Shown here: piece by piece, positions 1 to 64,000 of the stretch | Layout of the letters: every line of letters begins with the position of its first letter | Numbering within the stretch: position 1 is the stretch's first letter | Source: Falsirhodobacter algicola | Lineage (GTDB): Bacteria; Pseudomonadota; Alphaproteobacteria; Rhodobacterales; Rhodobacteraceae | Assembly: GCF_018279165.1 (NCBI RefSeq) | Contig: NZ_CP047290.1 | Location: forward strand, 1-64,000 | Length of the DNA: 64,000 bases | Direction of reading: 5' to 3' | The notes under the pieces: model-generated | Told to the model about the DNA's origin: nothing | Database searches by the model: none | The model's input: only the letters and a program-made list of their open reading frames with translations | Made by a program: the position numbers and the translations under genes

Positions 1-1
1 C

Positions 2-307
2 TTCCAGCGGTACCGTTTCACCGCCCTGCCGGTGGTGGGCGCGGAGGGGGCGTTCCTCGGCGTCATCTTTCAGCTGCATCTGATCGGCCGGGCGTTTTCC
101 GCGCCGCGCGGCGCCAAGGTGCGCGCCGAAACGATCATGGAGCGTTCCGGCCCCCGCGCGCAGACCGGCACCCCCCTTGCCGCCCTGCTGCCCATGATGG
201 CCGAGGGGGAGACGGATGCCGTCCCCATCCTCGATGCGGGGCGGATCGTCGGCATCGTCACCCGCACCGACCTCGTGGCCGCGCTGGCGCGCAGCGCGCT
301 CGCCTGA
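2..307 (+). CDS. CBS-domain protein, C-terminal part (5' end outside window)
   Basis: The reading frame is open from the window edge to a TGA at 305-307, so only the last ~101 residues are visible. They contain the end of one CBS repeat (ALPVVG...GAFLGVI) and a second, complete CBS repeat (IMERSGP...DAVPILDAGRIVGIVTRTDL). Paired CBS repeats bind adenine nucleotides and regulate an attached domain. The spacing resembles the cytoplasmic tail of HPP-family membrane proteins, but the membrane part would lie upstream and cannot be checked. The stop directly abuts the stop of the convergent MFS gene. Confidence 0.75.
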   Translation, partial: FQRYRFTALPVVGAEGAFLGVIFQLHLIGRAFSAPRGAKVRAETIMERSGPRAQTGTPLAALLPMMAEGETDAVPILDAGRIVGIVTRTDLVAALARSALA

Positions 308-1468
308 TCAGCGCGCCGCGGCGGGGGTGCGCAGGCGGGCGGTGGCCAGAAGGATCAGAAGGATCAACACCGCGAGGATGATGCCGCCGAGGAAGGTGCT
401 GGCGGTATCGGTCGTCGCCAGTTCCACGAAGGACGACAGGAACTGCCCCCCGAAGATCGCGACCGACAGGCGCGAGAGGTTGCGCCCCCGCTCGGCGCGG
501 CTGCTGCGCTCTACGATCTCATGGTTGGCGAGGGGGATGGAAAAGGCGAACCCCGTCCCCATGCAGATCGCGGCGGCGATCAGGCCGGGCAGCGCGGGCT
601 GCAACGCATAGATCGCATGGCCCGCACCATAGAGCACGAAGGCCAGCAGCAAGGTCCGGCGCGCGCGCAGGCGTTTGATCACGCGCGGCATCACCCCCGC
701 CGCCACCACCGCCACCATGGAGATGAAGGACAGATAGTAGCCCGAGGCCGCCTCCGAAAAGCCCTGATCCGCCAGCTGGCGCGGCAGGGTGACGATCGCG
801 ATGAAGAAGAGCAGCATCGACATGCCCGCCGCCGCATAGACATCGCGCAAACCGCCCGTTTCCGGACCGGTGGGGGCGGCGGCCTCGGCGCCGATCGGGG
901 CATGGCGCGGGATCTGCGTCAGGATCAGCGCAAGGAACACCCATGCGAGCAGATAGAGCGCGAAGGGCGCCTGCCAGCCGAAGCCCGCCAGCACACCGCC
1001 GACCGCAAGGAAGATGACACCGCCGAGTTCGATCGACATCCCCTGCCGCGCCAGCATCGTCAGCCGCGCATCCCCCTCGTAGAATTCGGAGATGAGGGTC
1101 GTGCCGCCCGCCATCACCAGCGCGGTCGCCCCGCCCAGAAGGAAGCGGTCCGCCAGCACCAGCCACAGCCCCGGCAGAAAGGCGCCCAGCACCCCCAGCA
1201 CACCATAGAGCATCAGCCCCGCGATCAGCGCCCGCCGCGCACCCCAGTTCTGGATCAGCCGCCCCGCCGCGGCCCCGAAGACGATGACGCCAAGGGCGGG
1301 CAGGGTGATCAGCCAGCTGGCATTGCTGCCAAGGCCCATCTGGGCCGCGATGGAGGGAAGGCCGGGCGCGATGGCGCTGCCGACCATGATGGTCAGGGTG
1401 GCGGCACTCAGCAGCGCGAAGGCGCCTGCCGTGCCGAGGGGTTGCGTGGGGGTCATGCTGTCGTCCAT
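308..1468 (-). CDS. MFS transporter, probable drug-type exporter
   Basis: A 386-residue, strongly hydrophobic protein with about 12 predicted membrane segments and a motif-A-like loop (GRLIQNWGARRALIAG) after the second segment, typical of the major facilitator superfamily. It is a secondary transporter of the inner membrane; the substrate cannot be read from sequence. It is transcribed divergently from a TetR-type regulator 56 bases away, with a candidate operator between them. This is the usual arrangement of a repressed efflux pump, so export of a toxic compound is inferred. An internal Met at residue 5 is an alternative start. Confidence 0.8.
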   Translation of the reverse strand: MDDSMTPTQPLGTAGAFALLSAATLTIMVGSAIAPGLPSIAAQMGLGSNASWLITLPALGVIVFGAAAGRLIQNWGARRALIAGLMLYGVLGVLGAFLPGLWLVLADRFLLGGATALVMAGGTTLISEFYEGDARLTMLARQGMSIELGGVIFLAVGGVLAGFGWQAPFALYLLAWVFLALILTQIPRHAPIGAEAAAPTGPETGGLRDVYAAAGMSMLLFFIAIVTLPRQLADQGFSEAASGYYLSFISMVAVVAAGVMPRVIKRLRARRTLLLAFVLYGAGHAIYALQPALPGLIAAAICMGTGFAFSIPLANHEIVERSSRAERGRNLSRLSVAIFGGQFLSSFVELATTDTASTFLGGIILAVLILLILLATARLRTPAAAR

Positions 1469-1493
1469 TGCCGGAAATGTGGTTGCGACCCAT

Positions 1494-1515
1494 ATAGTAG
1501 AACGCAGTCTCGTAT
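1494..1515. promoter_or_regulatory. Candidate operator between MFS exporter and TetR regulator
   Basis: The 22-base element has dyad symmetry of the form ATA-N2-AGA-N6-TCT-N2-TAT (14 of 22 positions symmetric) and lies in the short divergent promoter region. Size and position suit a TetR-family dimer site controlling both genes. It is also the only AT-rich stretch in this gap. Function is inferred. Confidence 0.4.
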
Positions 1516-1524
1516 CAATGGGGG

Positions 1525-2118
1525 ATGTCGGAGATGACAGTGGACACGACAGGCGGCGGAGACCGGCAGGGCCGCCCGCGGGACGAAACGGCCGGCCCCG
1601 CGATCATGACGGCGGCCCGCGCGCTGGTGCTGGCCCATGGCTATGACGGCGTCAGCATCGCCGACATCATCCGCAGCGCGGGCGTGTCCCGCCAGACGCT
1701 GTATCGCCGCTGGCCGACGAAGGCCGCGCTGGTGCTGGAGGCGTTCTTTCAGGGCGCGGTCGCGCCGCCGGACATGGAGAGCGGCGCGTGCCGCACCGCG
1801 CTGGCCGATTTCCTGCAACGCCTGTTCGATCAACTGACGCGCGAGGGCGACGCGATCCGCAGCCTCATCGCGCAGACGGTGGCGGATGCCGATTTCGCGG
1901 TCCTGTTCCGCGACCGTTTCGTGCGGCCCCGCGAACGGATGGTCAGCGATCTTCTGGAAACGGCCGTCGCGCGGGGCGAGCTTGGGGCGCAGACCGACAT
2001 CCCGGTGGCAACGGCGATGCTGCACGGGGCCTTCTGGTACAGGCTTCTGAACGCCGAACCCTTGGACCGCTCCTTTGCCCTTGCCCTGACCGCGCAGGTG
2101 TTCGGCCCACCCCCCTGA
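1525..2118 (+). CDS. TetR/AcrR family transcriptional regulator
   Basis: A 197-residue protein. Residues about 25-75 form the TetR helix-turn-helix (VSIADIIRSAGVSRQTLYRRWPTKAAL), followed by a helical ligand-binding region like TetR_C-type domains. It probably represses itself and the divergent MFS gene. The first ATG (1525) is immediately preceded by a G run with no spacing. The second ATG (1534) has the same GGGGA at a proper 8-base distance, so the protein may start there, three residues shorter. Confidence 0.85.
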   Translation: MSEMTVDTTGGGDRQGRPRDETAGPAIMTAARALVLAHGYDGVSIADIIRSAGVSRQTLYRRWPTKAALVLEAFFQGAVAPPDMESGACRTALADFLQRLFDQLTREGDAIRSLIAQTVADADFAVLFRDRFVRPRERMVSDLLETAVARGELGAQTDIPVATAMLHGAFWYRLLNAEPLDRSFALALTAQVFGPPP

Positions 2119-2232
2119 AGGTGCATCGTTCTACGCCGATCGCTCTCTTAAATTGCACTATTTATCGGATGACTCGCCCTAAACGTGTACTAAAGGTTAA
2201 GGAAGGCTTGATCGAACGCGCGAATTATCGCT

Positions 2233-2274
2233 TATAGGTTGTGCGGGATACATTCGTACACCTATGGGTTGTCC
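2233..2274 (+). promoter_or_regulatory. Direct repeats upstream of the RTX-Hint gene
   Basis: Two near-identical 12-base copies (TATAGGTTGTGC and TATGGGTTGTCC, 10/12 identical) start 30 bases apart, about three helical turns, and end 33 bases before the ATG at 2308. The whole 2119-2307 gap is notably AT-rich compared with its surroundings. The repeats could be binding sites for an activator or repressor of the secreted protein. No regulator is identified. Confidence 0.35.
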
Positions 2275-2307
2275 CAGGAAAGCAGCAGCACACCACAGGG
2301 GCAACTT

Positions 2308-4053
2308 ATGAGTGTAACGGTTGAATCCGACGGCGATTTCTACAAGTACAACGGAACTCTCGCGAACCTGCTCGGCCTTTCGGTCCTGCCGAGTCTCAGC
2401 AGCGGAGTCGACGGAACCCTCACCGCCGCGACCGAAGTGCTCAACCCGGGCGATACGGGCACGGTGACCATCGGCAGTGGGGCGGATCAAGCCTTCACCT
2501 ATGTGGGAAGCGGCACAGCGACCGGTCTTACCGATACGACCACCTTCATGGTCTTCACCACTGGCAGCGATATCTATCTGTTCACGTCAGACGCGTTCCC
2601 GACTTTGTCGGCTCTCTTGGTCGCGTTTAACGTCGACGATACTGCGCCCTACAATATTTTCTCGAATGCGGACGGCGTGGTCGACGGCACCAGCGGCGCC
2701 GATACGATCGGCGCGACCTATGTCGACGACGATGGCGACCGGATCAGCATAGGCGATGACACGGTGCTGGGCTATGCCGGCAACGACCTCATCTTCGGCG
2801 CGCAGGGGAACGACCTCCTCTATGGCGGGGATGGCAACGATGGCATCTACGGCAATGCCGGATCGGACACGCTGTTCGGCGGGGCGGGCAATGACACTCT
2901 GGGCGGCGGCAGCGAGGATAGCAGCGCCGACGAACTCTATGGCGGCGCCGGCAACGATACGCTTCTGGCCGATGGCGGCAATGACATCATGGATGGCGGG
3001 GAGGGGACCGACACCTTCGACGCCTCGGTGCTGACCTCGGTCGCGGTGACGGTGGACGAGGACGGCAACGGCACGGTCGTCTCGGATTCGGACACCGATA
3101 CCATCACCTCCATCGAAGGCTTCGTCGCCGGCGAGACGGTGGGCGAGCGCGACTCGATCACGCTGACGAGCACGGTCGACGATCTGTCCCTGATCAGCGG
3201 AATCGACACGGACCTTCAAGACGGGCTGACCTCGGGGACCTACACCCAGAAGGACGGCACGGTCATCGACTTCGGCCCCTCGGCGTCGATCAGCTATGAC
3301 GCACTGATCGCGGGCATTCAGGACGGCACCTATCAGGGCACGGGCACGCTCACCATCACCGGCGGGGACGAAAGCGGCACCGTCGGCAACATCTCCTTCG
3401 CCAATTTCGAAGACATCACCATCTCAGTCACCTGCTTCACGCGCGGGACGCTGATCGACACCCCCGAAGGCCCGCGCGCGGTCGAGGATCTGGCGGTGGG
3501 CGACATGGTCACCACGCTGGACCGGGGCCCGCAGCCGCTGCGCTGGACGGGTTGCAAATCCTTCGGCCTCCTTGATCTGACGCTGCGTCCGAAGCTGCGC
3601 CCGATCCGCATCGCGGCCGGTGCGCTCGGGGCGGGGCTGCCGAAGACGGACCTCGTCGTCTCGCGCCAGCACCGGGTGCTCGTCCGCTCCACCGTGGCGG
3701 AACGGATGTTCGGCTCGCGCGAGGTGCTGGTGCCGGCGGTGAAGCTCTTGGCGCTGGACGGGATCGATCTGGTGGAGGATGCCGCCTCGGTGGAGTACTT
3801 CCACCTCCTCTTCGATCAGCACGAGGTCGTCTTCTCCAACGGGGCGGCGACGGAGAGCCTGTTCACCGGGCCCGAAGCGCTCAAATCCGTATCCCCCGAA
3901 AGCGCCGAGGAGATCCGCGCGATCTTCCCCGAGATCTGCGAGCCGGGTTTCGCGCCCCAGTCCGCGCGTCCGATCCCGGAAAACGGCAAGCGCGCGCGCA
4001 AGCTGGTGGAACGGCACATGAAAAGCGCGCGGGATCTGGTCGAAATCGCCTGA
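2308..4053 (+). CDS. Secreted RTX-repeat protein with C-terminal Hint (Hedgehog/intein) domain
   Basis: 581 residues from the ATG at 2308; an upstream in-frame ATG at 2239 lacks a ribosome site, whereas AGGGGC precedes 2308. Residues about 150-240 hold glycine/aspartate-rich nonapeptides (GNDLLYGGDGND, GGAGNDTL) that bind calcium in type I secreted proteins. From Cys376 (CFTRGTLIDTPEGPRAVEDL) to near residue 540 is a Hint_2 domain including SRQHRVLV; such domains resemble inteins and can self-cleave. No N-terminal signal peptide is seen and no type I exporter lies in the window. RTX-Hint proteins are common in Rhodobacterales; their targets are mostly unknown. The N-terminal third is less GC-rich and unrecognised. 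Confidence 0.85.
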   Translation: MSVTVESDGDFYKYNGTLANLLGLSVLPSLSSGVDGTLTAATEVLNPGDTGTVTIGSGADQAFTYVGSGTATGLTDTTTFMVFTTGSDIYLFTSDAFPTLSALLVAFNVDDTAPYNIFSNADGVVDGTSGADTIGATYVDDDGDRISIGDDTVLGYAGNDLIFGAQGNDLLYGGDGNDGIYGNAGSDTLFGGAGNDTLGGGSEDSSADELYGGAGNDTLLADGGNDIMDGGEGTDTFDASVLTSVAVTVDEDGNGTVVSDSDTDTITSIEGFVAGETVGERDSITLTSTVDDLSLISGIDTDLQDGLTSGTYTQKDGTVIDFGPSASISYDALIAGIQDGTYQGTGTLTITGGDESGTVGNISFANFEDITISVTCFTRGTLIDTPEGPRAVEDLAVGDMVTTLDRGPQPLRWTGCKSFGLLDLTLRPKLRPIRIAAGALGAGLPKTDLVVSRQHRVLVRSTVAERMFGSREVLVPAVKLLALDGIDLVEDAASVEYFHLLFDQHEVVFSNGAATESLFTGPEALKSVSPESAEEIRAIFPEICEPGFAPQSARPIPENGKRARKLVERHMKSARDLVEIA

Positions 4054-4066
4054 TCCCGGACGGGTC

Positions 4067-4134
4067 GCCCGCATCGGCGGGCGCCCCCATCGCGGGCAAC
4101 CGCCCCCGGATCTGCCGAAAATCCCGGCAGATCC
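4067..4134 (+). terminator. Two hairpins after the RTX-Hint gene, likely terminator region
   Basis: Two perfect stems follow the stop: GCCCGC/GCGGGC with a 4-base loop (4067-4082), and a 10-bp stem GGATCTGCCG/CGGCAGATCC with a 7-base loop (4108-4134). No clear T-run follows, so termination may be inefficient or the stems may protect the RNA end. Confidence 0.45.
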
Positions 4135-4255
4135 CCGTCCCGAGGCCGGTCGATCCCGGGAAAATGATCCATGGCCGCGCCTCCGGCGGCCCGCCTCCAT
4201 TGATGGCCGCGCCCCGGAGGGATAGCGTCCGTCATCATCTACGAGAGCGGACATC

Positions 4256-6502
4256 ATGGCCAAGGACGATTTCATCGGAGCCACCTCGAAAGCGGCGGGC
4301 GGCTGGGGCGCGCTGAAAAGCTGCGGCAAGCAGCTTTTGGGCAGCGGGGCGCCCTTGGCCGGGATGAAGGCGATGCTGCAGGCGAACCAGCCGGACGGGT
4401 TCGATTGTCCGGGCTGCGCATGGGGCGATCCCGAGCATGGATCGTCGTTCGAATTCTGCGAGAATGGCGTGAAGGCCGTCGCATGGGAGGCGACGAAGCG
4501 CCGCGCCACGCCGGAGTTCTTCGCCGCCCATGCCGTGAGCGCGCTGCGCGGCTGGAGCGATCACGACCTCGAGCAGCAGGGCCGTCTGACCCATCCGATG
4601 CGCCACGATCCGGCCACCGACACCTATGTGCCCGTGACATGGGACGAAGCGTTTGCCGGCATCGGCGCGGCCCTGCGCGCGATCCCGCCGGACACGGCCG
4701 AGTTCTACACCTCGGGCCGGGCCAGCAACGAGGCGGCGTTCCTCTATCAGACCTTCGTGCGGCTCTATGGCACGAACAATTTCCCCGATTGCTCCAACAT
4801 GTGCCACGAGGCGTCGGGCGTGGCCCTGACCGATGCGATCGGCATCGGCAAGGGCACCGTCCGGCTGGAGGATTTCGAGCTGGCGGACGCGATCTTCGTC
4901 ATCGGGCAGAACCCCGGCACGAACCATCCGCGCATGCTGGCCGATCTGCGCCGCGCCGCCGCCCGCGGGGCGCGCATCGTCGTGTTCAACCCGCTGAAGG
5001 AAAAGGGCCTCCAACGCTTCGCCGATCCGCAGAACAAGCTGGAGATGATGCGCGGCGGCAGCGAGCCGACCTCCACCGACTATTTCCAGCCGCGCCTCGG
5101 CGGTGACATGGCGGCGGTGCGCGGCATGGCCAAGGTAGTGCTGGCCGAAGGCACGCTCGACCGCGCCTTCATCGAGGCCGAGTGCCACGGCTTCGACGAT
5201 TGGCGCGCGGTGGTGGAGGCGACGGGCTGGCCCGAGATCGAGGATCAGTCGGGCCTTTCCCGCGCCGAGATCGAGCGTGCGGCCCGCATCTACATGAACG
5301 CCGAGCGGGTGATCTGCACATGGGCGATGGGCGTGACGCAGCACCGCCATTCCGTCGCCACCATCCGCGAGATTGCGAACTTCATGTTCCTGCGCGGCAA
5401 TATCGGGCGTCCGGGGGCAGGGCTCTGCCCCGTGCGCGGCCATTCCAACGTGCAGGGCGACCGCACCGTCGGCATCAACGAAAAGGCCCCCGAGGCCTTC
5501 ATCGCCGCGATGGAGGCCGAACTCGGCGTGACGCTGCCGCGCCGTCCGGGGCACAACGTGCTGGCGGCGATGGGCGCGATGCTGGACGGTTCGGCCAAGG
5601 CCTTCGTGGGATTGGGCGGCAATTTCGCCCGCGCCACCCCCGACAGCGCCCTTTTGGCCGAAGCGATGCCGCGCCTCGATCTGACGGTGCATGTGGCCAC
5701 GAAGCTGAACCATTCGCATCTGCTTCCGGGGCGGTCGGGCTGGCTGCTGCCCTGCCTTGGCCGGACCGAGATCGACCGCAACGCCGCCGGCATCCGCCAG
5801 ATCGTCACGGTGGAGGATTCCATGAGCATGGTGCACGGATCGGGCGGCATCAATCTGCCCGCCTCGGAGCATCTGAAATCGGAGATCGCCATCGTCGCCG
5901 GGATCGCGGAGGCCACGGTCGGGACTGGGGTGCTCGATTGGGCCGCGCTGGCGGAGGATCATGACGAAATCCGCGCCATGATCGCCCGCGTCCTGCCCAG
6001 CTTCGACGATTACAACACCCGCGTGCGTCAGCCCCGGGGCTTCTGGCTGCGCAATCCGGCGTCGGAACGCGAATGGCGCACGCCCACGGGCCGCGCCAAT
6101 TTCGGGGCCGATCCGCTGCCCCATCGCACCGAATGGCAAGAGGCGCAGGCGGGGCAGGGGGCCTTCGTGCTGCAGACCTTCCGCTCGCACGATCAGTACA
6201 ACACCACCATCTACGGTATGGATGACCGCTATCGCGGGGTCTATGGCGAACGGCGGGTGGTGTTCATGCACCCTGAGGATCTGCGCGCCATGGGCCGCGC
6301 CGCGGGCGACCGGGTGGACGTTCTGGGCACGGGCGGACGCGTGGCCGAGGGCTTCCGCCTCGTGCCCTACGACATCCCGCGGGGCTGCGTTGCAGGCTAT
6401 TATCCCGAATTGAACGTGCTGGTGCCGCACGATGCCTTCGGCGATCGCAGCCATACGCCGGTGTCGAAATCCATTCCGGTCCGCTTCCGCCCGGCCTCTT
6501 GA
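4256..6502 (+). CDS. FdhF/YdeP family molybdopterin oxidoreductase
   Basis: A 748-residue protein matching the length and layout of the YdeP branch of the formate-dehydrogenase-like molybdopterin enzymes: an N-terminal Cys pair (CPGCAWGD, C51/C54), the catalytic molybdopterin-binding body (residues ~90-600), and the C-terminal dinucleotide-binding domain (TFRSHDQYNTTIYGMDDRYRGV). No signal peptide is present, so it should be cytoplasmic. E. coli YdeP is linked to acid resistance but its substrate is not established; none can be named here. No fdhD accessory gene is nearby. A small gene overlaps its stop by one base and is probably co-translated. Confidence 0.88.
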   Translation: MAKDDFIGATSKAAGGWGALKSCGKQLLGSGAPLAGMKAMLQANQPDGFDCPGCAWGDPEHGSSFEFCENGVKAVAWEATKRRATPEFFAAHAVSALRGWSDHDLEQQGRLTHPMRHDPATDTYVPVTWDEAFAGIGAALRAIPPDTAEFYTSGRASNEAAFLYQTFVRLYGTNNFPDCSNMCHEASGVALTDAIGIGKGTVRLEDFELADAIFVIGQNPGTNHPRMLADLRRAAARGARIVVFNPLKEKGLQRFADPQNKLEMMRGGSEPTSTDYFQPRLGGDMAAVRGMAKVVLAEGTLDRAFIEAECHGFDDWRAVVEATGWPEIEDQSGLSRAEIERAARIYMNAERVICTWAMGVTQHRHSVATIREIANFMFLRGNIGRPGAGLCPVRGHSNVQGDRTVGINEKAPEAFIAAMEAELGVTLPRRPGHNVLAAMGAMLDGSAKAFVGLGGNFARATPDSALLAEAMPRLDLTVHVATKLNHSHLLPGRSGWLLPCLGRTEIDRNAAGIRQIVTVEDSMSMVHGSGGINLPASEHLKSEIAIVAGIAEATVGTGVLDWAALAEDHDEIRAMIARVLPSFDDYNTRVRQPRGFWLRNPASEREWRTPTGRANFGADPLPHRTEWQEAQAGQGAFVLQTFRSHDQYNTTIYGMDDRYRGVYGERRVVFMHPEDLRAMGRAAGDRVDVLGTGGRVAEGFRLVPYDIPRGCVAGYYPELNVLVPHDAFGDRSHTPVSKSIPVRFRPAS

Positions 6503-6768
6503 TGGAGGGGGCGGATTGGACCGCCCGGATCGACGCGATCGAGCGGGCGGGGCAAAGCCGTCTGGGTGCCGTCATCCTGATGGCCGCGCAGGCGGGGATG
6601 GCGGGCGACAGCCGCACCTTCGCCCGGCGCTTCGGCGTGGCCCATGCGCTCGTCCTGCGCGAGGCGGTGATCCTGCACGAGGCGGGCCTGCTGGAGGCGC
6701 TCGGCCCGCCGGATGCCCCCCGCCGCCCGCTGATCCCGACCGCGCGAGGGGCGGCGCTGGCGGATTAG
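6502..6768 (+). CDS. Small protein with possible winged-helix fold, downstream of ydeP-type gene
   Basis: 88 residues from an ATG that overlaps the preceding TGA (TGATG), implying translational coupling. The sequence (RRFGVAHALVLREAVILHEAGLLEALGPPDAPRRPLIPTARG) looks like a winged-helix with a beta wing, similar in size to small regulatory or accessory domains. I do not recognise a named family. Tight coupling suggests a role tied to the molybdenum enzyme, for example maturation or regulation. It ends 4 bases inside the convergent phnM stop. Confidence 0.6.
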   Translation: MEGADWTARIDAIERAGQSRLGAVILMAAQAGMAGDSRTFARRFGVAHALVLREAVILHEAGLLEALGPPDAPRRPLIPTARGAALAD

Positions 6769-7883
6769 GCGACGCGCCGGCCCTGCACCCATGTCTCGCG
6801 CAGCAGCGGCTGGCCCCCCGGCATCGCGATGCGGATCAGGTCCGCGCGCAGGCCCGGTGCAAGGCGGCCCCGATCGCTCAGCCCGGTCGCGGCGGCGGGG
6901 GCGGCGGTGACCGTCCCGATCCCCCGCGCGACATCGCCCCACAGCGCCCCCAGCCGGAACGCCGCCAGAAGCAGCGCCGCCGGCACATAGTCCGAGCTGA
7001 CGATATCCAGAAGCCCCGCCTCGGCCAGATCGCCCGCCGCGATGTTGCCCGAATGGGACCCGCCCCGGATCAGGTTCGGCGCGCCCATGATGTTGCGGAT
7101 GCCGGCGGCGCGGTTGGCGGCTGCAGCCTCCAGCGTGGTCGGAAACTCCGCCAGCCGGATGCCATGCGCCGCCGACACCGCCACATGCGCCGCCGTCGTA
7201 TCGTCATGGCTGGCCAGCACCGCGCCCCAGCGATTGGCCGCCGCGACCGCCGCCGCCTCGTGCAGCGCGCCGTAACGCGCATGCAGCGCGATCAATTGGG
7301 CGCAGCGTTCCTCGAACACCTCGCGCGACATGCCGCGTTTGCCCATCGAATAGCGGGCATAGGCCTCCATGTCGCGGAACTGCCGCTGGCCGGGGGTGTG
7401 GTCCATCAGGCTGACGATGCCGATGCCGTCCTCGGGGCCGAATTCGTCCAGCTCCTCGGCCAACGTCTCCGAACAGATCTCGGCCCGCAGATGGATGCGG
7501 TGGCTGATGCGCAGATGCGGGCGCATCTGCAGGATTTCCCGCGCCATGGAGCGGGCATAGCGGTCGTGATCCGTCCCGAGGATGGAGCCGACGCGCAGCG
7601 CATCGAACACCGTGGTGATGCCGGTCCCCGCGAGTTCGGCGTCATGGGCGATGATGGCGGCGGCATGGGGCCAGTCCACCCCCGGACGGGGCTGGATATG
7701 GCGTTCGAGGTTGTCGGTGTGCAGCTCGATCAAGCCCGGAGCCAGAAGATCGCCCCCCATATCCACGCCGCTGCGCGCCGGGGCGCCGATCTCGGCGATA
7801 TGGCCGTCGCGGATCACGATCGCGCCGGGACGCACCTCGTGTTCCAGAACCAGCCTTGCATTCGTCAATACGATGTCCGTCAT
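6765..7883 (-). CDS. phnM: Alpha-D-ribose 1-methylphosphonate 5-triphosphate diphosphatase PhnM
   Basis: 372 residues of the amidohydrolase superfamily. The metal-binding HTDN motif (LIELHTDNLERHIQPRPG) and SHDDTTAAHV match PhnM. The enzyme removes pyrophosphate from the 5-triphosphate intermediate before C-P bond cleavage. The start ATG at 7883 gives MTDIVLTNARLVLEH, the usual N-terminus; an upstream in-frame extension is not PhnM-like. Unlike E. coli, phnM is not in the phnG-N operon but is a separate unit beyond phnN and the opposite-strand DUF1045 gene. A Pho-box-like motif lies 36 bases upstream, so it may be induced by phosphate limitation. Confidence 0.93.
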   Translation of the reverse strand: MTDIVLTNARLVLEHEVRPGAIVIRDGHIAEIGAPARSGVDMGGDLLAPGLIELHTDNLERHIQPRPGVDWPHAAAIIAHDAELAGTGITTVFDALRVGSILGTDHDRYARSMAREILQMRPHLRISHRIHLRAEICSETLAEELDEFGPEDGIGIVSLMDHTPGQRQFRDMEAYARYSMGKRGMSREVFEERCAQLIALHARYGALHEAAAVAAANRWGAVLASHDDTTAAHVAVSAAHGIRLAEFPTTLEAAAANRAAGIRNIMGAPNLIRGGSHSGNIAAGDLAEAGLLDIVSSDYVPAALLLAAFRLGALWGDVARGIGTVTAAPAAATGLSDRGRLAPGLRADLIRIAMPGGQPLLRETWVQGRRVA

Positions 7884-7918
7884 GATCCATCCAGATGCGT
7901 GAAGTCCCATCCATCGCC

Positions 7919-7932
7919 ATGGAACCGTGACA
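7919..7932 (-). promoter_or_regulatory. Pho-box-like motif between phnM and DUF1045 gene
   Basis: On the minus strand this reads TGTCACGGTTCCAT. Thirteen bases (GTCACGGTTCCAT) are identical to part of the tandem PhoB-like site before phnC (18254-18266), with the same orientation and nearly the same distance to the start codon (36 versus 41 bases). The 86-base gap is shared with the divergent DUF1045 gene, which could be controlled by the same site. Confidence 0.5.
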
Positions 7933-7969
7933 TTCCCGCGATAACAGAGCCTGATGTGAAAGCAATTCC

Positions 7970-8605
7970 ATGAAACGCTACGCGATATATTACCTGCCCC
8001 CGCCCGGCCCGCTGGCCGAGTTCGGCGCGCGGTGGCTCGGCTGGGATCCGCAGACCGGCGCGCGCCATCCCCTCCCACCCGAGCAGGAGGCGCTGACGGC
8101 GGCGCCGCGCCGCTACGGGCTGCACGCAACGCTGAAGGCGCCCTTCCGCCTTGCCGGGACCAAGGCCGATCTGATGGCGGCGGTGGGCGATCTGGCGGCG
8201 CGCCTGTCGCCCGTCGCGCCGGGCGATCTGACGGTCCGGCGCATCGGGCGCTTTCTGGCGCTGGTGCCCGGCGGCGATACGGGGCCGCTGAACGCCATGG
8301 CCGCGCGCATCGTGCAGGATCTCGATCCCTTCCGCGCGCCCTTGACCGAGGCCGACCGGGCCCGCCGCAATCCCGAACGGCTGACCCCGGCGCAGCGCAC
8401 GCTGCTGGACCGCTGGGGCTATCCCTTCGTGATGGAAGAGTTCCGTTTCCACATCACCCTGACCGGCCCCTGCGATCTGGAACCGGACGCCCTTGCGCCG
8501 CGATTGGCCCCGGTCCTGCCCGCGCCCTTCACCCTGTCCGACATCTGCCTGATGGGCGAGGATGCGGAGGGCTTCTTCCATCTGCTTCGGCGCTATCCGA
8601 TCTGA
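7970..8605 (+). CDS. DUF1045 phosphonate-operon protein, 2H phosphoesterase-like
   Basis: 211 residues of the DUF1045 family that accompanies C-P lyase genes in alphaproteobacteria. Two HxT motifs are visible, H52-A-T54 (YGLHATLKAPF) and H161-I-T163 (FRFHITLTGP), the paired signature of 2H phosphoesterases, which act on cyclic or RNA phosphodiesters. Since phnP is missing from this cluster, I infer it may open the ribose 1,2-cyclic phosphate 5-phosphate made by the C-P lyase, ahead of PhnN. It is divergent from phnM and its last 13 bases overlap the end of phnN on the other strand. Confidence 0.85.
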   Translation: MKRYAIYYLPPPGPLAEFGARWLGWDPQTGARHPLPPEQEALTAAPRRYGLHATLKAPFRLAGTKADLMAAVGDLAARLSPVAPGDLTVRRIGRFLALVPGGDTGPLNAMAARIVQDLDPFRAPLTEADRARRNPERLTPAQRTLLDRWGYPFVMEEFRFHITLTGPCDLEPDALAPRLAPVLPAPFTLSDICLMGEDAEGFFHLLRRYPI

Positions 8606-9120
8606 CATCGGGCCTCCAGCACCGCCAAGGCGGCGGCGACGGCGTGATCCAGCGGGCCGCCATTGTCGATCTCGTGGACGGTGAGGCCAGGGGGCAGGGG
8701 GGCGGCGCGGCGCAGGCGGCGGCGCATGTCGTCCGGGTCCTCGCGGCCCCGCGCGGCAAGGCGGGCCGCGCGGATCTCCAGCGGCGCGGTGACATGGATG
8801 ACCTCCAGCCCGGCAAAGGCGCGCGCGGCATCGCCCAGCCGACTGCGCGAGCCGTTGAAGAGCACCGTCCCCGCCACCCCCTTCGGCCGCGGCACGGCAT
8901 AGCGCAGGCCATGCGCCTCCCAGATCAGCGCGAAATCGCCCGCCGCCGCGCGCGCGGCGAAGGTGGCGGGGTCCACTCCCTCGAACGGCTCGTCTCCGGG
9001 GCGTTCGGGGCGGGTGATGACGCGGCGCAGCACCGTCAGGTCCGACCGCCGCGCCTGCAGGGCCGCCAGCAGCGTGTCCTTTCCCGCGCCCGAGGCGCCG
9101 ACCACGGCAAACACCTTCAT
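8593..9120 (-). CDS. phnN: Ribose 1,5-bisphosphokinase PhnN
   Basis: 175 residues with an N-terminal P-loop (VVGASGAGKDT) and the guanylate-kinase-like arrangement of PhnN (VLRRVITRPERPGDEPFEGV). It phosphorylates ribose 1,5-bisphosphate to PRPP, the last step of the C-P lyase route. The ATG at 9120 overlaps the phnL stop by 4 bases. It is the last gene of the phnGHIJKLN unit. Length is slightly short of the usual 180-190 but all core motifs are present. Confidence 0.92.
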   Translation of the reverse strand: MKVFAVVGASGAGKDTLLAALQARRSDLTVLRRVITRPERPGDEPFEGVDPATFAARAAAGDFALIWEAHGLRYAVPRPKGVAGTVLFNGSRSRLGDAARAFAGLEVIHVTAPLEIRAARLAARGREDPDDMRRRLRRAAPLPPGLTVHEIDNGGPLDHAVAAALAVLEARCQIG

Positions 9121-9788
9121 GCCGCGCACCCCGCCACATCGACCAGCCGATCGCAGACGCGGGCCCGCGCCTCGGCGTCGTGAAAGATGCCAATGACGGC
9201 GGTGCCGCGGGCCTTCGCCTCCTCGATCAGGGACAGAACGGTGTCCCGGTTCGCGGCATCGAGGCTGGCGGTCGGTTCGTCCAGCAGCATCACCGGCACG
9301 GGGCGGATGAACCCGCGCGCGATGTTCACGCGCTGCTGCTCTCCGCCCGAAAAGGTGGTGGGGGAGAGGGACCAGAGGCGCTCGGGAATGCGCAGCCGCG
9401 TCAGCAGGGCGCGGGCGGCCTCGCGGGCCTCGTCCTCGGGGGCATGGGCCATCAGCGGTTCGGCCACCACGTCCAACGTCGGCACGCGGGGCACGACGCG
9501 CAGGAACTGGCTGACATAGGCCATGCGTTCGCGGCGCAGGGCGATGATCGCGCGCGGGTCGGCGCGGGCGATGTCGGTGCCCGCCACCATGACCGATCCG
9601 CCATTCGCCAGATAATTGCCCCAGATCACCCGCATCAGCGTGGATTTCCCCGCCCCGGACGGCCCCGCCAGCCCCACGCATTCCCCCGGCCCCACGGACA
9701 GCGACACGCCCGACAGCACCGGGATCACCGCCGATCCCTGATTGTGCAGGACGAAGGATTTCGACACGTCACGCAATTCGATCATCAT
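9117..9788 (-). CDS. phnL: C-P lyase system ATP-binding protein PhnL
   Basis: 223-residue ABC-type ATPase with Walker A GPSGAGKST, the signature FSGGEQQRVNIARG and Walker B VMLLDEPTAS. PhnL is needed in vivo for phosphonate breakdown and, with PhnGHI, for attaching the phosphonate to ribose 1-triphosphate; it is not a transporter subunit. It begins with tandem ATG codons; the first gives the usual ATGA overlap with phnK. Confidence 0.92.
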   Translation of the reverse strand: MMIELRDVSKSFVLHNQGSAVIPVLSGVSLSVGPGECVGLAGPSGAGKSTLMRVIWGNYLANGGSVMVAGTDIARADPRAIIALRRERMAYVSQFLRVVPRVPTLDVVAEPLMAHAPEDEAREAARALLTRLRIPERLWSLSPTTFSGGEQQRVNIARGFIRPVPVMLLDEPTASLDAANRDTVLSLIEEAKARGTAVIGIFHDAEARARVCDRLVDVAGCAA

Positions 9789-10543
9789 CCCACCTGCAGA
9801 ACCGAAGACACCAGAAGTTGCGTATAGGCATGCTGCGGATCGTCGAGGACCTGATCCGTCAGGCCGGTTTCGACGACATGGCCGCCCTTCATCACCATCA
9901 GCCGATCCGCCAAGAGGCGCACCACCGCCAGATCATGCGTGACGATCACCGCCGACAGGCCCATCCGCCGTACCAAACCGCGCAGCAAATCCAAAAGCCG
10001 CGCCTGCACCGACACATCCAGCCCGCCCGTCGGCTCGTCCATGAAGACGAGGCGCGGCCCCGTCACGAGGTTGCGCGCGATCTGAAGCCGCTGCTGCATC
10101 CCGCCGGAAAACCCGCCGGGCCGTTCGTCGATGCGGGCGGGGTCGATCTCCACCCGCTCCAGCCACTCCTCGGCGGCGCTGCGGATCGTGCCGTAATGGC
10201 GCGCGCCCACCGCCATCAGACGCTCTCCGACATTGCCGCCGGCGCTGACGGCCATGCGCAGCCCGTCGCGCGGATTCTGATGCACGAAGGCCCAGTCGGT
10301 GCGGCCAAGGCGGCGACGCTCGGCCTCGGTCATGGCCAGCACATCGCGGCCGTCGAACACCACCGTGCCGGCATCGGCAGGTTGCAGCCCCGCAAGGCAG
10401 GACAGAAGCGTGGACTTGCCCGATCCGCTTTCCCCGACGATGCCCATCACCTCGCCCGGATGCAGATCGAAGCTGACGCCGGTGCAGCCGATCCGCGCGC
10501 CATAGCGCTTCTCAAGGCCGCGCACACTCAGCAGCGCGCTCAT
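9785..10543 (-). CDS. phnK: C-P lyase core-associated ATPase PhnK
   Basis: 252-residue ABC-type ATPase, close to oligopeptide-transport ATPases as PhnK usually is: Walker A GESGSGKST, signature FSGGMQQRLQIARN, Walker B LVFMDEPTGGLDVS. In E. coli PhnK docks on the PhnGHIJ core. It overlaps both neighbours by 4 bases, so stoichiometric expression with phnJ and phnL is likely. Confidence 0.93.
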   Translation of the reverse strand: MSALLSVRGLEKRYGARIGCTGVSFDLHPGEVMGIVGESGSGKSTLLSCLAGLQPADAGTVVFDGRDVLAMTEAERRRLGRTDWAFVHQNPRDGLRMAVSAGGNVGERLMAVGARHYGTIRSAAEEWLERVEIDPARIDERPGGFSGGMQQRLQIARNLVTGPRLVFMDEPTGGLDVSVQARLLDLLRGLVRRMGLSAVIVTHDLAVVRLLADRLMVMKGGHVVETGLTDQVLDDPQHAYTQLLVSSVLQVG

Positions 10544-11367
10544 GCCGCGCCCCCGTCCCGGCAGAAGGCCGTGTCCGAACAGACGAACATCCGCCCGCCC
10601 GCATCGTCGATGATGATCTCATCGAGATAGCTCTCGCGCGATCCGCAAAGGGCGCAGGGATGGTCGGCCTTGCTGGGAACGAAGGGGAAATCGTCGAAAT
10701 CGAGGCTCTCGACCCGCGTATGGGGGGGCAGCGCATAGATCCGCTGCTCGCGCCCCGCGCCGAACAGCATCAGTGCCGGGCTGCGGTTCAGCTTGGGATT
10801 GTCGAAGCGCGGGATGGGCGAGGGGTCCATGACGTAATGCCCCTCCACCTTTACCGGATAGGCATAGGCGGTCGCGATCTCGCCATGGCGGGCGATGTCT
10901 TCATAAAGCTTGACCTGCATCAGGCCGTAATCGCTGAGCGCGTGCATGCGGCGGGTCTCCGTCTCGCGGGGTTCGAGAAAGCGCAGCGGTTCGGGGATCG
11001 GGACTTGGAAGACCATGATCTGCCCGTCCCGCAGGGGGGCTTCGGGGATGCGGTGGCGGGTCTGGATCAGGCTCGCCTCCTCGGTGCGTTCGGTCACGGC
11101 GATGCCGGCGGTGCGCTGAAAGAACCGGCGGATCGACACGGCATTGGTCGTGTCGTCGGCGCCCTGATCGATCACCTTCAGCACATCGCCCGGATGCAGG
11201 CAGGCCGCCGTCACCTGCACGCCGCCCGTGCCCCAGCCATAGGGCATCGGCATCTCGCGCGAGGCGAAGGGCACCTGATATCCCGGGATCGCCACTGCCT
11301 TCAGCAGCGCGCGGCGGATCATGCGCTTGGTGTCCTCGTCCAGATAGGCGAAGGTGTAGTCGGTCAT
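10540..11367 (-). CDS. phnJ: Carbon-phosphorus lyase catalytic subunit PhnJ
   Basis: 275 residues. It carries the radical-SAM-like Cys set (CALC, then CSDTAFC; C-x2-C-x21-C-x5-C), whose last Cys (C269) corresponds to E. coli Cys272, and the conserved AIPGYQ segment whose Gly29 aligns with E. coli Gly32 of the proposed radical relay. It uses a 4Fe-4S cluster and SAM to split the C-P bond of ribosyl alkylphosphonate 5-phosphate, releasing alkane and a cyclic ribose phosphate. All catalytic residues are intact. It overlaps phnI by 4 bases. Confidence 0.96.
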   Translation of the reverse strand: MTDYTFAYLDEDTKRMIRRALLKAVAIPGYQVPFASREMPMPYGWGTGGVQVTAACLHPGDVLKVIDQGADDTTNAVSIRRFFQRTAGIAVTERTEEASLIQTRHRIPEAPLRDGQIMVFQVPIPEPLRFLEPRETETRRMHALSDYGLMQVKLYEDIARHGEIATAYAYPVKVEGHYVMDPSPIPRFDNPKLNRSPALMLFGAGREQRIYALPPHTRVESLDFDDFPFVPSKADHPCALCGSRESYLDEIIIDDAGGRMFVCSDTAFCRDGGAA

Positions 11368-12434
11368 GATTGCGCCTCCGCGGCCGCGCGCAGGCGGCGA
11401 ACCAGCTCCAGTTCCGCCTGAAAATCGACGTAATGGGGCAGCTTGATATGTTCGAGGAACCCCGTCGCCTGAATGTTGTCGCAATGGGACAGCACGAATT
11501 CCTCGTCCTGCGCGGGGGCGCCGGTGTCGTCCTCGCCAAGCTCGCGCCAGCGCAGCGCTCGGTCCACCAGCGCCATGGCGATGGCCTTGCGCTCGGTCTG
11601 CCCGAAGGTCAGCCCATAGCCACGGGTGAATTGCGGCGGCTCGGTCCGGCTGCCCTTGAACTGGTTGACCGTGTCGCATTCGGTCAGCTCGATCTCGCCG
11701 ATCTCCACCTCGAGGCCCAGTTCGGGGATCTCCATCGCGACGGGGACGGTGCCGATGCGCAATTCCCCGACGAAGGCGTGGTTGCGGGCATAGCCGCGCT
11801 GCGTCGAATAGGCGAGGCCGAGGAGGAACCCCTCATCCCCCCGGGTCAGCGCCTGAAGGCGCAGCGCCCGGTCCGCGGGCAGTTCCAGCGGCGCGCGCGT
11901 CAGATCGCCGGGCGGATCGCCGCCGGGGGGCGCGCCTTCGATCAGGCCGTCGCGATCCAGGATCGACAGGATGCGCGGGGTCGCGGCCTCTTCGGTCGGG
12001 GTCTGGGGGGCGGGGGGCACCGCGCCTTCGGCCAGAAGCGCGAAATCCAAGAGCCGGTGGGTGTAATCGAAGGTCGGCCCAAGGATCTGCCCGCCCGGCG
12101 CGTCCTTGAACGTGGCCGAGATGCGGCGGCTGATCTGCATCGCGCCCGTGTCCACCGGGGCAGAGGCGCCGAAGCGCGGCAGCGTGGTGCGATAGGCGCG
12201 GATCAGAAAGATCGCCTCGATCAGATCGCCGCGCGCCTGCTTGATCGCCAGCGCGGCCAGATCGGGATCGTGGAGCGAGCCTTCCGACATCACCCGGTCC
12301 ACCGCCAGCGCCATCTGCGCGCGGATCTGCGGAATGGACAGATCGGGGATCGCGGGATCGCCGCGCCGTTCTTCGGCCAGCCACGCATGGGCGTTGTCGA
12401 TCGCCCGCTCCCCCCCTTTGACGGCAACGTACAT
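11364..12434 (-). CDS. phnI: C-P lyase core complex protein PhnI (nucleosidase)
   Basis: 356 residues, full length for PhnI and starting MYVAVKGGERAIDNAH as in the family. PhnI displaces adenine from ATP and, with PhnG, PhnH and PhnL, forms alkylphosphonate ribose 5-triphosphate. Its ATG directly abuts the phnH TAG (TAGATG), the only junction in the unit without an overlap. Confidence 0.94.
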   Translation of the reverse strand: MYVAVKGGERAIDNAHAWLAEERRGDPAIPDLSIPQIRAQMALAVDRVMSEGSLHDPDLAALAIKQARGDLIEAIFLIRAYRTTLPRFGASAPVDTGAMQISRRISATFKDAPGGQILGPTFDYTHRLLDFALLAEGAVPPAPQTPTEEAATPRILSILDRDGLIEGAPPGGDPPGDLTRAPLELPADRALRLQALTRGDEGFLLGLAYSTQRGYARNHAFVGELRIGTVPVAMEIPELGLEVEIGEIELTECDTVNQFKGSRTEPPQFTRGYGLTFGQTERKAIAMALVDRALRWRELGEDDTGAPAQDEEFVLSHCDNIQATGFLEHIKLPHYVDFQAELELVRRLRAAAEAQS

Positions 12435-12989
12435 CTACAGCGCCTCCAGCCGGGTGGAGCGGGGAAGCGCGGACATCCGCGCCCCGCAGGTCAGGAACAG
12501 ATCGAGGCCCAGCGGAAAGGCCGCCCGCCGCGCCCCCGGCAGATGGGCCGTCACCGCCCCCGCGATCCCCGGCCCGGTCAGGCGGTGGGTCGGCGGGCCG
12601 AACTCCGCGAGCTCCACGATCAGGGTGGCGGACCGGTCGGGATATTCGGGATCGCCCACCGCGAACCGATCGAGCGGGCAGAGCGCGTCCCATGTCCCCA
12701 CGGCGAACATCGCCCCTTCGGCCCCCGACAAAGGCGCGCCGGTGTGGAACCCGATCCAGTCGCGCAGCGCCTTTGCGTCATGCGCGCCGGCCAGATGCAC
12801 CGGGGTCGTGGTATCGGTCAGCGTCAGCAGCAGCGTCGCCGCCGCATCCGACAGCGGCGAAGGCGCGCGCGCCGCCGCAAGATCGTGCAGCGTGCCGGGG
12901 CGGGCCATCGCATCCAGCGCGCGGCGGAAGGCCTCGGCCGATTGGGCGGGGGCGTCGGCGAACCCACCGGAAAAGACGTCCTCCATCAT
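12435..12989 (-). CDS. phnH: C-P lyase core complex protein PhnH
   Basis: 184 residues. The N-terminus (FSGGFADAPAQSAEAFRRAL) and the C-terminal LPLGLDLFL-like segment (AAFPLGLDLFLTCG) are typical of PhnH, a PLP-transferase-fold subunit of the PhnGHIJ core. Two adjacent ATGs exist; the first (12989) makes the ATGA overlap with phnG. Confidence 0.92.
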   Translation of the reverse strand: MMEDVFSGGFADAPAQSAEAFRRALDAMARPGTLHDLAAARAPSPLSDAAATLLLTLTDTTTPVHLAGAHDAKALRDWIGFHTGAPLSGAEGAMFAVGTWDALCPLDRFAVGDPEYPDRSATLIVELAEFGPPTHRLTGPGIAGAVTAHLPGARRAAFPLGLDLFLTCGARMSALPRSTRLEAL

Positions 12990-13414
12990 GCCTCCGCCCG
13001 CGCCAAGGTGAAGAACTCCACCCGTGTGGCGGCGGCCTTGGCGCGCAGGGCGGCCTCGCGCTCGGCCCGCGCCTCGGCCAAGGGGCGCAGGATGCGGGCG
13101 CGGACCGGGGCCGGATCGTCCTGCATCATCGCATCGACGATGGCCGCCCGCCGCGCATGATCCAGATCGCGCCCCTGCACATAGGCATGGCCCACCGTCC
13201 CCGAGGCAAGGCGCAGCGTGCAGCGCGTCACCGGCATTTCCCCAAGGTTGAAGGGCGCGCCCGTGCCGCCCATCCGGCCCTGCACCATCACGGTGCCGAT
13301 CTGCGGGGCGCGGGCCAGCCGGTGTTCGGGCAGCGGCCCCAGAAGCTGCGCCAACTGCGCGGGCGCGGCGCGGGCCAGAAGCCCCATCCAGCCGCTGCGA
13401 TCCGTCAGATCCAT
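12986..13414 (-). CDS. phnG: C-P lyase core complex protein PhnG
   Basis: 142 residues; the segment TVMVQGRMGGTGAPFNLGEMPVTRC is the most conserved part of PhnG and confirms the call. It is the first gene of the minus-strand unit phnGHIJKLN. Twenty bases upstream lies a 24-base imperfect palindrome, and beyond it the divergent regulator phnF. Confidence 0.93.
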   Translation of the reverse strand: MDLTDRSGWMGLLARAAPAQLAQLLGPLPEHRLARAPQIGTVMVQGRMGGTGAPFNLGEMPVTRCTLRLASGTVGHAYVQGRDLDHARRAAIVDAMMQDDPAPVRARILRPLAEARAEREAALRAKAAATRVEFFTLARAEA

Positions 13415-13433
13415 CTCGACACCTTGCCATGTT

Positions 13434-13457
13434 GTCTAGTTATCTATATATCCAGAC
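13434..13457. promoter_or_regulatory. Candidate PhnF operator between phnG and phnF
   Basis: A 24-base imperfect palindrome with outer arms GTCT/AGAC and an AT-rich core (18 of 24 positions symmetric), in an otherwise GC-rich gap. It lies 20 bases upstream of the phnG ATG and 65 bases upstream of phnF. GntR/HutC regulators bind such sites, and no Pho-box-like repeat is seen here, so PhnF control of phnGHIJKLN is inferred. Confidence 0.5.
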
Positions 13458-13521
13458 GTAACGGGCCGGGCCGAGTCGCTCAAGCGTCGTTTCATGAACC
13501 TTTCGCGACAGGGTTATCGGC

Positions 13522-14232
13522 ATGCGCACCGCGATCTGGACCTCCATCGCCGCGACCTTGGGGGCAGAGATCGCCTCGGGTCAGCGCGGCCCCGGCGACC
13601 GCCTTCCAACCGAGGCGGAGCTGTCCGCGCGCTTTGGTGTGAACCGGCACACGGTGCGCCGGGCGTTGGCCGATCTTGCGGCGCGGGGGCTGGTGCATGC
13701 GCGGCGGGGGGCCGGGGTCTTCGTGCAGGACGGCCCGCCCCTCAATTATCCGCTGGGGCGGCGGACGCGGCGCTCGCAGAACCTGCTGGCGGCGGGGCGG
13801 GAGCCGGGCCGCCGCATCCTCAGCCTCGAGACGCGGCGCTGCAACGCCGCCGAGGCGGAGGCGCTGCGCCTGCCGCCCGGCGCGGCCGTTCACGCGATGG
13901 AGGGGATCAGCCTTGCCGACGGTCTGCCGCTGGCGGTGTTCCGCAGCGTCCTGCCCGCCGAGCGTTTCCCCGATCTGCTGCCCGCCTTGCGCGAGGAAAC
14001 CTCGTTGACCGCCGCCCTTGCCCGCCACGGGGTGCCCGATTACACCCGCGCCGACACGAAGCTGACGGCCAAGCGGGCGAGCGCCACGATCGCGCTGCAT
14101 CTGCGTCTGCGCGAAGGCGATCCGATCCTGCGCACCGTCGCCATCAATGTCGATGCGGGCGCCCAGCCGATCGAATACGGCCATGCATGGTTCGCCGGGG
14201 ACCGCATCACCCTGAGCGTGACGCCCGATTAG
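13522..14232 (+). CDS. phnF: Phosphonate regulator PhnF, GntR/HutC family
   Basis: 236 residues: an N-terminal GntR winged helix (RLPTEAELSARFGVNRHTVRRALADLAARGLV, residues ~25-70) and a C-terminal UTRA ligand-binding domain ending IEYGHAWFAGDRITL. It is transcribed divergently from phnG, between the catalytic and transport units. The likely role is repression of phn genes, relieved by a phosphonate-derived ligand. Its stop overlaps the convergent phnE stop by 4 bases. Confidence 0.92.
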   Translation: MRTAIWTSIAATLGAEIASGQRGPGDRLPTEAELSARFGVNRHTVRRALADLAARGLVHARRGAGVFVQDGPPLNYPLGRRTRRSQNLLAAGREPGRRILSLETRRCNAAEAEALRLPPGAAVHAMEGISLADGLPLAVFRSVLPAERFPDLLPALREETSLTAALARHGVPDYTRADTKLTAKRASATIALHLRLREGDPILRTVAINVDAGAQPIEYGHAWFAGDRITLSVTPD

Positions 14233-15539
14233 CCGCGGATCAGCCGCCGCCGGATCCGCCCCGACACGGTGTCCATCACCATCACCATCAGCACCACGAG
14301 GATGATGTAATAGGTCACATCCTCCCAGTCCTTCTGCGTCTGGATCGCTTGGGTCAGCAACAGCCCGATCCCGCCGCCGACGATCGCGCCGATCACCGTG
14401 GCGCCGCGGGTGTTCGCCTCCAGCATGTACAGAACTTGGCTGAGGATCACGGGCATCACCTGCGGGATCACCCCAAAGCGGCTGCGCTGCAACGCATTCG
14501 CCCCGGTGGAGCGCAATCCCTCCACCTGCTTTTCGTCGGTATTCTCCAGCGCCTCGGAGAAGAGCTTTCCGAAGCTGCCGATATCGGTCAGCATGATGGC
14601 CAGCGCGCCCGTCATCGGCCCCGGCCCGAAGGCGCGGGCAAGGATGATGGTCCAGATCAGCCCATCCACCCCGCGCGCGAAATCGAACACGCGGCGGATG
14701 CCAAACCGCCCTGCGCGCGACGGGGCGAAGTTCCGCGCCGCAAGGAAGGACAGCGGCACCGAGATGATCGCCGCCAGCATCGTGCCGAGAAACGCCATCA
14801 GCAGCGTCTCGAAGATGGCCCAAGCGACATCGGCATGGCGCCATTGCGGGTTGTGCCAGAAGTCCGACCACATCGCCGCCGCATTGCTCTGCCCCGGTCG
14901 GATCTGATCGGGGGAAAAGGCGGCCTGCACCCGCTCGGGCCAGCTCATGTAATAGAAGGGGCTTTGCGTGGTGAAGAAGAACATCGGCCAGCCGAGGACG
15001 TAGCGGAACGTCTCGGTCCGGGCGCGCGTCACGGTCAGGCGGCCTTCGGGGCGGCGGATATCCACCCGCGTGCCCGAGGCGCTGATCCAATCCGGCATAT
15101 CCGCGCCGGGATGGGTCAGGCGCAATTCGGATCCGGTCGGATCGATCGTGACGGTGCCGTAATCGGGCACGGTCAGGCGCACGGCGTCGGTGTCGTAGCG
15201 GATGACGGTGCCGCCGGACAGCTGCACCACCGTGACCGCGCCGTCGCGGCGCACCCAGTCCGGCCAGCGATCTTCGGGAAAGAGGCCGTTGCGCTCGCCG
15301 TCCACGGCCACGCTGGTCGCATCGCGGCGGTTGTCGCGCGTGACCTGAATGCGGTGGCTGTAGGTGTCGCGCAGCAGCACCGCGGCATTGTCGAGCCGCA
15401 CCCGCTGCGACAGCTGCGGAATGTCGAAGGCGAAGAAGACATAGACGAGATAGGCGATCAGCCCCGCCAGAAGGGCGAAGGAGCCGAGGCGGCTGCGCCC
15501 GATGCGGCGTTCGGTATCGGCAAGGATGGCGACGGTCAT
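14229..15539 (-). CDS. phnE: Phosphonate ABC transporter permease PhnE, long form
   Basis: 436 residues, far longer than a usual ~270-residue PhnE. Residues 20-45 form one membrane segment, then ~200 residues of soluble, beta-rich, probably periplasmic sequence (WPDWVRRDGAVTVVQL...), and only from about residue 220 the standard permease domain, with an EAA-type loop around ENTDEKQVEGLRSTGANALQ. It pairs with the short PhnE encoded just upstream. The extension is seen in some alphaproteobacterial PhnE2 proteins; its function is unknown to me. Confidence 0.9.
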   Translation of the reverse strand: MTVAILADTERRIGRSRLGSFALLAGLIAYLVYVFFAFDIPQLSQRVRLDNAAVLLRDTYSHRIQVTRDNRRDATSVAVDGERNGLFPEDRWPDWVRRDGAVTVVQLSGGTVIRYDTDAVRLTVPDYGTVTIDPTGSELRLTHPGADMPDWISASGTRVDIRRPEGRLTVTRARTETFRYVLGWPMFFFTTQSPFYYMSWPERVQAAFSPDQIRPGQSNAAAMWSDFWHNPQWRHADVAWAIFETLLMAFLGTMLAAIISVPLSFLAARNFAPSRAGRFGIRRVFDFARGVDGLIWTIILARAFGPGPMTGALAIMLTDIGSFGKLFSEALENTDEKQVEGLRSTGANALQRSRFGVIPQVMPVILSQVLYMLEANTRGATVIGAIVGGGIGLLLTQAIQTQKDWEDVTYYIILVVLMVMVMDTVSGRIRRRLIRG

Positions 15540-16381
15540 CGGCGGCCCTTCACAAGACTGTTGCGTGCATGGCCCGAGATCTGATCGATGATCATGATCG
15601 TCAGAAACAGCAGGATGAAGATGGCGGCCGCCGCGTCGTAGCGGCCAAGGCCCCAGCCGATCGCGACCTTCAGTTCCGCCCCGATGCCGCCCGCGCCGAC
15701 GAAGCCGAGGATCGCCGAGGCGCGCACGTTGATCTCGAACCGCAAGAGGCCATAGGACAGCCAGTTCGGCGCGACCTGCGGCAGCACCGCCAGCATCATC
15801 CGCTGCGCCCAGCTTGCGCCCACCGATTGCAGCCCCTCGACGGGCTTGGTATCGGCGTTCTCGTTCACTTCGGAGAACAGCTTGCCGAGCGCGCCCGTCG
15901 TGTGCCACGCGATGGCGATCATCGCCGGGACCGGCCCGCTGGACAGCATGAAGATCAGGATCAGCGCGATCACCACGTCCGGGATGGCGCGCATGATGTC
16001 CAAAAGGCGCCGCACCGCCGGCACCATCCGGGGGAAGGGCGCAAGGCCGGGCGTGGCAAGGAACGACAGGAACCCGCCCGCCAGCATCCCGATCAGGGTG
16101 GCGGCGGCGGCGATGTTCAGCGTTTCGATCAAGGCCGGAAGATAGAACCAGATGAGGCCGGGCAGAAGCGCGGCCTTCTCGGCGGCTTCGCCCACGAGTT
16201 CGGCGGGAAAGTCGAAGATCCGGTGCAGCCCGGACAGAAAGCCGCCCGCATTGCGGTCATTGGCCAGCCCGAACCCGCCGGCCAGAACCGCGACGAACAG
16301 CGCCAGCAGGATCGTCGAATAGGTGCGCTTGCGGCCGATCTGGGCCAGATAGTCGTCGGTGATCGTGGATGCGTGGTTCAT
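15536..16381 (-). CDS. phnE: Phosphonate ABC transporter permease PhnE, short form
   Basis: 281 residues with about six membrane segments and the permease-ATPase coupling loop (VNENADTKPVEGLQSVGASWAQR). Together with the long PhnE it forms the inner-membrane channel of PhnCDE. It follows phnD after 49 bases that include a strong hairpin, and overlaps the next permease by 4 bases. Confidence 0.92.
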   Translation of the reverse strand: MNHASTITDDYLAQIGRKRTYSTILLALFVAVLAGGFGLANDRNAGGFLSGLHRIFDFPAELVGEAAEKAALLPGLIWFYLPALIETLNIAAAATLIGMLAGGFLSFLATPGLAPFPRMVPAVRRLLDIMRAIPDVVIALILIFMLSSGPVPAMIAIAWHTTGALGKLFSEVNENADTKPVEGLQSVGASWAQRMMLAVLPQVAPNWLSYGLLRFEINVRASAILGFVGAGGIGAELKVAIGWGLGRYDAAAAIFILLFLTIMIIDQISGHARNSLVKGRR

Positions 16382-16401
16382 CGGTCCCCCGTGGCGGGTG
16401 G

Positions 16402-16422
16402 GGCGGGCCGCAAGGGCCCGCC
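16402..16422 (-). terminator. Intercistronic hairpin between phnD and phnE
   Basis: Perfect 8-bp GC stem (GGCGGGCC/GGCCCGCC) with a 5-base loop, 9 bases after the phnD stop, without a T-run. Such hairpins after binding-protein genes usually stabilise upstream RNA or partly terminate transcription, so that the binding protein is made in excess over the permeases. Confidence 0.5.
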
Positions 16423-16430
16423 GGTCGTGA

Positions 16431-17330
16431 TCAGCCGCCGTTCATGCGGCGCGCATCGATAATGCTTTCGTATTGCTGATGCGTCACGGGGATGAAGTCC
16501 TTGGCATCGCCCGCCGACACGCCATAGGCGCAGGTCGGATCGGTTTCCCACAGATCGGCGGTGATCTGCGTCACCTTGTCCTTCACGTCCTGCGGCAGCG
16601 CACGGCGCATGACCATCGGGCCTTCGGGGATCTCCTTGGACTTCCAGATCTCCACCAGATCGTTCATGTCCACCAGCCCCGCATCCGCCGCCTTGCGCAG
16701 CGCGCCCGAGTTGTAGCCGTCTTCCCAATTGCCCAGCCCGTCGGCCCACGTCACGCCCGCATCGACATCGCCGTTGTTCACGGCCACGATCGTCTGCTCA
16801 TGCCCGCCGACGAAACGCACATCGCTGAAATAGGCGCCCGGCGTCATGTCGATGCCGGCCTGCGTCATTTCCACGTTCGGGATCAGATAGCCGGAGGTGG
16901 AGTTCGGATCGCCAAAGCCCATGACCTTGCCCCGCATATCCTCGATCGAGGTGATGCCGGAATCGCGGCGGGCAAAGCCGATCGAGTGGTAACCGATGGA
17001 ACCGTCGAGGTTCTGCTTGACCAGGAACGGCTCCACAGCCTCGGGGTCGGTCATGTAGACCTTGGCATAGGCCGACGCCCCCAGCCATGCGAGGTCGATC
17101 GTGCCGCCCAGCATCCCTTGGATCACACCGTCGTAATCGGCGGGGGTGAAGACCTTCACCGGCACGCCGAGCGCCTCGGAGATCATGTCCGCATAGCATT
17201 GCTGGTTCGTCATGCGGTCCTGAGCGTTCTCGCCGCCGAGAACGCCGATGTTGAACTGCGTGATCTCCTGCGCGTGGATCGGTGCGGCCAGAAGCGTGGT
17301 CGCAAGCAGGGCGGGCAGTAGGGCTTTCAT
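16431..17330 (-). CDS. phnD: Phosphonate ABC transporter substrate-binding protein PhnD
   Basis: 299 residues with a Sec signal peptide (MKALLPALLATTLLAAPIHAQ, cut near residue 20). The family's ligand loop FGDPNSTSGYLIPN is present, as are the conserved DLAWLGASAYAK and GGHEQTIVAVNNGDVDAG segments. It captures alkylphosphonates in the periplasm for PhnCEE. The start was chosen because the signal peptide begins directly at this ATG. Confidence 0.95.
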   Translation of the reverse strand: MKALLPALLATTLLAAPIHAQEITQFNIGVLGGENAQDRMTNQQCYADMISEALGVPVKVFTPADYDGVIQGMLGGTIDLAWLGASAYAKVYMTDPEAVEPFLVKQNLDGSIGYHSIGFARRDSGITSIEDMRGKVMGFGDPNSTSGYLIPNVEMTQAGIDMTPGAYFSDVRFVGGHEQTIVAVNNGDVDAGVTWADGLGNWEDGYNSGALRKAADAGLVDMNDLVEIWKSKEIPEGPMVMRRALPQDVKDKVTQITADLWETDPTCAYGVSAGDAKDFIPVTHQQYESIIDARRMNGG

Positions 17331-17382
17331 CCGTCGTCTCCATGAAATCGCGCGGCACCCGCCGCGGCAGGGGAAAAGGGGG

Positions 17383-18213
17383 TCAGTCGGCCAGAAGCGA
17401 GGCGGCATAGGCCTCGTCCTTCGGCGCATCCTCGGGCACGTCCATCGCGGTGGAGGTGGCCTGTTCGCGGAAGGCGGCCCCGGCGCCGTAGATCTCGCGC
17501 GCGGCGGCAAGGGTCAGTTGGGCAGGCACGCCGTCGAACACGATGCGCCCGTCCCGCATCCCGATCACCCGGTCGCAGTAGCGCCGAGCGGTATCGAGCG
17601 TGTGCAGGTTGGCGATGACGGTGCGCCCGTCCTCTTGCTGGATGCGGCGCAGGGCATCCATGACGACCTGCGCGTTCATCGGATCGAGGCTGGCGATCGG
17701 CTCGTCGGCAAGGATCACGCGCGGGTCCTGCATCAGGGCGCGGGCGATGGCGACGCGCTGCTGCTGGCCGCCCGACAGGGCCTCGGCCCGCTTGCCCGCC
17801 TGTTCGGCGATGCCCAGCCGGTCGAGGATCTCGATCGCGCGCCGGATGTCGGCCTTCGGCCACATGTTGAACAGCGTCGGCAAGGTGCCGCGCCGGTTTA
17901 GCAGCCCGTGCAGCACGTTGGACACGACATCCATCCGCGGCACCAGATTGAACTGCTGGAAGATCATCGCGCACTGGCTTTGCCATGCGCGTTTGTCACC
18001 GCCCTTCAGGGCCAGCACATCGGTGCCGTCGAACACGATCCGCCCCGAACTGGCATCGGTCAGCCGGTTCATCATGCGCAGAAAGGTGGATTTCCCCGCG
18101 CCCGAGCGGCCGATGATGCCGATCATCGCCGGCTCCCCGACCGAGAAGCTGGCTGCATCCACCGCGCGGGTCTGGCCGAAGATCTTGGTGACGTTCTCGA
18201 CGTGAAGCAGCAT
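17383..18213 (-). CDS. phnC: Phosphonate ABC transporter ATP-binding protein PhnC
   Basis: 276 residues: Walker [10 protein letters not shown], the insertion and Q-loop typical of PhnC ([21 protein letters not shown]), signature [14 protein letters not shown] and Walker [13 protein letters not shown]. It energises uptake by PhnD-PhnE-PhnE. It is first in the unit phnC-phnD-phnE-phnE, 52 bases ahead of phnD. A tandem PhoB-like site lies about 40 bases upstream. Confidence 0.95.
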
Positions 18214-18251
18214 CAGGTTCTCCCGTTCGCGGCGAACCTAAGGCCCGCGCA

Positions 18252-18289
18252 TGATGGAACCGTGACGCAAGATTGAAGAAACGATGACG
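18252..18289 (-). promoter_or_regulatory. Tandem Pho box upstream of phnC
   Basis: On the minus strand four units CGTCA, CTTCA, CGTCA and CATCA follow each other at exact 11-base intervals (18289 down to 18252). PhoB binds 11-base direct repeats with a TGTCA-like core, so this reads as two adjacent dimer sites, ending 39 bases before the phnC start. The rest of the 301-base gap (18214-18514) holds one long hairpin and no gene. Confidence 0.65.
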
Positions 18290-18448
18290 CCCGCCGAGGG
18301 CGGCGGACATGCATATGTCATAGTCGCGGCGGGGTTCGGGGCGCGAAACCTCGCGGCCGCCCGCAGGATGGGAATGACTTGGAACGCCATGACCCGACAT
18401 CGGCGAGGCGTCGCGACGCGACTGGCCGGAAACGGGGCATGGTCAAAG

Positions 18449-18497
18449 GCAGCGGCCGGATGGAACTTACGAGGGATCGGTCCCATCCGACCGCTGC
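18449..18497 (-). terminator. Long hairpin after the small secreted protein gene
   Basis: Arms of 15 bases (18449-18463 and 18483-18497) pair with a single mismatch around a 19-base loop, 17 bases beyond the stop of the minus-strand gene ending at 18515. Only CTTTG follows on that strand. A terminator that shields the phnC promoter is the likely role. Confidence 0.5.
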
Positions 18498-18514
18498 GGC
18501 CGCTAGGCCCGCAA

Positions 18515-18826
18515 TCAGCTACGCGGAGCGGGGGCGGCAGCCTTCAGACCCGCCTCGACATCGGCCTTCTTGACCGAATAACCGGCCTTGCCGAGGCAAG
18601 CCGTGACCTTGGCGGCATCCGGGCGCGCGGGGCGCTGTTCGGCCGAAGCGGTCTTTTCGCCTTTCGGGCCGGGCATGCAGCCTTCCAGCGCCTTCTTCGG
18701 AACGCCCATCTTGGCGGCGGCGGCCGACAGGTCGGGCTGGGGCGGGCGCTGCTCTTGGGCATGGACGCCGCCGGCAAGGGCAAAGCCGCCCATCATCGCG
18801 GCGACAAGAAACGTACGGGTGTTCAT
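18515..18826 (-). CDS. Small exported protein, unknown function
   Basis: 103 residues. An N-terminal signal peptide (MNTRTFLVAAMMGGFALAGGVHAQ, cut near residue 24) is followed by a polar region with only two Cys (in LEGCMPGP and VTACLGKAGY), compatible with one disulfide. AGGACGA precedes the ATG at good spacing. The repeated pattern around each Cys suggests a short helical repeat, but I recognise no family. It is a single gene, flanked by its own hairpin terminator and a divergent DUF3500 gene. Confidence 0.7.
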   Translation of the reverse strand: MNTRTFLVAAMMGGFALAGGVHAQEQRPPQPDLSAAAAKMGVPKKALEGCMPGPKGEKTASAEQRPARPDAAKVTACLGKAGYSVKKADVEAGLKAAAPAPRS

Positions 18827-19026
18827 AAGGGTCGTCCTGTGTGCTTCATCGGTCGGGACCGTGACGGTGATCGCGGCCGACCTATCCCTGTTACGCCGCG
18901 CGCCGTGGTTTCCGTCGCGGGATCGCTGAAAAGGATGTCATTTGCCATCTCTCCCTGAGGTTGTACCTTTGGGGGGACCATTCGATGCGGGCCGCCGCCC
19001 CATGACATCAGGAAGGACGACTGGAC

Positions 19027-20229
19027 ATGACCCTCCCCCCCCGCGCGCGCGGCCGGATTCTGGCCCTTGCGGCTGGCCTTCTCATCATGCAGCCGGGCGG
19101 CACCTTCGCCCAGCCGGCCGGTGGCCCGCCCCCCGGCGAAGGCCCCCCGCATGGCGACGGCCCGCCGCCCGGCAATGGCGGCCCGACCGATCCGAACCTC
19201 GGCGATACCAGCATCCTCTTCGAACAGACGCCGATCCCGGAGGCGGTCGATACCTGCGGCACCGATGGGGGCTATGACCGGCTTCTGTGTCTCGTCGATC
19301 TGCTGAAGGACGACATCGACGACGACGCGATCATGGACCGGCTTCAGCAGGACTATTCCGTCGCCACCGCCCAGATCTGGAGCAACCTGCCCGCCGGCGC
19401 CGTGCCGGACCGCCCCGGCGTCTATCTCGGCGAGTTCGATCAGAAGCAGCGCGGCATCATCAAGGCGATCATGATGGAGGCCACCGGCACCGCGCCGGAC
19501 GAAGGCTTCGACGAGCTTTTGCAGATCAACAACGCCGACGATTACATCGGCACCGTCAGCACCGATTACAAAGCGGGCTATGCCTCCTACAACACCAAGA
19601 TCGCCTTCCTCGGCACCCCGGATCGGACGGGAACGTGGGAGCTGTATTACGGCGGGCACCATCTGGCCTTTGCCAACACCTATCGCGACGGCGCGCTGGT
19701 CGGGGCCACGCCTTCGTTCCGCGGGGTGGAACCCTTCCCCCGCTTCGAGATGAACGGGCGCGAGAACATGCCCCTGACGCAGGAACGCGCGGCCTTCACC
19801 GCGCTGCTGCGCTCCCTCTCCGACGATCAGCGCGAGGCGGCGCGCCTCGAGGGCCGCTACCGCGACATCCTTGCCGGGCCGGGGGAGGACGACGCCATCC
19901 CGGACACGCAGGAAGGGCTGAACGTGTCGGAACTGAGCGCCGATCAACAGGACCTGCTGATGGCCGCCGTCGCCACCTATGTGGACGACATCGACGCCGC
20001 CGATGCCGCCCGCTACATGGAGAAATATCGCGGCCAGTTGGCCGATACCGTGCTCGGCTTCAGCGGGACGACCGAGGTGAACACCGAGGACGATTATGTC
20101 CGCATCCACGGCCCCTCGCTCTGGATCGAATTTTCGCTCCAATCGAACAAATCCACCGGAGAGATCGGCAATCACCCCCATTCGGTCTGGCGCGACCGTC
20201 AGGACGATTACGGCGGCAACACGGAATGA
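19027..20229 (+). CDS. Exported DUF3500 family protein
   Basis: 400 residues. The signal peptide (residues ~1-28) precedes a Gly/Pro-rich linker (residues ~30-55, PPPGEGPPHGDGPPPGNGG) and a DUF3500 domain with the family's GTWELYYGGHHLAFANTY and GPSLWIEFSLQ...HPHSVWRDRQDDYGG segments. DUF3500 has no established biochemical function; the conserved His residues suggest metal or ligand binding. The stop overlaps the ATG of the next exported protein by 4 bases, so the two probably act together outside the cytoplasm. Confidence 0.85.
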   Translation: MTLPPRARGRILALAAGLLIMQPGGTFAQPAGGPPPGEGPPHGDGPPPGNGGPTDPNLGDTSILFEQTPIPEAVDTCGTDGGYDRLLCLVDLLKDDIDDDAIMDRLQQDYSVATAQIWSNLPAGAVPDRPGVYLGEFDQKQRGIIKAIMMEATGTAPDEGFDELLQINNADDYIGTVSTDYKAGYASYNTKIAFLGTPDRTGTWELYYGGHHLAFANTYRDGALVGATPSFRGVEPFPRFEMNGRENMPLTQERAAFTALLRSLSDDQREAARLEGRYRDILAGPGEDDAIPDTQEGLNVSELSADQQDLLMAAVATYVDDIDAADAARYMEKYRGQLADTVLGFSGTTEVNTEDDYVRIHGPSLWIEFSLQSNKSTGEIGNHPHSVWRDRQDDYGGNTE

Positions 20230-20762
20230 GGCTCGGACCCGTGCTGCGGGGCGCGGCGGCGGCGCTCGTCCTTCTGGCCGGGGCGGCGGCGGCGCATCCG
20301 CTGCCCGGCAGCGAGCTGACCTTCGCCGAGGAGGGGGCGCATCTTGCCCTGACGATCACCATGCCGGTGGAGGATCTGGTTCTGGCCGAACCCGCCCTTG
20401 CCGGGCTGGTGGACGTGCCCCTCGATACCGCCTTGCCGGAGGATCAGACCCGCGCGCTGGCGCGGTACATGCAGGCGCATATGGCGCTGATGCAGGGCGA
20501 TGGCGTCGTGCCGCAGGATCTGCGGGATGCGCGGATCACCCTGACGCGGAACGACCATGTCGGCGCCTACAACCAGTTGGTGATGGCCTTCGCGCTGCCG
20601 ATCGGGGCGGAGGCGTTTCCGCTGGGCCTGCGCTATGACGCGGTGCTGCATACGGTGCGCAGCCACCGCATCACGGTGCTGTGGTCCGCGCCGGGCACGG
20701 TCCGGACGCTGGCCCGGTTCGGCATGGCTCAGGCCCAGCCCGTGATGCTTCCGGCGCCCTGA
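20226..20762 (+). CDS. Exported hypothetical protein coupled to DUF3500 gene
   Basis: 178 residues with a signal peptide ending in an AHPLPGSELTF segment (cleavage near residue 23). The mature part is a beta-rich sequence with no Cys (LALTITMPVEDLVLAEPAL, HRITVLWSAPG). The start shares ATGA with the DUF3500 stop. A mature start at AHP resembles proteins that expose an N-terminal His, but no catalytic motif is visible. The same pairing in other genomes would support a joint function. Confidence 0.7.
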   Translation: MRLGPVLRGAAAALVLLAGAAAAHPLPGSELTFAEEGAHLALTITMPVEDLVLAEPALAGLVDVPLDTALPEDQTRALARYMQAHMALMQGDGVVPQDLRDARITLTRNDHVGAYNQLVMAFALPIGAEAFPLGLRYDAVLHTVRSHRITVLWSAPGTVRTLARFGMAQAQPVMLPAP

Positions 20763-20777
20763 AGGGGCGCCGGTATC

Positions 20778-22130
20778 CTACCGCTGATCGGCGGTTTCGG
20801 TGTCGTCCTTCAGATGGGCACGGACCTCGGCCACCTCCTCGGCGGTCACCTCCGGCGCGTCGTTGCCCCAACCCGTGCGGATGAAGGTCAGCACCTCGGC
20901 CACCTCGTCATCGTCCAGCCGCCAGTCGAAGCGCGGCATCCCCAGCGTGTTCGGACGCTCCTCGGTCCGGGGCAGGGTGTCGCCCGTCAGGATCAGCCGG
21001 ATCAGCGAGGACGGATCCTCGGTCAGCACGGTCGGGTTGCCGGCCAGCCCCGGGATCGCATCCGTCGTGCCGGTGCCCGCGCTGAAGTGGCAGGCGGCGC
21101 AGCTGTCGAGGAAGACCTCCCCCCCGCGCGAAGACGTCTCCCCCCGGGCGAGCGCGCTGGCGGTGGCGGTGTCGCCGGGCGTGAAACGCGCCGCCTGATC
21201 GCCGGCGGGGGACAGCGTCTTGAGGTAGCGGGCGATGGCGGTGATATCCTCGGGCGTGAGGTATTGCAGCGAATGGGCGACCACATCCTGCATCGGCGGG
21301 CCGATCACCGCCGCATGGGCGTTGCGCGCGGTGGACAGCGTGCGGGCGATATCCTCTTCGGACCAGAGGCCAAGGCCCGACCCTTCGTCGCCGCGCAGGT
21401 TGTAGGGGATGTAGCCATCCACCGCCGCGCCGCCCGCAAGGAACCCATCCCCGCGGTCATCTAGCGCCACCTCTTGCAGCGTGGCCGCGCGGGGGGTGTG
21501 GCAGGTGCCGCAATGGCCCGGCCCCTCCACCAGATAGGCCCCGCGTGCCACCACGTCGTCATCGAAGCGGGACGGATCGAACACCGCATCCGCCCCCGGC
21601 CCGAAGGCCTTGCGCCAAAAGGCGAGGGGCCAGCGCATGTTCATCGGCCATGCGATGTCCGGGGCGCGGTTCTCGGCCTGCATGGGCGCGACGCCATGCA
21701 TGAAATAGGCATAGAGCGCGGCGATGTCGTGATCGGTCATCCGCGCATAGGCCGGCCACGGCATCGCCGGATAGATCGTGGCCCCGTCCGGGCGGATGCC
21801 ATGGCGCAGGGCGCGGTCGAAATCGTTCAGCGAGTAATCCCCGATCCCGGTATCCTTGTCCGGGGTGATGTTCGTCGAATAGATGGCCCCGATCGGCGTC
21901 GCGATGGGCAGCCCGCCGGTGAAGGAATCCGCAGCCTTCGGCGCATGGCAGGCCACGCAGTCCGAGGCATGCATCAGATATTCCCCATCGGCGATCAGCT
22001 CGGGGTCCTCCAGATCGAAGGCCGAGGCGTCGATCTCGCGCGTGGAGGTCGGCCAAAGGCCCCAAGCCAGCACCGCCGCACCGATCAGCACCACCGCGAC
22101 GAGAAGGGTCAGAAGAATGCGTTTCATCAT
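20778..22130 (-). CDS. Triheme cytochrome c subunit of membrane-bound GMC dehydrogenase
   Basis: 450 residues with an N-terminal membrane anchor/signal (residues ~4-25) and three CxxCH heme sites at C58 (CVACH), C207 (CGTCH) and C344 (CAACH). This is the layout of the cytochrome subunit of gluconate, sorbitol and FAD-glucose dehydrogenases, which passes electrons from the flavoprotein to ubiquinone in the periplasmic membrane face. It starts 6 bases after the GMC subunit gene and is last in a three-gene operon. Confidence 0.9.
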   Translation of the reverse strand: MMKRILLTLLVAVVLIGAAVLAWGLWPTSTREIDASAFDLEDPELIADGEYLMHASDCVACHAPKAADSFTGGLPIATPIGAIYSTNITPDKDTGIGDYSLNDFDRALRHGIRPDGATIYPAMPWPAYARMTDHDIAALYAYFMHGVAPMQAENRAPDIAWPMNMRWPLAFWRKAFGPGADAVFDPSRFDDDVVARGAYLVEGPGHCGTCHTPRAATLQEVALDDRGDGFLAGGAAVDGYIPYNLRGDEGSGLGLWSEEDIARTLSTARNAHAAVIGPPMQDVVAHSLQYLTPEDITAIARYLKTLSPAGDQAARFTPGDTATASALARGETSSRGGEVFLDSCAACHFSAGTGTTDAIPGLAGNPTVLTEDPSSLIRLILTGDTLPRTEERPNTLGMPRFDWRLDDDEVAEVLTFIRTGWGNDAPEVTAEEVAEVRAHLKDDTETADQR

Positions 22131-22136
22131 GTCCCC

Positions 22137-23909
22137 CTACCGGACCAGCGCGCCGGGATCGTTCAGATACTGGCCAGTGATCGCCTCGGCCGTCCAATAG
22201 GCCAGCGCGCCGACAAGGCCCGTCGGGTTGTAGCCGTGGTTCTGCGGGAAGGCGTTCGCGCCCGGCGCAAAGACGTTCGGCACGTCCCAGCTTTGGCAAT
22301 AGCGGTTCAGGGCGCCGCCCTCGGGGGTGGCGGCCATCACCGCGCCGCCGGTGTTGTGCGTGGACTGATAGCTGGTGGTGTTCCACGACTCGTCCATCGC
22401 CTTGGCCTCGCCATCCACCGCCAGCGGGTTCAGCGGCGCGATCAGGGCGCGCAGCTTGTCCACATACCACTGCCCCGCAGCGGCCTCGTTCGGCTTCCAG
22501 TTGAAGGTCATCCGCAGCATCGGGCGCCCCCAAGCATCGCGGTAGGTGGGATCGAGCGACAGGTAGTTGTCGCGATAGGACATGACCCCGGTCTGGGCCT
22601 CGAACTCGCACGAATGCAGCAGGCCCTGCCGCACGCCCTGCTTCCAGCCGCGACCCCAGGATGGCGCGCCGGGCGGCGGGTCGATGCCGCGCACCGGCCC
22701 CGATCCGGGCTGCCGCGCCCATAGGATGCCCCCGCCGATGAAGCCCGCATCCCGCATATCGAGCTGCCCGACATTCAGATCGTCGATCGTGGCACCGGCC
22801 CCGCCGATCCCGATGAAGGTGTTGTGATGCGTGTTCTCGTCGAAATGCAGCTTCAGCGCGTTCAGGTTCTGATAGGCGTAGTTGCGCCCCACGGTGCCCG
22901 TCCCGGTGACCGGATCGTAAGGCTGGCCGATCCCCGACAGCAGCATCAGATGCACGTTGTAAAGCTGATAGGCGCAAAGCAGCACCAGCCCCGCAGGCTG
23001 CTCATGCTCCTCGCCGGTCTCCAGATCGACATAGGTCACGCCGGTGGCGCGGCTGCGATCCTCGGACAGGTTGATGCGCAGCACCTGCGCATTGGCCCGA
23101 AGCTCGAACCCCTGCCGCCGCCGCAGCACCGGCAGGATGTTCACGTTCGGGCTGGCCTTGGAATAGTTCAGACAGCCGTAATCCGAACAGAAGCCGCAGG
23201 CGTTGCACGGCCCCATCTGACAGCCATAGGGGTTCACATAGGAGGCCGACGCGTTCGAGGCCGGGATCGGATAGGGATTGTACCCCGCCTCGCGCGCGGC
23301 CCATGTGAACATCTCCGAGCCGAGGTAATCGGGGTTCGGCCCCAGCGGATATTCGGCCGAGCGGCTGCCCTCGAACGGGTTGCCCCCCTCGCGCCGCTGG
23401 CCGTTCAGCACGCCCGCCCGGCCGGATGTGCCGCAGACCTTCTCGAACATGTCGAAATGCGGCTCCATCTCCTCCCATGAGAAGGGGTAGTCCTGCACCA
23501 GCATGTCGTCGGGGATCAGATCGAGGCCGAAGCGTTCCTCGATATGGCTGCGCAGGCGCAGATCGTCCGGCATGGCGCGGAAATGGCACCCCGACCAATG
23601 CGTGCCTGCCCCGCCCACGCCCGTTCCGGGCTTGAAGCTGCCGATCCGCCGCATCGGCACGGCGGCTTGGCTGCGGTTGTGGCGGACGGTCACCGTCTCG
23701 TTGTTCAGGGGCTGAAGGAATTTGCGGTGGATCGAGCCTTCCACCGCATCCACGACGCGCGGATAGGCGAAATCGGGCTGGGTGTGCCGGTCCGGCCCCC
23801 GTTCCAGCGCGACGACGTTCAGCCCGGCATCGGTCAATTGCTTTGCGAGGATGGACCCCGTCCACCCCATGCCGATGATCACGGCGTCGGTCTGCGGTTT
23901 CACGGCCAT
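22137..23909 (-). CDS. GMC-family FAD dehydrogenase, large catalytic subunit
   Basis: 590 residues. The FAD-binding GMGWTG motif lies at residues 13-18, and the C-terminal GMC segments HNTGGAVMAATPEGGALN and FAPGANAFPQNHGYNP are intact. A Cys cluster (CQMGPCNACGFC) near residue 225 is compatible with the iron-sulfur centre of FAD-glucose dehydrogenase relatives. It oxidises a sugar, polyol or sugar acid; the substrate cannot be read. It has no signal peptide and is probably co-exported with the Tat-targeted small subunit encoded 4 bases upstream. Confidence 0.9.
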   Translation of the reverse strand: MAVKPQTDAVIIGMGWTGSILAKQLTDAGLNVVALERGPDRHTQPDFAYPRVVDAVEGSIHRKFLQPLNNETVTVRHNRSQAAVPMRRIGSFKPGTGVGGAGTHWSGCHFRAMPDDLRLRSHIEERFGLDLIPDDMLVQDYPFSWEEMEPHFDMFEKVCGTSGRAGVLNGQRREGGNPFEGSRSAEYPLGPNPDYLGSEMFTWAAREAGYNPYPIPASNASASYVNPYGCQMGPCNACGFCSDYGCLNYSKASPNVNILPVLRRRQGFELRANAQVLRINLSEDRSRATGVTYVDLETGEEHEQPAGLVLLCAYQLYNVHLMLLSGIGQPYDPVTGTGTVGRNYAYQNLNALKLHFDENTHHNTFIGIGGAGATIDDLNVGQLDMRDAGFIGGGILWARQPGSGPVRGIDPPPGAPSWGRGWKQGVRQGLLHSCEFEAQTGVMSYRDNYLSLDPTYRDAWGRPMLRMTFNWKPNEAAAGQWYVDKLRALIAPLNPLAVDGEAKAMDESWNTTSYQSTHNTGGAVMAATPEGGALNRYCQSWDVPNVFAPGANAFPQNHGYNPTGLVGALAYWTAEAITGQYLNDPGALVR

Positions 23910-23913
23910 GCGG

Positions 23914-24639
23914 TCACCCCCTGTTTCCGGCAAGATCGACGGGCGGCAGCGGATAGGCTTCCCGCACCGTCACCCAGTCGCTGTAATCGGCCCGCACACC
24001 GGGATATCCGATGCCCTTCCACGCCGCCTGATCGCGGTTCCCCCCCCATGAGGGATCGGCGAAATAGCCGACCTGCAATTCCTTCCAGAAATCCGAGAAG
24101 AACCGCGACGCGGAGACGCGGGCGAATTCGGGCTCGCCCTTCTCCAGCGCGGTCAGCACCGCGATGCGGGCTTCCTCGTCCAGATCGGCAAAGCCCGCGC
24201 CGCGCGTGTCGCGGCACCATGCATCGGCCTGATCGATCCCCGTCTGCACGATATCGGCCAGCGCCAGCGGCCCCTGATAGCCGAAATCGCGGCCCAGCGT
24301 CTCATCGAACGGCCCCTCGCGGAACCAGATGGAGCCTTGCGCATAGGGCGTCTGCATGTGCCGATCCAGAAAGACCGGCACCCCCGCCTCCGACCCCGAC
24401 GGCCCGTATTCGTCCGCCGGGATCAGCGTGTCGGCGGCGGCGATCACGAAGGCCCATTGCGCAGCGTTGAAGAATTCGGGGGTGTATTCGGCGGTGGCGG
24501 GCGGGGTCTGCGCATGGGCGGGGCGGAACGCCGCCACCCCCGCCAGCGCCGCCGCCGAACTGCCGAGAAAGCCGCGCCGCCCCAAACGCGTTTGACGGAT
24601 GTCACGAAGGGGGGGCGTCGGATCGGGCTTGTGCGTCAC
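23914..24639 (-). CDS. Gluconate 2-dehydrogenase subunit 3-type small subunit, Tat-exported
   Basis: 241 residues from a GTG at 24639, chosen because AGGAC precedes it at 8 bases and no ATG suits. A twin-arginine signal (RRGFLGSSAAALAGVAAF, residues ~20-37) shows folded export. The mature part (WAFVIAAADTLIPADEYGPSGSEAGV) matches the gluconate 2-dehydrogenase subunit 3 family, which escorts the cofactor-loaded GMC subunit. First gene of the operon small subunit - GMC - cytochrome c. Confidence 0.9.
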   Translation of the reverse strand: MTHKPDPTPPLRDIRQTRLGRRGFLGSSAAALAGVAAFRPAHAQTPPATAEYTPEFFNAAQWAFVIAAADTLIPADEYGPSGSEAGVPVFLDRHMQTPYAQGSIWFREGPFDETLGRDFGYQGPLALADIVQTGIDQADAWCRDTRGAGFADLDEEARIAVLTALEKGEPEFARVSASRFFSDFWKELQVGYFADPSWGGNRDQAAWKGIGYPGVRADYSDWVTVREAYPLPPVDLAGNRG

Positions 24640-24741
24640 GGGATTCGTCCTGGCCTGATGCTGGGAGATGTCGGACAAGCTAGCCCACCCCTCTGTCAGG
24701 GAAAGCGATTTTCGGACAAATTGTCGCAGATCGCCCGGCGC

Positions 24742-24770
24742 TTGACCTATGCCGCGCTGCGTGCAAGGTT
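24742..24770 (+). promoter_or_regulatory. Possible promoter of the thi operon
   Basis: TTGACC (24742-24747) and a poor -10 match AAGGTT (24765-24770), spaced by 17 bases, would start transcription just upstream of the TPP riboswitch. The -35 is good, the -10 weak. Confidence 0.3.
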
Positions 24771-24780
24771 TGCCCGGAAT

Positions 24781-24856
24781 GCGACAGGGGCGCTCGGGAA
24801 ACCGGGCTGAGACGGACCCTTTGAACCTGAACCGGATAATGCCGGCGGAGGGAGGC
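24781..24856 (+). ncRNA. TPP riboswitch (THI box)
   Basis: The conserved elements occur in order: CTGAGA (24807-24812), ACCCTTTGAACCTGA (24816-24830), CCGGATAATGCCGGCG (24832-24847) and GAGGGA (24848-24853). This is a complete thiamine pyrophosphate aptamer, immediately upstream of thiM. High TPP should lower expression of thiM-thiE-thiD-tenA. Confidence 0.96.
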
Positions 24857-24864
24857 GCGGAACC

Positions 24865-24882
24865 ACCGGCACCCCTGCCGGT
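24865..24882 (+). promoter_or_regulatory. Expression-platform hairpin after the TPP aptamer
   Basis: A perfect 7-bp stem ACCGGCA/TGCCGGT with a CCCC loop lies between the aptamer and the thiM ribosome site. Its strands could alternatively pair with the GCCGGC of the aptamer. CTTCC (24891-24895) can also pair with the GGAGG Shine-Dalgarno at 24904-24908. There is no T-run, so control of translation start is more likely than termination. Confidence 0.4.
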
Positions 24883-24916
24883 CGGCCGGCCTTCCCCCAC
24901 CGCGGAGGAGAGAGGC

Positions 24917-25705
24917 TTGCCCGATACCGCAGATCACCTTGCCCGGATGCGCGCGGCCGCGCCCCTCGTGCAGAACATCACCAATTTCGTTGCGATGAAC
25001 GTCATGGCCAATGCCATGCTGGCGATCGGCGCCTCGCCCGCGATGGTCCATGCCGAAGACGAAGCGGCCGAGTTCGTGCCCCTTGCCGCCGCGCTCAGCA
25101 TCAATATCGGCACGCCCGATGCGCGGTGGGCTGAAGCGATGTGCGCGGCGGCGGCGGCGGCCCGGGCGGCGGGGCGGCCTTGGGTGCTCGATCCCGTGGC
25201 GGTGGGGGCGACGCGCTTTCGGCGCGATCTGGGCGCGCGGCTTCTGGCCCAAGCGCCGACGGTGATCCGGGGCAACGCCTCGGAGATCCTTGCCCTTGCG
25301 GGAGGGACGCAGGCGGGGCGGGGGGCCGATGCCGCCGACAGCGTGGCGGCCGCCGAAGGCGCGGCGCGCGATCTGGCGCGGCGCAGCGGCGCGGTCGTGG
25401 CCGTGACGGGCCCGGTCGATTTCGTCACCGATGGGGCGCGGGCCGCGCGGGTGGCGAACGGCCATCCGATGATGCCGCGCGTCACCGCCCTCGGCTGCGC
25501 GCTGACGGGCGTGGTCGCTGCCTTCGTCGCCGAGGCCGACGCCTTCGACGCAACGCTCGCCGCCATCGCCTGCTATGGCATCGCCGGAGAGATGGCGGGC
25601 GCCACCGCCGCAGGGCCGGGATCGTTTCAGGTGGCCTTCCTCGATACCTTGGCCGCCCTCGACCCCGATGAGGTGCGCGCCCGTGCCCGGATCGTTGCCG
25701 CATGA
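24917..25705 (+). CDS. thiM: Hydroxyethylthiazole kinase ThiM
   Basis: 262 residues from a TTG at 24917, the only start with a good ribosome site (GGAGG 8 bases upstream) that gives the usual N-terminus before PLVQNITNFVAMNVMANAMLAIGASPAM. Family motifs PWVLDPVAVGATRFR, IRGNASEI and the C-terminal TALGCALTGVVAAFV (anion hole and catalytic Cys) are intact. It phosphorylates salvaged thiazole alcohol. First gene of thiM-thiE-thiD-tenA, behind the TPP riboswitch. The rare TTG start may keep translation low. Confidence 0.95.
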   Translation: MPDTADHLARMRAAAPLVQNITNFVAMNVMANAMLAIGASPAMVHAEDEAAEFVPLAAALSINIGTPDARWAEAMCAAAAAARAAGRPWVLDPVAVGATRFRRDLGARLLAQAPTVIRGNASEILALAGGTQAGRGADAADSVAAAEGAARDLARRSGAVVAVTGPVDFVTDGARAARVANGHPMMPRVTALGCALTGVVAAFVAEADAFDATLAAIACYGIAGEMAGATAAGPGSFQVAFLDTLAALDPDEVRARARIVAA

Positions 25706-26313
25706 TCCCGCCGCTGTGCTTCATCACCGATGCGGCGGCGCCGCAGAGCGTGGCCGATCAGGCACTGGCCGCGGCGCGGGGCGGGGCCGGTTGGGTGCAA
25801 CTGCGCGACAAGACGCTGCCCGATGCCGCCTATGCGGCGCTGGCGCGCGATCTGATGGCCCGGCTAGCGGGCACGGGCGCGCAGCTTGTCGTCAACGACC
25901 GGGCGGAGGTGGCGATCGCGATCGGCGCCCCGGCGCTGCATATCGGGCAAGAGGATGGCGATCCCGCCGCGATCCGCCGCCGCATCGGCCCCGCGATGAC
26001 CCTCGGGCTGTCGGTCGGCAATGCGGCGGAGCTGGCCGCCGTGCCGGCGGGGGTCGATTACCTCGGCCTCGGGCCGGTCCATGCCACCGCCTCCAAGGCC
26101 GATCACGCGCCGCCCATCGGCCTTGGGGGGTTCGCCCGCCTTGCCGCCGCGACCCCGCTGCCCTGCCTTGCCATCGGCGGCATCACCGCCGCCGAGGCCG
26201 CCGCCATCCGGGCCGCGGGCGGCGCGGGCCTCGCCGTCGTTTCCGCCATTTCGCGCAGCCCCGACATGGTCGCGGCCGCGCAGGATCTTCTTCGCGCATG
26301 GGAGGCCGCATGA
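25702..26313 (+). CDS. thiE: Thiamine-phosphate synthase ThiE
   Basis: 203-residue TIM-barrel enzyme with WVQLRDKTL, LVVNDRAEVAIAI, HIGQEDG and the phosphate-binding AIGGITAAEAAAIRAAGGAGLAVVSAI. It joins HMP-pyrophosphate and thiazole phosphate to thiamine monophosphate. ATGA overlaps on both sides couple it to thiM and thiD. Confidence 0.96.
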   Translation: MIPPLCFITDAAAPQSVADQALAAARGGAGWVQLRDKTLPDAAYAALARDLMARLAGTGAQLVVNDRAEVAIAIGAPALHIGQEDGDPAAIRRRIGPAMTLGLSVGNAAELAAVPAGVDYLGLGPVHATASKADHAPPIGLGGFARLAAATPLPCLAIGGITAAEAAAIRAAGGAGLAVVSAISRSPDMVAAAQDLLRAWEAA

Positions 26314-27110
26314 TCCCCAACATCCTATCCGTCGCCGGTTCCGACAGTTCGGGCGGCGCGGGCATTCAGGCCGATATCAAGGCGATCAGCGCCAATGGCG
26401 GCTATGCCATGACGGCCATCACCGCGCTGACGGCGCAGAACACGCGCGGGGTGCAGGCGGTCACGCTCACCTCTGCGGGCGATGTCGCGGCGCAGATCCG
26501 GGCCGTGCGCGAGGATATCGCCATCCACGCCGTGAAGATCGGCATGCTGGGCGATGCCGCCATCGTGCGCGCCGTGGCCGAGGCGCTGGCGGGGCTGACC
26601 TGCCCGATCGTCCTCGATCCGGTGATGGTCGCCAAAAGCGGGGATCGTCTGCTGCACGCCGAAGCCGCCCGCCTTCTGCGCACGGCGCTGATCCCGATGG
26701 CCACCGTCATCACCCCGAACCTGCCCGAAGCCGCCGATCTTTTGGACGAGGCGGAGGTCACGGACCGCGCCGGGATGCTGCGTCAGGCGCGGGCGCTGCT
26801 GACGCTCGGGCCGCAGGCGGTGCTGCTGAAGGGCGGGCATCTGGGTGGCGGGGACAGCCCCGATCTGCTGCTGACCGCCCAAGAGGAGCTGTGGCTGGAG
26901 GCCCCACGCCTTGCCAGCCGCCACACCCATGGGACGGGCTGCACCCTGTCCTCGGCGCTGGCAGCGCGGATGGGCGCGGGTGTGCCGCTGGCCGCCGCCG
27001 TGGCGGGGGCCAAGGATTACATCCGCCGCGCCATCGCCGCGGCGGACCGGCTGTCCGTCGGGGGCGGCTGCGGCCCCGTCAATCACTTCCCCAAGGAGAT
27101 GCCGCAATGA
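26310..27110 (+). CDS. thiD: Hydroxymethylpyrimidine/phosphomethylpyrimidine kinase ThiD
   Basis: 266-residue ribokinase-fold enzyme. It starts MIPNILSVAGSDSSGGAGIQADIKA, the ThiD hallmark, and ends with the anion-hole/catalytic segment HTHGTGCTLSSALAA. It phosphorylates HMP and HMP-P, delivering HMP-PP to ThiE. The ATG at 26310 overlaps the thiE stop by 4 bases. Confidence 0.96.
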   Translation: MIPNILSVAGSDSSGGAGIQADIKAISANGGYAMTAITALTAQNTRGVQAVTLTSAGDVAAQIRAVREDIAIHAVKIGMLGDAAIVRAVAEALAGLTCPIVLDPVMVAKSGDRLLHAEAARLLRTALIPMATVITPNLPEAADLLDEAEVTDRAGMLRQARALLTLGPQAVLLKGGHLGGGDSPDLLLTAQEELWLEAPRLASRHTHGTGCTLSSALAARMGAGVPLAAAVAGAKDYIRRAIAAADRLSVGGGCGPVNHFPKEMPQ

Positions 27111-27775
27111 CAGGCTTCACGCAGACCCTCGCCGCGGCGACGGCCTCCCTCAACCGTCAGATCCACGCGATGCCGTTCAACCGCGCACTGGCCGATGGCA
27201 CGCTGCCCGAGGCGACGTTCCGCGGCTATATCGTGCAGGACGCGCATTACCTCGAGGGTTTCGCCCGCGCGCTGGCGCTGGTGGCGGCCAAGGCCTCCGA
27301 TCCCGATGCGATCGCACTTCTGGCCAGTTCCGCCGCCGGGGCGATTTCGGCCGAACGCTCGCTGCATGCGCATTACATGCAGCTGTTCGGCGTCAGCGCC
27401 GAGCAGTTCGCCGCGACCGAGGTCTCGGCCGCCTGCGATCATTATGTGTCCTATTTGCTGCGGGTCGCCGCGATCGGGAATTTCGCCGAAGGGGTGGCGG
27501 CGCTGCTGCCCTGCTTCTGGATCTACCGCGACGTGGGCCGGGCGATCGCCGAACGCGCAGCCCCCGGCAATCCCTATGCCGCATGGATCGACACCTATGC
27601 GGGCGAAGCCTTCGACGAGGGGGTGACGCGGATGCTCGCCCTGACCGACCGCGTGGCGGCGGCGGGCGATGCGGCCTGCCGGGCACGGATGCAGGCGGCC
27701 TTCGCGCGGTGCTGCTGGCATGAATGGCACTTCTGGGACAGCGCCTATCACGAACGCGGCTGGCCCGCCCCCTGA
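27107..27775 (+). CDS. tenA: Aminopyrimidine aminohydrolase / thiaminase II TenA
   Basis: 222 residues of the TenA family: FRGYIVQDAHYL, the active-site Cys in ALLPCFWIYRDVG, and the C-terminal CWHEWHFWDSAY. TenA hydrolyses aminopyrimidine from degraded thiamine to HMP, so with ThiM, ThiE and ThiD this operon is a salvage pathway; the thiC, thiG and thiS genes needed for full synthesis are not here. The last 28 bases overlap the end of the convergent flavoprotein gene. Confidence 0.93.
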   Translation: MTGFTQTLAAATASLNRQIHAMPFNRALADGTLPEATFRGYIVQDAHYLEGFARALALVAAKASDPDAIALLASSAAGAISAERSLHAHYMQLFGVSAEQFAATEVSAACDHYVSYLLRVAAIGNFAEGVAALLPCFWIYRDVGRAIAERAAPGNPYAAWIDTYAGEAFDEGVTRMLALTDRVAAAGDAACRARMQAAFARCCWHEWHFWDSAYHERGWPAP

Positions 27776-28845
27776 AGGCCGCGCATGAACCTCCGGTCGA
27801 TGCCGTCCTTCAGCCGCCACAGCCATGGGCCGTGCAGGGTGATCCCCCGCCATTCCGCCAACCCCGATCGTCCGCCAAGCGCGATGATCTTCAGATAGTC
27901 GCGCTGCGGATCGAAACGACGCAGCCGCCGCCCGTCATGGGCGGCGGCAAGGTTCTGCGCCAGAACCGGGGCCTGACGCACGGCAAAGACCCCGGCCTTG
28001 GGGCGGGGGGCGTGCATCATCGCGGCGCAATCGCCCACGGCGAAAAGGCCGGGATGCCCCTCCACCTGCAGATACGGATCGACGCGCACGAAGCCGCCCG
28101 CATCCACCGGCAGGCCCCGCGCGGGCCAGCCATGGGCCCGCGCCCCGGCCACGCCCAGCGTCAGCGCGCTGGCGATGCGCGCGCCCGAGGCAAGGACCAC
28201 CGCCTCCGCCTCGATCCGTGCGGCCCGCGCGTCGAGGCACAGGCGGATGCCCGCGCGGGCGAAGGCGCGGTGCAGGCAGGCGCGGGTGCGGGGGCGCAGG
28301 CCGGGGGCGAAGACCGGCGCGGCCTCTAGGATCGTCACAGGCCGGTGGCCGCGATGGGACAGGGCGAGCGCCATCTCCGCCCCCGCGACCCCGCCGCCGA
28401 TGACGACCGCCGGGCCTGCGGCGGGACCGGCGGCCAAGCGCGCGGCCAGCGGCCCCATAGGCTTGACCGCCACCGCATGGGCGGCAAAGCCCGGCAGCTC
28501 CGGCATCGCGCCATGGCTGCCGATATCCAGCGCCGCGACATCGTATTCCAGCATATCCCCGCCCGACAGGCACACACGGCGGGTGGCGGGATCGAGGTCC
28601 ATGATCTCAGCCCGGCGAAAGGCGATGCCGTGACGATCCGCGAAATCCGTCAGATCGACGCGCAAGGCCCCGGCCGGATAATGCCCCGCCGCATGGCCCG
28701 GAAACATCCCCGAATAGGTGGCATGGCCCGCCATATCCACCAGCGTGATGCGCGCCTGCGGCAGCGCCGCGCGCAGCGGGCGCACCGCCAGAAGATTGGC
28801 ATGCCCCGCCCCCAGAAGCACGATCCCCGCCGCCTTGCCCTGCAT
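27748..28845 (-). CDS. Pyridine nucleotide-disulfide oxidoreductase, SelD-associated type
   Basis: 365 residues. The N-terminal VLLGAGHANLLAVRPL, the TYSGMFPGHAAGHYP segment and the second nucleotide-binding motif VIGGGVAGAEMALAL match the flavoprotein family found fused to, or beside, selenide-water dikinase, distantly related to NDH-2. No selD is in the window, and the protein has no SelD domain. The electron acceptor is unknown. The start at 28845 is chosen because it gives the family N-terminus; an ATG ten codons upstream is possible. Confidence 0.75.
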   Translation of the reverse strand: MQGKAAGIVLLGAGHANLLAVRPLRAALPQARITLVDMAGHATYSGMFPGHAAGHYPAGALRVDLTDFADRHGIAFRRAEIMDLDPATRRVCLSGGDMLEYDVAALDIGSHGAMPELPGFAAHAVAVKPMGPLAARLAAGPAAGPAVVIGGGVAGAEMALALSHRGHRPVTILEAAPVFAPGLRPRTRACLHRAFARAGIRLCLDARAARIEAEAVVLASGARIASALTLGVAGARAHGWPARGLPVDAGGFVRVDPYLQVEGHPGLFAVGDCAAMMHAPRPKAGVFAVRQAPVLAQNLAAAHDGRRLRRFDPQRDYLKIIALGGRSGLAEWRGITLHGPWLWRLKDGIDRRFMRGLQGAGQPRS

Positions 28846-29011
28846 TCTGCCCCCATCCGATTGCGCCGCGCCCATCCTAGCGCGCGAGGGCCCGCCTGCC
28901 CACCGCGCATTCGGGTTTGCCGCCCGGCGCAAGGCCGCTATCATCGCCCCCACGGGACCGGGGCGGGCCCGCAACCGGACCCCGCCCCCCGACGCAACAA
29001 AAGGACACCCC

Positions 29012-29458
29012 ATGCGCAAGCTTTTCGCGACGATCCTGCTCTGCCTTGCCGGCACCGCCGCTCAGGCCGAGGATTGGGTGATCAAGCCCAGCCCCTATGA
29101 CGTGGCGACCACCGCCGACCGGCTGGAGGGCATCATCGACGCCAGCCCGGCATCGCTCGTGGCGCGTGTCGATCATCAGGCCGCCGCGGCGGGGGCCGAT
29201 CTGCAGATGGACCCGGCGACGGTGCTGATCTTCGGCAACCCCGCCCTTGGAACGCCGCTGATGCAGGCCGATCCGCGCGCGGCGCTGGACCTGCCGCTGC
29301 GCGTTCTAGTCTGGCAGGACGCGGACGGGGCGAAGATCGGCTATCTGTCGGTGGAGGCGCTGGCCGAACGCTATGACCTCGACAGCGCCAAGGACACGCT
29401 GGAGCGTATGAAACAGGCCCTTGCGAGCATGACCGACAAGGCCGTGGCCGAGGACTGA
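29012..29458 (+). CDS. Exported DUF302 family protein
   Basis: 148 residues with a signal peptide (MRKLFATILLCLAGTAAQA, cut near residue 19) and a DUF302 domain (VIKPSPYDVATTADRLEGIIDA...ATVLIFGNPALGTPLMQADPRAALDLPLRVLVW). AAGGA stands 8-9 bases before the ATG. DUF302 proteins are often near redox and sulfur genes but lack a proven activity. It is monocistronic and ends 3 bases before the convergent FG-GAP-like gene. Confidence 0.88.
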   Translation: MRKLFATILLCLAGTAAQAEDWVIKPSPYDVATTADRLEGIIDASPASLVARVDHQAAAAGADLQMDPATVLIFGNPALGTPLMQADPRAALDLPLRVLVWQDADGAKIGYLSVEALAERYDLDSAKDTLERMKQALASMTDKAVAED

Positions 29459-29461
29459 TCC

Positions 29462-30202
29462 CTAGCCCGCATCGCAACTGGGCGCGGGGGGAAGGCGCCA
29501 CGGCGCCGCCACCGGGCCCAGATCGGCGATGCGCGCCCCCTCCGGCCCCAGCCGCACCGACACGGCCCGGCGGCCATCCGCGCCGAACGCAAGGATGCGG
29601 GGGCCGTTCGGGCAGCGTTCGATCCGGCTGGCCACCTGCTCCTGCCCGATGGCGTGATTGCTGACGCCCCGCACCGCCGCGACGGGCACCAGCCGATCCC
29701 CCTCCAGCCGCAGGATGCGCAGCACCGGCTCCAGATGCGGCTTCTCGACATAGGCGATCTCCATGCGGCCATCGCCATCGAGATCGGCCGCCCCGACCGG
29801 GGCCAACCAGCGAAAGCGCGTGCCCAGAAATGCGGTCGCCGCCCGCCGCGCAAGCCGCGGCGCGCCGTCCACCCTCCGCACCGTCCAGACCGCAAGCCGC
29901 GAGCCCTTTTGCAGATCGCTCTCCACCACCACGATCTCGGGGCGGCCGTCGCCATCGAGATCCACCAGCCGCGGGGCGAAATCCTCGAAGACGAGGGTCT
30001 GCGGCAGGCGGATGCCGATGGCGCAGCCGCCGCAGTCCGCAAGGTCCGCCACCAATTCCCCCTGCGGCTTGATGGAGCCGAGGATGCCGTGCGGATACCG
30101 GTCCGTCGGCGCGGCAAGGCGCGCGGCCTGCACCGTCTGCGCCGCAGCACCCCCCGCAAGGCACAGCGCCAGCGCCGCCCCCCATCCCATGATCCGCCGC
30201 AT
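29462..30202 (-). CDS. Exported protein with FG-GAP/VCBS-like calcium motifs
   Basis: 246 residues. A signal peptide (residues ~1-21) is followed by a CGGC motif (DCGGCAIGIRL) and at least two DLDGDGR(P/M)EI motifs (LVDLDGDGRPEIVVVES and AADLDGDGRMEIAYVEK), the EF-hand-like calcium loops of FG-GAP beta-propeller blades. Too short for a full propeller, so it may form a partial one. It lies 17 bases after the ynjD-type ATPase on the same strand and is probably last in that operon. Confidence 0.75.
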   Translation of the reverse strand: MRRIMGWGAALALCLAGGAAAQTVQAARLAAPTDRYPHGILGSIKPQGELVADLADCGGCAIGIRLPQTLVFEDFAPRLVDLDGDGRPEIVVVESDLQKGSRLAVWTVRRVDGAPRLARRAATAFLGTRFRWLAPVGAADLDGDGRMEIAYVEKPHLEPVLRILRLEGDRLVPVAAVRGVSNHAIGQEQVASRIERCPNGPRILAFGADGRRAVSVRLGPEGARIADLGPVAAPWRLPPAPSCDAG

Positions 30203-30219
30203 CCCGCTCTCCTTTTGGT

Positions 30220-30855
30220 TCAACCAAGCCGCGTGACCGCGCCGCCCGCGGCCTCGGCATCCTCGGCGTCGTGGGTGACGAGCAGGGCCGCGATCCCGGC
30301 GGTGCGGATGCTGTCGAAGACGAAGCGGCGGATGTCTTGCCGCCGTTCGGCATCGAGGCCCGAGAACGGCTCGTCCAGAAGGACGGCCCGCGGGCGCGCC
30401 AGAAGCGTGCGCAGCAGTGCAACGCGCGCCTGCTGCCCGCCCGACAAGGTGGCCGGATCGCGAGGGCCGAAACCGGCAAGGCCCGCCCGCTCCAACGCGT
30501 CTTCGACCGCGCGTCGGCGCGCGGCGCGCCCGCGCACCGATGGGCACAGCCCGAAGGCGAGGTTTCCCGCGACCGACAGATGCGGGAACATCACCGCCTG
30601 CTGGAACATGACGCCGATGCGCCGACGCTCGGCCGGAAGGGGCATCACATCGCAGCCATCGACCAGCACCCGCCCGTCGGCGCGGAAGGTGCGGGGCAGG
30701 TGGCCGCCGACCGCGTTCAGCAGCGTCGATTTTCCCACGCCCGACGGCCCCATCACGCAGCCCACCGCCCCCGGCGCAAGGCGCAGGCTGAGCGGGGCGA
30801 ACAGCGCCCGGCCATCGGGGGCGCGCACGCACAGCCGGTCGAGGTGAAGGCTCAT
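30220..30855 (-). CDS. ynjD: ABC transporter ATP-binding protein, YnjD type
   Basis: 211 residues: Walker A GPSGVGKST (residues 36-44), Q-loop GVMFQQAVMFPHLSV, signature LSGGQQARVALLR, Walker B VLLDEPFSGLD. Size and gene order (binding protein - double permease - ATPase, followed upstream by ynjF and a ydjZ-type gene) match E. coli ynjBCD. The substrate of that system is not established. ATGA overlap with the permease. Confidence 0.85.
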   Translation of the reverse strand: MSLHLDRLCVRAPDGRALFAPLSLRLAPGAVGCVMGPSGVGKSTLLNAVGGHLPRTFRADGRVLVDGCDVMPLPAERRRIGVMFQQAVMFPHLSVAGNLAFGLCPSVRGRAARRRAVEDALERAGLAGFGPRDPATLSGGQQARVALLRTLLARPRAVLLDEPFSGLDAERRQDIRRFVFDSIRTAGIAALLVTHDAEDAEAAGGAVTRLG

Positions 30856-32534
30856 GCGGTGTCTCCGTTCAGGGCGCGGCGGTTGCGGTGCAGGCGCTGC
30901 GGCACGATCAGCGCCAGCAGGAACACCGCCCAAGGCAGCGCCGCCTGCAGCGCGGCATGGACCGCCGCCACCCGCCGATCCGACCCCGAGGAAAGGGCGA
31001 CCGCCTCGGTCGTCAGGGTGGCGATGCGCCCGCCGCCAAGGAACAGCGTCGGCAGATATTGCGCGATGGAGACGGAGAAACCGATCGCCGCCGCCGTCAG
31101 GATCGGGGCCAGAAGCGCCGGCAGCTTCACATGCCACAGCCGCCGCCACGGGCCCGCGCCCAAGGCGGCGGCCGTCCGCTCCAGCCGCGGATCGAGGGCG
31201 GCCCAAGGCCCCGCCAACGCGATCATCACATAGGGAAAGACGAAGAGCATATGCCCCCAGATCACCGCCGGAAGGGGCGCAACCCCGTGGCGCAGCGCCA
31301 GCCCCGACACCCCCACCAGCACCGAGATCTGCGGCAGCAGCAGCGGCAGATAGACCGCGATGCGCATCCAGCCGCGCAGGCCCCGACGCCCGGCCCGGTC
31401 CCCGCCATCGAGCCACGCCACCGCCAGCACGAGCGCCAGCCCCGCCGCCGCCGCCGCAATGCCGAGCGACAGGACCAGCGCCCGCATCCAGCCGCCGCGC
31501 CCCTGCCATGCCCGCAGCGACAGCCCCCCCGGCCACAGATCCGGCCAGCGCCATGTGAAGGCGACCGACCATAGCGCAAGCCCCATCAGCGCCAGCGCCG
31601 CCAGCGCCACCAACACCGCCGTTCCCGCCAGCGGCAGCGCCGCCACCCGGTCCAGCCCGCGCAGCCGCGCGCCGCATCCCAGCACCGCCCCGCGCACGAG
31701 CCGCCCCGCCGCCGCCGCCCCCCAGACGAGCGCCATCGCCGCCGCCGCCAGCATCATCTGAAGGCACGCCCCCGCCGAAGCCGGAAGCAGCGCCCGCAGA
31801 TCGGGATCGGTGAACAGCCGCGCCACCAGCACCGACAGCGTCGGCGGGTTCGACGGCCCAAGGATCAGCGCCATATCCACCACCGACACGGAGAAGGCGA
31901 CGACCACCATGACCGGCAGCCGGATCAGCGGCCAAAGCTGCGGCAGCAGAAGGCAGAGCCAGATCGCCGCGCGCCCATGCCCAGTGGACCGGCCCGCCGC
32001 CATCTGCGCCCGCATCGGGATCTGCGTCGTCGCCCCGATCAGCACGAGGATCAGGAACGGAAGCTCCTTCAGCACCAGCCCGAGGATCAGCGCCAGCCCC
32101 CACGGATCGCCCACCGTCGCAAGATCGGGCGGGCGCACCCATCCGGCCAGCGGCGCGATGGCGCGCGCGATCCATCCCGACGGCGCCAGCACGAAGGCCA
32201 GCCCGATCGCCAGCGCTGCATGGGGCGCAGCCAGCAGCGGCGCAAGCAGGCGGCGCAGCCCCGCCATGCGCTGCGGCAGCGCCGCCACCGTCACCACCGC
32301 CAGCCCGAAGGCCAGCGCCGTCGCGGCGAGCCCCGTCCAAAGGCTGAGCGCGGCTGCCCGCCACAGGCCCGGCACCGCCAGAAGCGCGCGCCACGCGGCC
32401 AGATCCGGCCCCTCGGCCCCAAGGGCGGGCATATGCCCGAACCCCGCCGCCGCGCTGTGATACAGCCCCAGCAGCACCGGCAGCACCACGGCCGCCAGCA
32501 CGATCAGGCCGCTGGTGACGCGCAGCCGGTTCAC
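30852..32534 (-). CDS. ynjC: ABC transporter permease, double-domain, YnjC type
   Basis: About 560 residues with roughly 12 membrane segments in two homologous halves, each carrying an EAA-type coupling loop; it thus forms the whole channel. The start taken is a GTG at 32534, which overlaps the binding-protein stop as GTGA, the junction style used throughout this operon; ATG codons at 32555 or 32579 would give longer overlaps. Length exceeds E. coli YnjC slightly. Confidence 0.82.
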   Translation of the reverse strand: MNRLRVTSGLIVLAAVVLPVLLGLYHSAAAGFGHMPALGAEGPDLAAWRALLAVPGLWRAAALSLWTGLAATALAFGLAVVTVAALPQRMAGLRRLLAPLLAAPHAALAIGLAFVLAPSGWIARAIAPLAGWVRPPDLATVGDPWGLALILGLVLKELPFLILVLIGATTQIPMRAQMAAGRSTGHGRAAIWLCLLLPQLWPLIRLPVMVVVAFSVSVVDMALILGPSNPPTLSVLVARLFTDPDLRALLPASAGACLQMMLAAAAMALVWGAAAAGRLVRGAVLGCGARLRGLDRVAALPLAGTAVLVALAALALMGLALWSVAFTWRWPDLWPGGLSLRAWQGRGGWMRALVLSLGIAAAAAGLALVLAVAWLDGGDRAGRRGLRGWMRIAVYLPLLLPQISVLVGVSGLALRHGVAPLPAVIWGHMLFVFPYVMIALAGPWAALDPRLERTAAALGAGPWRRLWHVKLPALLAPILTAAAIGFSVSIAQYLPTLFLGGGRIATLTTEAVALSSGSDRRVAAVHAALQAALPWAVFLLALIVPQRLHRNRRALNGDTA

Positions 32535-33718
32535 CGCGTATAGCGCCGCTGCCATTCGTCCGTCAGGCGGGTCATCCATGCCGGATGCGGCTCGGTCAGG
32601 ACGGGGCCGAGATCGGCGAGCGTCGGCAGGGCCGGATCGTCGGGCAGGGCGGCGAAGGCCGCGCGCCCCTCGGCATCCAGCCGCGCCGGGTCCAGCACCG
32701 AAAAGGCCCCCAGCACCGCCGGGTCCTGCATCCGCGCCTGCGTGGCCGGATCCAGAAGCGCATTCGCCACCACCTCGGCACCGGCCCGGTGGGCGGCGTT
32801 GAAGGGGATCGCGACGAAGCTGACATTGCCGATGCTGCCCCCGTCGGGGACATGCACGCGCACGCTGGGGGGCAGCAGCCCTTCCGCGATGGCCGCCGCC
32901 GCCGAGGCCGGATCGAGCGACATCGACATATCCACCTCGTAATCGTTCAGCATCTGAAGCTGCACGCTCTCATTCTCGGGGAAGGACTGGCCCTGCCGCC
33001 ACAGGTTCGGCCGCAGCGCGTCGTACCAGTCCCAAAGCGGGGCGGTCGCGGCGGCGAAACTGGCATCGGTCGGCGGAATGGATAGGTCGGTGCCGAGGGG
33101 GGCCAGTTCGATCAGCGCCTGTTTCAGAAAGGTCGCGCCCATGAAATTGGCCGGATCGGGATGGGTTACGCGCCCCGGATGCGCGGCGGCCCAGCCCACC
33201 CAATCGGCCATGCGGCCGGGCGGGGGATCGATCCGGTCCGCGTCATAGGTGAAGACGAACCGCGCCAGCCGCCACGGGGATTCCCGTCCCTCCACCGGCA
33301 CGGTGAAATCGACGCTGTTGGCCGAGCCTTCGGACAGATCGAGCCATGCCGCGTTCGGCAGATCCTGCACGAAGGGCGCGCCCAGCAGCCCCTGATCGGC
33401 CATCGCGAGGAAGTTCGGCCCGTTCAGCCAGATCAGATCGACCGACCCGTCCGCATCGCGCCCCGCCGCCTTTTCCGCCAGAACGCGCGCCACCGCATCG
33501 GCCGTATCGGCCAGCGGGACCTGCCGCAGCGTCACCCCGTAATCGCGCAGCACCTCCTCGCCGACCGAGGCGATGAAGTCGTTGGTGCGCCGATCCCCGC
33601 CCCATGCGTGGAAATACACGGTCTGACCCCGCGCCTCGTTCAGGATCTGCGTCCAATCCTCGGCCTTGGCCATGCCGGCACCGGCCAGCAGAAGAACGGC
33701 GGAGAGAAGCGCTTTCAT
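32531..33718 (-). CDS. ynjB: ABC transporter substrate-binding protein, YnjB type
   Basis: 395 residues with a Sec signal peptide (MKALLSAVLLLAGAGMAKA). The mature N-terminus (DWTQILNEARGQTVYFHAWGGDRRTNDFI) and VDLIWLNGPNFLAMADQGLL are characteristic of the YnjB family, a branch of the bacterial solute-binding family 1-type proteins. The ligand is unknown. It overlaps genes on both sides by 4 bases and thus is co-expressed with the CDP-alcohol phosphatidyltransferase upstream. Confidence 0.85.
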   Translation of the reverse strand: MKALLSAVLLLAGAGMAKAEDWTQILNEARGQTVYFHAWGGDRRTNDFIASVGEEVLRDYGVTLRQVPLADTADAVARVLAEKAAGRDADGSVDLIWLNGPNFLAMADQGLLGAPFVQDLPNAAWLDLSEGSANSVDFTVPVEGRESPWRLARFVFTYDADRIDPPPGRMADWVGWAAAHPGRVTHPDPANFMGATFLKQALIELAPLGTDLSIPPTDASFAAATAPLWDWYDALRPNLWRQGQSFPENESVQLQMLNDYEVDMSMSLDPASAAAAIAEGLLPPSVRVHVPDGGSIGNVSFVAIPFNAAHRAGAEVVANALLDPATQARMQDPAVLGAFSVLDPARLDAEGRAAFAALPDDPALPTLADLGPVLTEPHPAWMTRLTDEWQRRYTR

Positions 33719-34344
33719 CGGGGTCTCCGTACGGATGGGGGGGCGAAGGCGGTCCAGCCCTGATGCCAGCGCAGCACCGTGGTGACGGCGCAGGCCGCGG
33801 CGAAGGTCCATGCCAGCGGCGCGAAGGCGGCGGGCAGAAGGCACATCAGCAGGAACAGCGCGATCGTCTCGAACCCCTCGGTCAGGCCGCCGAGGTAATA
33901 GATGCCCTTCTGGGGAAACTGCTCGGCCTGACGGCCGCTGCGCGCCGCGATGGCGGCAAAGGCCAGAAAGGACGATCCGGTGCCGACGAAGGCCGCGATC
34001 AGCACGGCGGCGGGCAAAGCATGCGCCGCCGGATCGTGCAGCGCAAAGCCCACCGGCACCAGCGCGTAGAACACGAAATCCAGCGCGATGTCGAGAAAGG
34101 CCCCCCGCTCGGTCGGGCCATGGATCTGCGCCACCGCGCCGTCCAGCCCGTCCATCACCCGGTTCGCCACGATCAGCGCGAACGCCGCCCCCCACCAGCC
34201 GAGCGCAAGGGCCGGAACCGCCAAGAGCCCGAGGGCGAACCCCGCAAGGCTGACGCTGTCGGCCCGCACGCCGCGCCGCGCCAGCCATTGGGCGGGCGTC
34301 TGCAACACCGTGCGCTGAACCGGGTGGATGTAGGCGTCGATCAT
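33715..34344 (-). CDS. ynjF: CDP-alcohol phosphatidyltransferase, YnjF type
   Basis: 209-residue membrane protein. The CDP-alcohol phosphotransferase motif is nearly complete: DGLDGAVAQ-x7-G-AFL-D-IAL-D, but the usual Arg of the DGxxAR core is Gln. It would transfer a phosphoalcohol from CDP to a lipid acceptor. In E. coli ynjF also neighbours ynjBCD, so the association is ancient, suggesting a link between the transported substrate and lipid head groups. The Arg-to-Gln change makes activity uncertain. Confidence 0.83.
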   Translation of the reverse strand: MIDAYIHPVQRTVLQTPAQWLARRGVRADSVSLAGFALGLLAVPALALGWWGAAFALIVANRVMDGLDGAVAQIHGPTERGAFLDIALDFVFYALVPVGFALHDPAAHALPAAVLIAAFVGTGSSFLAFAAIAARSGRQAEQFPQKGIYYLGGLTEGFETIALFLLMCLLPAAFAPLAWTFAAACAVTTVLRWHQGWTAFAPPSVRRPR

Positions 34345-36488
34345 CCGCGCCTCCAGCGGTGGAACCGCTCCACCAGCGCCAAGGCGCGCGGATTGACATG
34401 CGCGCGCCGCCACGCCCCGGCGACCGATTTGTTCGCCTCGGTCCATGTCGGATAGATGTGGATCGTGCCCAGAACCTTGCCGAGGCCCAGCCCGTGCTTC
34501 ATGGCCATCACGAACTCCGCGATCAGATCGCCCGCGTGATCGCCGACGATGGTAACGCCAAGGATACGATCCTTGCCCGGCGGTGTCAGCACCTTCACGA
34601 AGCCATGCGCCGCGCCATCCGTCACGGCCCGGTCGAGGCCCGCCAGATCGAAGCGCGTCACCTCGTGCGGGATGCCCTTTTCGGTCGCCTCGGTTTCGGA
34701 CAGGCCGACGCGGGCCACCTCGGGGGCGGTGAAGGTCGCCCATGGGATCACGCGGTAATCGGCCTTGAACCGTTTGAACATCCCGAACAGCGCGTTGACG
34801 CTGGCGAACCACGCCTGATGCGAGGCGACATGCGTGAACTGGTACGGCCCGGCGACATCGCCCGCCGCAAGGATGTTGGGATAGCGGGTCTCGAGATACG
34901 CGTTCGTCTCCACCGTGCGGTCGGCGGGGATGCCCAGCTCCTCCAGCCCGAACCCTTCGAGGCGGGCATGGCGGCCCACGGCGACGATGATCCGGTCGAA
35001 GGGGATGCGGCGGGTCTCGCCCTCATGCTCCACCTCGATCCAACGGTCGCCATCGACCCCGCAGCGGACGGCGGAATGTTCGGTCAGGATCGACACCCCG
35101 TCCGCGCGCATCGACGCCATCACCATATCGGCGACCTCGGGATCCTCGCGGCCCATCAGCCGGGGCGAGCGTTCGATCTGCACCACCTCGGAGCCGAGGC
35201 GCGCGAAGGCCTGCGCAAGCTCGCAGCCGATCGGCCCGCCGCCCAGCACCACGAGGCGGCGCGGCGGGTCCTGCATCCCGCGCAGCCCCTCCCAGAGGGT
35301 GTCCGAGGTCAAGGGCTCCACCAGATCGAGGCCCGGCAGCGGCGGCAGGAAGGGCCGCGCGCCGGTGGCGATGATGACCGAGCGGGTGGTCAGGCGGCGC
35401 GCGGTGCCCTCGGCATCCGTCACCTCCACCGTCCACGGATCGATCAGGCGGGCATGGCCCTTCAGCGCCTCGACGCCAAGGCTGGTGTAGCGTTCGACAC
35501 TGTCATGCGGGGCGATGGTGGCGATGATGCGGTGCACCCGCTCCATCACGGCGGCAAAGGGGATCACGGGGGCGGTGTCGGTCAGGCCCTGCGCGCTGGC
35601 ATGGCGCATCTCGTGGGCAAGGGTCGCGCTGCGGATCAGCGCCTTGGAGGGCACACAGCCGTAGTTCAGACAGTCGCCGCCCATCTCGCCGGCCTCCACC
35701 AGCGTGACGCGCGCCTTCGTCGCCGCCGCGATATAGGCCGAGACGAGCCCCGCCGATCCCGCCCCGATCACCACGAGGTTGCGGTCATAGGAGGATGGGC
35801 GCGTCCAACCGGCATAGACGCGCCGGCGCCGCAGCAGGCCCAGCACCGCCCGCGCGATCCACGGAAACACCGCCAGCACCGCAAAGGATGCAAGGATCGG
35901 CGCCGACACGATGCCCGACAGGCTGTCGAGCCGCGCCAGTTGCGTGCCCGCATTCACATAGACCGCCGTGCCCGCCAGCATCCCGGCCTGACTGACGGCA
36001 TAGAAGACCAGAAGCCGGATCGGCGTCAGCCCCATCAGAAGGTTCACCGCAAAGAACGGCACCACCGGGATCAGCCGAAGGGAGAAGAGATAGAAGGCCC
36101 CATCCCGCGCCAGCCCCGCCTCGATCGTGCGGGCCTTCTGGCCAAGGCGCGCGCGCACCCAGTCGCGCAACAGATGCCGCGCCACGAGGAACGCAAGCGA
36201 GGCCCCGATCGCCGAGGCGAAGGAGGCGATGGCCAGCCCGCCCCAGAACCCGAACAGCGCCCCCGAGGCCAGCGTCATCCACAGCGCGAAGGGCAGCGAC
36301 AGCGCCGTGATCGCGACATAGGCGACGAAGAACAGCCCGGCCACCAGCAGCGGATGGCCCTGCTGCCATGCGGCCACGCGCGCCAGATGGCCCTGCAGCG
36401 CCGCAACGGTCAGATCCTGATCGCGCAGCACCCACAGAAGCGCCAGGATGAGAGCCGCGAGACCGGCCAAGAGGAGGGGTTTCTTCAC
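34341..36488 (-). CDS. Fused TVP38/TMEM64 membrane protein and FAD-dependent oxidoreductase
   Basis: 715 residues. Residues 1-225 form a TVP38/TMEM64 (VTT, YdjZ-like) membrane domain with about five to six segments. From residue 238 follows a mercuric-reductase/lipoamide-dehydrogenase-like enzyme: GAGSAG at 242-247, redox-active disulfide C273-LNYG-C278 (GGDCLNYGCVPSK), a central NAD-binding VLGGGPIGCELAQAF, and the C-terminal HIYPTWTEANKSV. It lacks the N-terminal metal-binding domain and terminal Cys pair of true mercuric reductase. In E. coli ydjZ lies next to ynj genes, so this is a fused equivalent. Substrate unknown. Confidence 0.88.
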   Translation of the reverse strand: MKKPLLLAGLAALILALLWVLRDQDLTVAALQGHLARVAAWQQGHPLLVAGLFFVAYVAITALSLPFALWMTLASGALFGFWGGLAIASFASAIGASLAFLVARHLLRDWVRARLGQKARTIEAGLARDGAFYLFSLRLIPVVPFFAVNLLMGLTPIRLLVFYAVSQAGMLAGTAVYVNAGTQLARLDSLSGIVSAPILASFAVLAVFPWIARAVLGLLRRRRVYAGWTRPSSYDRNLVVIGAGSAGLVSAYIAAATKARVTLVEAGEMGGDCLNYGCVPSKALIRSATLAHEMRHASAQGLTDTAPVIPFAAVMERVHRIIATIAPHDSVERYTSLGVEALKGHARLIDPWTVEVTDAEGTARRLTTRSVIIATGARPFLPPLPGLDLVEPLTSDTLWEGLRGMQDPPRRLVVLGGGPIGCELAQAFARLGSEVVQIERSPRLMGREDPEVADMVMASMRADGVSILTEHSAVRCGVDGDRWIEVEHEGETRRIPFDRIIVAVGRHARLEGFGLEELGIPADRTVETNAYLETRYPNILAAGDVAGPYQFTHVASHQAWFASVNALFGMFKRFKADYRVIPWATFTAPEVARVGLSETEATEKGIPHEVTRFDLAGLDRAVTDGAAHGFVKVLTPPGKDRILGVTIVGDHAGDLIAEFVMAMKHGLGLGKVLGTIHIYPTWTEANKSVAGAWRRAHVNPRALALVERFHRWRRG

Positions 36489-36527
36489 GGCATCTTCCTT
36501 TGCGTCTGGGACCGGGGAACGAGGCGG

Positions 36528-37148
36528 CTACGCATCGCGCAGCGCAAGAATGGCATCGACGGCGGCGCGGCCGACGGGATGAAGCCGGGCCGCATCATGG
36601 CCCGAGCGGGCGCGCAGCACGATCCCGCGCGCCATCGCGGCCGCCAGCGTGGCGGCGACAACGGGCGGGCAGGGGCCGCCCTCGGGCCAGCCATCGGCGG
36701 CAAGGCGGTCCGCGATCAGCGCCTCCAGCCTGCCGAAGCGGCGGTCGCGCTCGGCCCCGAGGGCGGGATTGCCCCGCGCCGCATCCGCCAGCACCGAAGA
36801 GATGAGACAGCCCGGCGTTTCCGGATCGTCGGTGCTCATCGCGACCACACGCTCGAAGAAGGTCAGCAGATCATCCCGCAGCACGGTGCCATCCGTCAAC
36901 ACCGCCGCGATGGGCTGCAACCGCGTGCGCGCGTAATGATCAATCGCGGCCAGAAACAGGCCCTCCTTGCCGCCGAACCGCTGATACAGGCTGGCGCGCG
37001 GCATGTGCATCGCCCGGCACAGCGCGTCCATCGGCGCCTGTTCATAGCCGCGCGCCCAGAACAGACGGGTCGCAGCCTCGAGGGCGTCGATGTCGTCAAA
37101 GCCCTTCGGGCGGCCCCTGCGACGGGGCAGGAACGGGTCCGGCAGCAT
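36528..37148 (-). CDS. TetR/AcrR family transcriptional regulator
   Basis: 206 residues, starting RRRGRPKGFDDIDALEAATRLFWARGYEQ with the TetR helix-turn-helix MDALCRAMHMPRASLYQRFGGKEGLF at residues ~38-65. It is divergent from a peroxiredoxin-like gene 132 bases away and lies 39 bases upstream of the TVP38-FAD operon on the same strand. It could therefore control the peroxiredoxin, the ydjZ/ynj-type operon, or both. Confidence 0.87.
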   Translation of the reverse strand: MLPDPFLPRRRGRPKGFDDIDALEAATRLFWARGYEQAPMDALCRAMHMPRASLYQRFGGKEGLFLAAIDHYARTRLQPIAAVLTDGTVLRDDLLTFFERVVAMSTDDPETPGCLISSVLADAARGNPALGAERDRRFGRLEALIADRLAADGWPEGGPCPPVVAATLAAAMARGIVLRARSGHDAARLHPVGRAAVDAILALRDA

Positions 37149-37211
37149 GGATCAAACTTTTTTGAAACGATTATTCTGGAAATACCGGCCCTCGGGCGCA
37201 GGTTCAACAAA

Positions 37212-37226
37212 CGGATTCGTTATCCG
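37212..37226. promoter_or_regulatory. Candidate operator in the TetR/peroxiredoxin gap
   Basis: A 15-base palindrome CGGAT-N5-ATCCG sits 54 bases before the peroxiredoxin ATG. A second dyad, TCAAA-N4-TTTGA (37152-37165), lies just upstream of the TetR start. Both are in the divergent promoter region and are plausible dimer sites. Confidence 0.35.
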
Positions 37227-37280
37227 AACCGGGGGCGCCCGCCGCGTCCCTGCCATGACACCCGAACCACAGGACATTCC

Positions 37281-37802
37281 ATGCCCCATACCGCCCCGAT
37301 GCCCGACTCCGCCGCCCCCGCGATCGACGCACGCACCGCCGATGGTGCCGCGTTCGAACTGCCCGTCGCGCCCGAAGGCAGCCTGTCGCTCGTGTTCTTC
37401 TACCGCGGCATCCACTGCCCCAAATGCAAGGACCAGATCGAAGAACTGGCCCGCCGCGAAGAGGAGCTGCGCGCCGCCGGGCTGATCGTCTCGGCCGTGT
37501 CGATGGACGACGACGAGCGTTTCGCCCGCCAGCAGAAGGAATGGGATCTGGGCGCGCTGAAGATCGGCCATGCCCAGACCGAGGAATCCGCCCGCGCTTG
37601 GGGCCTCTATATCTCGGACAAGGCCAAGGACGCCGAACCCACGCGCTTCGCCGAACCCGCGATCTACGTGCTGAAGCCCGACAACCGCATCTACGCGCTC
37701 TTCGTGCAGAACACGCCCTTCGCCCGCCCGCAGATCGACGATCTGATCCAAGGCCTCGGCTTCGTGATGAAGAACGACTACCCGGTGCGCGGCACGGCCT
37801 GA
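37281..37802 (+). CDS. Peroxiredoxin-like AhpC/TSA family protein
   Basis: 173 residues with a thioredoxin fold. The redox site is C46-P-K-C49 (FFYRGIHCPKCKDQIEEL), i.e. a CxxC rather than the TxxC of classical peroxiredoxins. The middle (VSMDDDERFARQQKEWDL) and C-terminal halves follow the AhpC/TSA family. It probably reduces peroxides or disulfides in the cytoplasm. Expression is likely under the divergent TetR regulator. A strong terminator follows. The frame is open far upstream, but only this ATG gives a family N-terminus. Confidence 0.85.
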   Translation: MPHTAPMPDSAAPAIDARTADGAAFELPVAPEGSLSLVFFYRGIHCPKCKDQIEELARREEELRAAGLIVSAVSMDDDERFARQQKEWDLGALKIGHAQTEESARAWGLYISDKAKDAEPTRFAEPAIYVLKPDNRIYALFVQNTPFARPQIDDLIQGLGFVMKNDYPVRGTA

Positions 37803-37812
37803 TGCACCCATT

Positions 37813-37836
37813 CCGGCGGGGGCGCATCCCCGCCGG
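37813..37836 (+). terminator. Rho-independent terminator after the peroxiredoxin gene
   Basis: Perfect 9-bp stem CCGGCGGGG/CCCCGCCGG with a 6-base loop, followed by GATTTTCC, 10 bases after the stop. Confidence 0.75.
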
Positions 37837-37898
37837 GATTTTCCCCGCCCGCCCTTTGCCCTAGATCGGGGCCAAGGACACCCATCGCGGAGGATATC

Positions 37899-38843
37899 GT
37901 GGGACAGCTCATCGACGGGACATGGCAGACCGACGGCCTCATCTCCAAAGAGACCGACGGCCGTTTCAAACGCGCCCAAAGCCGGTTCCGCAGCTGGATC
38001 ACCCCGGACGGCGCCCCCGGTCCCAGCGGCGAGGGCGGCTTTCCCGCCGAAGCCGGCCGCTATCACCTCTATGTCAGCCTTGCCTGCCCTTGGGCGCATC
38101 GCACGCTGATCATGCGCCGCCTGAAGGGGCTGGAGGGGATGATCGATCTGTCCGTCACCCATTGGCTGATGGGCGACGAAGGCTGGACCTTCGAACCCGG
38201 CCCCTGCGTGACGGGCGATCCGATCCATGGCGCAAGCCGCCTGCACCAGATCTACACCGCCGCCGATCCGTCCTATACCGGGCGCGTCACGGTGCCGGTC
38301 CTGTGGGACAAGACGCGCGGCACGATCGTGTCCAACGAATCCGCCGAGATCATCCGCATGTTCAACTCCGCCTTCGACGGGCTGGGCGCGACCGAGGCGG
38401 ATTTCTACCCCGCCCCCCTGCGCGATGAGATCGACGCACTGAACGACCGCATCTATCCCACGCTGAACAACGGCGTCTATCGTGCGGGCTTCGCCACGAC
38501 CCAAGACGCCTATGACGAGGCGGTGGCGGGCGTGTTCGACACCCTCCTATGGCTGGAGGACCGTCTTGCGGACCGCCGCTGGCTGACCGGCCCCACCCTG
38601 ACCGAGGCCGACATCCGCCTTGTCACGACGCTGGTGCGCTTCGATCCGGTCTATCACGGGCACTTCAAGTGCAACCTGCACCGCCTCTCCGATCTGCCGA
38701 ACCTGTCGCGTTTTCTGCGGGAGTTCGAAGCCTTGCCGGGCGTGGCCGAGACGATCAACATCGACCACATCAAGCGGCACTATTACCAAAGCCAGCGCCA
38801 GATCAATCCGACCGGCATCGTTCCCGCAGGCCCGGCGCGCTAG
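37899..38843 (+). CDS. Glutathionyl-hydroquinone reductase (GST family)
   Basis: 314 residues from a GTG at 37899 preceded by GGAGGA. The active-site motif C63-P-W-A66 (LACPWAHRTLIMRRLKGL) and the long N-terminal and C-terminal regions (HFKCNLHRLSDLPNLSRFLRE, FDPVYHGHF) identify the YqjG/PcpF type. It reduces glutathionyl-hydroquinones with glutathione, clearing quinone adducts in the cytoplasm. The gene stands alone; a Pho box for the next operon begins 4 bases after its stop. Confidence 0.92.
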   Translation: MGQLIDGTWQTDGLISKETDGRFKRAQSRFRSWITPDGAPGPSGEGGFPAEAGRYHLYVSLACPWAHRTLIMRRLKGLEGMIDLSVTHWLMGDEGWTFEPGPCVTGDPIHGASRLHQIYTAADPSYTGRVTVPVLWDKTRGTIVSNESAEIIRMFNSAFDGLGATEADFYPAPLRDEIDALNDRIYPTLNNGVYRAGFATTQDAYDEAVAGVFDTLLWLEDRLADRRWLTGPTLTEADIRLVTTLVRFDPVYHGHFKCNLHRLSDLPNLSRFLREFEALPGVAETINIDHIKRHYYQSQRQINPTGIVPAGPAR

Positions 38844-38847
38844 GGGG

Positions 38848-38865
38848 CTGTCATCACGCTGTCAT
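38848..38865 (+). promoter_or_regulatory. Pho box upstream of the ABC importer at 38.9-42.7 kb
   Basis: CTGTCATCACGCTGTCAT: two perfect CTGTCAT heptamers separated by four bases, the textbook PhoB dimer site. It lies 67 bases before the ATG of the binding-protein gene. This places the importer in the phosphate-starvation regulon. Confidence 0.85.
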
Positions 38866-38931
38866 GCGCCGCCGGTATCTGCCGTGTCACGCGAAGGCCC
38901 CCCTTCGCCGAACGCCAGACCGGAGATCGCC

Positions 38932-39903
38932 ATGTTTCGCCTTGCCCTGTCGCTGATGCTTCCCCTCGCGCTGCCCGCCGCGCTGTCGGCCCAAACGCTG
39001 ACCCTCTACACCTCGCAGCCGAACGAGGATGCGCAGAAGACGGTGGACGCGTTCGAAGCGGCGCATCCGGGCATCACGGTGGACTGGGTGCGCGACGGCA
39101 CGACCCAGCTGATGACCCGCATGGCCGCCGAGATGCAGGCCGGCGCGACGCCCCCCGATGTGCTGCTGATCGCCGACACCGTGACGCTTGAAGGGCTCGC
39201 CCGCGACGGCGCCCTTCTGGCCTATGACAGCCCCGAAGCCGCCGCCTTCGATCCCGCCCTGAACAGCCCGGAGGGGTATTACTACTCCACGAAGCTGATC
39301 ACGACCGGCATCGTCTACAACACCCGCGCCGCCGACATCCCGACCTCTTGGGCCGATCTGGAACAGCCCGACTACAAGGGCCTCGTGGCGATGCCCTCGC
39401 CGCTCTATTCGGGGGCGGCGCTGATCCATCTTGCGACGCTGGTGAACGATCCGGATCTCGGTTGGGCGCATTACGAGGCGCTGGCCGCCAACGACGCCCG
39501 CGCCGATGGCGGGAATGGCGGCGTGTTCAAGGCGGTCGCCTCGGGCGAGAAACCCTATGGCGTGCTGGTGGATTACATGGCGCTGCGTGCCAAGGCCGAC
39601 GGATCGCCGGTGGAATTCGTCTTTCCCAAGGAAGGCGTGACCTATGTGACCGAGCCGGTCGCGATCATGAAGGACGCGGCCCATCCGGACGCCGCGCGCG
39701 CCTTCGTCGATTTCGTGCTCTCCGAAGAGGGGCAGACGCTGGTGGCCGATATGGGCTATATCCCCGCCCGCACCGGCATCGACAGCCCCGAAGGTTTCCC
39801 CGCCCGCGACAGCCTGACCCTGATCGATTTCGATCCGGCCAAGGCGCTGGCCGATACCGACGCCAACAAGGCCCGCTTCGCGGAGATCTTCGGCATCCAA
39901 TGA
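38932..39903 (+). CDS. ABC transporter substrate-binding protein, probable 2-aminoethylphosphonate or related ligand
   Basis: 323 residues with a Sec signal peptide (MFRLALSLMLPLALPAALSA). The fold is that of the family containing FbpA-type iron and 2-aminoethylphosphonate binding proteins (LTLYTSQPNEDAQKTVDAFEAAHPGI, GYYYSTKLITTGIVYNT). By sequence alone an automatic iron(III) label is likely, but a perfect Pho box and a C-P lyase cluster 20 kb away point to a phosphonate such as aminoethylphosphonate, as for AepX/PhnS systems. First of three overlapping genes. Ligand is inferred. Confidence 0.85.
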   Translation: MFRLALSLMLPLALPAALSAQTLTLYTSQPNEDAQKTVDAFEAAHPGITVDWVRDGTTQLMTRMAAEMQAGATPPDVLLIADTVTLEGLARDGALLAYDSPEAAAFDPALNSPEGYYYSTKLITTGIVYNTRAADIPTSWADLEQPDYKGLVAMPSPLYSGAALIHLATLVNDPDLGWAHYEALAANDARADGGNGGVFKAVASGEKPYGVLVDYMALRAKADGSPVEFVFPKEGVTYVTEPVAIMKDAAHPDAARAFVDFVLSEEGQTLVADMGYIPARTGIDSPEGFPARDSLTLIDFDPAKALADTDANKARFAEIFGIQ

Positions 39904-41600
39904 TCGCAGGCCCGCGCAACGCGCTGCGCCGGTCCGGGGATCGGCGCATCTCATGGCTGCTGCTGCCGGTGGCGCTGATCGCGCTCGGCCCCATCCTGCG
40001 CCTTCTGGCCGAAGGCTTCGGCCTCGGCAGCGGGCTGACGCTGGATCACGCGCGCGAGGTGCTGGGCCGTCCCTCCACGCTGATCGCGCTGCGTCATTCG
40101 CTGGTGACGGCGGGGGCGGGAACGCTCATCTCGCTCGTGATCGGATCGGCCTTCGCCTTCGTCGTGGCGCTGACGGATATCCGCGCCAAGGGGGCGCTGG
40201 TGTTCTGCCTGATGATCCCGATGATGATCCCGCCGCAGATCACCGCCCTTGCATGGATGCAGATGATGGGGCCGTCCTCGGTGCTGCTGGGCATGCTGGG
40301 CCTCGCTCCGCCACTGGGAAGCCCGCAGCCGCTGCATTCGGCATGGGGGATCGCGCTGCTGCTGGGCATCCAGCACGCCGCCATCGTGTTCCTGACGCTA
40401 CGCGCGGGGCTGCGCCTGATCCCCGGCGATCTGGTGGAGGCCGCGCGCGTCGCCGGGGCGCGCGGTGCCCGGGTCTGGGCGCAGATCGTGCTGCCGCTCT
40501 GCCTGCCCAGCCTTGGGGCGGGGGCGGCGATGACCTTCGTCACCGCCCTTGGCAATTTCGGGATTCCGGCCATGTTGGGCATTCCCGCGCGATATTCGAC
40601 GCTCCCGACGCTGATCTATCAGCGGCTGGCGGGCATGGGGCCGTCGGCCCTGCCGGAGGTGGCGGTGATGGCGCTGCTGATCGGGGCGGTCGCGCTGGCG
40701 GGCGTTCTGGCGGGGCGGGTGTTCCTGCGCCGGCGGGCGCATGGCCTCGTCGGCCTCTCGGCCCAGCCTCTGAGCCTGTCGCTCGGCGCGCGCCGCCTGC
40801 CGGTGGAGGCCGCGCTCTGGTCCTTCATCGCCCTGACGCTGGCCGTGCCGCTGCTGGCGCTGCTGGCCACCTCGCTGATCCCGGCCTATGGCGTGCCGCT
40901 GACCCCCGCGACCGCCACCGCGAAGGCATGGGCGGCGGTGCTCTTCGATCAGCCCGTGACCCGGCGCGCCTATGCCAATTCGCTGCTGCTGGCCACGCTG
41001 GCGGCGGCGATCCTGATGGCGGTGGCGATCCCGCTGGCATGGGTGATGCAGCGCCGCCCGTCGCGGATCTCGCGCGCGGTCGATATGCTGGTGGACCTGC
41101 CCTATGCGCTGCCCGGCGTGGTGCTGGCCATCGCCTGCATCCTCGCCTTTCTGCGGCTGCCCTTCGGCATCACGCTCTATGGCACGCTGACGATCATCCT
41201 CTTGGCCTATCTGTCGCGCTTTCTGGTGGTGATGCTGCGCCCGGTGCAGGCCGCCATCGTCCAGATGGACCCCGCGATGGAGGAAGCGGCCGCCAGCGCC
41301 GGGGCGCGCCTTGGCCGCCGCCTCGGCACCATCGTGCTGCCGCTGTCGGCCCCGGCGGCGGCGGCGGGGGCGATCCTCGTCTTTCTGACGGCGGTGAACG
41401 AGCTGACCGTATCCGCGCTCCTTTGGGCCGGCGGGACGGAAACGCTGGGCGTCGTCATCTTCAACCTCGAGGACAGCGGAGAGACGGTGATGGCCTCGGC
41501 CCTCGCCGCCTCCATCGTGGCGCTGATCGTCGTGCTGATGGGGCTGGTGCAACTGGCCGCCCCCCGGCTTCCGAAAGGATGCGTTCCATGGCAGGGCTAG
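39900..41600 (+). CDS. ABC transporter permease, double-domain
   Basis: 566 residues with about 12 membrane segments in two halves, each with a coupling loop (LVEAARVAGARGARVWAQIVLP and MEEAAASAGARLGRRLGTIVLP). A fused permease with one binding protein and one ATPase is the architecture of AepXVW and of FbpABC. ATGA overlap with the binding-protein gene. Confidence 0.88.
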   Translation: MIAGPRNALRRSGDRRISWLLLPVALIALGPILRLLAEGFGLGSGLTLDHAREVLGRPSTLIALRHSLVTAGAGTLISLVIGSAFAFVVALTDIRAKGALVFCLMIPMMIPPQITALAWMQMMGPSSVLLGMLGLAPPLGSPQPLHSAWGIALLLGIQHAAIVFLTLRAGLRLIPGDLVEAARVAGARGARVWAQIVLPLCLPSLGAGAAMTFVTALGNFGIPAMLGIPARYSTLPTLIYQRLAGMGPSALPEVAVMALLIGAVALAGVLAGRVFLRRRAHGLVGLSAQPLSLSLGARRLPVEAALWSFIALTLAVPLLALLATSLIPAYGVPLTPATATAKAWAAVLFDQPVTRRAYANSLLLATLAAAILMAVAIPLAWVMQRRPSRISRAVDMLVDLPYALPGVVLAIACILAFLRLPFGITLYGTLTIILLAYLSRFLVVMLRPVQAAIVQMDPAMEEAAASAGARLGRRLGTIVLPLSAPAAAAGAILVFLTAVNELTVSALLWAGGTETLGVVIFNLEDSGETVMASALAASIVALIVVLMGLVQLAAPRLPKGCVPWQG

Positions 41601-42661
41601 GGTTTTCGGGCGTACGGCGCAGCTATGACGGCGTGCCCGCGCTGGCCGGGATCGACGCCGAGATCGCGGATGGCGAATTCGTCGCGCTCCTCGGGCCGTC
41701 GGGCTGCGGCAAGACCACGCTTCTGCGCCTGATCGCGGGGTTCGAGATGCCCGATACCGGCACCATCACCCTTGGCGGGCAGGTCATGGCCGGGCCGGAC
41801 CGCTTCGTCCCCCCCGAGGATCGCAACATCGGGATCGTGTTCCAATCCTATGCCCTCTGGCCGCATATGACGGTGGCGGGCAACGTCGCCTATCCGCTGC
41901 GGGTGCGTGGCGTTCCCACCGCCGAGCGCCGCCGCCGCGTCGCCGAGGCGCTGGATCTGACCGGCCTTTCGGCGCTGGCGGACCGGCCCCCGGCGCAGCT
42001 TTCGGGCGGGCAGCGGCAGCGCGTGGCGCTGGCGCGGTGCCTCGTGGCCGATCCGCGCGCCGTCCTTCTGGATGAACCCTTGGCCAATCTCGATCTGGCG
42101 CTGCGCGCCGCGATGCAGGACGCCTTCACCGCCTTCCATCGCCGCACCGGGGCGACCATGGTCTATGTCACGCATGACCAGACCGAAGCGCTCGCCATGG
42201 CCGACCGCGTGGCCGTGATGCAGGCCGGAACCATCCGCCAGTTCGACACGCCGGAGGGCCTCTATGACCGCCCGCGCGACGGATTCGTGGCGGGTTTCGT
42301 CGGCGATGGCGCGGTCGTCGCCCTGACCGCCGCGCCCCGTCCGGGGGCCGGGCGCGCCCGCGTGCACGCCCTGGGGCAGGAGATCGAGGCCCGCTGCGAC
42401 GCGGGCCCGCCCACCCATCTGTGCATCCGCCCCGAACAGGTGCGCCTCGATCCCGAAGGCCCGATCCGGGCCCGCGTCAGCGCCTGCGCCTATCAAGGCG
42501 GGCGGTTCCGCCTGACCCTCGAAACCGAAGGCGAAACGCTCATCGCCCATTCGGCGCGGCGCGCCCTGCCGGGCGAGGCGCTGCGCCTGTCGATCGGGAT
42601 GCCATGGGCCTTTGCCGATCCGGGCGCGCCCCCGGTGGCGGGGCTGATGCAGCCGGCCTGA
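41588..42661 (+). CDS. ABC transporter ATP-binding protein with TOBE-like domain
   Basis: 357 residues: Walker A GPSGCGKTT, Q-loop GIVFQSYALWPHMTV, signature LSGGQRQRVALARC, Walker B VLLDEPLANLD, then a C-terminal OB-fold TOBE region (THLCIRPEQVRL). The start at 41588 is preferred over 41579 because AAAGGA then has proper spacing; either way it overlaps the permease end. It powers the Pho-box-controlled importer. Its stop is 3 bases from the convergent kinase gene. Confidence 0.9.
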   Translation: MAGLGFSGVRRSYDGVPALAGIDAEIADGEFVALLGPSGCGKTTLLRLIAGFEMPDTGTITLGGQVMAGPDRFVPPEDRNIGIVFQSYALWPHMTVAGNVAYPLRVRGVPTAERRRRVAEALDLTGLSALADRPPAQLSGGQRQRVALARCLVADPRAVLLDEPLANLDLALRAAMQDAFTAFHRRTGATMVYVTHDQTEALAMADRVAVMQAGTIRQFDTPEGLYDRPRDGFVAGFVGDGAVVALTAAPRPGAGRARVHALGQEIEARCDAGPPTHLCIRPEQVRLDPEGPIRARVSACAYQGGRFRLTLETEGETLIAHSARRALPGEALRLSIGMPWAFADPGAPPVAGLMQPA

Positions 42662-42664
42662 CGA

Positions 42665-43510
42665 CTAGCGCCGGGCCGCCATCTCCCGCGCGATCGCCAG
42701 CGCCCCATCGAGCGGGCGGCCCGCGGGCGGGCGCAGCGCGGCGGCAAGGTCCGGCCCCAGATACGGCGCGAAGGCGGCGGCGATCCCGCCCGTCAGGCAC
42801 AGGGCCTCCGGCGGGCGGTGTCCCAACCGGGCCAAGGTGCGGGCGATGTGATCCGCCCCCGCGCGCAGCACCTCGGCCCCGGTGGCGGTGGCGCCCGTCA
42901 CCTCGGGGGCGAGGGCGGCCATCGCCTCGGGCGGGGCGGTGCGGGCGAAGGCGACGATGCCCTCCGCGCCGCCGAACCGGTCCAACAGCGCCTGCGTCAG
43001 CCCGTCCTGCGGGCGCAGACCGTCCACGACCTCCAACGTGCGGGTCAGGGCCTCGCGCGCGATCCAATGGGCAGAGGCCTCATCCCCGAGGACCGACCCC
43101 CAGCCGCCCACCAGCCGAACCGCGCCCTCCGCGCCGCAGATCCCGATGAACGATCCCGTCCCGCAATGGGCGACCGCGCCCGCCGCCGTGCCAAGCGCGC
43201 CGCGCACGGCGGCCGGGCGGTCATCCTCCACGGCCAGCACCGGGACGGGCAGGGCGGCCGCCACCTCCTCCGCGATCCGGGCCGAGATGCAGCCCGCCAG
43301 CCCCAGATAGGCCGGCGCCACCGCGCCCGCCCGCGCCGTCAATTCCCCCAGCCCGGCCACGAGGCGGCGCAGCGCGCCCGCGCGGTCGGTGGCGACGTTG
43401 GTGGGGCCGATCTCCATCTCGATCCGTCCATCGAAGGACAGACGGCAGCGCGTGCCGCCGCCATCGACCGCAATCACCGGCCCGCCGTCCCGTCGCTGCC
43501 CCATCGGCAT
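42665..43510 (-). CDS. BadF/BadG/BcrA/BcrD-type ATPase, probable N-acetylglucosamine kinase
   Basis: 281 residues with the ASKHA phosphate-1 motif IAVDGGGTRCRLSFDG near the N-terminus, an adenosine motif LTGGIAAAFAPYLG and HCGTGSFIGICG. This is the hexokinase-like BadF family; small members beside sugar genes phosphorylate glucosamine or N-acetylglucosamine. No sugar genes are adjacent, so the substrate is uncertain. It has few positive residues in the N-terminal extension and starts at an ATG without a strong ribosome site. Confidence 0.8.
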   Translation of the reverse strand: MPMGQRRDGGPVIAVDGGGTRCRLSFDGRIEMEIGPTNVATDRAGALRRLVAGLGELTARAGAVAPAYLGLAGCISARIAEEVAAALPVPVLAVEDDRPAAVRGALGTAAGAVAHCGTGSFIGICGAEGAVRLVGGWGSVLGDEASAHWIAREALTRTLEVVDGLRPQDGLTQALLDRFGGAEGIVAFARTAPPEAMAALAPEVTGATATGAEVLRAGADHIARTLARLGHRPPEALCLTGGIAAAFAPYLGPDLAAALRPPAGRPLDGALAIAREMAARR

Positions 43511-43626
43511 GATCCTTCCCCCAAAGGTGTTCGGCGCGCGGCATAGCGCAGGCCGCGCGGCACCGCCAGCCGTCGGACCATCGCGCCGCCATAGTCAGGA
43601 TTATGTGTCCTTGCGCCGTTCCACGC

Positions 43627-45387
43627 CTATCCCCACACCACAAGGATCAGCGGCACCCCCACCAGCACGACCAGAAGCGACAACGGCGCGCCCAGCCGGG
43701 CGTAATCGCCGAACCGGTACCCGCCGGGGCCCATCACCAGCGTGTTGCACTGATGCCCGATCGGCGTCAGGAAATCGCAGCCCGCGCCCACCGCCGTCGC
43801 CATCAGAAAGGCGTCCGGCGCAAATCCCAGATCGCCCGCGAAGGTGGCGGCGATCGGGGCCATCACCAGAACCGTCGCCGCATTGTTCAGGAACGGTGTC
43901 ACCGCCATGGCCGCCACCATGATCATCGTCAGCGCGCCCCAGACGGGCAGACCCGTCGCCGTCTGCGACAGCCATGTGCCGATCAGATCGGTGCCGCCGG
44001 TGGTCTGCAACGCCTCGCTCACGGGGATCAGCGCGCCCAGCATCACGAGGATCGGCCATTCCACCGCCGCATAGGCGTCGCGCGGGCTGATCGCGCCCGT
44101 CGCCATCATCAGCGTCGCCGCGCCGAAGAAGGCCACCGCCACCGGCAGCACCCCCGCCGCCGTCAGCCCCATCGCGGCCACGAGGATCACCAGCGGCAGC
44201 ACCTCGGCCCGGACCCCGCCGAGGCGGATGCTCCGCTCGGCCAAGGGCAGCAAGCCAAGCGCATCCATCGCCTCGGGCAGCACCGCCGCCGGGCCCTGTA
44301 CCAGCAGCACATCGCCCCCCGTCAGCACCGTATCGCCCAGCCGTTCGGTCATCCGGTGGCGCGGGCGCGAAATGGCGATCACGTTCACCCCGAAGCGGCC
44401 ATGCAGCGCGATCTGCACCGCGCTCTTGCCGATCAGCACCGATTGGGGCGTGACCACGGTTTCCACCATGCTCAGCGCCTCGCGGGGCGGGGTGTGGCCC
44501 TGCCGCGCCAGATCGAGGCCGCCGACCTTCACCGCCCGCTCCAGCGCGTCCGGCTCGCCGCGCAAGAGCAGCGCATCCCCCGGCTCGATCCGCGTTTCGG
44601 GCAACGTCACCCCGCGCCGCACCGCCCCGCGCACGAGGCCCGTCACCGCCAGCCCGCCATCCACGAGGCTCAGGAACTCGGCGACCGAGCGGCCCGCCGC
44701 CTTGGCGCCTTCGGGGACATAGGCCTCGGTGTTGTAATCGCTGATGCCCACCGCCTCGTCCAAGGTGGGGGCCGCGCGCCGATCCGCCGGGATCAGCCGA
44801 TAGCCGACCTGCAGGAACAAGAGCCCCGTCACCGCCAGCCCGATCCCCACGGGGGCATAGTCGAACATGCGGAACGGCTGCCCCGTCAGATCCTCCCGCA
44901 CGCGGGAGACGATGATGTTCGGCGATGTCCCCACCAGCGTGATCAGCCCGCCCAAGAGCGATCCGAACGACATCGGCATCAGAAACGCCGAAGGCGACAC
45001 CCCCGACCGTTTGGCCATCTTGAACGAGGCCGGGATCAGCATCGCCAACGCGCCGATATTCTTCACTAGCGCCGCCAGCACCGTCACCGAACTGACCAGC
45101 ACCGTCATCTGCCAGCGCACCGTCGTCACCCGGCGCACCACCCAGCGGATCACCGTTTCGATGATGCCCGACCGCGCGATCGTCGCGCTGACGACGAGGG
45201 CGCTGCCGACGATGATCACGATGTCGTCGCTGAACCCGGTGAAGGCGTCCTCGGGCTTCACCGTGCCGGCGGCCAACGAGGCGACCAGCGCCAGCATCGC
45301 CACGAGGTCGTAACGAAGCCGCCCCCAGATGAAGAGAAGCATCATGCCCCCCAGGATCAGGAAGGACAGAAGCTGCGGCTGCGTCAT
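43627..45387 (-). CDS. SLC13/CitM-type anion permease with central TrkA-C domains
   Basis: 586 residues. The N-terminal membrane half (LRYDLVAMLALVASLAAGTVKPEDAF, KNIGALAMLIPAS, GTSPNIIVSRVREDL) and C-terminal half (FLNNAATVLVMAPIAATFA, GHQCNTLVMGPGGYRFGDY) carry the paired substrate-binding repeats of the divalent-anion symporter family. Between them lie two RCK_C-like cytoplasmic domains (residues ~205-380). Similar proteins move sulfate, dicarboxylates or citrate; the substrate is not determinable. No neighbour gives a clue. Confidence 0.85.
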   Translation of the reverse strand: MTQPQLLSFLILGGMMLLFIWGRLRYDLVAMLALVASLAAGTVKPEDAFTGFSDDIVIIVGSALVVSATIARSGIIETVIRWVVRRVTTVRWQMTVLVSSVTVLAALVKNIGALAMLIPASFKMAKRSGVSPSAFLMPMSFGSLLGGLITLVGTSPNIIVSRVREDLTGQPFRMFDYAPVGIGLAVTGLLFLQVGYRLIPADRRAAPTLDEAVGISDYNTEAYVPEGAKAAGRSVAEFLSLVDGGLAVTGLVRGAVRRGVTLPETRIEPGDALLLRGEPDALERAVKVGGLDLARQGHTPPREALSMVETVVTPQSVLIGKSAVQIALHGRFGVNVIAISRPRHRMTERLGDTVLTGGDVLLVQGPAAVLPEAMDALGLLPLAERSIRLGGVRAEVLPLVILVAAMGLTAAGVLPVAVAFFGAATLMMATGAISPRDAYAAVEWPILVMLGALIPVSEALQTTGGTDLIGTWLSQTATGLPVWGALTMIMVAAMAVTPFLNNAATVLVMAPIAATFAGDLGFAPDAFLMATAVGAGCDFLTPIGHQCNTLVMGPGGYRFGDYARLGAPLSLLVVLVGVPLILVVWG

Positions 45388-45510
45388 GCGGGTTTCTCCG
45401 AGGGGTCCTGCGCGAACGCCGGGCCGCGCCGGCGGTTCCGCGCGCCCCTCATTGGACCGCGCCCCCACGCCGACCTAGATCCCCGACATCAGAGCAGGAG
45501 GACCGGACCC

Positions 45511-45783
45511 ATGACGCAGACCGAGGACACCACCATCGACCGGCTGGAGGGCTTGCTGATCGCCCATCGCAAGATTCTGGCCGAACTGATCGCCACCGTG
45601 CAAAAGCTCGATCCCGCGCTGGCCGAACGGCTGGACGATCATTCCGTCCTGCATGACGGACAGGAGGATCCGGGCGCGGTGCCGACCGACGGCGTCGCCA
45701 TCGAACTGGCCAGCGCCGAAGAGACCGAGCGCGTGATGAGTCTGTCGCGCGTTGCCCGGCAGACCGAGGGCGGCGATGACTGA
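45511..45783 (+). CDS. Small acidic protein coupled to NADH dehydrogenase gene
   Basis: 90 residues, strongly acidic, with an amphipathic helix (TIDRLEGLLIAHRKILAELIATVQKLD) and no signal or membrane segment. AGCAGGAGGA precedes its ATG. Its end overlaps the NDH-2 start by 8 bases, so the two are translationally coupled. I recognise no family. A regulatory or assembly partner of the dehydrogenase is possible. Confidence 0.7.
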   Translation: MTQTEDTTIDRLEGLLIAHRKILAELIATVQKLDPALAERLDDHSVLHDGQEDPGAVPTDGVAIELASAEETERVMSLSRVARQTEGGDD

Positions 45784-47467
45784 TCGCCCCCGCGTCGTCA
45801 TCGTCGGGGCCGGGTTCGGGGGGCTGGCCTGCGCCCGCGCCCTCGGCGGCAGCGAGGCCGATGTGCTTGTGCTCGACCGGCGCAACCACAGCCTCTTCAC
45901 GCCGCTGCTCTATCAGGTGGCAACGGCGGCGCTGTCGCCCTCGGACATCGCCGAGCCGATCCGCAAGGCGCTCGGCCGCTGGTCGAACCTGCGGGTGGAA
46001 CTCGCCGAGGTGACGGGCATCGACACCGCCGCCCGCCATGTGCAGCTGAAGGACGCGCCGCCCGTGCCCTTCGATCATCTGGTGATCGCCACCGGCTCGG
46101 ATTACGACTATTTCGGGAATGACGACTGGCGCATCCATGCGCCGGGCCTGAAGACGGTGAACGAGGCGCGGGTGATCCGCCAGCGCCTCCTTCTGTCCTA
46201 CGAGCGGGCGGAGATGACCGAGGACCCGGCGCTGCGCCGCGCGCTGCTGACCCATGTGGTGATCGGCGGCGGCCCCACCGGGGTGGAGATGGCGGGCGCC
46301 ATGGTGGAACTCGGCCGCGAGATCATCGCCCGCGATTTCCGCCGCCTGCGCCCCGAGGATCTGAACGTCGTCCTGATCGAGGCCGGGCCGCGCCTTCTGA
46401 CCGCCTTCCCCGAGGATCTGGCCGATTACGCCCTGCGCAGCCTGCAGGACCGGGGCGTGGATGTCCGCATCGGCTGCCGCGTAGAGGCCATGGACGAGGG
46501 CGGGGTGATCGCCGGGGGCGAACGGATTCCCACCGGCTGCATCGTCTGGGGCGCGGGGGTGCGCGGGTCGAACGCGGCCCAGTGGCTCGGCATCGCGCCC
46601 GAACGCGGCAACCGCCTGCCCGTCCGCCCCGACATGACGATCGAGGGATTTCCCGGCATCTACGCCCTCGGCGACACCGCCGCCCAGACGGGCGCGGATG
46701 GCCGCCCCCTGCCCGCGCTGGCGCAAGTCGCCAAGCAGCAGGGCCAGCATCTGGGCCGCAACCTGCGCGCCCTGATCGCGGACGGCACCCCCCTCGCCCC
46801 CTTCCACTTCCGCAACCGGGGCAACACCGCGGTGGTGGGCCGCAACGCGGCGGTGTTCGATTTCGGGCGGCGCAAGCTGCGCGGCCATGTGGCGTGGTAT
46901 CTGTGGGCGCTGGTACATGTCTATCTGTTGGTGAACACGGAAAAGCGCGTTCTCGTCAGCGTGCAATGGCTCTGGACCTATCTGACCGGACAGCCCGGCG
47001 CCCGCCTGATCGACGAAACGGCGCCGAAGGTGCCCGTGCCGCGGGAACAGCCCGCCGCCCCACCCGTTGACCCCCCAGCAGAACACGAGGAGAGCATCAT
47101 GGACGACGATCGCGTCTGGTCATTCGAACGCGGCCTCTGGCAGGCATCCGAAGACCGTTATCACGAACGGGTCGATCCCGAATGCGTCATGGCCCTGAGC
47201 CGTGCGCCGCACCTGTTCCAAGGCAAGGACGCGCAGGACGCCGTCACCGGCACCCCCGCATGGGACGAGGTGTCCTTCTCCGATCAGGTGGTGTCCCGCC
47301 CGCAGGAGGGGTTGATCGTCGTCGGCTATCACGTCCGCGCGCAAAAGGGCGAGACGCTGTACAAGGCGGCCTGCACCTCGGTCTATCGCCGGCGCGAGCA
47401 TGAGGACTGGACCGTCGTGCAGCACGCGCAGGTCGCCCTCGATGCCGAAGACCGGGCCGCGGGATAA
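45776..47467 (+). CDS. ndh: Type II NADH dehydrogenase with C-terminal NTF2-like domain
   Basis: 563 residues. The first ~420 are a standard NDH-2: GAGFGG FAD motif near residue 12, a second nucleotide motif VIGGGPTGVEMAGAM, IYALGDTAAQ, and a C-terminal membrane-associating part (GHVAWYLWALVHVYLLVN). It oxidises NADH and reduces quinone without proton pumping. A Pro-rich linker leads in frame into ~120 residues resembling a DUF4440/NTF2-like domain (VWSFERGLWQASEDRYHERVDPECVM). An ATG at 47099 with GAGGAG upstream could also start this domain as a separate protein. Confidence 0.88.
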   Translation: MTDRPRVVIVGAGFGGLACARALGGSEADVLVLDRRNHSLFTPLLYQVATAALSPSDIAEPIRKALGRWSNLRVELAEVTGIDTAARHVQLKDAPPVPFDHLVIATGSDYDYFGNDDWRIHAPGLKTVNEARVIRQRLLLSYERAEMTEDPALRRALLTHVVIGGGPTGVEMAGAMVELGREIIARDFRRLRPEDLNVVLIEAGPRLLTAFPEDLADYALRSLQDRGVDVRIGCRVEAMDEGGVIAGGERIPTGCIVWGAGVRGSNAAQWLGIAPERGNRLPVRPDMTIEGFPGIYALGDTAAQTGADGRPLPALAQVAKQQGQHLGRNLRALIADGTPLAPFHFRNRGNTAVVGRNAAVFDFGRRKLRGHVAWYLWALVHVYLLVNTEKRVLVSVQWLWTYLTGQPGARLIDETAPKVPVPREQPAAPPVDPPAEHEESIMDDDRVWSFERGLWQASEDRYHERVDPECVMALSRAPHLFQGKDAQDAVTGTPAWDEVSFSDQVVSRPQEGLIVVGYHVRAQKGETLYKAACTSVYRRREHEDWTVVQHAQVALDAEDRAAG

Positions 47468-47476
47468 CCCCCGGCC

Positions 47477-49954
47477 TCAGTCCCCGCCCCGCAGCACCCG
47501 CGCGGGGCGGGCCGACAGCGGCGCCCACACGAAGAGCGCCCCCGCCGCCAGCGTCGCGGCCACGCCCCCCGCCACGATCACCGCCGCCGATCCCGGCGCA
47601 AAGGCATAAGAGCTGTGCATGACGAAGGTCATGACTGCCCAGCCCGCCGCCGCGCCTGCCGCGACCGCGATCAGCCCCCCGACCGCCCCCATCAGCGCCG
47701 AACGCAGCACGAAGCCCGCCAGAATGCGCGCCCGCGTCGCCCCCAGCACCTTCAGCACCGCCGCCTCGCGCACCCGCGCGCCGGTTCCGGCCGCCGTCGT
47801 GCCCAGCAGCACCACGATCCCCGTCAGAAGGGTGATCGCCGCCGCCGCCCGCGTGGCGGTTGCCACGCTGTTGAGCGCCTCGGCCACGCGGGCGATCGCA
47901 TCGCCCACCGCGATCGCCGTCACGTTCGGGAAATCGCGCCCCAGATCGCGCAGCAGCGCATCGTCGCGCCCCGGCGAATAGACCGTCGCGATCGAGGTAT
48001 GCGGCGCCCCCGCCAGCGCCTGCGGGTTCATCATCATCACGAACCCCATCCCGGCATCCGAGAAATCCACGTCCCGCAGGCTCGTCAGCTCCGCCTCGAT
48101 GTCGCGGCCAAGGATGTTGACGGTGATCTTGTCGCCCAAGCTCAGGCCCATCTCGCGCGCCTCTTCGGCGGCAAAGCTGATCTGGGGCGGGCCGGTATCG
48201 CCCGCGGGCCAGCTCGTCCCCTCCACGACATCGGGGGCGGTGTCGGCATAGGTCACGCCCCGGTCGCCGCGCAGCACCCAGTGATCGCCCGCCACCTCGC
48301 GCGCGGGGCGGCCGTTGATCCGCGTCAGAACCCCGCGCAGCATGGGGGCGTGGTCCACACGCTCCACCTGCGGATCGCCCTCCACGCGGGCCAGAAATCC
48401 GTCGAGTTGGTCCGGCTGGATATCCACGAAGAAATAGGAGGGCGCGCGTTCGGGCAGGTCCCGCTCGATCGCGGTGCGCAGGTTGGTGTCGATCTGCCCG
48501 ATCGCCGCCAGCACCGACAGGCCAAGCCCCAGCGACAGGATCACGGGCCGCGTCTCGCTTCCGGCGCCAAGCCCCGCCAGCGCCATGCGCAGCGACGGCC
48601 CCCGCGCGCGGCGCGCCATGCGCCGGGCCAGCGCCTCCACCCCGCGGGCGGCTGCGGCCAAGAGCAGCATCGCCGCCACCAGCACCGCCGCCGCACCAAG
48701 CGCAAGGCCCGGCATCCCCGACAGCCACACCGCCCCGCCCACCAGCACCGCCGCCAGCACCACCAGCGCCAGCGCGGCGCGGCGCGGCACGCCGCCCTCC
48801 GCCCCGCGATAGAGCGCCGCCGCCCGCAGCCGCGCCGTCCGCGCCAGCGGCCAAAGCGTGAAGAGCGCCGCCGTCATCAGCCCGTAGAACGCCGCCTCGG
48901 CCAAGGCCTGCGGTGCCACCCCGAAGGCGATGGGGAACGGCAGCAGCGGCACCACCCACGGCGCCGCCATCAGCGGCAGCGCCGTGCCGAGGATCAGCCC
49001 CGCCGCAACGCCCAGCACCGCCAGAAGGCCGATCTGGATCCCATAGCTGGCAAGGATCAGCCGCCCCTCGGCGCCCAAGGTGCGCAGGGTCGCGATCGTC
49101 GCCGTCTTGCGCGCCAGATACGCGCCGACCGCCGCCTGCACGCCGATGCCGCCCACCGCCAGCCCCGCCAGCCCCACCAGCACGAGGAACGCCCCCGTCC
49201 GGTCCACGAACCGTTCCACCGAAGGCGAGGGGCGGCGGCTGTCGCGCCAGCGCAGCCCGGCATCGCGGAACTGCGTCTGCGCCCGCGCGCGCAGGGCATC
49301 GAGATCCGCCCCCGCCGCCAGCTTCAGGCGGTAGTCGCTGTCGAACACCGTGCCCGGCGCCAGAAGGCCGCTGCCCTCCAGCCCCCGAAGCGAGGTGACG
49401 GTGCGCGGCGCAAGCTGGAACCCGCCCGAGGCGGTGTCCGGCTCGCGCATCAGCCGCGCCGTCAGGCGGAACTCCCGCTCGCCAAGGGTGAAGGTGTCGC
49501 CCACCTCGATCCCCAGCCGCGCGGCAAGGCCCGGATCCATCACCGCGCCAGGCAGATCCGTCACCGCCAGCGCCTCGTCCACCGGGATCGGCGGGTCCAG
49601 CACCGCCTGGCCGATCAGTGGCCAGCCGTCATCCACCGCCCGCAATTGCGTCAGAACCCGCTCCTCGCCCGCGCCCGCCATGGACCGCAGATCCACCGTT
49701 TCGGACACCTGTTCGGCGATCTCGGCCATGAAGGCCCGCTCCGCCTCCGAGGCGAGGCGGTAGCTGAAGCTCATCTCCGCATCGCCCCCCAGCAGCGCCG
49801 CGCCCTGTTCGGTCAGGCCCCGGTCGATGGCGGCGCGGACGGTGCCGATGGCCGCGATCGCCGCCACGCCCAGCATCAGGCACAGCAGAAAGACGCGAAA
49901 CCCGCCGATACCGCCGCGCAATTCGCGGCGGGCGATGCTCCACGCCATCCTCAT
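47477..49954 (-). CDS. ybbP: FtsX-like ABC transporter permease, YbbP type
   Basis: 825 residues with two FtsX/MacB-type four-helix modules and large periplasmic domains (membrane segments near residues 20-40, 250-420 and 700-820), as in YbbP. With the ATPase YbbA it forms an exporter-like or mechanotransmission complex of unknown substrate. In E. coli the pair lies divergent from tesA, as here, and a link to lipid or toxin extraction has been proposed. The ATG at 49954 makes an ATGA overlap with ybbA. Confidence 0.88.
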   Translation of the reverse strand: MRMAWSIARRELRGGIGGFRVFLLCLMLGVAAIAAIGTVRAAIDRGLTEQGAALLGGDAEMSFSYRLASEAERAFMAEIAEQVSETVDLRSMAGAGEERVLTQLRAVDDGWPLIGQAVLDPPIPVDEALAVTDLPGAVMDPGLAARLGIEVGDTFTLGEREFRLTARLMREPDTASGGFQLAPRTVTSLRGLEGSGLLAPGTVFDSDYRLKLAAGADLDALRARAQTQFRDAGLRWRDSRRPSPSVERFVDRTGAFLVLVGLAGLAVGGIGVQAAVGAYLARKTATIATLRTLGAEGRLILASYGIQIGLLAVLGVAAGLILGTALPLMAAPWVVPLLPFPIAFGVAPQALAEAAFYGLMTAALFTLWPLARTARLRAAALYRGAEGGVPRRAALALVVLAAVLVGGAVWLSGMPGLALGAAAVLVAAMLLLAAAARGVEALARRMARRARGPSLRMALAGLGAGSETRPVILSLGLGLSVLAAIGQIDTNLRTAIERDLPERAPSYFFVDIQPDQLDGFLARVEGDPQVERVDHAPMLRGVLTRINGRPAREVAGDHWVLRGDRGVTYADTAPDVVEGTSWPAGDTGPPQISFAAEEAREMGLSLGDKITVNILGRDIEAELTSLRDVDFSDAGMGFVMMMNPQALAGAPHTSIATVYSPGRDDALLRDLGRDFPNVTAIAVGDAIARVAEALNSVATATRAAAAITLLTGIVVLLGTTAAGTGARVREAAVLKVLGATRARILAGFVLRSALMGAVGGLIAVAAGAAAGWAVMTFVMHSSYAFAPGSAAVIVAGGVAATLAAGALFVWAPLSARPARVLRGGD

Positions 49955-50613
49955 GCGATGCGCCCATCGGCCAGACGCACCACCCGGTCGCACCGCTCGG
50001 CGAGTTCGGGGGCATGCGTCACCAGCACCAACGTCGCGCCCCGATCGCGCAGCCCGAACAGAAGCGTCATGATCGCCTCCCCCGTCGCGCTGTCGAGATT
50101 GCCCGTCGGCTCGTCGGCCAGCAGGATGTCGGGGCGCGGCGCCCAAGCGCGCGCCAGCGCCACGCGCTGCTGCTCGCCGCCCGACATCTGGCGGGGGTAA
50201 TGATCCAGCCGGTGCGAGAGGCCCACGGCCTCCAACTCCTCGGCGGCGCGGCGCGCGGCCTCCGGCCGGCCCGCCAGTTCCAGCGCCAGCGCCACGTTCT
50301 CGCGCGCGGTCATGGTCGGGATCAGGTGGAAAGACTGAAACACGACCCCCATATGTCCCCTGCGAAAGCGGGCCAGCCCATCCTCATCCATCGAGGTCAG
50401 GTCTTGGCCAAGCGCGCGCACCGAGCCCGAGCTGGCCCGTTCCAGCCCGCCCATCAGCATCAGGAGCGAGGATTTCCCCGATCCGGACGGCCCCACCAGC
50501 CCAAGGCTTTCGCCGCGCGCCACCGACAGGTCGATGCCGCGCAGGATCTCCACCGGGCCGGCATTGCCGTCCAGCACCAGCTCCGCCCCGCGCAGTTCAA
50601 GGACCGTTTGCAT
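49951..50613 (-). CDS. ybbA: ABC transporter ATP-binding protein, YbbA type
   Basis: 220-residue MacB/LolD-class ATPase: Walker A GPSGSGKSS, Q-loop GVVFQSFHLIPTMTA, signature MSGGEQQRVALARA, Walker B ILLADEPTGNLD. Its ATG (50613-50611) overlaps the ATG of tesA on the other strand. A GGGAG ribosome site stands 6 bases upstream, inside the tesA coding region. Confidence 0.9.
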   Translation of the reverse strand: MQTVLELRGAELVLDGNAGPVEILRGIDLSVARGESLGLVGPSGSGKSSLLMLMGGLERASSGSVRALGQDLTSMDEDGLARFRRGHMGVVFQSFHLIPTMTARENVALALELAGRPEAARRAAEELEAVGLSHRLDHYPRQMSGGEQQRVALARAWAPRPDILLADEPTGNLDSATGEAIMTLLFGLRDRGATLVLVTHAPELAERCDRVVRLADGRIA

Positions 50614-51295
50614 GAAGATCTCCCAACTATCCGCCCTCGGTTGTAACCTTCCGGCGACGCTCCGCAATGCCGGCGCGGCGCTTTGCCTCGTCGCGCTGCC
50701 GGTGGCGGCCGAACCGCCGACGGTGGTGGCCCTCGGCGACAGCCTGACGCAGGGCTACGGCCTGCCCGAGGGCGACGGCTTCGTTCCGGTCCTGCAGGAC
50801 TGGCTGAACCAGCATGGGACCGAGGCCGAGATCGTCAATGCGGGCGTGTCGGGCGACACCACGGCGGGGGGGCTGTCGCGCATCGATTGGGCGCTCGTGC
50901 CCGAAACCGATGCCCTGATCGTGAACCTCGGGGGGAACGATCTGCTGCGCGGGCTCGATCCCGCGCTCAGCCGCAGCAATCTCGATGCGATCCTGACCAA
51001 GGCCGATGAACGGGGGCTGCCGGTCCTGCTGCTCGGGCTGCGCGCGCCGGGCAATTACGGCCCCGCCTTCCAGCAGTCCTTCGATGCGATGTATCCCGAC
51101 CTCGCGGCCCAGCACGACACGCTGCTGATCGCCGATTACCTCGGCCCCATCACGGCGGGCGACCGGCTCGATCCCGATTTCGTGCAGCCCGACGGCATTC
51201 ACCCCAATGCCGAAGGTGTGAAGCGCCTCGTGGAGGTGGTCGGCCCGGCGGTGGAGGAGCTTCTGGCCCGCGCCGCGCCCGTCACGCCGGAATGA
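50612..51295 (+). CDS. tesA: SGNH esterase/thioesterase I, TesA type
   Basis: 227 residues with a signal peptide (residues ~1-33, ending VALPVAAEPP). The SGNH blocks are intact: block I ALGDSLTQGYGL (nucleophile Ser), block II GVSGDTTAGGL, block III NLGGNDLLRG, block V DGIHPNAEG with Asp and His. It is a periplasmic lysophospholipase/acyl-CoA thioesterase. AAGGA lies 8 bases before the ATG. The stop overlaps a convergent siderophore ATPase gene by 14 bases. Confidence 0.93.
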   Translation: MKISQLSALGCNLPATLRNAGAALCLVALPVAAEPPTVVALGDSLTQGYGLPEGDGFVPVLQDWLNQHGTEAEIVNAGVSGDTTAGGLSRIDWALVPETDALIVNLGGNDLLRGLDPALSRSNLDAILTKADERGLPVLLLGLRAPGNYGPAFQQSFDAMYPDLAAQHDTLLIADYLGPITAGDRLDPDFVQPDGIHPNAEGVKRLVEVVGPAVEELLARAAPVTPE

Positions 51296-52052
51296 CCATG
51301 GGCGTGCCCGCCACCGGGTCGGGCCGCACCACGGCGTTCAGCCCGAAGGCCTGCCGCAGCGTTTCGGGCGTGATCACCGCCTCGGGGGGGCCGGCCGCCA
51401 CCAGTCCCTCGGGGCCGAGCAGCACCAGATGATCGGAGAACCGCGCCGCAAGGTTCATGTCGTGCAGCACGCTGACCACCGTCAGCCCGCCCTCGCGGTT
51501 GCGGCGGCGCAGCAGCGACAGCACCTCCAACTGATGCACGAGGTCGAGGAAGGTCGTCGGCTCGTCGAGCAGCAGCATCTCCGGGGCCTGCGCCAGCACG
51601 AGGGCGATCCATGCCCGCTGGCGCTGCCCGCCCGACAGCTCGTCCAATGGGCGGTCCGCCAGCGCGGTCATCCCCACCGCCGCCAAGGCCGCCTCGCAGG
51701 CGCGGGCATCCTCGGGGCGCCACGGGCTCAGCAGGCCGCGCCACGGAATGCGGCCCCGGCGCACCAGATCGCGCACCAGAATCCCCTCCGGCGCGACCGG
51801 GCCCTGCGGCAGGATCGCCAGCCGCCGCGCCAGCGCCCGCGTGTCCATCCGGCGGATGTCCTGCCCGTCCAGCAGCACCTCGCCCGCCGAAGGGCGGATC
51901 AGCCGCGCCAGCGCCCGCAGCAGCGTGGACTTGCCGCAGCCGTTCGGCCCGAGGATCGCCGTCACCCGCCCCATCGGGATCTCCAGATCCAGATCGCGCA
52001 GCACGGGGCGGCCGTCATAGCCGAAGCTCAGCTTGCGGGTGCACAGGGTCAT
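51282..52052 (-). CDS. Ferric-siderophore ABC transporter ATP-binding protein
   Basis: 256 residues of the FecE/FepC family: Walker A GPNGCGKST, signature LSGGQRQRAWIALVLAQ, Walker B MLLLDEPTTFLDL, and the VLHDMNLAARFSDH switch segment. Last of the ordered genes TonB receptor - binding protein - permease - permease - ATPase, all on one strand. It drives uptake of an iron chelate through the two permeases. Confidence 0.93.
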   Translation of the reverse strand: MTLCTRKLSFGYDGRPVLRDLDLEIPMGRVTAILGPNGCGKSTLLRALARLIRPSAGEVLLDGQDIRRMDTRALARRLAILPQGPVAPEGILVRDLVRRGRIPWRGLLSPWRPEDARACEAALAAVGMTALADRPLDELSGGQRQRAWIALVLAQAPEMLLLDEPTTFLDLVHQLEVLSLLRRRNREGGLTVVSVLHDMNLAARFSDHLVLLGPEGLVAAGPPEAVITPETLRQAFGLNAVVRPDPVAGTPMVIPA

Positions 52053-53023
52053 AGGCCGCCATTCCTCATCTCGCGCGACAGGCGCCACAGAAGATAGGGC
52101 GCGCCGAGGATGCCCGTCGCCACCCCCACCGGAAGCGAGGCCCCCGGCACCGCCATCTGCGCCGCCAGATCGGCCAGCACGAGGATCACCGCCCCCGCAA
52201 GCGCCGCCGCCACCAGCCGCGCGCGCAGCCCGCGCGCCCCGGCGATGCGCATCCCCGTCGGCGCGGCCATCAGCGCAACGAAGGGCACCGGCCCCACCAC
52301 GGCCACGGCCGCCGCCGCGAGCAGCACCGCGATCACCGCGATGGCCGCCCGCGCCTGCCCCGCCCGAATGCCAAGGCCGGTGGCCAGATCCGGCCCGAGT
52401 TCCAGCGCCTCCAGCGGGGCCTGCCGCGCCAGCGCCAGCACCGCCAGAACCGCCAGCCCGGCCCAGACCTGCGCCGCATGGCCCCATGCCCGCGCATTGA
52501 GCGATCCCGTCAGCCAGCGCTGCGCATCCGCCGCCTCGTTCACCGGCAGCACCAGCAGCACGAACGAGGACAGCGCCGTGCAGGCGAACCCGATCCCCAG
52601 CCCCACCAGAACCAGCGTCAGCGGCGGCGTCGCATGGCCCGGACGCCATGACAAAAGCCCGACCGCCACCGCCGCCACGAGGCCCCCCACCGCCGCCACC
52701 GCCGGGATCGGCAGCGTCAGCCCCCCCGCGACGGCCAGAAGGATCGCCAGCCCCGCCCCGGAGGTGAACCCCATCAGATCCGGCGAGGCGAGCGGATTGC
52801 GGAACAGCGCCTGAAACAGCGCCCCCGACAGGCCGAGCGCCGCGCCCGCCCCCACCGCCGTCAGCGCGCGCGGCGCGCGGATGGTGCGCAGCACCAGCCC
52901 GCCGACCCCCTCGCCCGTCAGCGCGCCCTGCAGCAGCGCCGCCGGCCCGATCATCAATTGGCCGATCATCAGGCTGGCCAGAACCGCCGCCAGAAGCGCG
53001 AGGGGAAGCACCGCCGCCCTCAT
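52049..53023 (-). CDS. Ferric-siderophore ABC transporter permease (FecD/FepG type)
   Basis: 324 residues with about ten membrane segments; ALGLSGALFQALFRNPLASPDLMGFTSGAG and VGPVPFVALMAAPTGMRIAG are signatures of the FecCD family. The start at 53023 is set by the ATGA overlap with the previous permease. It pairs with the other permease in one heterodimeric channel. Confidence 0.92.
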   Translation of the reverse strand: MRAAVLPLALLAAVLASLMIGQLMIGPAALLQGALTGEGVGGLVLRTIRAPRALTAVGAGAALGLSGALFQALFRNPLASPDLMGFTSGAGLAILLAVAGGLTLPIPAVAAVGGLVAAVAVGLLSWRPGHATPPLTLVLVGLGIGFACTALSSFVLLVLPVNEAADAQRWLTGSLNARAWGHAAQVWAGLAVLAVLALARQAPLEALELGPDLATGLGIRAGQARAAIAVIAVLLAAAAVAVVGPVPFVALMAAPTGMRIAGARGLRARLVAAALAGAVILVLADLAAQMAVPGASLPVGVATGILGAPYLLWRLSREMRNGGL

Positions 53024-54006
53024 CGTGCGGCTCCGGGGCGCACGCGCCGCGCCAGCCATACGAAGACCGGCGCCCCCAGCAGCGCCGTCATGATCCCGGC
53101 GCGCACCTCGGTCGGGGCCACAACCAGCCGCCCGAGCGAATCCGCCGTCAGCAGAAGCGTCGCCCCGATCGCCGCCGCCGCCAAAAGCTGCGCCCGCAGC
53201 CCCGCACCCGCGACGCGCCGCGCCATCGGCGGCACCACGAGGCCCAGAAAGGCGATCGGCCCGGCCAGCCCGACCGCCGCCCCCGTCGTCAGCGTCACCG
53301 CCAGAAGCGCCGCCGCCTGCACCCGGCCGGGCCGCGTTCCCAGCCCGCGCGACAGCGCATCGCCGAGCGACAGTGCCTCGATCCGCGGCGCGGCCGTCAG
53401 CGCCGCCAGCCCCCCCGCCGCCGCCAGCAGCGCCATCGCCCCCATCGGGCGCGCCACCGCCTCGGACAGCGATCCGACCACCCAGAAGCGGAACATCTCC
53501 AGCGAATCCCGGCGCAGCAGCACGATCGCGGAGACGAGCGACAAGAGCATCGCGTTCAGCGCCGCCCCCGCCAGCGTCAGCCGCACCGGCCCCGCATCGC
53601 CGCGCAGCCCGCCCCCCAGCACGAAGACCAGCGCCGAGGCCGCCGCCGCCCCCGGCAGCGTCATCAACGCCGCGCCCGCCGCATCCGGCAGCCCCAGCAG
53701 CATCCCACCCAAGAGCAGCGTGAACGCCGCCCCCGCATTCACCCCAAGGATGCCGGGATCGGCCAGCGGATTGCGGGTGATCGCCTGCATCACGGTCCCC
53801 GCGACGCCAAGCGCCGCCCCCGCCACCAGCCCGGCCGCCAGACGCGGCAGGCGGATCTGCAGCGCCGTCACATGCGCCGCATTCGTCGGGTCATAGGCGC
53901 TCAGCGCCGCCAGATAGTCCGAAAGCGGCACCGCCCGCGCCCCCGCCATGAGCGAGCCGAGCGCCGCCAGCACCAGCAGCAGAAGAACCGCCAGTCCCCG
54001 TATCAC
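53020..54006 (-). CDS. Ferric-siderophore ABC transporter permease (FecC/FepD type)
   Basis: 328 residues, about ten membrane segments, with GVAGTVMQAITRNPLADPGILGVNAGA and GLAGPIAFLGLVVPPMARRVAG. The start is a GTG at 54006 overlapping the binding-protein stop as GTGA; no in-frame ATG fits the N-terminus. Confidence 0.92.
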   Translation of the reverse strand: MIRGLAVLLLLVLAALGSLMAGARAVPLSDYLAALSAYDPTNAAHVTALQIRLPRLAAGLVAGAALGVAGTVMQAITRNPLADPGILGVNAGAAFTLLLGGMLLGLPDAAGAALMTLPGAAAASALVFVLGGGLRGDAGPVRLTLAGAALNAMLLSLVSAIVLLRRDSLEMFRFWVVGSLSEAVARPMGAMALLAAAGGLAALTAAPRIEALSLGDALSRGLGTRPGRVQAAALLAVTLTTGAAVGLAGPIAFLGLVVPPMARRVAGAGLRAQLLAAAAIGATLLLTADSLGRLVVAPTEVRAGIMTALLGAPVFVWLARRVRPGAAR

Positions 54007-54989
54007 GGAACGAGGCCGGCTTTCTGCGCCGAGGGGACCACCGTTTCGGGGCGCCCGTCCAGCGCCAGCACGATCTCCCCCTCGATCCAGTCCAGCGCAT
54101 AGGGCATCGACAGGACCGAACCGAAGGACAGCGCCCCCGCCCGCAGATCGTCGGCGAAGATCTCGCGTCCCTCTTGGACGGCCTTCAGCGTCTGGCGCAT
54201 CGCAAGGCCCGCCACATCGCCCGCGCGCCATGCCGACGAGATCCAGACGATCAGATCGGCATCCAGCGGCGACAGATCCTCGGGGGAAAGGGTGGTGTAG
54301 AAATCGCCCCCCTCGCGCGCCCGAAGCGCCGGGGTCGGCTGAAAGCCGAGTTCCGCCAGAAACTGCGCGCGCACGTCATTGCCGAGATAGGCGCCGGTCT
54401 GCCCGCCATCCTGCCATGCCATGACGGCGGTGCGGCCCGCCCAGTCCGGATGACGATCCCGGATCGCGGCAAAGCGGTCCTGAAGGGCGGAAACGGCCGC
54501 CTCGGCCGCATCCTCGCGGCCCACGGCGCGCCCGATCATCCGCGTCTCCGCGTCCCACGGCATGCCATAGGTGGAATATTGCGGCTCCTGCATCACCACG
54601 GGGGCGACGCGGGACAAGAGCGCGAATTCGGCCTGCGACAGCCCCGAGCCGGAGGCGATGATGAGGTCGGGGGCAAGGCCGGCGATCGCCTCCACCGACA
54701 CCTCGCCGCGCATCACCTCCGGCGTGGCATCGCCCAGAAGCGGCTGCGCCCAAGGCCAGACGCCATAGGGCTGATCGCCGAACCAGTCGCGAATGCCCAC
54801 CGGCACCACGCCAAGCGCCAGAAGCGGGTCCTGCGTGTTGAACCCGGCCGAAACGACGCGGCGTCCCGGTTCCTTCAGGACCGTATCGCCATAGGGCCCG
54901 GTGAAGCGCAGCGCCCCGCCCTGCGCCAGCACCGCCGGTGCCGCAAGGGCCGAGGCCGCACCGGCCAGAAATCCGCGTCGTCCGATCAT
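54003..54989 (-). CDS. Iron-siderophore ABC transporter substrate-binding protein
   Basis: 328 residues of the FecB/FhuD periplasmic binding family (VVSAGFNTQDPLLALGVVPVGIRDW, LAPDLIIASGSGLSQAEFALLSRVAPVV). The N-terminus MIGRRGFLAGAASALAAPAV is a short twin-arginine-type signal. It hands the iron chelate from the TonB receptor to the permeases. It lies 7 bases downstream of the receptor gene. Confidence 0.9.
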   Translation of the reverse strand: MIGRRGFLAGAASALAAPAVLAQGGALRFTGPYGDTVLKEPGRRVVSAGFNTQDPLLALGVVPVGIRDWFGDQPYGVWPWAQPLLGDATPEVMRGEVSVEAIAGLAPDLIIASGSGLSQAEFALLSRVAPVVMQEPQYSTYGMPWDAETRMIGRAVGREDAAEAAVSALQDRFAAIRDRHPDWAGRTAVMAWQDGGQTGAYLGNDVRAQFLAELGFQPTPALRAREGGDFYTTLSPEDLSPLDADLIVWISSAWRAGDVAGLAMRQTLKAVQEGREIFADDLRAGALSFGSVLSMPYALDWIEGEIVLALDGRPETVVPSAQKAGLVP

Positions 54990-54996
54990 ACTCGCC

Positions 54997-57072
54997 TCAC
55001 CAAGTGTAGCGCAGCGTCGCAGAGACCTCGCGCCCCTCGCCACGGTAGTAATTGCCCGAATAGCTGTAGGAGCCGATATAGGACTTGTCGAACAGGTTGC
55101 TCACATTCGCCTGCAACTCGACATTCGGGGTGATCTGGTAGGTCGCCGCCGCATCGAACAGCGTGCGCCCGCCGACCTTGTATTCGTTCGCCTCATCCGA
55201 ATAGGTCGCCGAGACATAGCGCCCGCCCAGACCGAAGGTCGTCTCGCCCCAACCCGCGCGCGCCGGCAGCGTGTAGTTCCCCCAAAGAGAGACGATATTG
55301 CGCGGCACGAAGATCGGGCGGTTGCCCTCATTGCCGGAATCGCCGTCCTCGGTGATCTCGCCATGCCAGTAGGACCACGAGGCGGTCATGGCGAAGGCGT
55401 CCGTCAGGCGGCCCTTGGCCTCCAGCTCGAAGCCCTGCACCTCGATCTCGCCGGTCTGCACGATCTGCCCCTCGACGGTGGAGGAGATGTTGGTCTGCGT
55501 CAGATCGAAGGCCGAGGCGGTGATCAGAAGATCGGTGCCGACGGGGCGGTACTTCACCCCGATCTCGTACTGTTCGCCTTCCTTGGGATCGTCGTCCACG
55601 GCAAAGCTGTTCGGCTCGAAGCTCTCGGAATAGTTGGCATAGACCGACAGGCCGGGCGTCGCCTTGTAGGTCAGACCCACGCGCTTGGTGAAGGCGGAAT
55701 AGGACACCGTCTCCTGCTCGTAGTCGGAGTTGAAGCCCGTCAGGTCCACATTGTCGTGGCGCCCGCCGAAGGTCAGGATCCAGCGGTCGGCGAAGGTCAG
55801 CTCTTCCTGAAGGTAGATGCCGCGGCTGTACTGCTCGGGCTGCCACGGAAGGTAGGAATAGAGCGCGATGCTGTCGCGGCCCGAATAGACCGGATCATCC
55901 GCATCGATCCCCGGCGCGGTGCCGTAATAGCTGTCCTCGTCGGCATGGATCCAGTCGTATTGGAAGCCCGCCAGCGTGCGGCTTTTGACCTGACCGAAGG
56001 TCGCGTCGTATTGAAGCTGCGTATCGACCGCGAACTGTTTGGATTCGCCATAGACCGCAAAGGCCGAACGCCCGTCCTCGGACGCGCCATAGACCTGTTC
56101 GTAATCCAGATCGATATTGGTGTAGCGCGCCGTCTGCCGCAGCGACAGCCCGCCGCCGAAATCATGGGCGAAGGAATAGCCGTAGCTGCGCTCGGTCGTG
56201 TCGAAGCGGTTGAAGTCCGGCTCTCCGAGGAAGACATCGCTGTCCAGATCGAACCCGTCCGGCAGATCGCCCGTGCCCGGAACCCCCTCGCGGCGGTTGT
56301 AATCGAGCATGAAGGTCAGCTCCGTCCGGTCCGACGGGCGATAGCTGAGCGAGCCTGCGACATAGCGGCGGTCGTCGTTGGAATAATCCGTGCCGAGATC
56401 GCCTTCCTGCGTCTTGGTCACGATCCGGTAGCTCCAGACCCCGTCCGCATCCAGCACATCGCCGAAATCGGCCCCGACCTCGGTCGAGTTGGTGCCGACG
56501 GTCGTATAGACCTCGCCGAAGCGGTAGGGTTTCGGCGTCTTGGTCACGGCATTCACCAGCCCGCCCGGCGCGTTCAGACCAAAGAGCGAGGAGTTCGAGC
56601 CCTTCAGCACCTCCACCCGCTCGAACCCGTAGGGCTCGCGCGGGGCGAAGGTCCAGCCGAAGCCGCGCACCGGCAGCCCGTCGCGATAGGTGCCGAGATC
56701 CAGTTCGAGGAACCCGCGGATGCGGATGTAGTCGTAGCGGTCGTCGCCCCCGCCATATTCGTCGGTCAGAACGCCCGCCGAATAGGACAGCGTCTTTTCC
56801 AGCGTGTCGGCGTTGCGCATGCGGATTTCCTCCGCCGTCACCACGGACACGGCGGCCGAACTGTCGAGGGCCTCCGTCTGCATCTTGCTGCCGGAGGTGG
56901 CGCTGGTGGCAAGGATCGCCGTGTCGTCCGATGTCCCCTCGACCACGATCGGGGCCAGCGCCGTCTCCTGCGCGTGCAGCACCGCCGGGATCAGCGCGGT
57001 GCCGACCGTCAGGGCGGCGATGAGGGACCGGGGGCGGTCGATCGCGGGGGATTTCAGGCGGAACGGGTGCAT
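54997..57072 (-). CDS. TonB-dependent siderophore receptor
   Basis: 691 residues: signal peptide (residues ~1-35), a short segment IVVEGTS that may serve as TonB box, a plug domain (NADTLEKTLSYSAGV, VEVLKGSNSSLFGLNAPGGLVN) and a 22-strand-type barrel ending in the terminal aromatic TLRYTW. It imports a ferric siderophore across the outer membrane; the ligand type cannot be told. It leads the iron-uptake operon. Its ribosome site lies within a predicted RNA hairpin, and a promoter-like pair is seen 72-100 bases upstream. Confidence 0.93.
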   Translation of the reverse strand: MHPFRLKSPAIDRPRSLIAALTVGTALIPAVLHAQETALAPIVVEGTSDDTAILATSATSGSKMQTEALDSSAAVSVVTAEEIRMRNADTLEKTLSYSAGVLTDEYGGGDDRYDYIRIRGFLELDLGTYRDGLPVRGFGWTFAPREPYGFERVEVLKGSNSSLFGLNAPGGLVNAVTKTPKPYRFGEVYTTVGTNSTEVGADFGDVLDADGVWSYRIVTKTQEGDLGTDYSNDDRRYVAGSLSYRPSDRTELTFMLDYNRREGVPGTGDLPDGFDLDSDVFLGEPDFNRFDTTERSYGYSFAHDFGGGLSLRQTARYTNIDLDYEQVYGASEDGRSAFAVYGESKQFAVDTQLQYDATFGQVKSRTLAGFQYDWIHADEDSYYGTAPGIDADDPVYSGRDSIALYSYLPWQPEQYSRGIYLQEELTFADRWILTFGGRHDNVDLTGFNSDYEQETVSYSAFTKRVGLTYKATPGLSVYANYSESFEPNSFAVDDDPKEGEQYEIGVKYRPVGTDLLITASAFDLTQTNISSTVEGQIVQTGEIEVQGFELEAKGRLTDAFAMTASWSYWHGEITEDGDSGNEGNRPIFVPRNIVSLWGNYTLPARAGWGETTFGLGGRYVSATYSDEANEYKVGGRTLFDAAATYQITPNVELQANVSNLFDKSYIGSYSYSGNYYRGEGREVSATLRYTW

Positions 57073-57080
57073 CTGTGGAT

Positions 57081-57111
57081 CCTTGTCATGGCGATCCGAT
57101 CCATGGCAAGG
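57081..57111 (-). promoter_or_regulatory. 5' UTR hairpin covering the receptor ribosome site
   Basis: Arms CCTTGCCATGG and CCATGACAAGG (minus strand, 10 of 11 paired) enclose a 9-base loop. The downstream arm contains the AAGG of the AAGGA ribosome site, 8 bases before the receptor ATG. Folding would hide the ribosome site, so translational control is possible. Confidence 0.5.
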
Positions 57112-57143
57112 CGCGCACGCAGCTGTGATCGGCTTTCCGAGTG

Positions 57144-57172
57144 AAATAGTCGTGAATTGCGCCGGGGTTCAA
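57144..57172 (-). promoter_or_regulatory. Candidate promoter of the siderophore receptor operon
   Basis: Minus-strand TTGAAC (57172-57167) and CTATTT (57149-57144) are spaced by exactly 17 bases. A TGAA-N11-TTCA dyad overlaps the -35 box, a possible repressor site. The predicted RNA would begin about 60-65 bases before the ATG and include the hairpin. Confidence 0.45.
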
Positions 57173-57260
57173 GCGCTTTTCGGAGGCGATCCGCAGACCG
57201 TTGCGGAACCGCCGCACCCCCGCGCGCGTTGGGGGCGGAATACGTCAGGATCAGGACCTC

Positions 57261-58331
57261 ATGGCCGCAGCCCATCTGAACAGGATCAGCACGGCCGTTC
57301 CCGATCACGACGTCCATTCCGTCTTCATGGGATTTGCCGAACGGGTGCTGCGGCAGGACGGCAAGCACGCGCTGTTCCGGCGCATGGCCGCGCGGGCGCA
57401 GATCGAACATCGCTGGTCCTGCCTGACGCCCGCCGGCGATGGCCAAGGCGCCGCCCTCGACCGCGAGGGGTTCTACACCGCCGGCCGCTTTCCCCCCACC
57501 GCCAGCCGGATGCGCCGCTTCGAGGCCGCCGCCCCCCGCCTTGCCGAACGCGCCGTGGCGGGGCTGAACCTCGAGGCGCCGGAGGGGATCACCCATCTCG
57601 TGACGATCTCCTGCACGGGGCTGTTCGCGCCGGGGATCGATTTCCATCTGATGCGCCGCTTCGGGCTGCCGGGCAGCGTGGCGCGCACCTCGGTCGGGTT
57701 CATGGGCTGCTATGCCGCGATCAACGGGCTGCGGCTGGCCCAACAGATCGTGAACGCCGATCCGGCGGCGCGGGTGCTGCTGGTCAGCCTCGAACTCTGC
57801 ACGCTGCATCTGCAGGACACGCATGATCTGGAACAGGTGCTGTCCTTCATGATCTTCGGCGACGGATGCGCCGCCGCCCTCGTCACCGCCGACGCCGAGG
57901 GGCTGGCCCTCGACGGCTTCACCTCCATCCTCGTGCCGCAGACCGAGGGGCACATCACATGGGGGATCGGCGATCAGGGCTTCGACATGGTGCTGTCGGG
58001 GCAGGTGCCGGGCAGCATCGGGCAGTTCCTCGGCCAGAACCGCGGGCAGGTGATGCCCGAGGATGCGGCGCGGGAAACGACGCTCTGGGCCGTGCATCCG
58101 GGCGGGCGGTCGGTGCTGGACGCGGTGCAGCAGGCCTTCGATCTGCCGCCCGAGGCCCTTGCCCATTCGCGCGAGGTGCTGCGCGCCTTCGGCAACATGT
58201 CCTCGGCGACGGTGCTCTTCGTGCTGGCGGCGATGATGCGCGATCCGGCCACCCGCGCCGGACAGACCGGCTGCGCCATGGCCTTCGGCCCCGGCATCGT
58301 GGCCGAAACGATGCGCTTCTCCGTCGCATGA
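57261..58331 (+). CDS. Type III polyketide synthase (chalcone synthase family)
   Basis: 356 residues with the complete catalytic triad: C118 (VTISCTGLFAPGIDFHL), H279 (LWAVHPGGRSVLDAV) and N312 (RAFGNMSSATVLFVL). Such homodimeric enzymes extend an acyl starter with malonyl units and cyclise it to pyrones, resorcinols or phloroglucinols. GGA lies 8-10 bases before the ATG. The next two genes, a methyltransferase (4-base overlap) and a flavoprotein (17-base overlap), form a tailoring cassette. Starter unit and product are unknown. Confidence 0.94.
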   Translation: MAAAHLNRISTAVPDHDVHSVFMGFAERVLRQDGKHALFRRMAARAQIEHRWSCLTPAGDGQGAALDREGFYTAGRFPPTASRMRRFEAAAPRLAERAVAGLNLEAPEGITHLVTISCTGLFAPGIDFHLMRRFGLPGSVARTSVGFMGCYAAINGLRLAQQIVNADPAARVLLVSLELCTLHLQDTHDLEQVLSFMIFGDGCAAALVTADAEGLALDGFTSILVPQTEGHITWGIGDQGFDMVLSGQVPGSIGQFLGQNRGQVMPEDAARETTLWAVHPGGRSVLDAVQQAFDLPPEALAHSREVLRAFGNMSSATVLFVLAAMMRDPATRAGQTGCAMAFGPGIVAETMRFSVA

Positions 58332-59062
58332 CCGCGCGGCCCGATTTCTCGCGCCGCTCGGACCGGGCCGAACTGATGGACGGGCCCTGCGATTACGCCA
58401 CCTTCCGCGGCTGCCTCGTCGATCTGGCGCGGGTGAACCGCCTGACGCTGGCCTATCGCCCGACGCTGGCCTTCTTCGAACGCCTGCGCCGCGAAGGGCG
58501 CCTGCCGCAGGGCCGCCCCTTGCGGGTGCTGGATGTCGGATCGGGCTATGGCGACATGCTGCGCAAGGTCGCGGATTGGGCGCGCGGGCATGGGGTGCCG
58601 GTGGCGCTGACGGGGATCGACCTCAACCCCTTCGCCGCCCGCGCCGCCGCCGAGGCCGCGCACTCGGATCCCCCCATCACATGGCGCACGGGCGACGCCC
58701 TCGACCTGCCCGAGAGCGAGCCGGTGGATGTCGTCCTGACGGCCCTCGTGGCCCATCACCTGCCCGACGCGGCGCTGATCCGGTTCCTCGCATGGCAGGA
58801 CCGCACCGCCCGGATCGGTTGGTTCGTGAACGATCTGCACCGCCACCCGCTGCCCTATCACGCCTTCGGGGCGGGGGCGCGGATGCTGCGGATGCACCCC
58901 TTCGTGCAGCATGACGGCCCCGTCTCCATCGCGCGGGGCTTCGTGCGCAGGGATTGGCAGCGCCTTCTGGCAGAGGCCGGGGTGACGGGCGCCGAGGTCG
59001 AAGGATGGGTGCCCTTCCGCCTTTGCGTCGCGCAGGTTCGGGGCGATGACGCAAGGCTGTGA
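58328..59062 (+). CDS. SAM-dependent methyltransferase of the type III PKS cassette
   Basis: 244 residues of the class I fold. Motif I is VLDVGSGYGD (residues ~67-76), the acidic end of strand 2 is TGIDLNPFA, and VVLTALVAHHLPD forms motif III. The N-terminus (ELMDGPCDYATFRGCLVDLARVNRLTLAYRPTL) matches methyltransferases associated with type III PKS genes. It probably O- or C-methylates the polyketide. ATGA overlap with the synthase gene supports co-translation. Confidence 0.88.
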   Translation: MTARPDFSRRSDRAELMDGPCDYATFRGCLVDLARVNRLTLAYRPTLAFFERLRREGRLPQGRPLRVLDVGSGYGDMLRKVADWARGHGVPVALTGIDLNPFAARAAAEAAHSDPPITWRTGDALDLPESEPVDVVLTALVAHHLPDAALIRFLAWQDRTARIGWFVNDLHRHPLPYHAFGAGARMLRMHPFVQHDGPVSIARGFVRRDWQRLLAEAGVTGAEVEGWVPFRLCVAQVRGDDARL

Positions 59063-60140
59063 CATCGTGGTGGTGGGGGGCGGCCCGGCCGGGGCGCATG
59101 CCGCCACCCGCCTTGCCGCCGCCGGGCGCGAGGTGGTGGTGCTGGAACGCAGCACCGGCCCGCATCAGAAGATCTGCGGCGAATTCCTCAGCCATGAGGC
59201 GATCTTCTATCTGAACCGCCTCGGCATCGACCCGGCGGCGATGGGGGCGGTGCCGATCCGCAGCGTCGCGCTGCTGCGCCGCGGGGCGCAGATCGCAGCC
59301 CCCCTGCCCTTCGCCGCCGCCAGCCTGTCGCGCCTGCGTCTGGACGAGGCGCTGCTGACCGCCGCCGCCGCCGCCGGGGCCAAGGTCCGGCGCGGCTGCC
59401 GCGTGCGCGCCGTCCGCCGCGCGGGCGCGGGCTGGCAGGTCGATGACGGCGGCGCGGGCCTTGCGGCGCGCCATCTGCTTCTGGCCACCGGCAAGCACGA
59501 TCTGCGCGGCTGGCGCCGCCCGCCCGGCACCCAGCCCGACCTGATCGGCTTCAAACAGCGGTTCGGCGGCGGCCCCGTCACCGACCGGGTGGAGCTGTGC
59601 CTCTTCGACGGCGGCTATTGCGGGATCGAACCGGTGGAGGATGGCGCGATCAACGTCTCGCTCCTGATCCGGCAGGGGCATTGGGCGCGGCTCGGATCGT
59701 GGGGGGCGCTGTGGGATCATCTGCTGACTTCCAACCCCGCCCTCGCCCGGCGGATGGAGGGGGCGGTGCCGCTTCTGCCGCGCCCCTTGTCCATCGCCGC
59801 GATCCCCTATGGCCATGTGCGCCGGCGCAGCGCGGGGGCGTGGCATCTGGGCGATCAGGCCGCCGTCATCCCCTCCTTTGCCGGGGACGGGATCGCGATG
59901 GCGCTGCACAGCGGCGCATTGGCCGCGCGCCATCTGATCGGGGGCGACGGCCCCGACCGGTTCCAGCGCGCCTTCGCCGCCGATGTGGGCGGGCCGGTGG
60001 CGCGGGCCACGCTGATCTCGCGGATGCTGGCGCGGCCCGCGGCGCAGGGGCCGCTGGCGGGGCTGGCCCGGCGCTGGCCGGGGCTGATGACGCGGATCGC
60101 CGCCAGCACCCGGATTCCCGCCGATCGGCTTGTCGTATGA
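59046..60140 (+). CDS. FAD-dependent oxidoreductase of the type III PKS cassette
   Basis: 364 residues, geranylgeranyl-reductase/aromatic-hydroxylase-like. The FAD motif GGGPAG is at residues ~11-16, KICGEFLS is the family's substrate-side segment, and LGDQAAVIPSFAGDGIAMALHSG is the second FAD motif. It may hydroxylate or oxidise the methylated phenol to a quinone, as SrsC does in Streptomyces, or reduce a double bond. It overlaps the methyltransferase gene by 17 bases, and the photoreceptor gene follows after 48. Confidence 0.85.
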   Translation: MTQGCDIVVVGGGPAGAHAATRLAAAGREVVVLERSTGPHQKICGEFLSHEAIFYLNRLGIDPAAMGAVPIRSVALLRRGAQIAAPLPFAAASLSRLRLDEALLTAAAAAGAKVRRGCRVRAVRRAGAGWQVDDGGAGLAARHLLLATGKHDLRGWRRPPGTQPDLIGFKQRFGGGPVTDRVELCLFDGGYCGIEPVEDGAINVSLLIRQGHWARLGSWGALWDHLLTSNPALARRMEGAVPLLPRPLSIAAIPYGHVRRRSAGAWHLGDQAAVIPSFAGDGIAMALHSGALAARHLIGGDGPDRFQRAFAADVGGPVARATLISRMLARPAAQGPLAGLARRWPGLMTRIAASTRIPADRLVV

Positions 60141-60188
60141 CCACCCCGGCCTTGTATCCACCGCCCCCCTCATGCCATATCTGCCAGC

Positions 60189-62336
60189 ATGGATGACCCG
60201 CAGCACAGCGCCCTTTCCGCAGGGGCGCCGGACCCCGATCTTCTGACGGCCTGCGACCGCGAACCGATCCATGTGCCCGGGGCCATTCAGCCCCATGGGC
60301 ATATGATCGTCGCGGATGAACGCACGCTGCGCGTCGTCGGCCGTGCCGGGCTTCCCCATCCCCGGCTCGATGCCGCGATCGGCCAGCCCCTCGCCACCGT
60401 CCTCGGCCCCGACCTCTGCGCCCGCCTGCAGGATCAGGAGGATCGCCTCGCGGTTCCCGGCGCGCTGCATCTGGACGGATCGTCCTGGGACGTGTCGGCC
60501 TTCCGTTCGGGCGACCGGCTGGTGATCGAACTCCTGCCGCAATCGCAGCAGGTGGTGCTGGATGCCGGTTTTCTGGCCCGGCTGGATCAATACGGCACGG
60601 CGCTGGAACGCGCGGCGTCCTTCGCCGAACTCTTCCACAAGGCCGCGGAGGCGTTCCGCCAGATGACCGGCTTCGACCGCGTCATGGTCTACCGCTTCGT
60701 GGAGGAGGATGCCGGCGTCGTCGTGGGCGAAAGCCTTGCGCCCGGCATGCCCGGCTTCATGAACCACCACTTCCCCGCCGGGGACATCCCGCGTCAGGCC
60801 CGCGCGCTCTATGTGCGCAACCGGGTGCGCGTGATCGCCGACATCGGCTACACCCCCCAGCCCCTGCGCGGAGAGGAGGACCTTTCGGGCCTCGATCTGA
60901 CCGATTCCGCGCTGCGCAGCGTCTCGCCCGTGCACATCCGCTATCTGCACAACATGCAGGTGGGGGCCTCGGCCTCCATCTCCATCGTGAAGGACGGGCT
61001 GCTCTGGGGGCTGATCGCCTGCCATCACCGGGTGCCGCGCGATCTGCCGCTGGCGACGCGGCTGGCCTGCCGCGCGCTTTCCACCGCGCTCGCCCGTCAG
61101 GTCCGCGCGCGCGAGGATGCCGACCTTTACCGCGCACGCATCCGCCTGCGCACCCAAGAGGATGCGATCCTCAGCCAGCTCGGCTCCGACCGCACCCTCG
61201 GCGCCTTCTTCGCCGAGGCCGGGCCGAAGATCGCCGCGCTTCTGAACGCCGACGGTTTCGCCGCCGTGCAGGGCGGCGATCTGTTCGCGACCGGCCATTG
61301 CCCCGACGCGATCGACATCCGCGCCTTGGCCGATCATGTGCGCCTGCCCGCCGCCATGCGCACCTTCGCCACGAACCAGCTGGAACGCGACTATCCCGCC
61401 GCCGCCGAGTTCCGCGCCACCGGCAGCGGCCTCGTCGCCGTCACCATGTCCACCGAGGTGCCGACCATCCTGATGTGGTTCCGGGCCGAGCATCTGCAGA
61501 CCGTCATCTGGGCCGGCAACCCGCACAAGGACATTCCCGCCGACCCCGAGGCGCAACTCAACCCCCGCACCTCCTTCGCCGAATGGAGCGAGCAGGTCAG
61601 CGGCCGCGCCCGCCCCTGGAGCCATGCCGAAGAAGAGGCCGCCGGCCGCATCGTCCGCCTGATGCTGGAGGCGCGCAACAACCGCCGCGTGCGCGAACTC
61701 AACCACGAGATCGCGACCACGCTGAAGGAGAACGAAAGCCTCCTGCGCCAGAAGGACTTCCTTCTGCGCGAGGTGAACCACCGCGTGCAGAACAGCCTGT
61801 CGCTGGTCGCGGCCTTCCTGCGCATGCAATCGCGCGAGGCCCCCGAAGAGGTGCGCACCCACCTCGCCGCCGCCGAAAGCCGCCTGAAGGCCGTCAGCCT
61901 CGTGCATCGGCGCCTGCATCAGAACGACAGCGGAGAGATCCTCGACCTCGCCCGCTACCTCGAGGATCTGTGCGACGATCTGCGCGAGACGCTGGGCCGG
62001 GGCTGGGGCGACATGCTCGACATCAGTCCGACGCCGATCCTGATCGCGACCGACCGCGCCATCAATGTGGGCCTGATCGTGAACGAGCTGGTGACCAACG
62101 CCACCAAATACGCCTATGGCGACGGCGTCGGCCCCATCGGCATCGTGCTGGAGCAGTATCGCGACAGCTTCCGCCTGATCGTCGCCGATAACGGCGTCGG
62201 GCGCGACGGCGCGGTGCGCGGCACGGGCTTCGGCTCGCGGATGCTGGGCGCGCTGGTCGAGAGGCTGAACGGCCATCTCGACATGGAGGACAACCAGCCC
62301 GGCACCCGCGCCATCCTGACCGCCCCCATCCGCTAG
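60189..62336 (+). CDS. bphP: Bacteriophytochrome histidine kinase
   Basis: 715 residues. The biliverdin-binding Cys is C22 in LLTACDREPIHVPGAIQPHG; a PAS domain follows (to ~125), then GAF with the D199-I-P motif (FPAGDIPRQARALYVRNRVR) and PHY (to ~500). The output is a HisKA_2-type kinase with H531 (LLREVNHRVQNSLSLVAAFL) and N-box IVNELVTNATKYAY. It senses red/far-red light and autophosphorylates. No heme oxygenase or response regulator gene is adjacent. It follows the polyketide cassette on the same strand, 48 bases after its last stop. Confidence 0.95.
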   Translation: MDDPQHSALSAGAPDPDLLTACDREPIHVPGAIQPHGHMIVADERTLRVVGRAGLPHPRLDAAIGQPLATVLGPDLCARLQDQEDRLAVPGALHLDGSSWDVSAFRSGDRLVIELLPQSQQVVLDAGFLARLDQYGTALERAASFAELFHKAAEAFRQMTGFDRVMVYRFVEEDAGVVVGESLAPGMPGFMNHHFPAGDIPRQARALYVRNRVRVIADIGYTPQPLRGEEDLSGLDLTDSALRSVSPVHIRYLHNMQVGASASISIVKDGLLWGLIACHHRVPRDLPLATRLACRALSTALARQVRAREDADLYRARIRLRTQEDAILSQLGSDRTLGAFFAEAGPKIAALLNADGFAAVQGGDLFATGHCPDAIDIRALADHVRLPAAMRTFATNQLERDYPAAAEFRATGSGLVAVTMSTEVPTILMWFRAEHLQTVIWAGNPHKDIPADPEAQLNPRTSFAEWSEQVSGRARPWSHAEEEAAGRIVRLMLEARNNRRVRELNHEIATTLKENESLLRQKDFLLREVNHRVQNSLSLVAAFLRMQSREAPEEVRTHLAAAESRLKAVSLVHRRLHQNDSGEILDLARYLEDLCDDLRETLGRGWGDMLDISPTPILIATDRAINVGLIVNELVTNATKYAYGDGVGPIGIVLEQYRDSFRLIVADNGVGRDGAVRGTGFGSRMLGALVERLNGHLDMEDNQPGTRAILTAPIR

Positions 62337-62440
62337 GCCCGCCTGCGACATAATTCGTGCTTTCCCAAAGGCCCACCGGCATGGCATGCCGGATGCCACC
62401 CGTGATTGTGCACGGGATCGCCGCCGGAAGGGAACCGACC

Positions 62441-63703
62441 GTGACCACAAGCCCCGCCACCTCCGCCTTCGGCCCGACGGCCGGACGGGTCGTGATCCTG
62501 TGCTGGATCGCCATCATCCTCGACGGGTTCGACCTTGTCGTGCTGGGCGCGGTGATCCCGACGCTCACCGGCGGGGCGATGCCCTTCATGACCGGGACCG
62601 AGGCGACCTTCATCGCCACCATCGGCCTTGTCGGCATGCTGTTCGGCGCGCTCGGCATCGGCGCTGCGACCGACCGGATCGGCCGCCGCCGCGCGCTGAT
62701 CGGCGCGGTGGGCGCGTTTTCGGTGCTGGCGGCGCTGTGCGGCCTTGCGCAGACCCCGGCGCAGCTTGCCACCTTCCGCTTCCTTGCCGGGGTGGGTCTG
62801 GGCGGCTGCCTTCCCATCGCCATCGCCATGGCCTCGGAATTCTCGCAGGGGCAGGCCGGGCGCGCGGCGACGCGCGTGATGACGGGCTATCACATCGGGG
62901 CGGTGGCGACGGCGCTGCTCGGTCTCGTGCTGCTGCCGCTGACGGGCTGGCGCGGGATGTTTCTGGCCGGGGCGCTGCCGGGCCTTGCGCTGGTGCCGCT
63001 GATGCTGCGCCATCTGCCCGAAAGCCCGGCCTTCCTTCTGGCCCAAGGCCGCCGCGCCGAAGCCGAGGCCATCGCCCGCAGCCAAGGCATCACCCTGACC
63101 GAGCCGGAGACCGGGCCGAAACCGTCCATGCGCACGCTGATCGCGCCGGGCTTCCTGCGCACGACGCTGGCGATCTGGCTGACCTCGTTCATGGGGCTGC
63201 TGCTCGTCTATGGGCTGAACAGCTGGCTGCCCGCGCTGATGGTCGCGGCCGATTACGGGCTGGAACGGGGGCTGTGGCTGCTCCTGCTGCTGAATGCCGG
63301 GGCGATCTGCGGGCTGTTGGTCGCCGGTCAGGTCGGCGACCGGATCGGCCTGCGCCGCGCCACGATCCTGTGGTTCGCGGCGGGGGCGGTGCTGCTGGCG
63401 CTGCTGTCGTGGAAGATGCCGGTCGCGCTGCTCTATCCGGTGGTGTTCCTGACGGGGGCGCTCGTCTTCTCGGCGCAGGTGCTGGTCTATGCCTTCACGG
63501 CGCAGCGTTATCCGGCGGCGATCCGCGCCACCGCCATCGGCATGGCGGCGGGCGTCGGACGGCTGGGCGCGATCGCGGGGCCGCTGATCGGCGGCACGCT
63601 GGTGGCGATGGGCATCGGGCACCCGTGGGGCTTTTACGCCTTCGCGGTGGTCGGCTTCCTCGGCGCGCTGGCCATGTGCCTGACGACCTCGCCGCGGCGC
63701 TGA
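62441..63703 (+). CDS. MFS transporter, aromatic acid:H+ symporter type
   Basis: 420 residues from a GTG at 62441 with GGAAGGGA upstream; an ATG at 62357 would add 28 polar residues unlike the family. Motif A is present (GAATDRIGRRRALIGA), as is the AAHS feature DGFDLVVLGAVIPTL with a charged Asp in the first segment, and a second motif-A copy GQVGDRIGLRRATI. It probably imports an aromatic or small organic acid. The 3' end overlaps the convergent xdhC by 70 bases. Confidence 0.85.
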   Translation: MTTSPATSAFGPTAGRVVILCWIAIILDGFDLVVLGAVIPTLTGGAMPFMTGTEATFIATIGLVGMLFGALGIGAATDRIGRRRALIGAVGAFSVLAALCGLAQTPAQLATFRFLAGVGLGGCLPIAIAMASEFSQGQAGRAATRVMTGYHIGAVATALLGLVLLPLTGWRGMFLAGALPGLALVPLMLRHLPESPAFLLAQGRRAEAEAIARSQGITLTEPETGPKPSMRTLIAPGFLRTTLAIWLTSFMGLLLVYGLNSWLPALMVAADYGLERGLWLLLLLNAGAICGLLVAGQVGDRIGLRRATILWFAAGAVLLALLSWKMPVALLYPVVFLTGALVFSAQVLVYAFTAQRYPAAIRATAIGMAAGVGRLGAIAGPLIGGTLVAMGIGHPWGFYAFAVVGFLGALAMCLTTSPRR

Positions 63704-64000
63704 TCCTGCGCCCCAAGGCCGCCGCGCAGCCATGCGGCGGCCACACCGACCGCGATCTGCTGGGGATGCTTGCCCAAGGCCGGATCGCCGATCGGGCAGG
63801 CGATCCGGTCCGGGTCCTGCCCAAGGGCCATCAGCCGCCGCCGGAACCGCGCCCATTTCGTGGCCGACCCGATCAGCCCCGCCGCGCCGAACCCATGCGC
63901 CAGCAGCCGGTGGCAGATCTCCAGATCGAGCGCGTGGGAGAATGTGAGCACCAGATGCTCCGCCCCCGCCGGCGCATGCGCCACGAGCCGCGCCGGATCC
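63634..64000 (-). CDS. xdhC: XdhC, xanthine dehydrogenase accessory protein (5' part outside window)
   Basis: The visible ~122 residues are the C-terminal Rossmann part of XdhC: HLVLTFSHALDLEICHRLLAHGFGAAGLIGSATKWARFRRRL and CPIGDPALGKHPQQIAVGVAAAWL. XdhC inserts the sulfurated molybdenum cofactor into xanthine dehydrogenase. Expected xdhA and xdhB genes would lie beyond 64000. The tail after VAAAWLRG is unusual (RKPTTAKA), running 70 bases into the opposite MFS gene. Confidence 0.88.
   Translation of the reverse strand, partial: DPARLVAHAPAGAEHLVLTFSHALDLEICHRLLAHGFGAAGLIGSATKWARFRRRLMALGQDPDRIACPIGDPALGKHPQQIAVGVAAAWLRGGLGAQDQRRGEVVRHMASAPRKPTTAKA

Follow-up and report, generated by a model that had tools for sequence, protein, structure and literature searches.

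Positions 57,261 to 60,140 of the window, the 64,000-nt stretch of Falsirhodobacter algicola contig NZ_CP047290.1 analysed here, raise the question of which product would be made by a type III polyketide synthase (PKS) encoded together with a methyltransferase (MT) and a flavoprotein. A second question is whether this cassette shares more than its logic with srsABC of Streptomyces, to which the preliminary description had matched it. The coordinates given there for the three overlapping genes were exact, and the Pfam domains and the catalytic triad of the PKS were found intact:

57261..58331, plus strand: type III PKS gene, 356 aa, ATG at 57261 and stop at 58331 (Pfam, PDB phmmer, pocket-residue alignment, tree)
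58328..59062, plus strand: class I SAM-dependent MT gene, 244 aa, ATG at 58328 (Pfam Methyltransf_25, family alignments)
59046..60140, plus strand: FAD-dependent oxidoreductase gene, 364 aa, ATG at 59046 (Pfam, NCBIfam, PDB profile search, motif counts)

According to the ORF positions, the PKS and MT genes overlap by 4 nt (ATGA) and the MT and FAD genes by 17 nt. The window's type III PKS match was the sole one in the 2.78-Mb genome.

Spread of the cassette and related gene clusters

All three genes were located within 5 kb in 69 of the best 80 loci listed. In separate genome samples, MT and FAD homologues were found within 1.5 kb in 19 of 20 clade members, and this MT was seen in none of eight more distant type III PKS loci. 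In a quick PKS tree (SH-aLRT support, no bootstrap; computed without SrsA, PKS10, HidC, ArsB, ArsC, RpsA, and FtpA), the cassette is characteristic of a clade with strong support that comprises Alphaproteobacteria and Acidobacteriota (86 rows, SH-aLRT 100). The best plasmid-borne relative belongs to Paracoccus, which fits the earlier remark on a Rhodobacter-like genome. The subtypes of MT and FAD protein agreed in 74 of the 75 clusters having both, and the two therefore appear to behave as if they were one unit; with just two to three independent pairs, paired switches of type are too rare to be tested statistically. PKS-MT-FAD neighbourhoods also occurred in single records from Planctomycetota, Deinococcota, Actinomycetota, and Bacillota, with merely partial FAD homology in the latter three phyla.

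The clusters srsABC (Streptomyces griseus) and pkqABC (Mycobacterium smegmatis) are described as sources of alkylquinones and polyketide quinones (PMC9927152). A Streptomyces PKS11-type cluster (L111) served as stand-in for SrsABC and PkqABC in our comparison. The gene order synthase, methyltransferase, flavoprotein is common to these systems and the window, and the L111 synthase carries the same Trp at the cyclisation position. In contrast, the middle gene of L111 encodes an ICMT-family methyltransferase, whereas the window MT is a class I enzyme without similarity to the L111 protein (best E 2.8); SrsB itself is presumably an ICMT-family methyltransferase. The L111 FAD protein is a distant homologue (29% identity) which keeps a DG motif that the window protein lacks. 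Furthermore, PKS11, L111, and L114 formed a group (SH-aLRT 99) outside the 86-row clade in this tree without SrsA and PKS10. Membership in the srsABC/pkqABC type was rejected on three counts, all judged through L111: the ICMT-family methyltransferase, the placement in the tree, and the DG motif. The shared logic of synthase, methylation, and ring oxidation stands as an analogy, but the close kinship does not.

The cyanobacterial hidABC cluster (hierridin B) is a system of related type and was compared via Paludisphaera L103 only, a locus assigned by gene order as proxy for hidABC and the planctomycete operons. Each of the three window proteins has a homologue in L103 (PKS 37.8%, MT 32%, FAD 26% identity), encoded side by side, so that, with this proxy, the cassette shares the hidABC-type adjacency of the three homologous genes, the MT being of class I in both. 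The order in L103 is MT-FAD-PKS, unlike PKS-MT-FAD in the window, and its PKS fell into a separate clade, joined to the window's by a node that the tree does not resolve. Planctomycete MT-FAD-PKS operons are reported to yield pentadecyl- and heptadecylresorcinols, and the products of the tested synthases imply C16-C18 starters (PMC10896814). For co-expressed MT and FAD of Gimesia maris, the same report gives one added methyl group, and it records no oxidised product (PMC10896814). In Acetobacteraceae (Roseomonas and others), all clusters described comprise a PKS, a methyltransferase, and an FAD-dependent monooxygenase, and their product is given there as unknown (PMC8776678). These are other genera than the window's; Roseomonas haemaphysalidis L102 falls into the window's clade with 61.8% identity.

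The cassette is a regular, well-formed representative of an established type and not peculiar to the source genome. The earlier suggestion of a most likely undescribed pathway holds for the product, as none was found for any member of the window's clade in the open-access literature searched, but not for the arrangement, which is widespread and in print for Acetobacteraceae, planctomycetes, and cyanobacteria (PMC8776678, PMC10896814, PMC8086630).

The synthase, its starter, and ring closure

Both Chal_sti_synt domains of the PKS scored well above the Pfam cut-off of 27 bits (N-terminal 2.6e-20, 73.3 bits; C-terminal 2.5e-23, 83.2 bits). With these two domains and a Cys-His-Asn triad, which aligned with C175, H313, and N346 of PKS18 and is preserved in the window protein and in all 80 named relatives, the protein is a type III PKS of the CHS-like family. 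The residues discussed here are encoded as follows:

57708-57710, 58095-58097, and 58194-58196, plus strand: codons of triad residues C150, H279, and N312 (alignment)
57960-57962, plus strand: codon of W234, in the same column as PKS18 L266 and PKS11 W230

The best solved structure by sequence was PKS18 (5.6e-44, PDB phmmer), the alkylpyrone synthase of M. tuberculosis. The two enzymes share the triad and several pocket residues: T144, A148, and C205 of PKS18 are identical in the window PKS, and positions 144 and 148 we take to line the tunnel. At positions 143, 208, 209, 221, and 348 the window PKS has C, H, L, F, and S versus S, N, A, H, and L in PKS18, and a long-chain starter is therefore not proven. 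PKS18 differs further in its Leu at the cyclisation position and its place outside the window's clade, and we know of no MT or FAD partner for it. ArsB and ArsC of Azotobacter and RpsA of Rhodospirillum centenum are likewise type III PKSs and act on long acyl chains, as the window enzyme probably does, and RpsA shares its alphaproteobacterial origin; ArsC is ~29% identical to the Acetobacteraceae enzymes (PMC8776678).

All 80 relatives have a Trp in the column of PKS11 W230, and so do the trio-bearing rows L103, L104, L105, L106, and L113. In ArsB, the Trp at the position equivalent to W234 is reported to be necessary for resorcinol closure (PMC6274091, PMC5916927). W234 may thus be read as a weak sign of alkylresorcinol closure. 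It is weak because the Trp was shared by all 16 rows of another type III PKS lineage, a separate one within the same family, because CylI, placed among the alkylresorcinol synthases (PMC8086630), aligned with a Leu at this position, and because the naming of PKS11 conflicts: this Trp-bearing enzyme is an alpha-pyrone synthase in the PDB yet is listed as resorcinol-forming in PMC5916927.

The main rival to alkylresorcinol formation is closure to a pyrone. The PKS would make long-chain alkyl-alpha-pyrones, as PKS18 or ArsC do, the MT would methylate the 4-OH or a ring carbon, and the FAD protein would oxidise the alkyl chain or the ring. The pyrone-forming PKS18, which accepts medium to long acyl-CoAs (PMC6274091), as closest solved structure and the PDB name of PKS11 speak for pyrones. 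The Trp in place of the PKS18 Leu argues weakly against them; the alkylresorcinols of the planctomycete operons (PMC10896814) are a further argument against. On balance, we regard pyrone formation as a serious though unlikely alternative.

The starter bears on another reading, in which a short, branched, or aromatic acyl group would lead to a small, soluble compound (phenol, chromone, or pyrone) serving as a signal or antibiotic, not as a membrane lipid. The only partial likeness of the starter pocket to that of PKS18 would agree with such a product, as would the MFS or DHA2 transporter genes beside some relatives (L112, L063) and an MFS gene two genes downstream of the cassette:

60189..62336, plus strand: bacteriophytochrome (PAS_2-GAF-PHY) with HisKA_2/HWE kinase, 48 nt 3' of the FAD gene (Pfam)
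62357..63703, plus strand: MFS transporter resembling aromatic acid/H+ symporters, 20 nt 3' of the phytochrome gene (NCBIfam TIGR00895; 274 bits, cut-off 418.55)

The orthologues of this transporter are located elsewhere within the genus, which, together with the C16-C18 starters implied for the planctomycete enzymes (PMC10896814), makes a small soluble product improbable.

The methyltransferase and the FAD protein

The MT matched Pfam Methyltransf_25 (9.4e-12) and, under the model cut-off, the NCBIfam hypothetical-protein model PRK06202 (1.8e-41). Residues G73, G75, D98, H143-H144, D196, and S200 were invariant in 37 aligned homologues.

The FAD protein matched Pfam DAO (5.8e-12) and FAD_binding_3 (1.6e-9), with the geranylgeranyl-reductase superfamily as best NCBIfam match (1.4e-29, under cut-off). 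Judged by such matches, it is an oxidoreductase of the geranylgeranyl-reductase/halogenase/monooxygenase superfamily. Classical NAD(P)H-dependent aromatic hydroxylases of the PHBH type are defined by the motifs GxGxxG, DG, and GD. The window protein contains GGGPAG, KICGEFLS, and GD, with ATGKHDL in place of DG, and lacking the latter it falls outside the PHBH type. None of the 30 FAD types checked, together representing 74 of the 78 aligned rows, contained ADG; it was present in the Streptomyces row L111 and in Deinococcus L105.

In the PDB search with the FAD family profile, the FADH2-dependent halogenases ChlB4 (9.3e-31) and CmlS (3.8e-29) ranked at the top. As the DG motif is missing and the closest solved profile matches are halogenases, hydroxylation by the FAD protein is uncertain. 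These matches also raise the idea of a halogenase partner and a halogenated alkyl phenol or pyrone, compatible with either ring type. Flavin-dependent halogenases carry the motif WxWxIP; the aligned region of the window protein reads GGYCGIEPVEDG, and no W was present there among 25 FAD types covering 45 of 78 rows. Geranylgeranyl reductases matched as well (3oz2, 7.5e-20), in line with the best NCBIfam match. The halogenase identity was set aside on the motif region and is very improbable.

Integrity, flanks, and the proposed pathway

No stops or frameshifts were present in the three genes. Compared with L020, the nearest relative found (74% identical), dN/dS was 0.21 for the PKS, 0.25 for the MT, and 0.27 for the FAD gene, at dS values of 0.9–1.2, which are near saturation; by this measure, all three genes are under purifying selection. 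Together, the identity and these ratios speak against a chance finding. A decaying relic of horizontal transfer, functionless in the source strain, could explain the presence of the cassette in only one of seven species of the genus, its neighbours unlike those of relatives, and the broken PKS frame in a related Paracoccus plasmid, but is scarcely credible given the open frames, the dN/dS values, and the intact catalytic residues. GC3 was 0.88–0.90 in the cassette genes versus 0.88 and 0.91 in the two downstream neighbours, and composition thus gives no sign of recent transfer.

Upstream, the cassette is bordered by the following segment:

57073..57260, no strand: 188-nt gap separating the PKS gene from the divergent TonB-receptor gene (ORF positions)

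This gap is the likely site of the cassette promoter; no sigma-70 consensus or other promoter-like site and no Rfam match were found. The terminator scan gave one terminator-like site versus 1.8 expected, within the phytochrome gene on the opposite strand. One congener that lacks the cassette (L145) has a syntenic TonB-receptor/FecCD block, with the phytochrome and MFS orthologues elsewhere. No clean empty site therefore emerged in the congeners compared, only evidence for junctions particular to the source genome.

The phytochrome gene probably lies outside the cassette. Near the PKS genes of relatives (loci L001-L099; L002-L019 extend no further than 1.5 kb from the PKS, and some of the contigs are short), one weak match was found, a CheB-CheR-PAS histidine kinase in L030, and phytochrome orthologues (62–74%) occur in three species of the genus in other surroundings. 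On both grounds it was rejected as a pathway member; it is possibly co-transcribed with the FAD gene.

We favour, at slightly better than even confidence, a compact lipid-modifying pathway in which an alkylresorcinol is formed, then methylated and oxidised. Its base is the intact overlapping genes, the triad, purifying selection, the conserved trio, and the homology of each protein to the planctomycete operon L103, of a type with known synthase products. The PKS would probably draw its starter, a long-chain fatty acyl thioester, from fatty-acid metabolism and add malonyl-CoA three times, and the resulting tetraketide would close by aldol condensation, in preference to a pyrone, giving a 5-alkylresorcinol or the corresponding resorcylic acid. 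The MT may then methylate a ring carbon or phenol oxygen, site and order being conjectural, and the FAD enzyme would oxidise the ring, presumably by hydroxylation, to a methylated alkyl-hydroquinone or quinone expected to stay in the membrane.

A bolder proposal, which we consider quite unlikely, treats the alphaproteobacterial/acidobacterial clade as a pathway family in its own right. Its particular product would be a phenolic lipid or methylated alkyl quinone, made with a flavoenzyme lacking the usual NAD(P)H-binding DG motif, and its two MT-FAD versions would each be passed on as a pair; in the source strain the pathway might be light-switched via the downstream phytochrome kinase.

Cassettes of this kind were known before, and the present one recurs across Alphaproteobacteria and Acidobacteriota in a branch for which the literature searched gave no product. 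Its probable product in F. algicola is a modified membrane lipid of phenol type; elsewhere in bacteria, type III PKS lipids change antibiotic sensitivity, serve as electron carriers, or build cyst coats (PMC10896814, PMC6274091).

Cassette genes and a putative ring-closure residue

The preliminary description had proposed overlapping genes for a type III polyketide synthase (PKS), a class I methyltransferase (MT), and an FAD oxidoreductase (FAD) at 57261-60140. This assignment was found to be sound with respect to coordinates, domains, catalytic triad, and selective constraint. Open reading frames and domain searches gave the following genes:

57261-58331, + strand: type III PKS, 356 aa
58328-59062, + strand: class I methyltransferase, 244 aa
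59046-60140, + strand: FAD oxidoreductase, 364 aa

The PKS and MT genes overlap by 4 nt (ATGA) and the MT and FAD genes by 17 nt. The intact PKS triad C150/H279/N312 aligned with C175/H313/N346 of PKS18 and was kept in 80/80 named relatives. Compared to L020, a locus from an alphaproteobacterial MAG, dN/dS was 0.21-0.27 (PKS 0.21, MT 0.25, FAD 0.27; dS 0.9-1.2). Compared to the copy on a Paracoccus liaowanqingii plasmid (L101), values of 0.31 (MT) and 0.40 (FAD) were obtained, the comparison being restricted to these two genes because the PKS frame of L101 is split in the record. This frame (L101:1571-2640) lies in two parts, of which only the second is annotated, with an internal start; it reflects either faulty sequencing or a damaged copy.

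Residue W234 of the window PKS shares an alignment column with W230 of PKS11. At this position, a passage of PMC5916927 describes a Trp that is required for resorcinols in ArsB and kept in FtpA, SrsA, PKS10, and PKS11; the exchanges ArsB W281G and ArsC G284W are given in PMC6274091. In this column, all 80 of 80 relatives have W; PKS18 and CylI have L, THNS has Y, and the stilbene synthase has G. As W also occurs in all 16 rows of a second type III PKS lineage (L004-L019), the Trp fails to single out the clade of the window PKS. CylI, with L, is grouped with alkylresorcinol synthases (PMC8086630), and PKS11, with W, bears the PDB name alpha-pyrone synthase, so that the Trp is only a suggestive, putative marker of resorcinol closure. 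The FAD protein contains the motifs GGGPAG, KICGEFLS, and GD, with ATGKHDL at the DG-motif position. In its profile, halogenases were the best matches and geranylgeranyl reductases scored lower.

Linkage of the three genes in the PKS clade

The PKS tree (122 rows, quick method, SH-aLRT support only) included five reference enzymes, not among them RpsA, the one characterized long-chain alphaproteobacterial enzyme with such chemistry that was encountered. The window PKS grouped with L020 and L101 (SH-aLRT 100), enclosed by an 86-row alphaproteobacterial and acidobacterial clade (SH-aLRT 100) containing none of the five reference enzymes in the tree. Both PKS11 and PKS18 joined actinobacterial rows, the former L111 and L114, the latter L107 and L109; for several tree rows, the exact joins are unsure because of long branches.

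The best 80 loci by PKS similarity (48 Pseudomonadota, 32 Acidobacteriota) were scanned. PKS, MT, and FAD genes were contiguous in 41 of them; another 21 had the genes in this sequence but with additional DNA inserted after the MT gene, ahead of FAD. Seven loci had a different order or strand by the rule used (L028 solely through its PKS/MT overlap), seven had PKS and MT only, and four PKS alone. Some incomplete loci (L025, L038, and L045) stop close to contig ends, and MT and FAD are present as broken pieces in L096. In none of the 80 loci did a full-length MT or FAD homologue occur at a distance above 5 kb from the PKS. Since the loci had been picked by PKS similarity, linkage was rechecked in separate class and phylum samples (E<=1e-40, own genome left out). 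MT and FAD matches lay within 1.5 kb in 19/20 loci, the sole exception being L154, with neither match within that distance. No MT was found beside eight weaker type III PKS loci, drawn from 21 weaker rows of the phylum sample, and three of the eight had short, weak FAD matches alone. Possession of the three genes together characterizes the clade.

Subtypes of MT and FAD, assigned from BLAST scores against either the window or L066, agreed in 74 of the 75 clusters having both (49 AA, 25 BB, 1 BA), with only two to three independent switches among them. Among the best 80 loci, the MT-FAD insert was found in 20/32 cassettes of Acidobacteriota, which account for all but one of the inserts. In L029 (9869-10510) it includes a DUF2306 membrane protein, whose protein cluster spans 21 loci; an extra step or an exporter is possible.

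Further PKS-MT-FAD neighborhoods were found in Paludisphaera (L103), Microbacterium (L104), Deinococcus (L105), Psychrobacter (L106), and Paenibacillus (L113). In three of these (L104, L105, and L113) the match to the FAD protein was partial, and PKS and MT of L104 are split over frames. Downstream of the trio on the plasmid of Deinococcus radiodurans lie UDP-glucosyltransferase-like and phospholipase D-like genes (L105:7653-8909), and the product there may be glycosylated.

Distribution, surroundings, and origin

The closest PKS relatives found were L020 (74%, among the matches listed) and L101 (67.9%). Within the genus, the cassette occurs in one of seven species, namely the window's own. 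Type III PKSs were detected in 19/295 genomes of the family sample (E<=1e-10), three of them in the clade: the window's own, G047 (51%), and G229 (50%). The PKSs of the remaining 16 are 26-35% identical and placed elsewhere on the tree, and no MT or FAD homologues were found within the 1.5 kb searched on each side. These constitute the second lineage of the same family, nearer to PKS11. In the class sample, 13/385 genomes matched, own counted (E<=1e-40). The clade member G957 (52%) belongs to the phylum but lies outside the class; MT and FAD adjoin its PKS.

Domain searches identified the following neighbors of the cassette:

Upstream, opposite to the cassette: TonB-dependent siderophore receptor and FecCD-type uptake block
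60189-62336, same direction, 48 nt past the FAD gene: bacteriophytochrome, PAS_2-GAF-PHY with HisKA_2/HWE kinase
20 nt past the phytochrome gene: MFS transporter

Within the flanking DNA covered for the other loci, no phytochrome was found linked to a PKS. In the genus, orthologues of the phytochrome (62-74%; L140-L142) and of the MFS transporter (L143, L144, and L146) sit elsewhere. Heme oxygenase (PF01126) was not found in the window's genome and was matched in 3/14 control genomes. A second phytochrome-like match (35%) is located at G000:C1:381380-383239.

The cassette junctions are particular to the window's strain. Together with the occurrence in a single species of the genus, this suggests that the cassette was acquired by transfer; base composition gave no sign of it. 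A transposase-like gene (L020:756-1766; HTH_38, rve just below cut-off) lies ~0.5 kb upstream of the L020 cassette, in keeping with mobility.

Elsewhere in the window, the protein encoded at 2239-4053 combines a Hint domain and RTX calcium-binding repeats. Genes for PhnJ (C-P lyase, 10540-11679) and a phosphonate-binding protein (16431-17510) mark a phosphonate utilization region.

Relation to known clusters

The proposed match to srsABC held for the logic of the pathway, but not as closest kinship. The stand-in, a Streptomyces PKS11-type cluster (L111), has an srsABC-like gene order, whereas its second gene belongs to the ICMT family (4e-28) without similarity to the window MT, its FAD protein shares only 29% identity and has retained the ADG motif, and its PKS falls into another tree group. 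In Mycobacterium smegmatis, pkqABC encodes a PKS, a methyltransferase, and an oxidoreductase yielding polyketide quinones, as outlined in PMC9927152.

Paludisphaera L103 shows the planctomycete order MT-oxidoreductase-PKS, with homologues of all three window proteins. For such operons, PMC10896814 reports synthases forming 5-pentadecyl- and heptadecylresorcinols, and MT and FAD adding one methyl group, probably on carbon; an oxidized product was not observed there. Cyanobacterial hierridin B is described as made by the same arrangement (PMC8086630, PMC10896814). In Acetobacteraceae, all type III PKS clusters are reported to contain PKS, MT, and FAD monooxygenase, without an assigned metabolite (PMC8776678); Roseomonas L102, of this family, falls inside the clade of the window PKS. 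No product for this clade was found in searches of an open-access library with few subscription papers. The cassette is an ordinary member of an already known kind of pathway.
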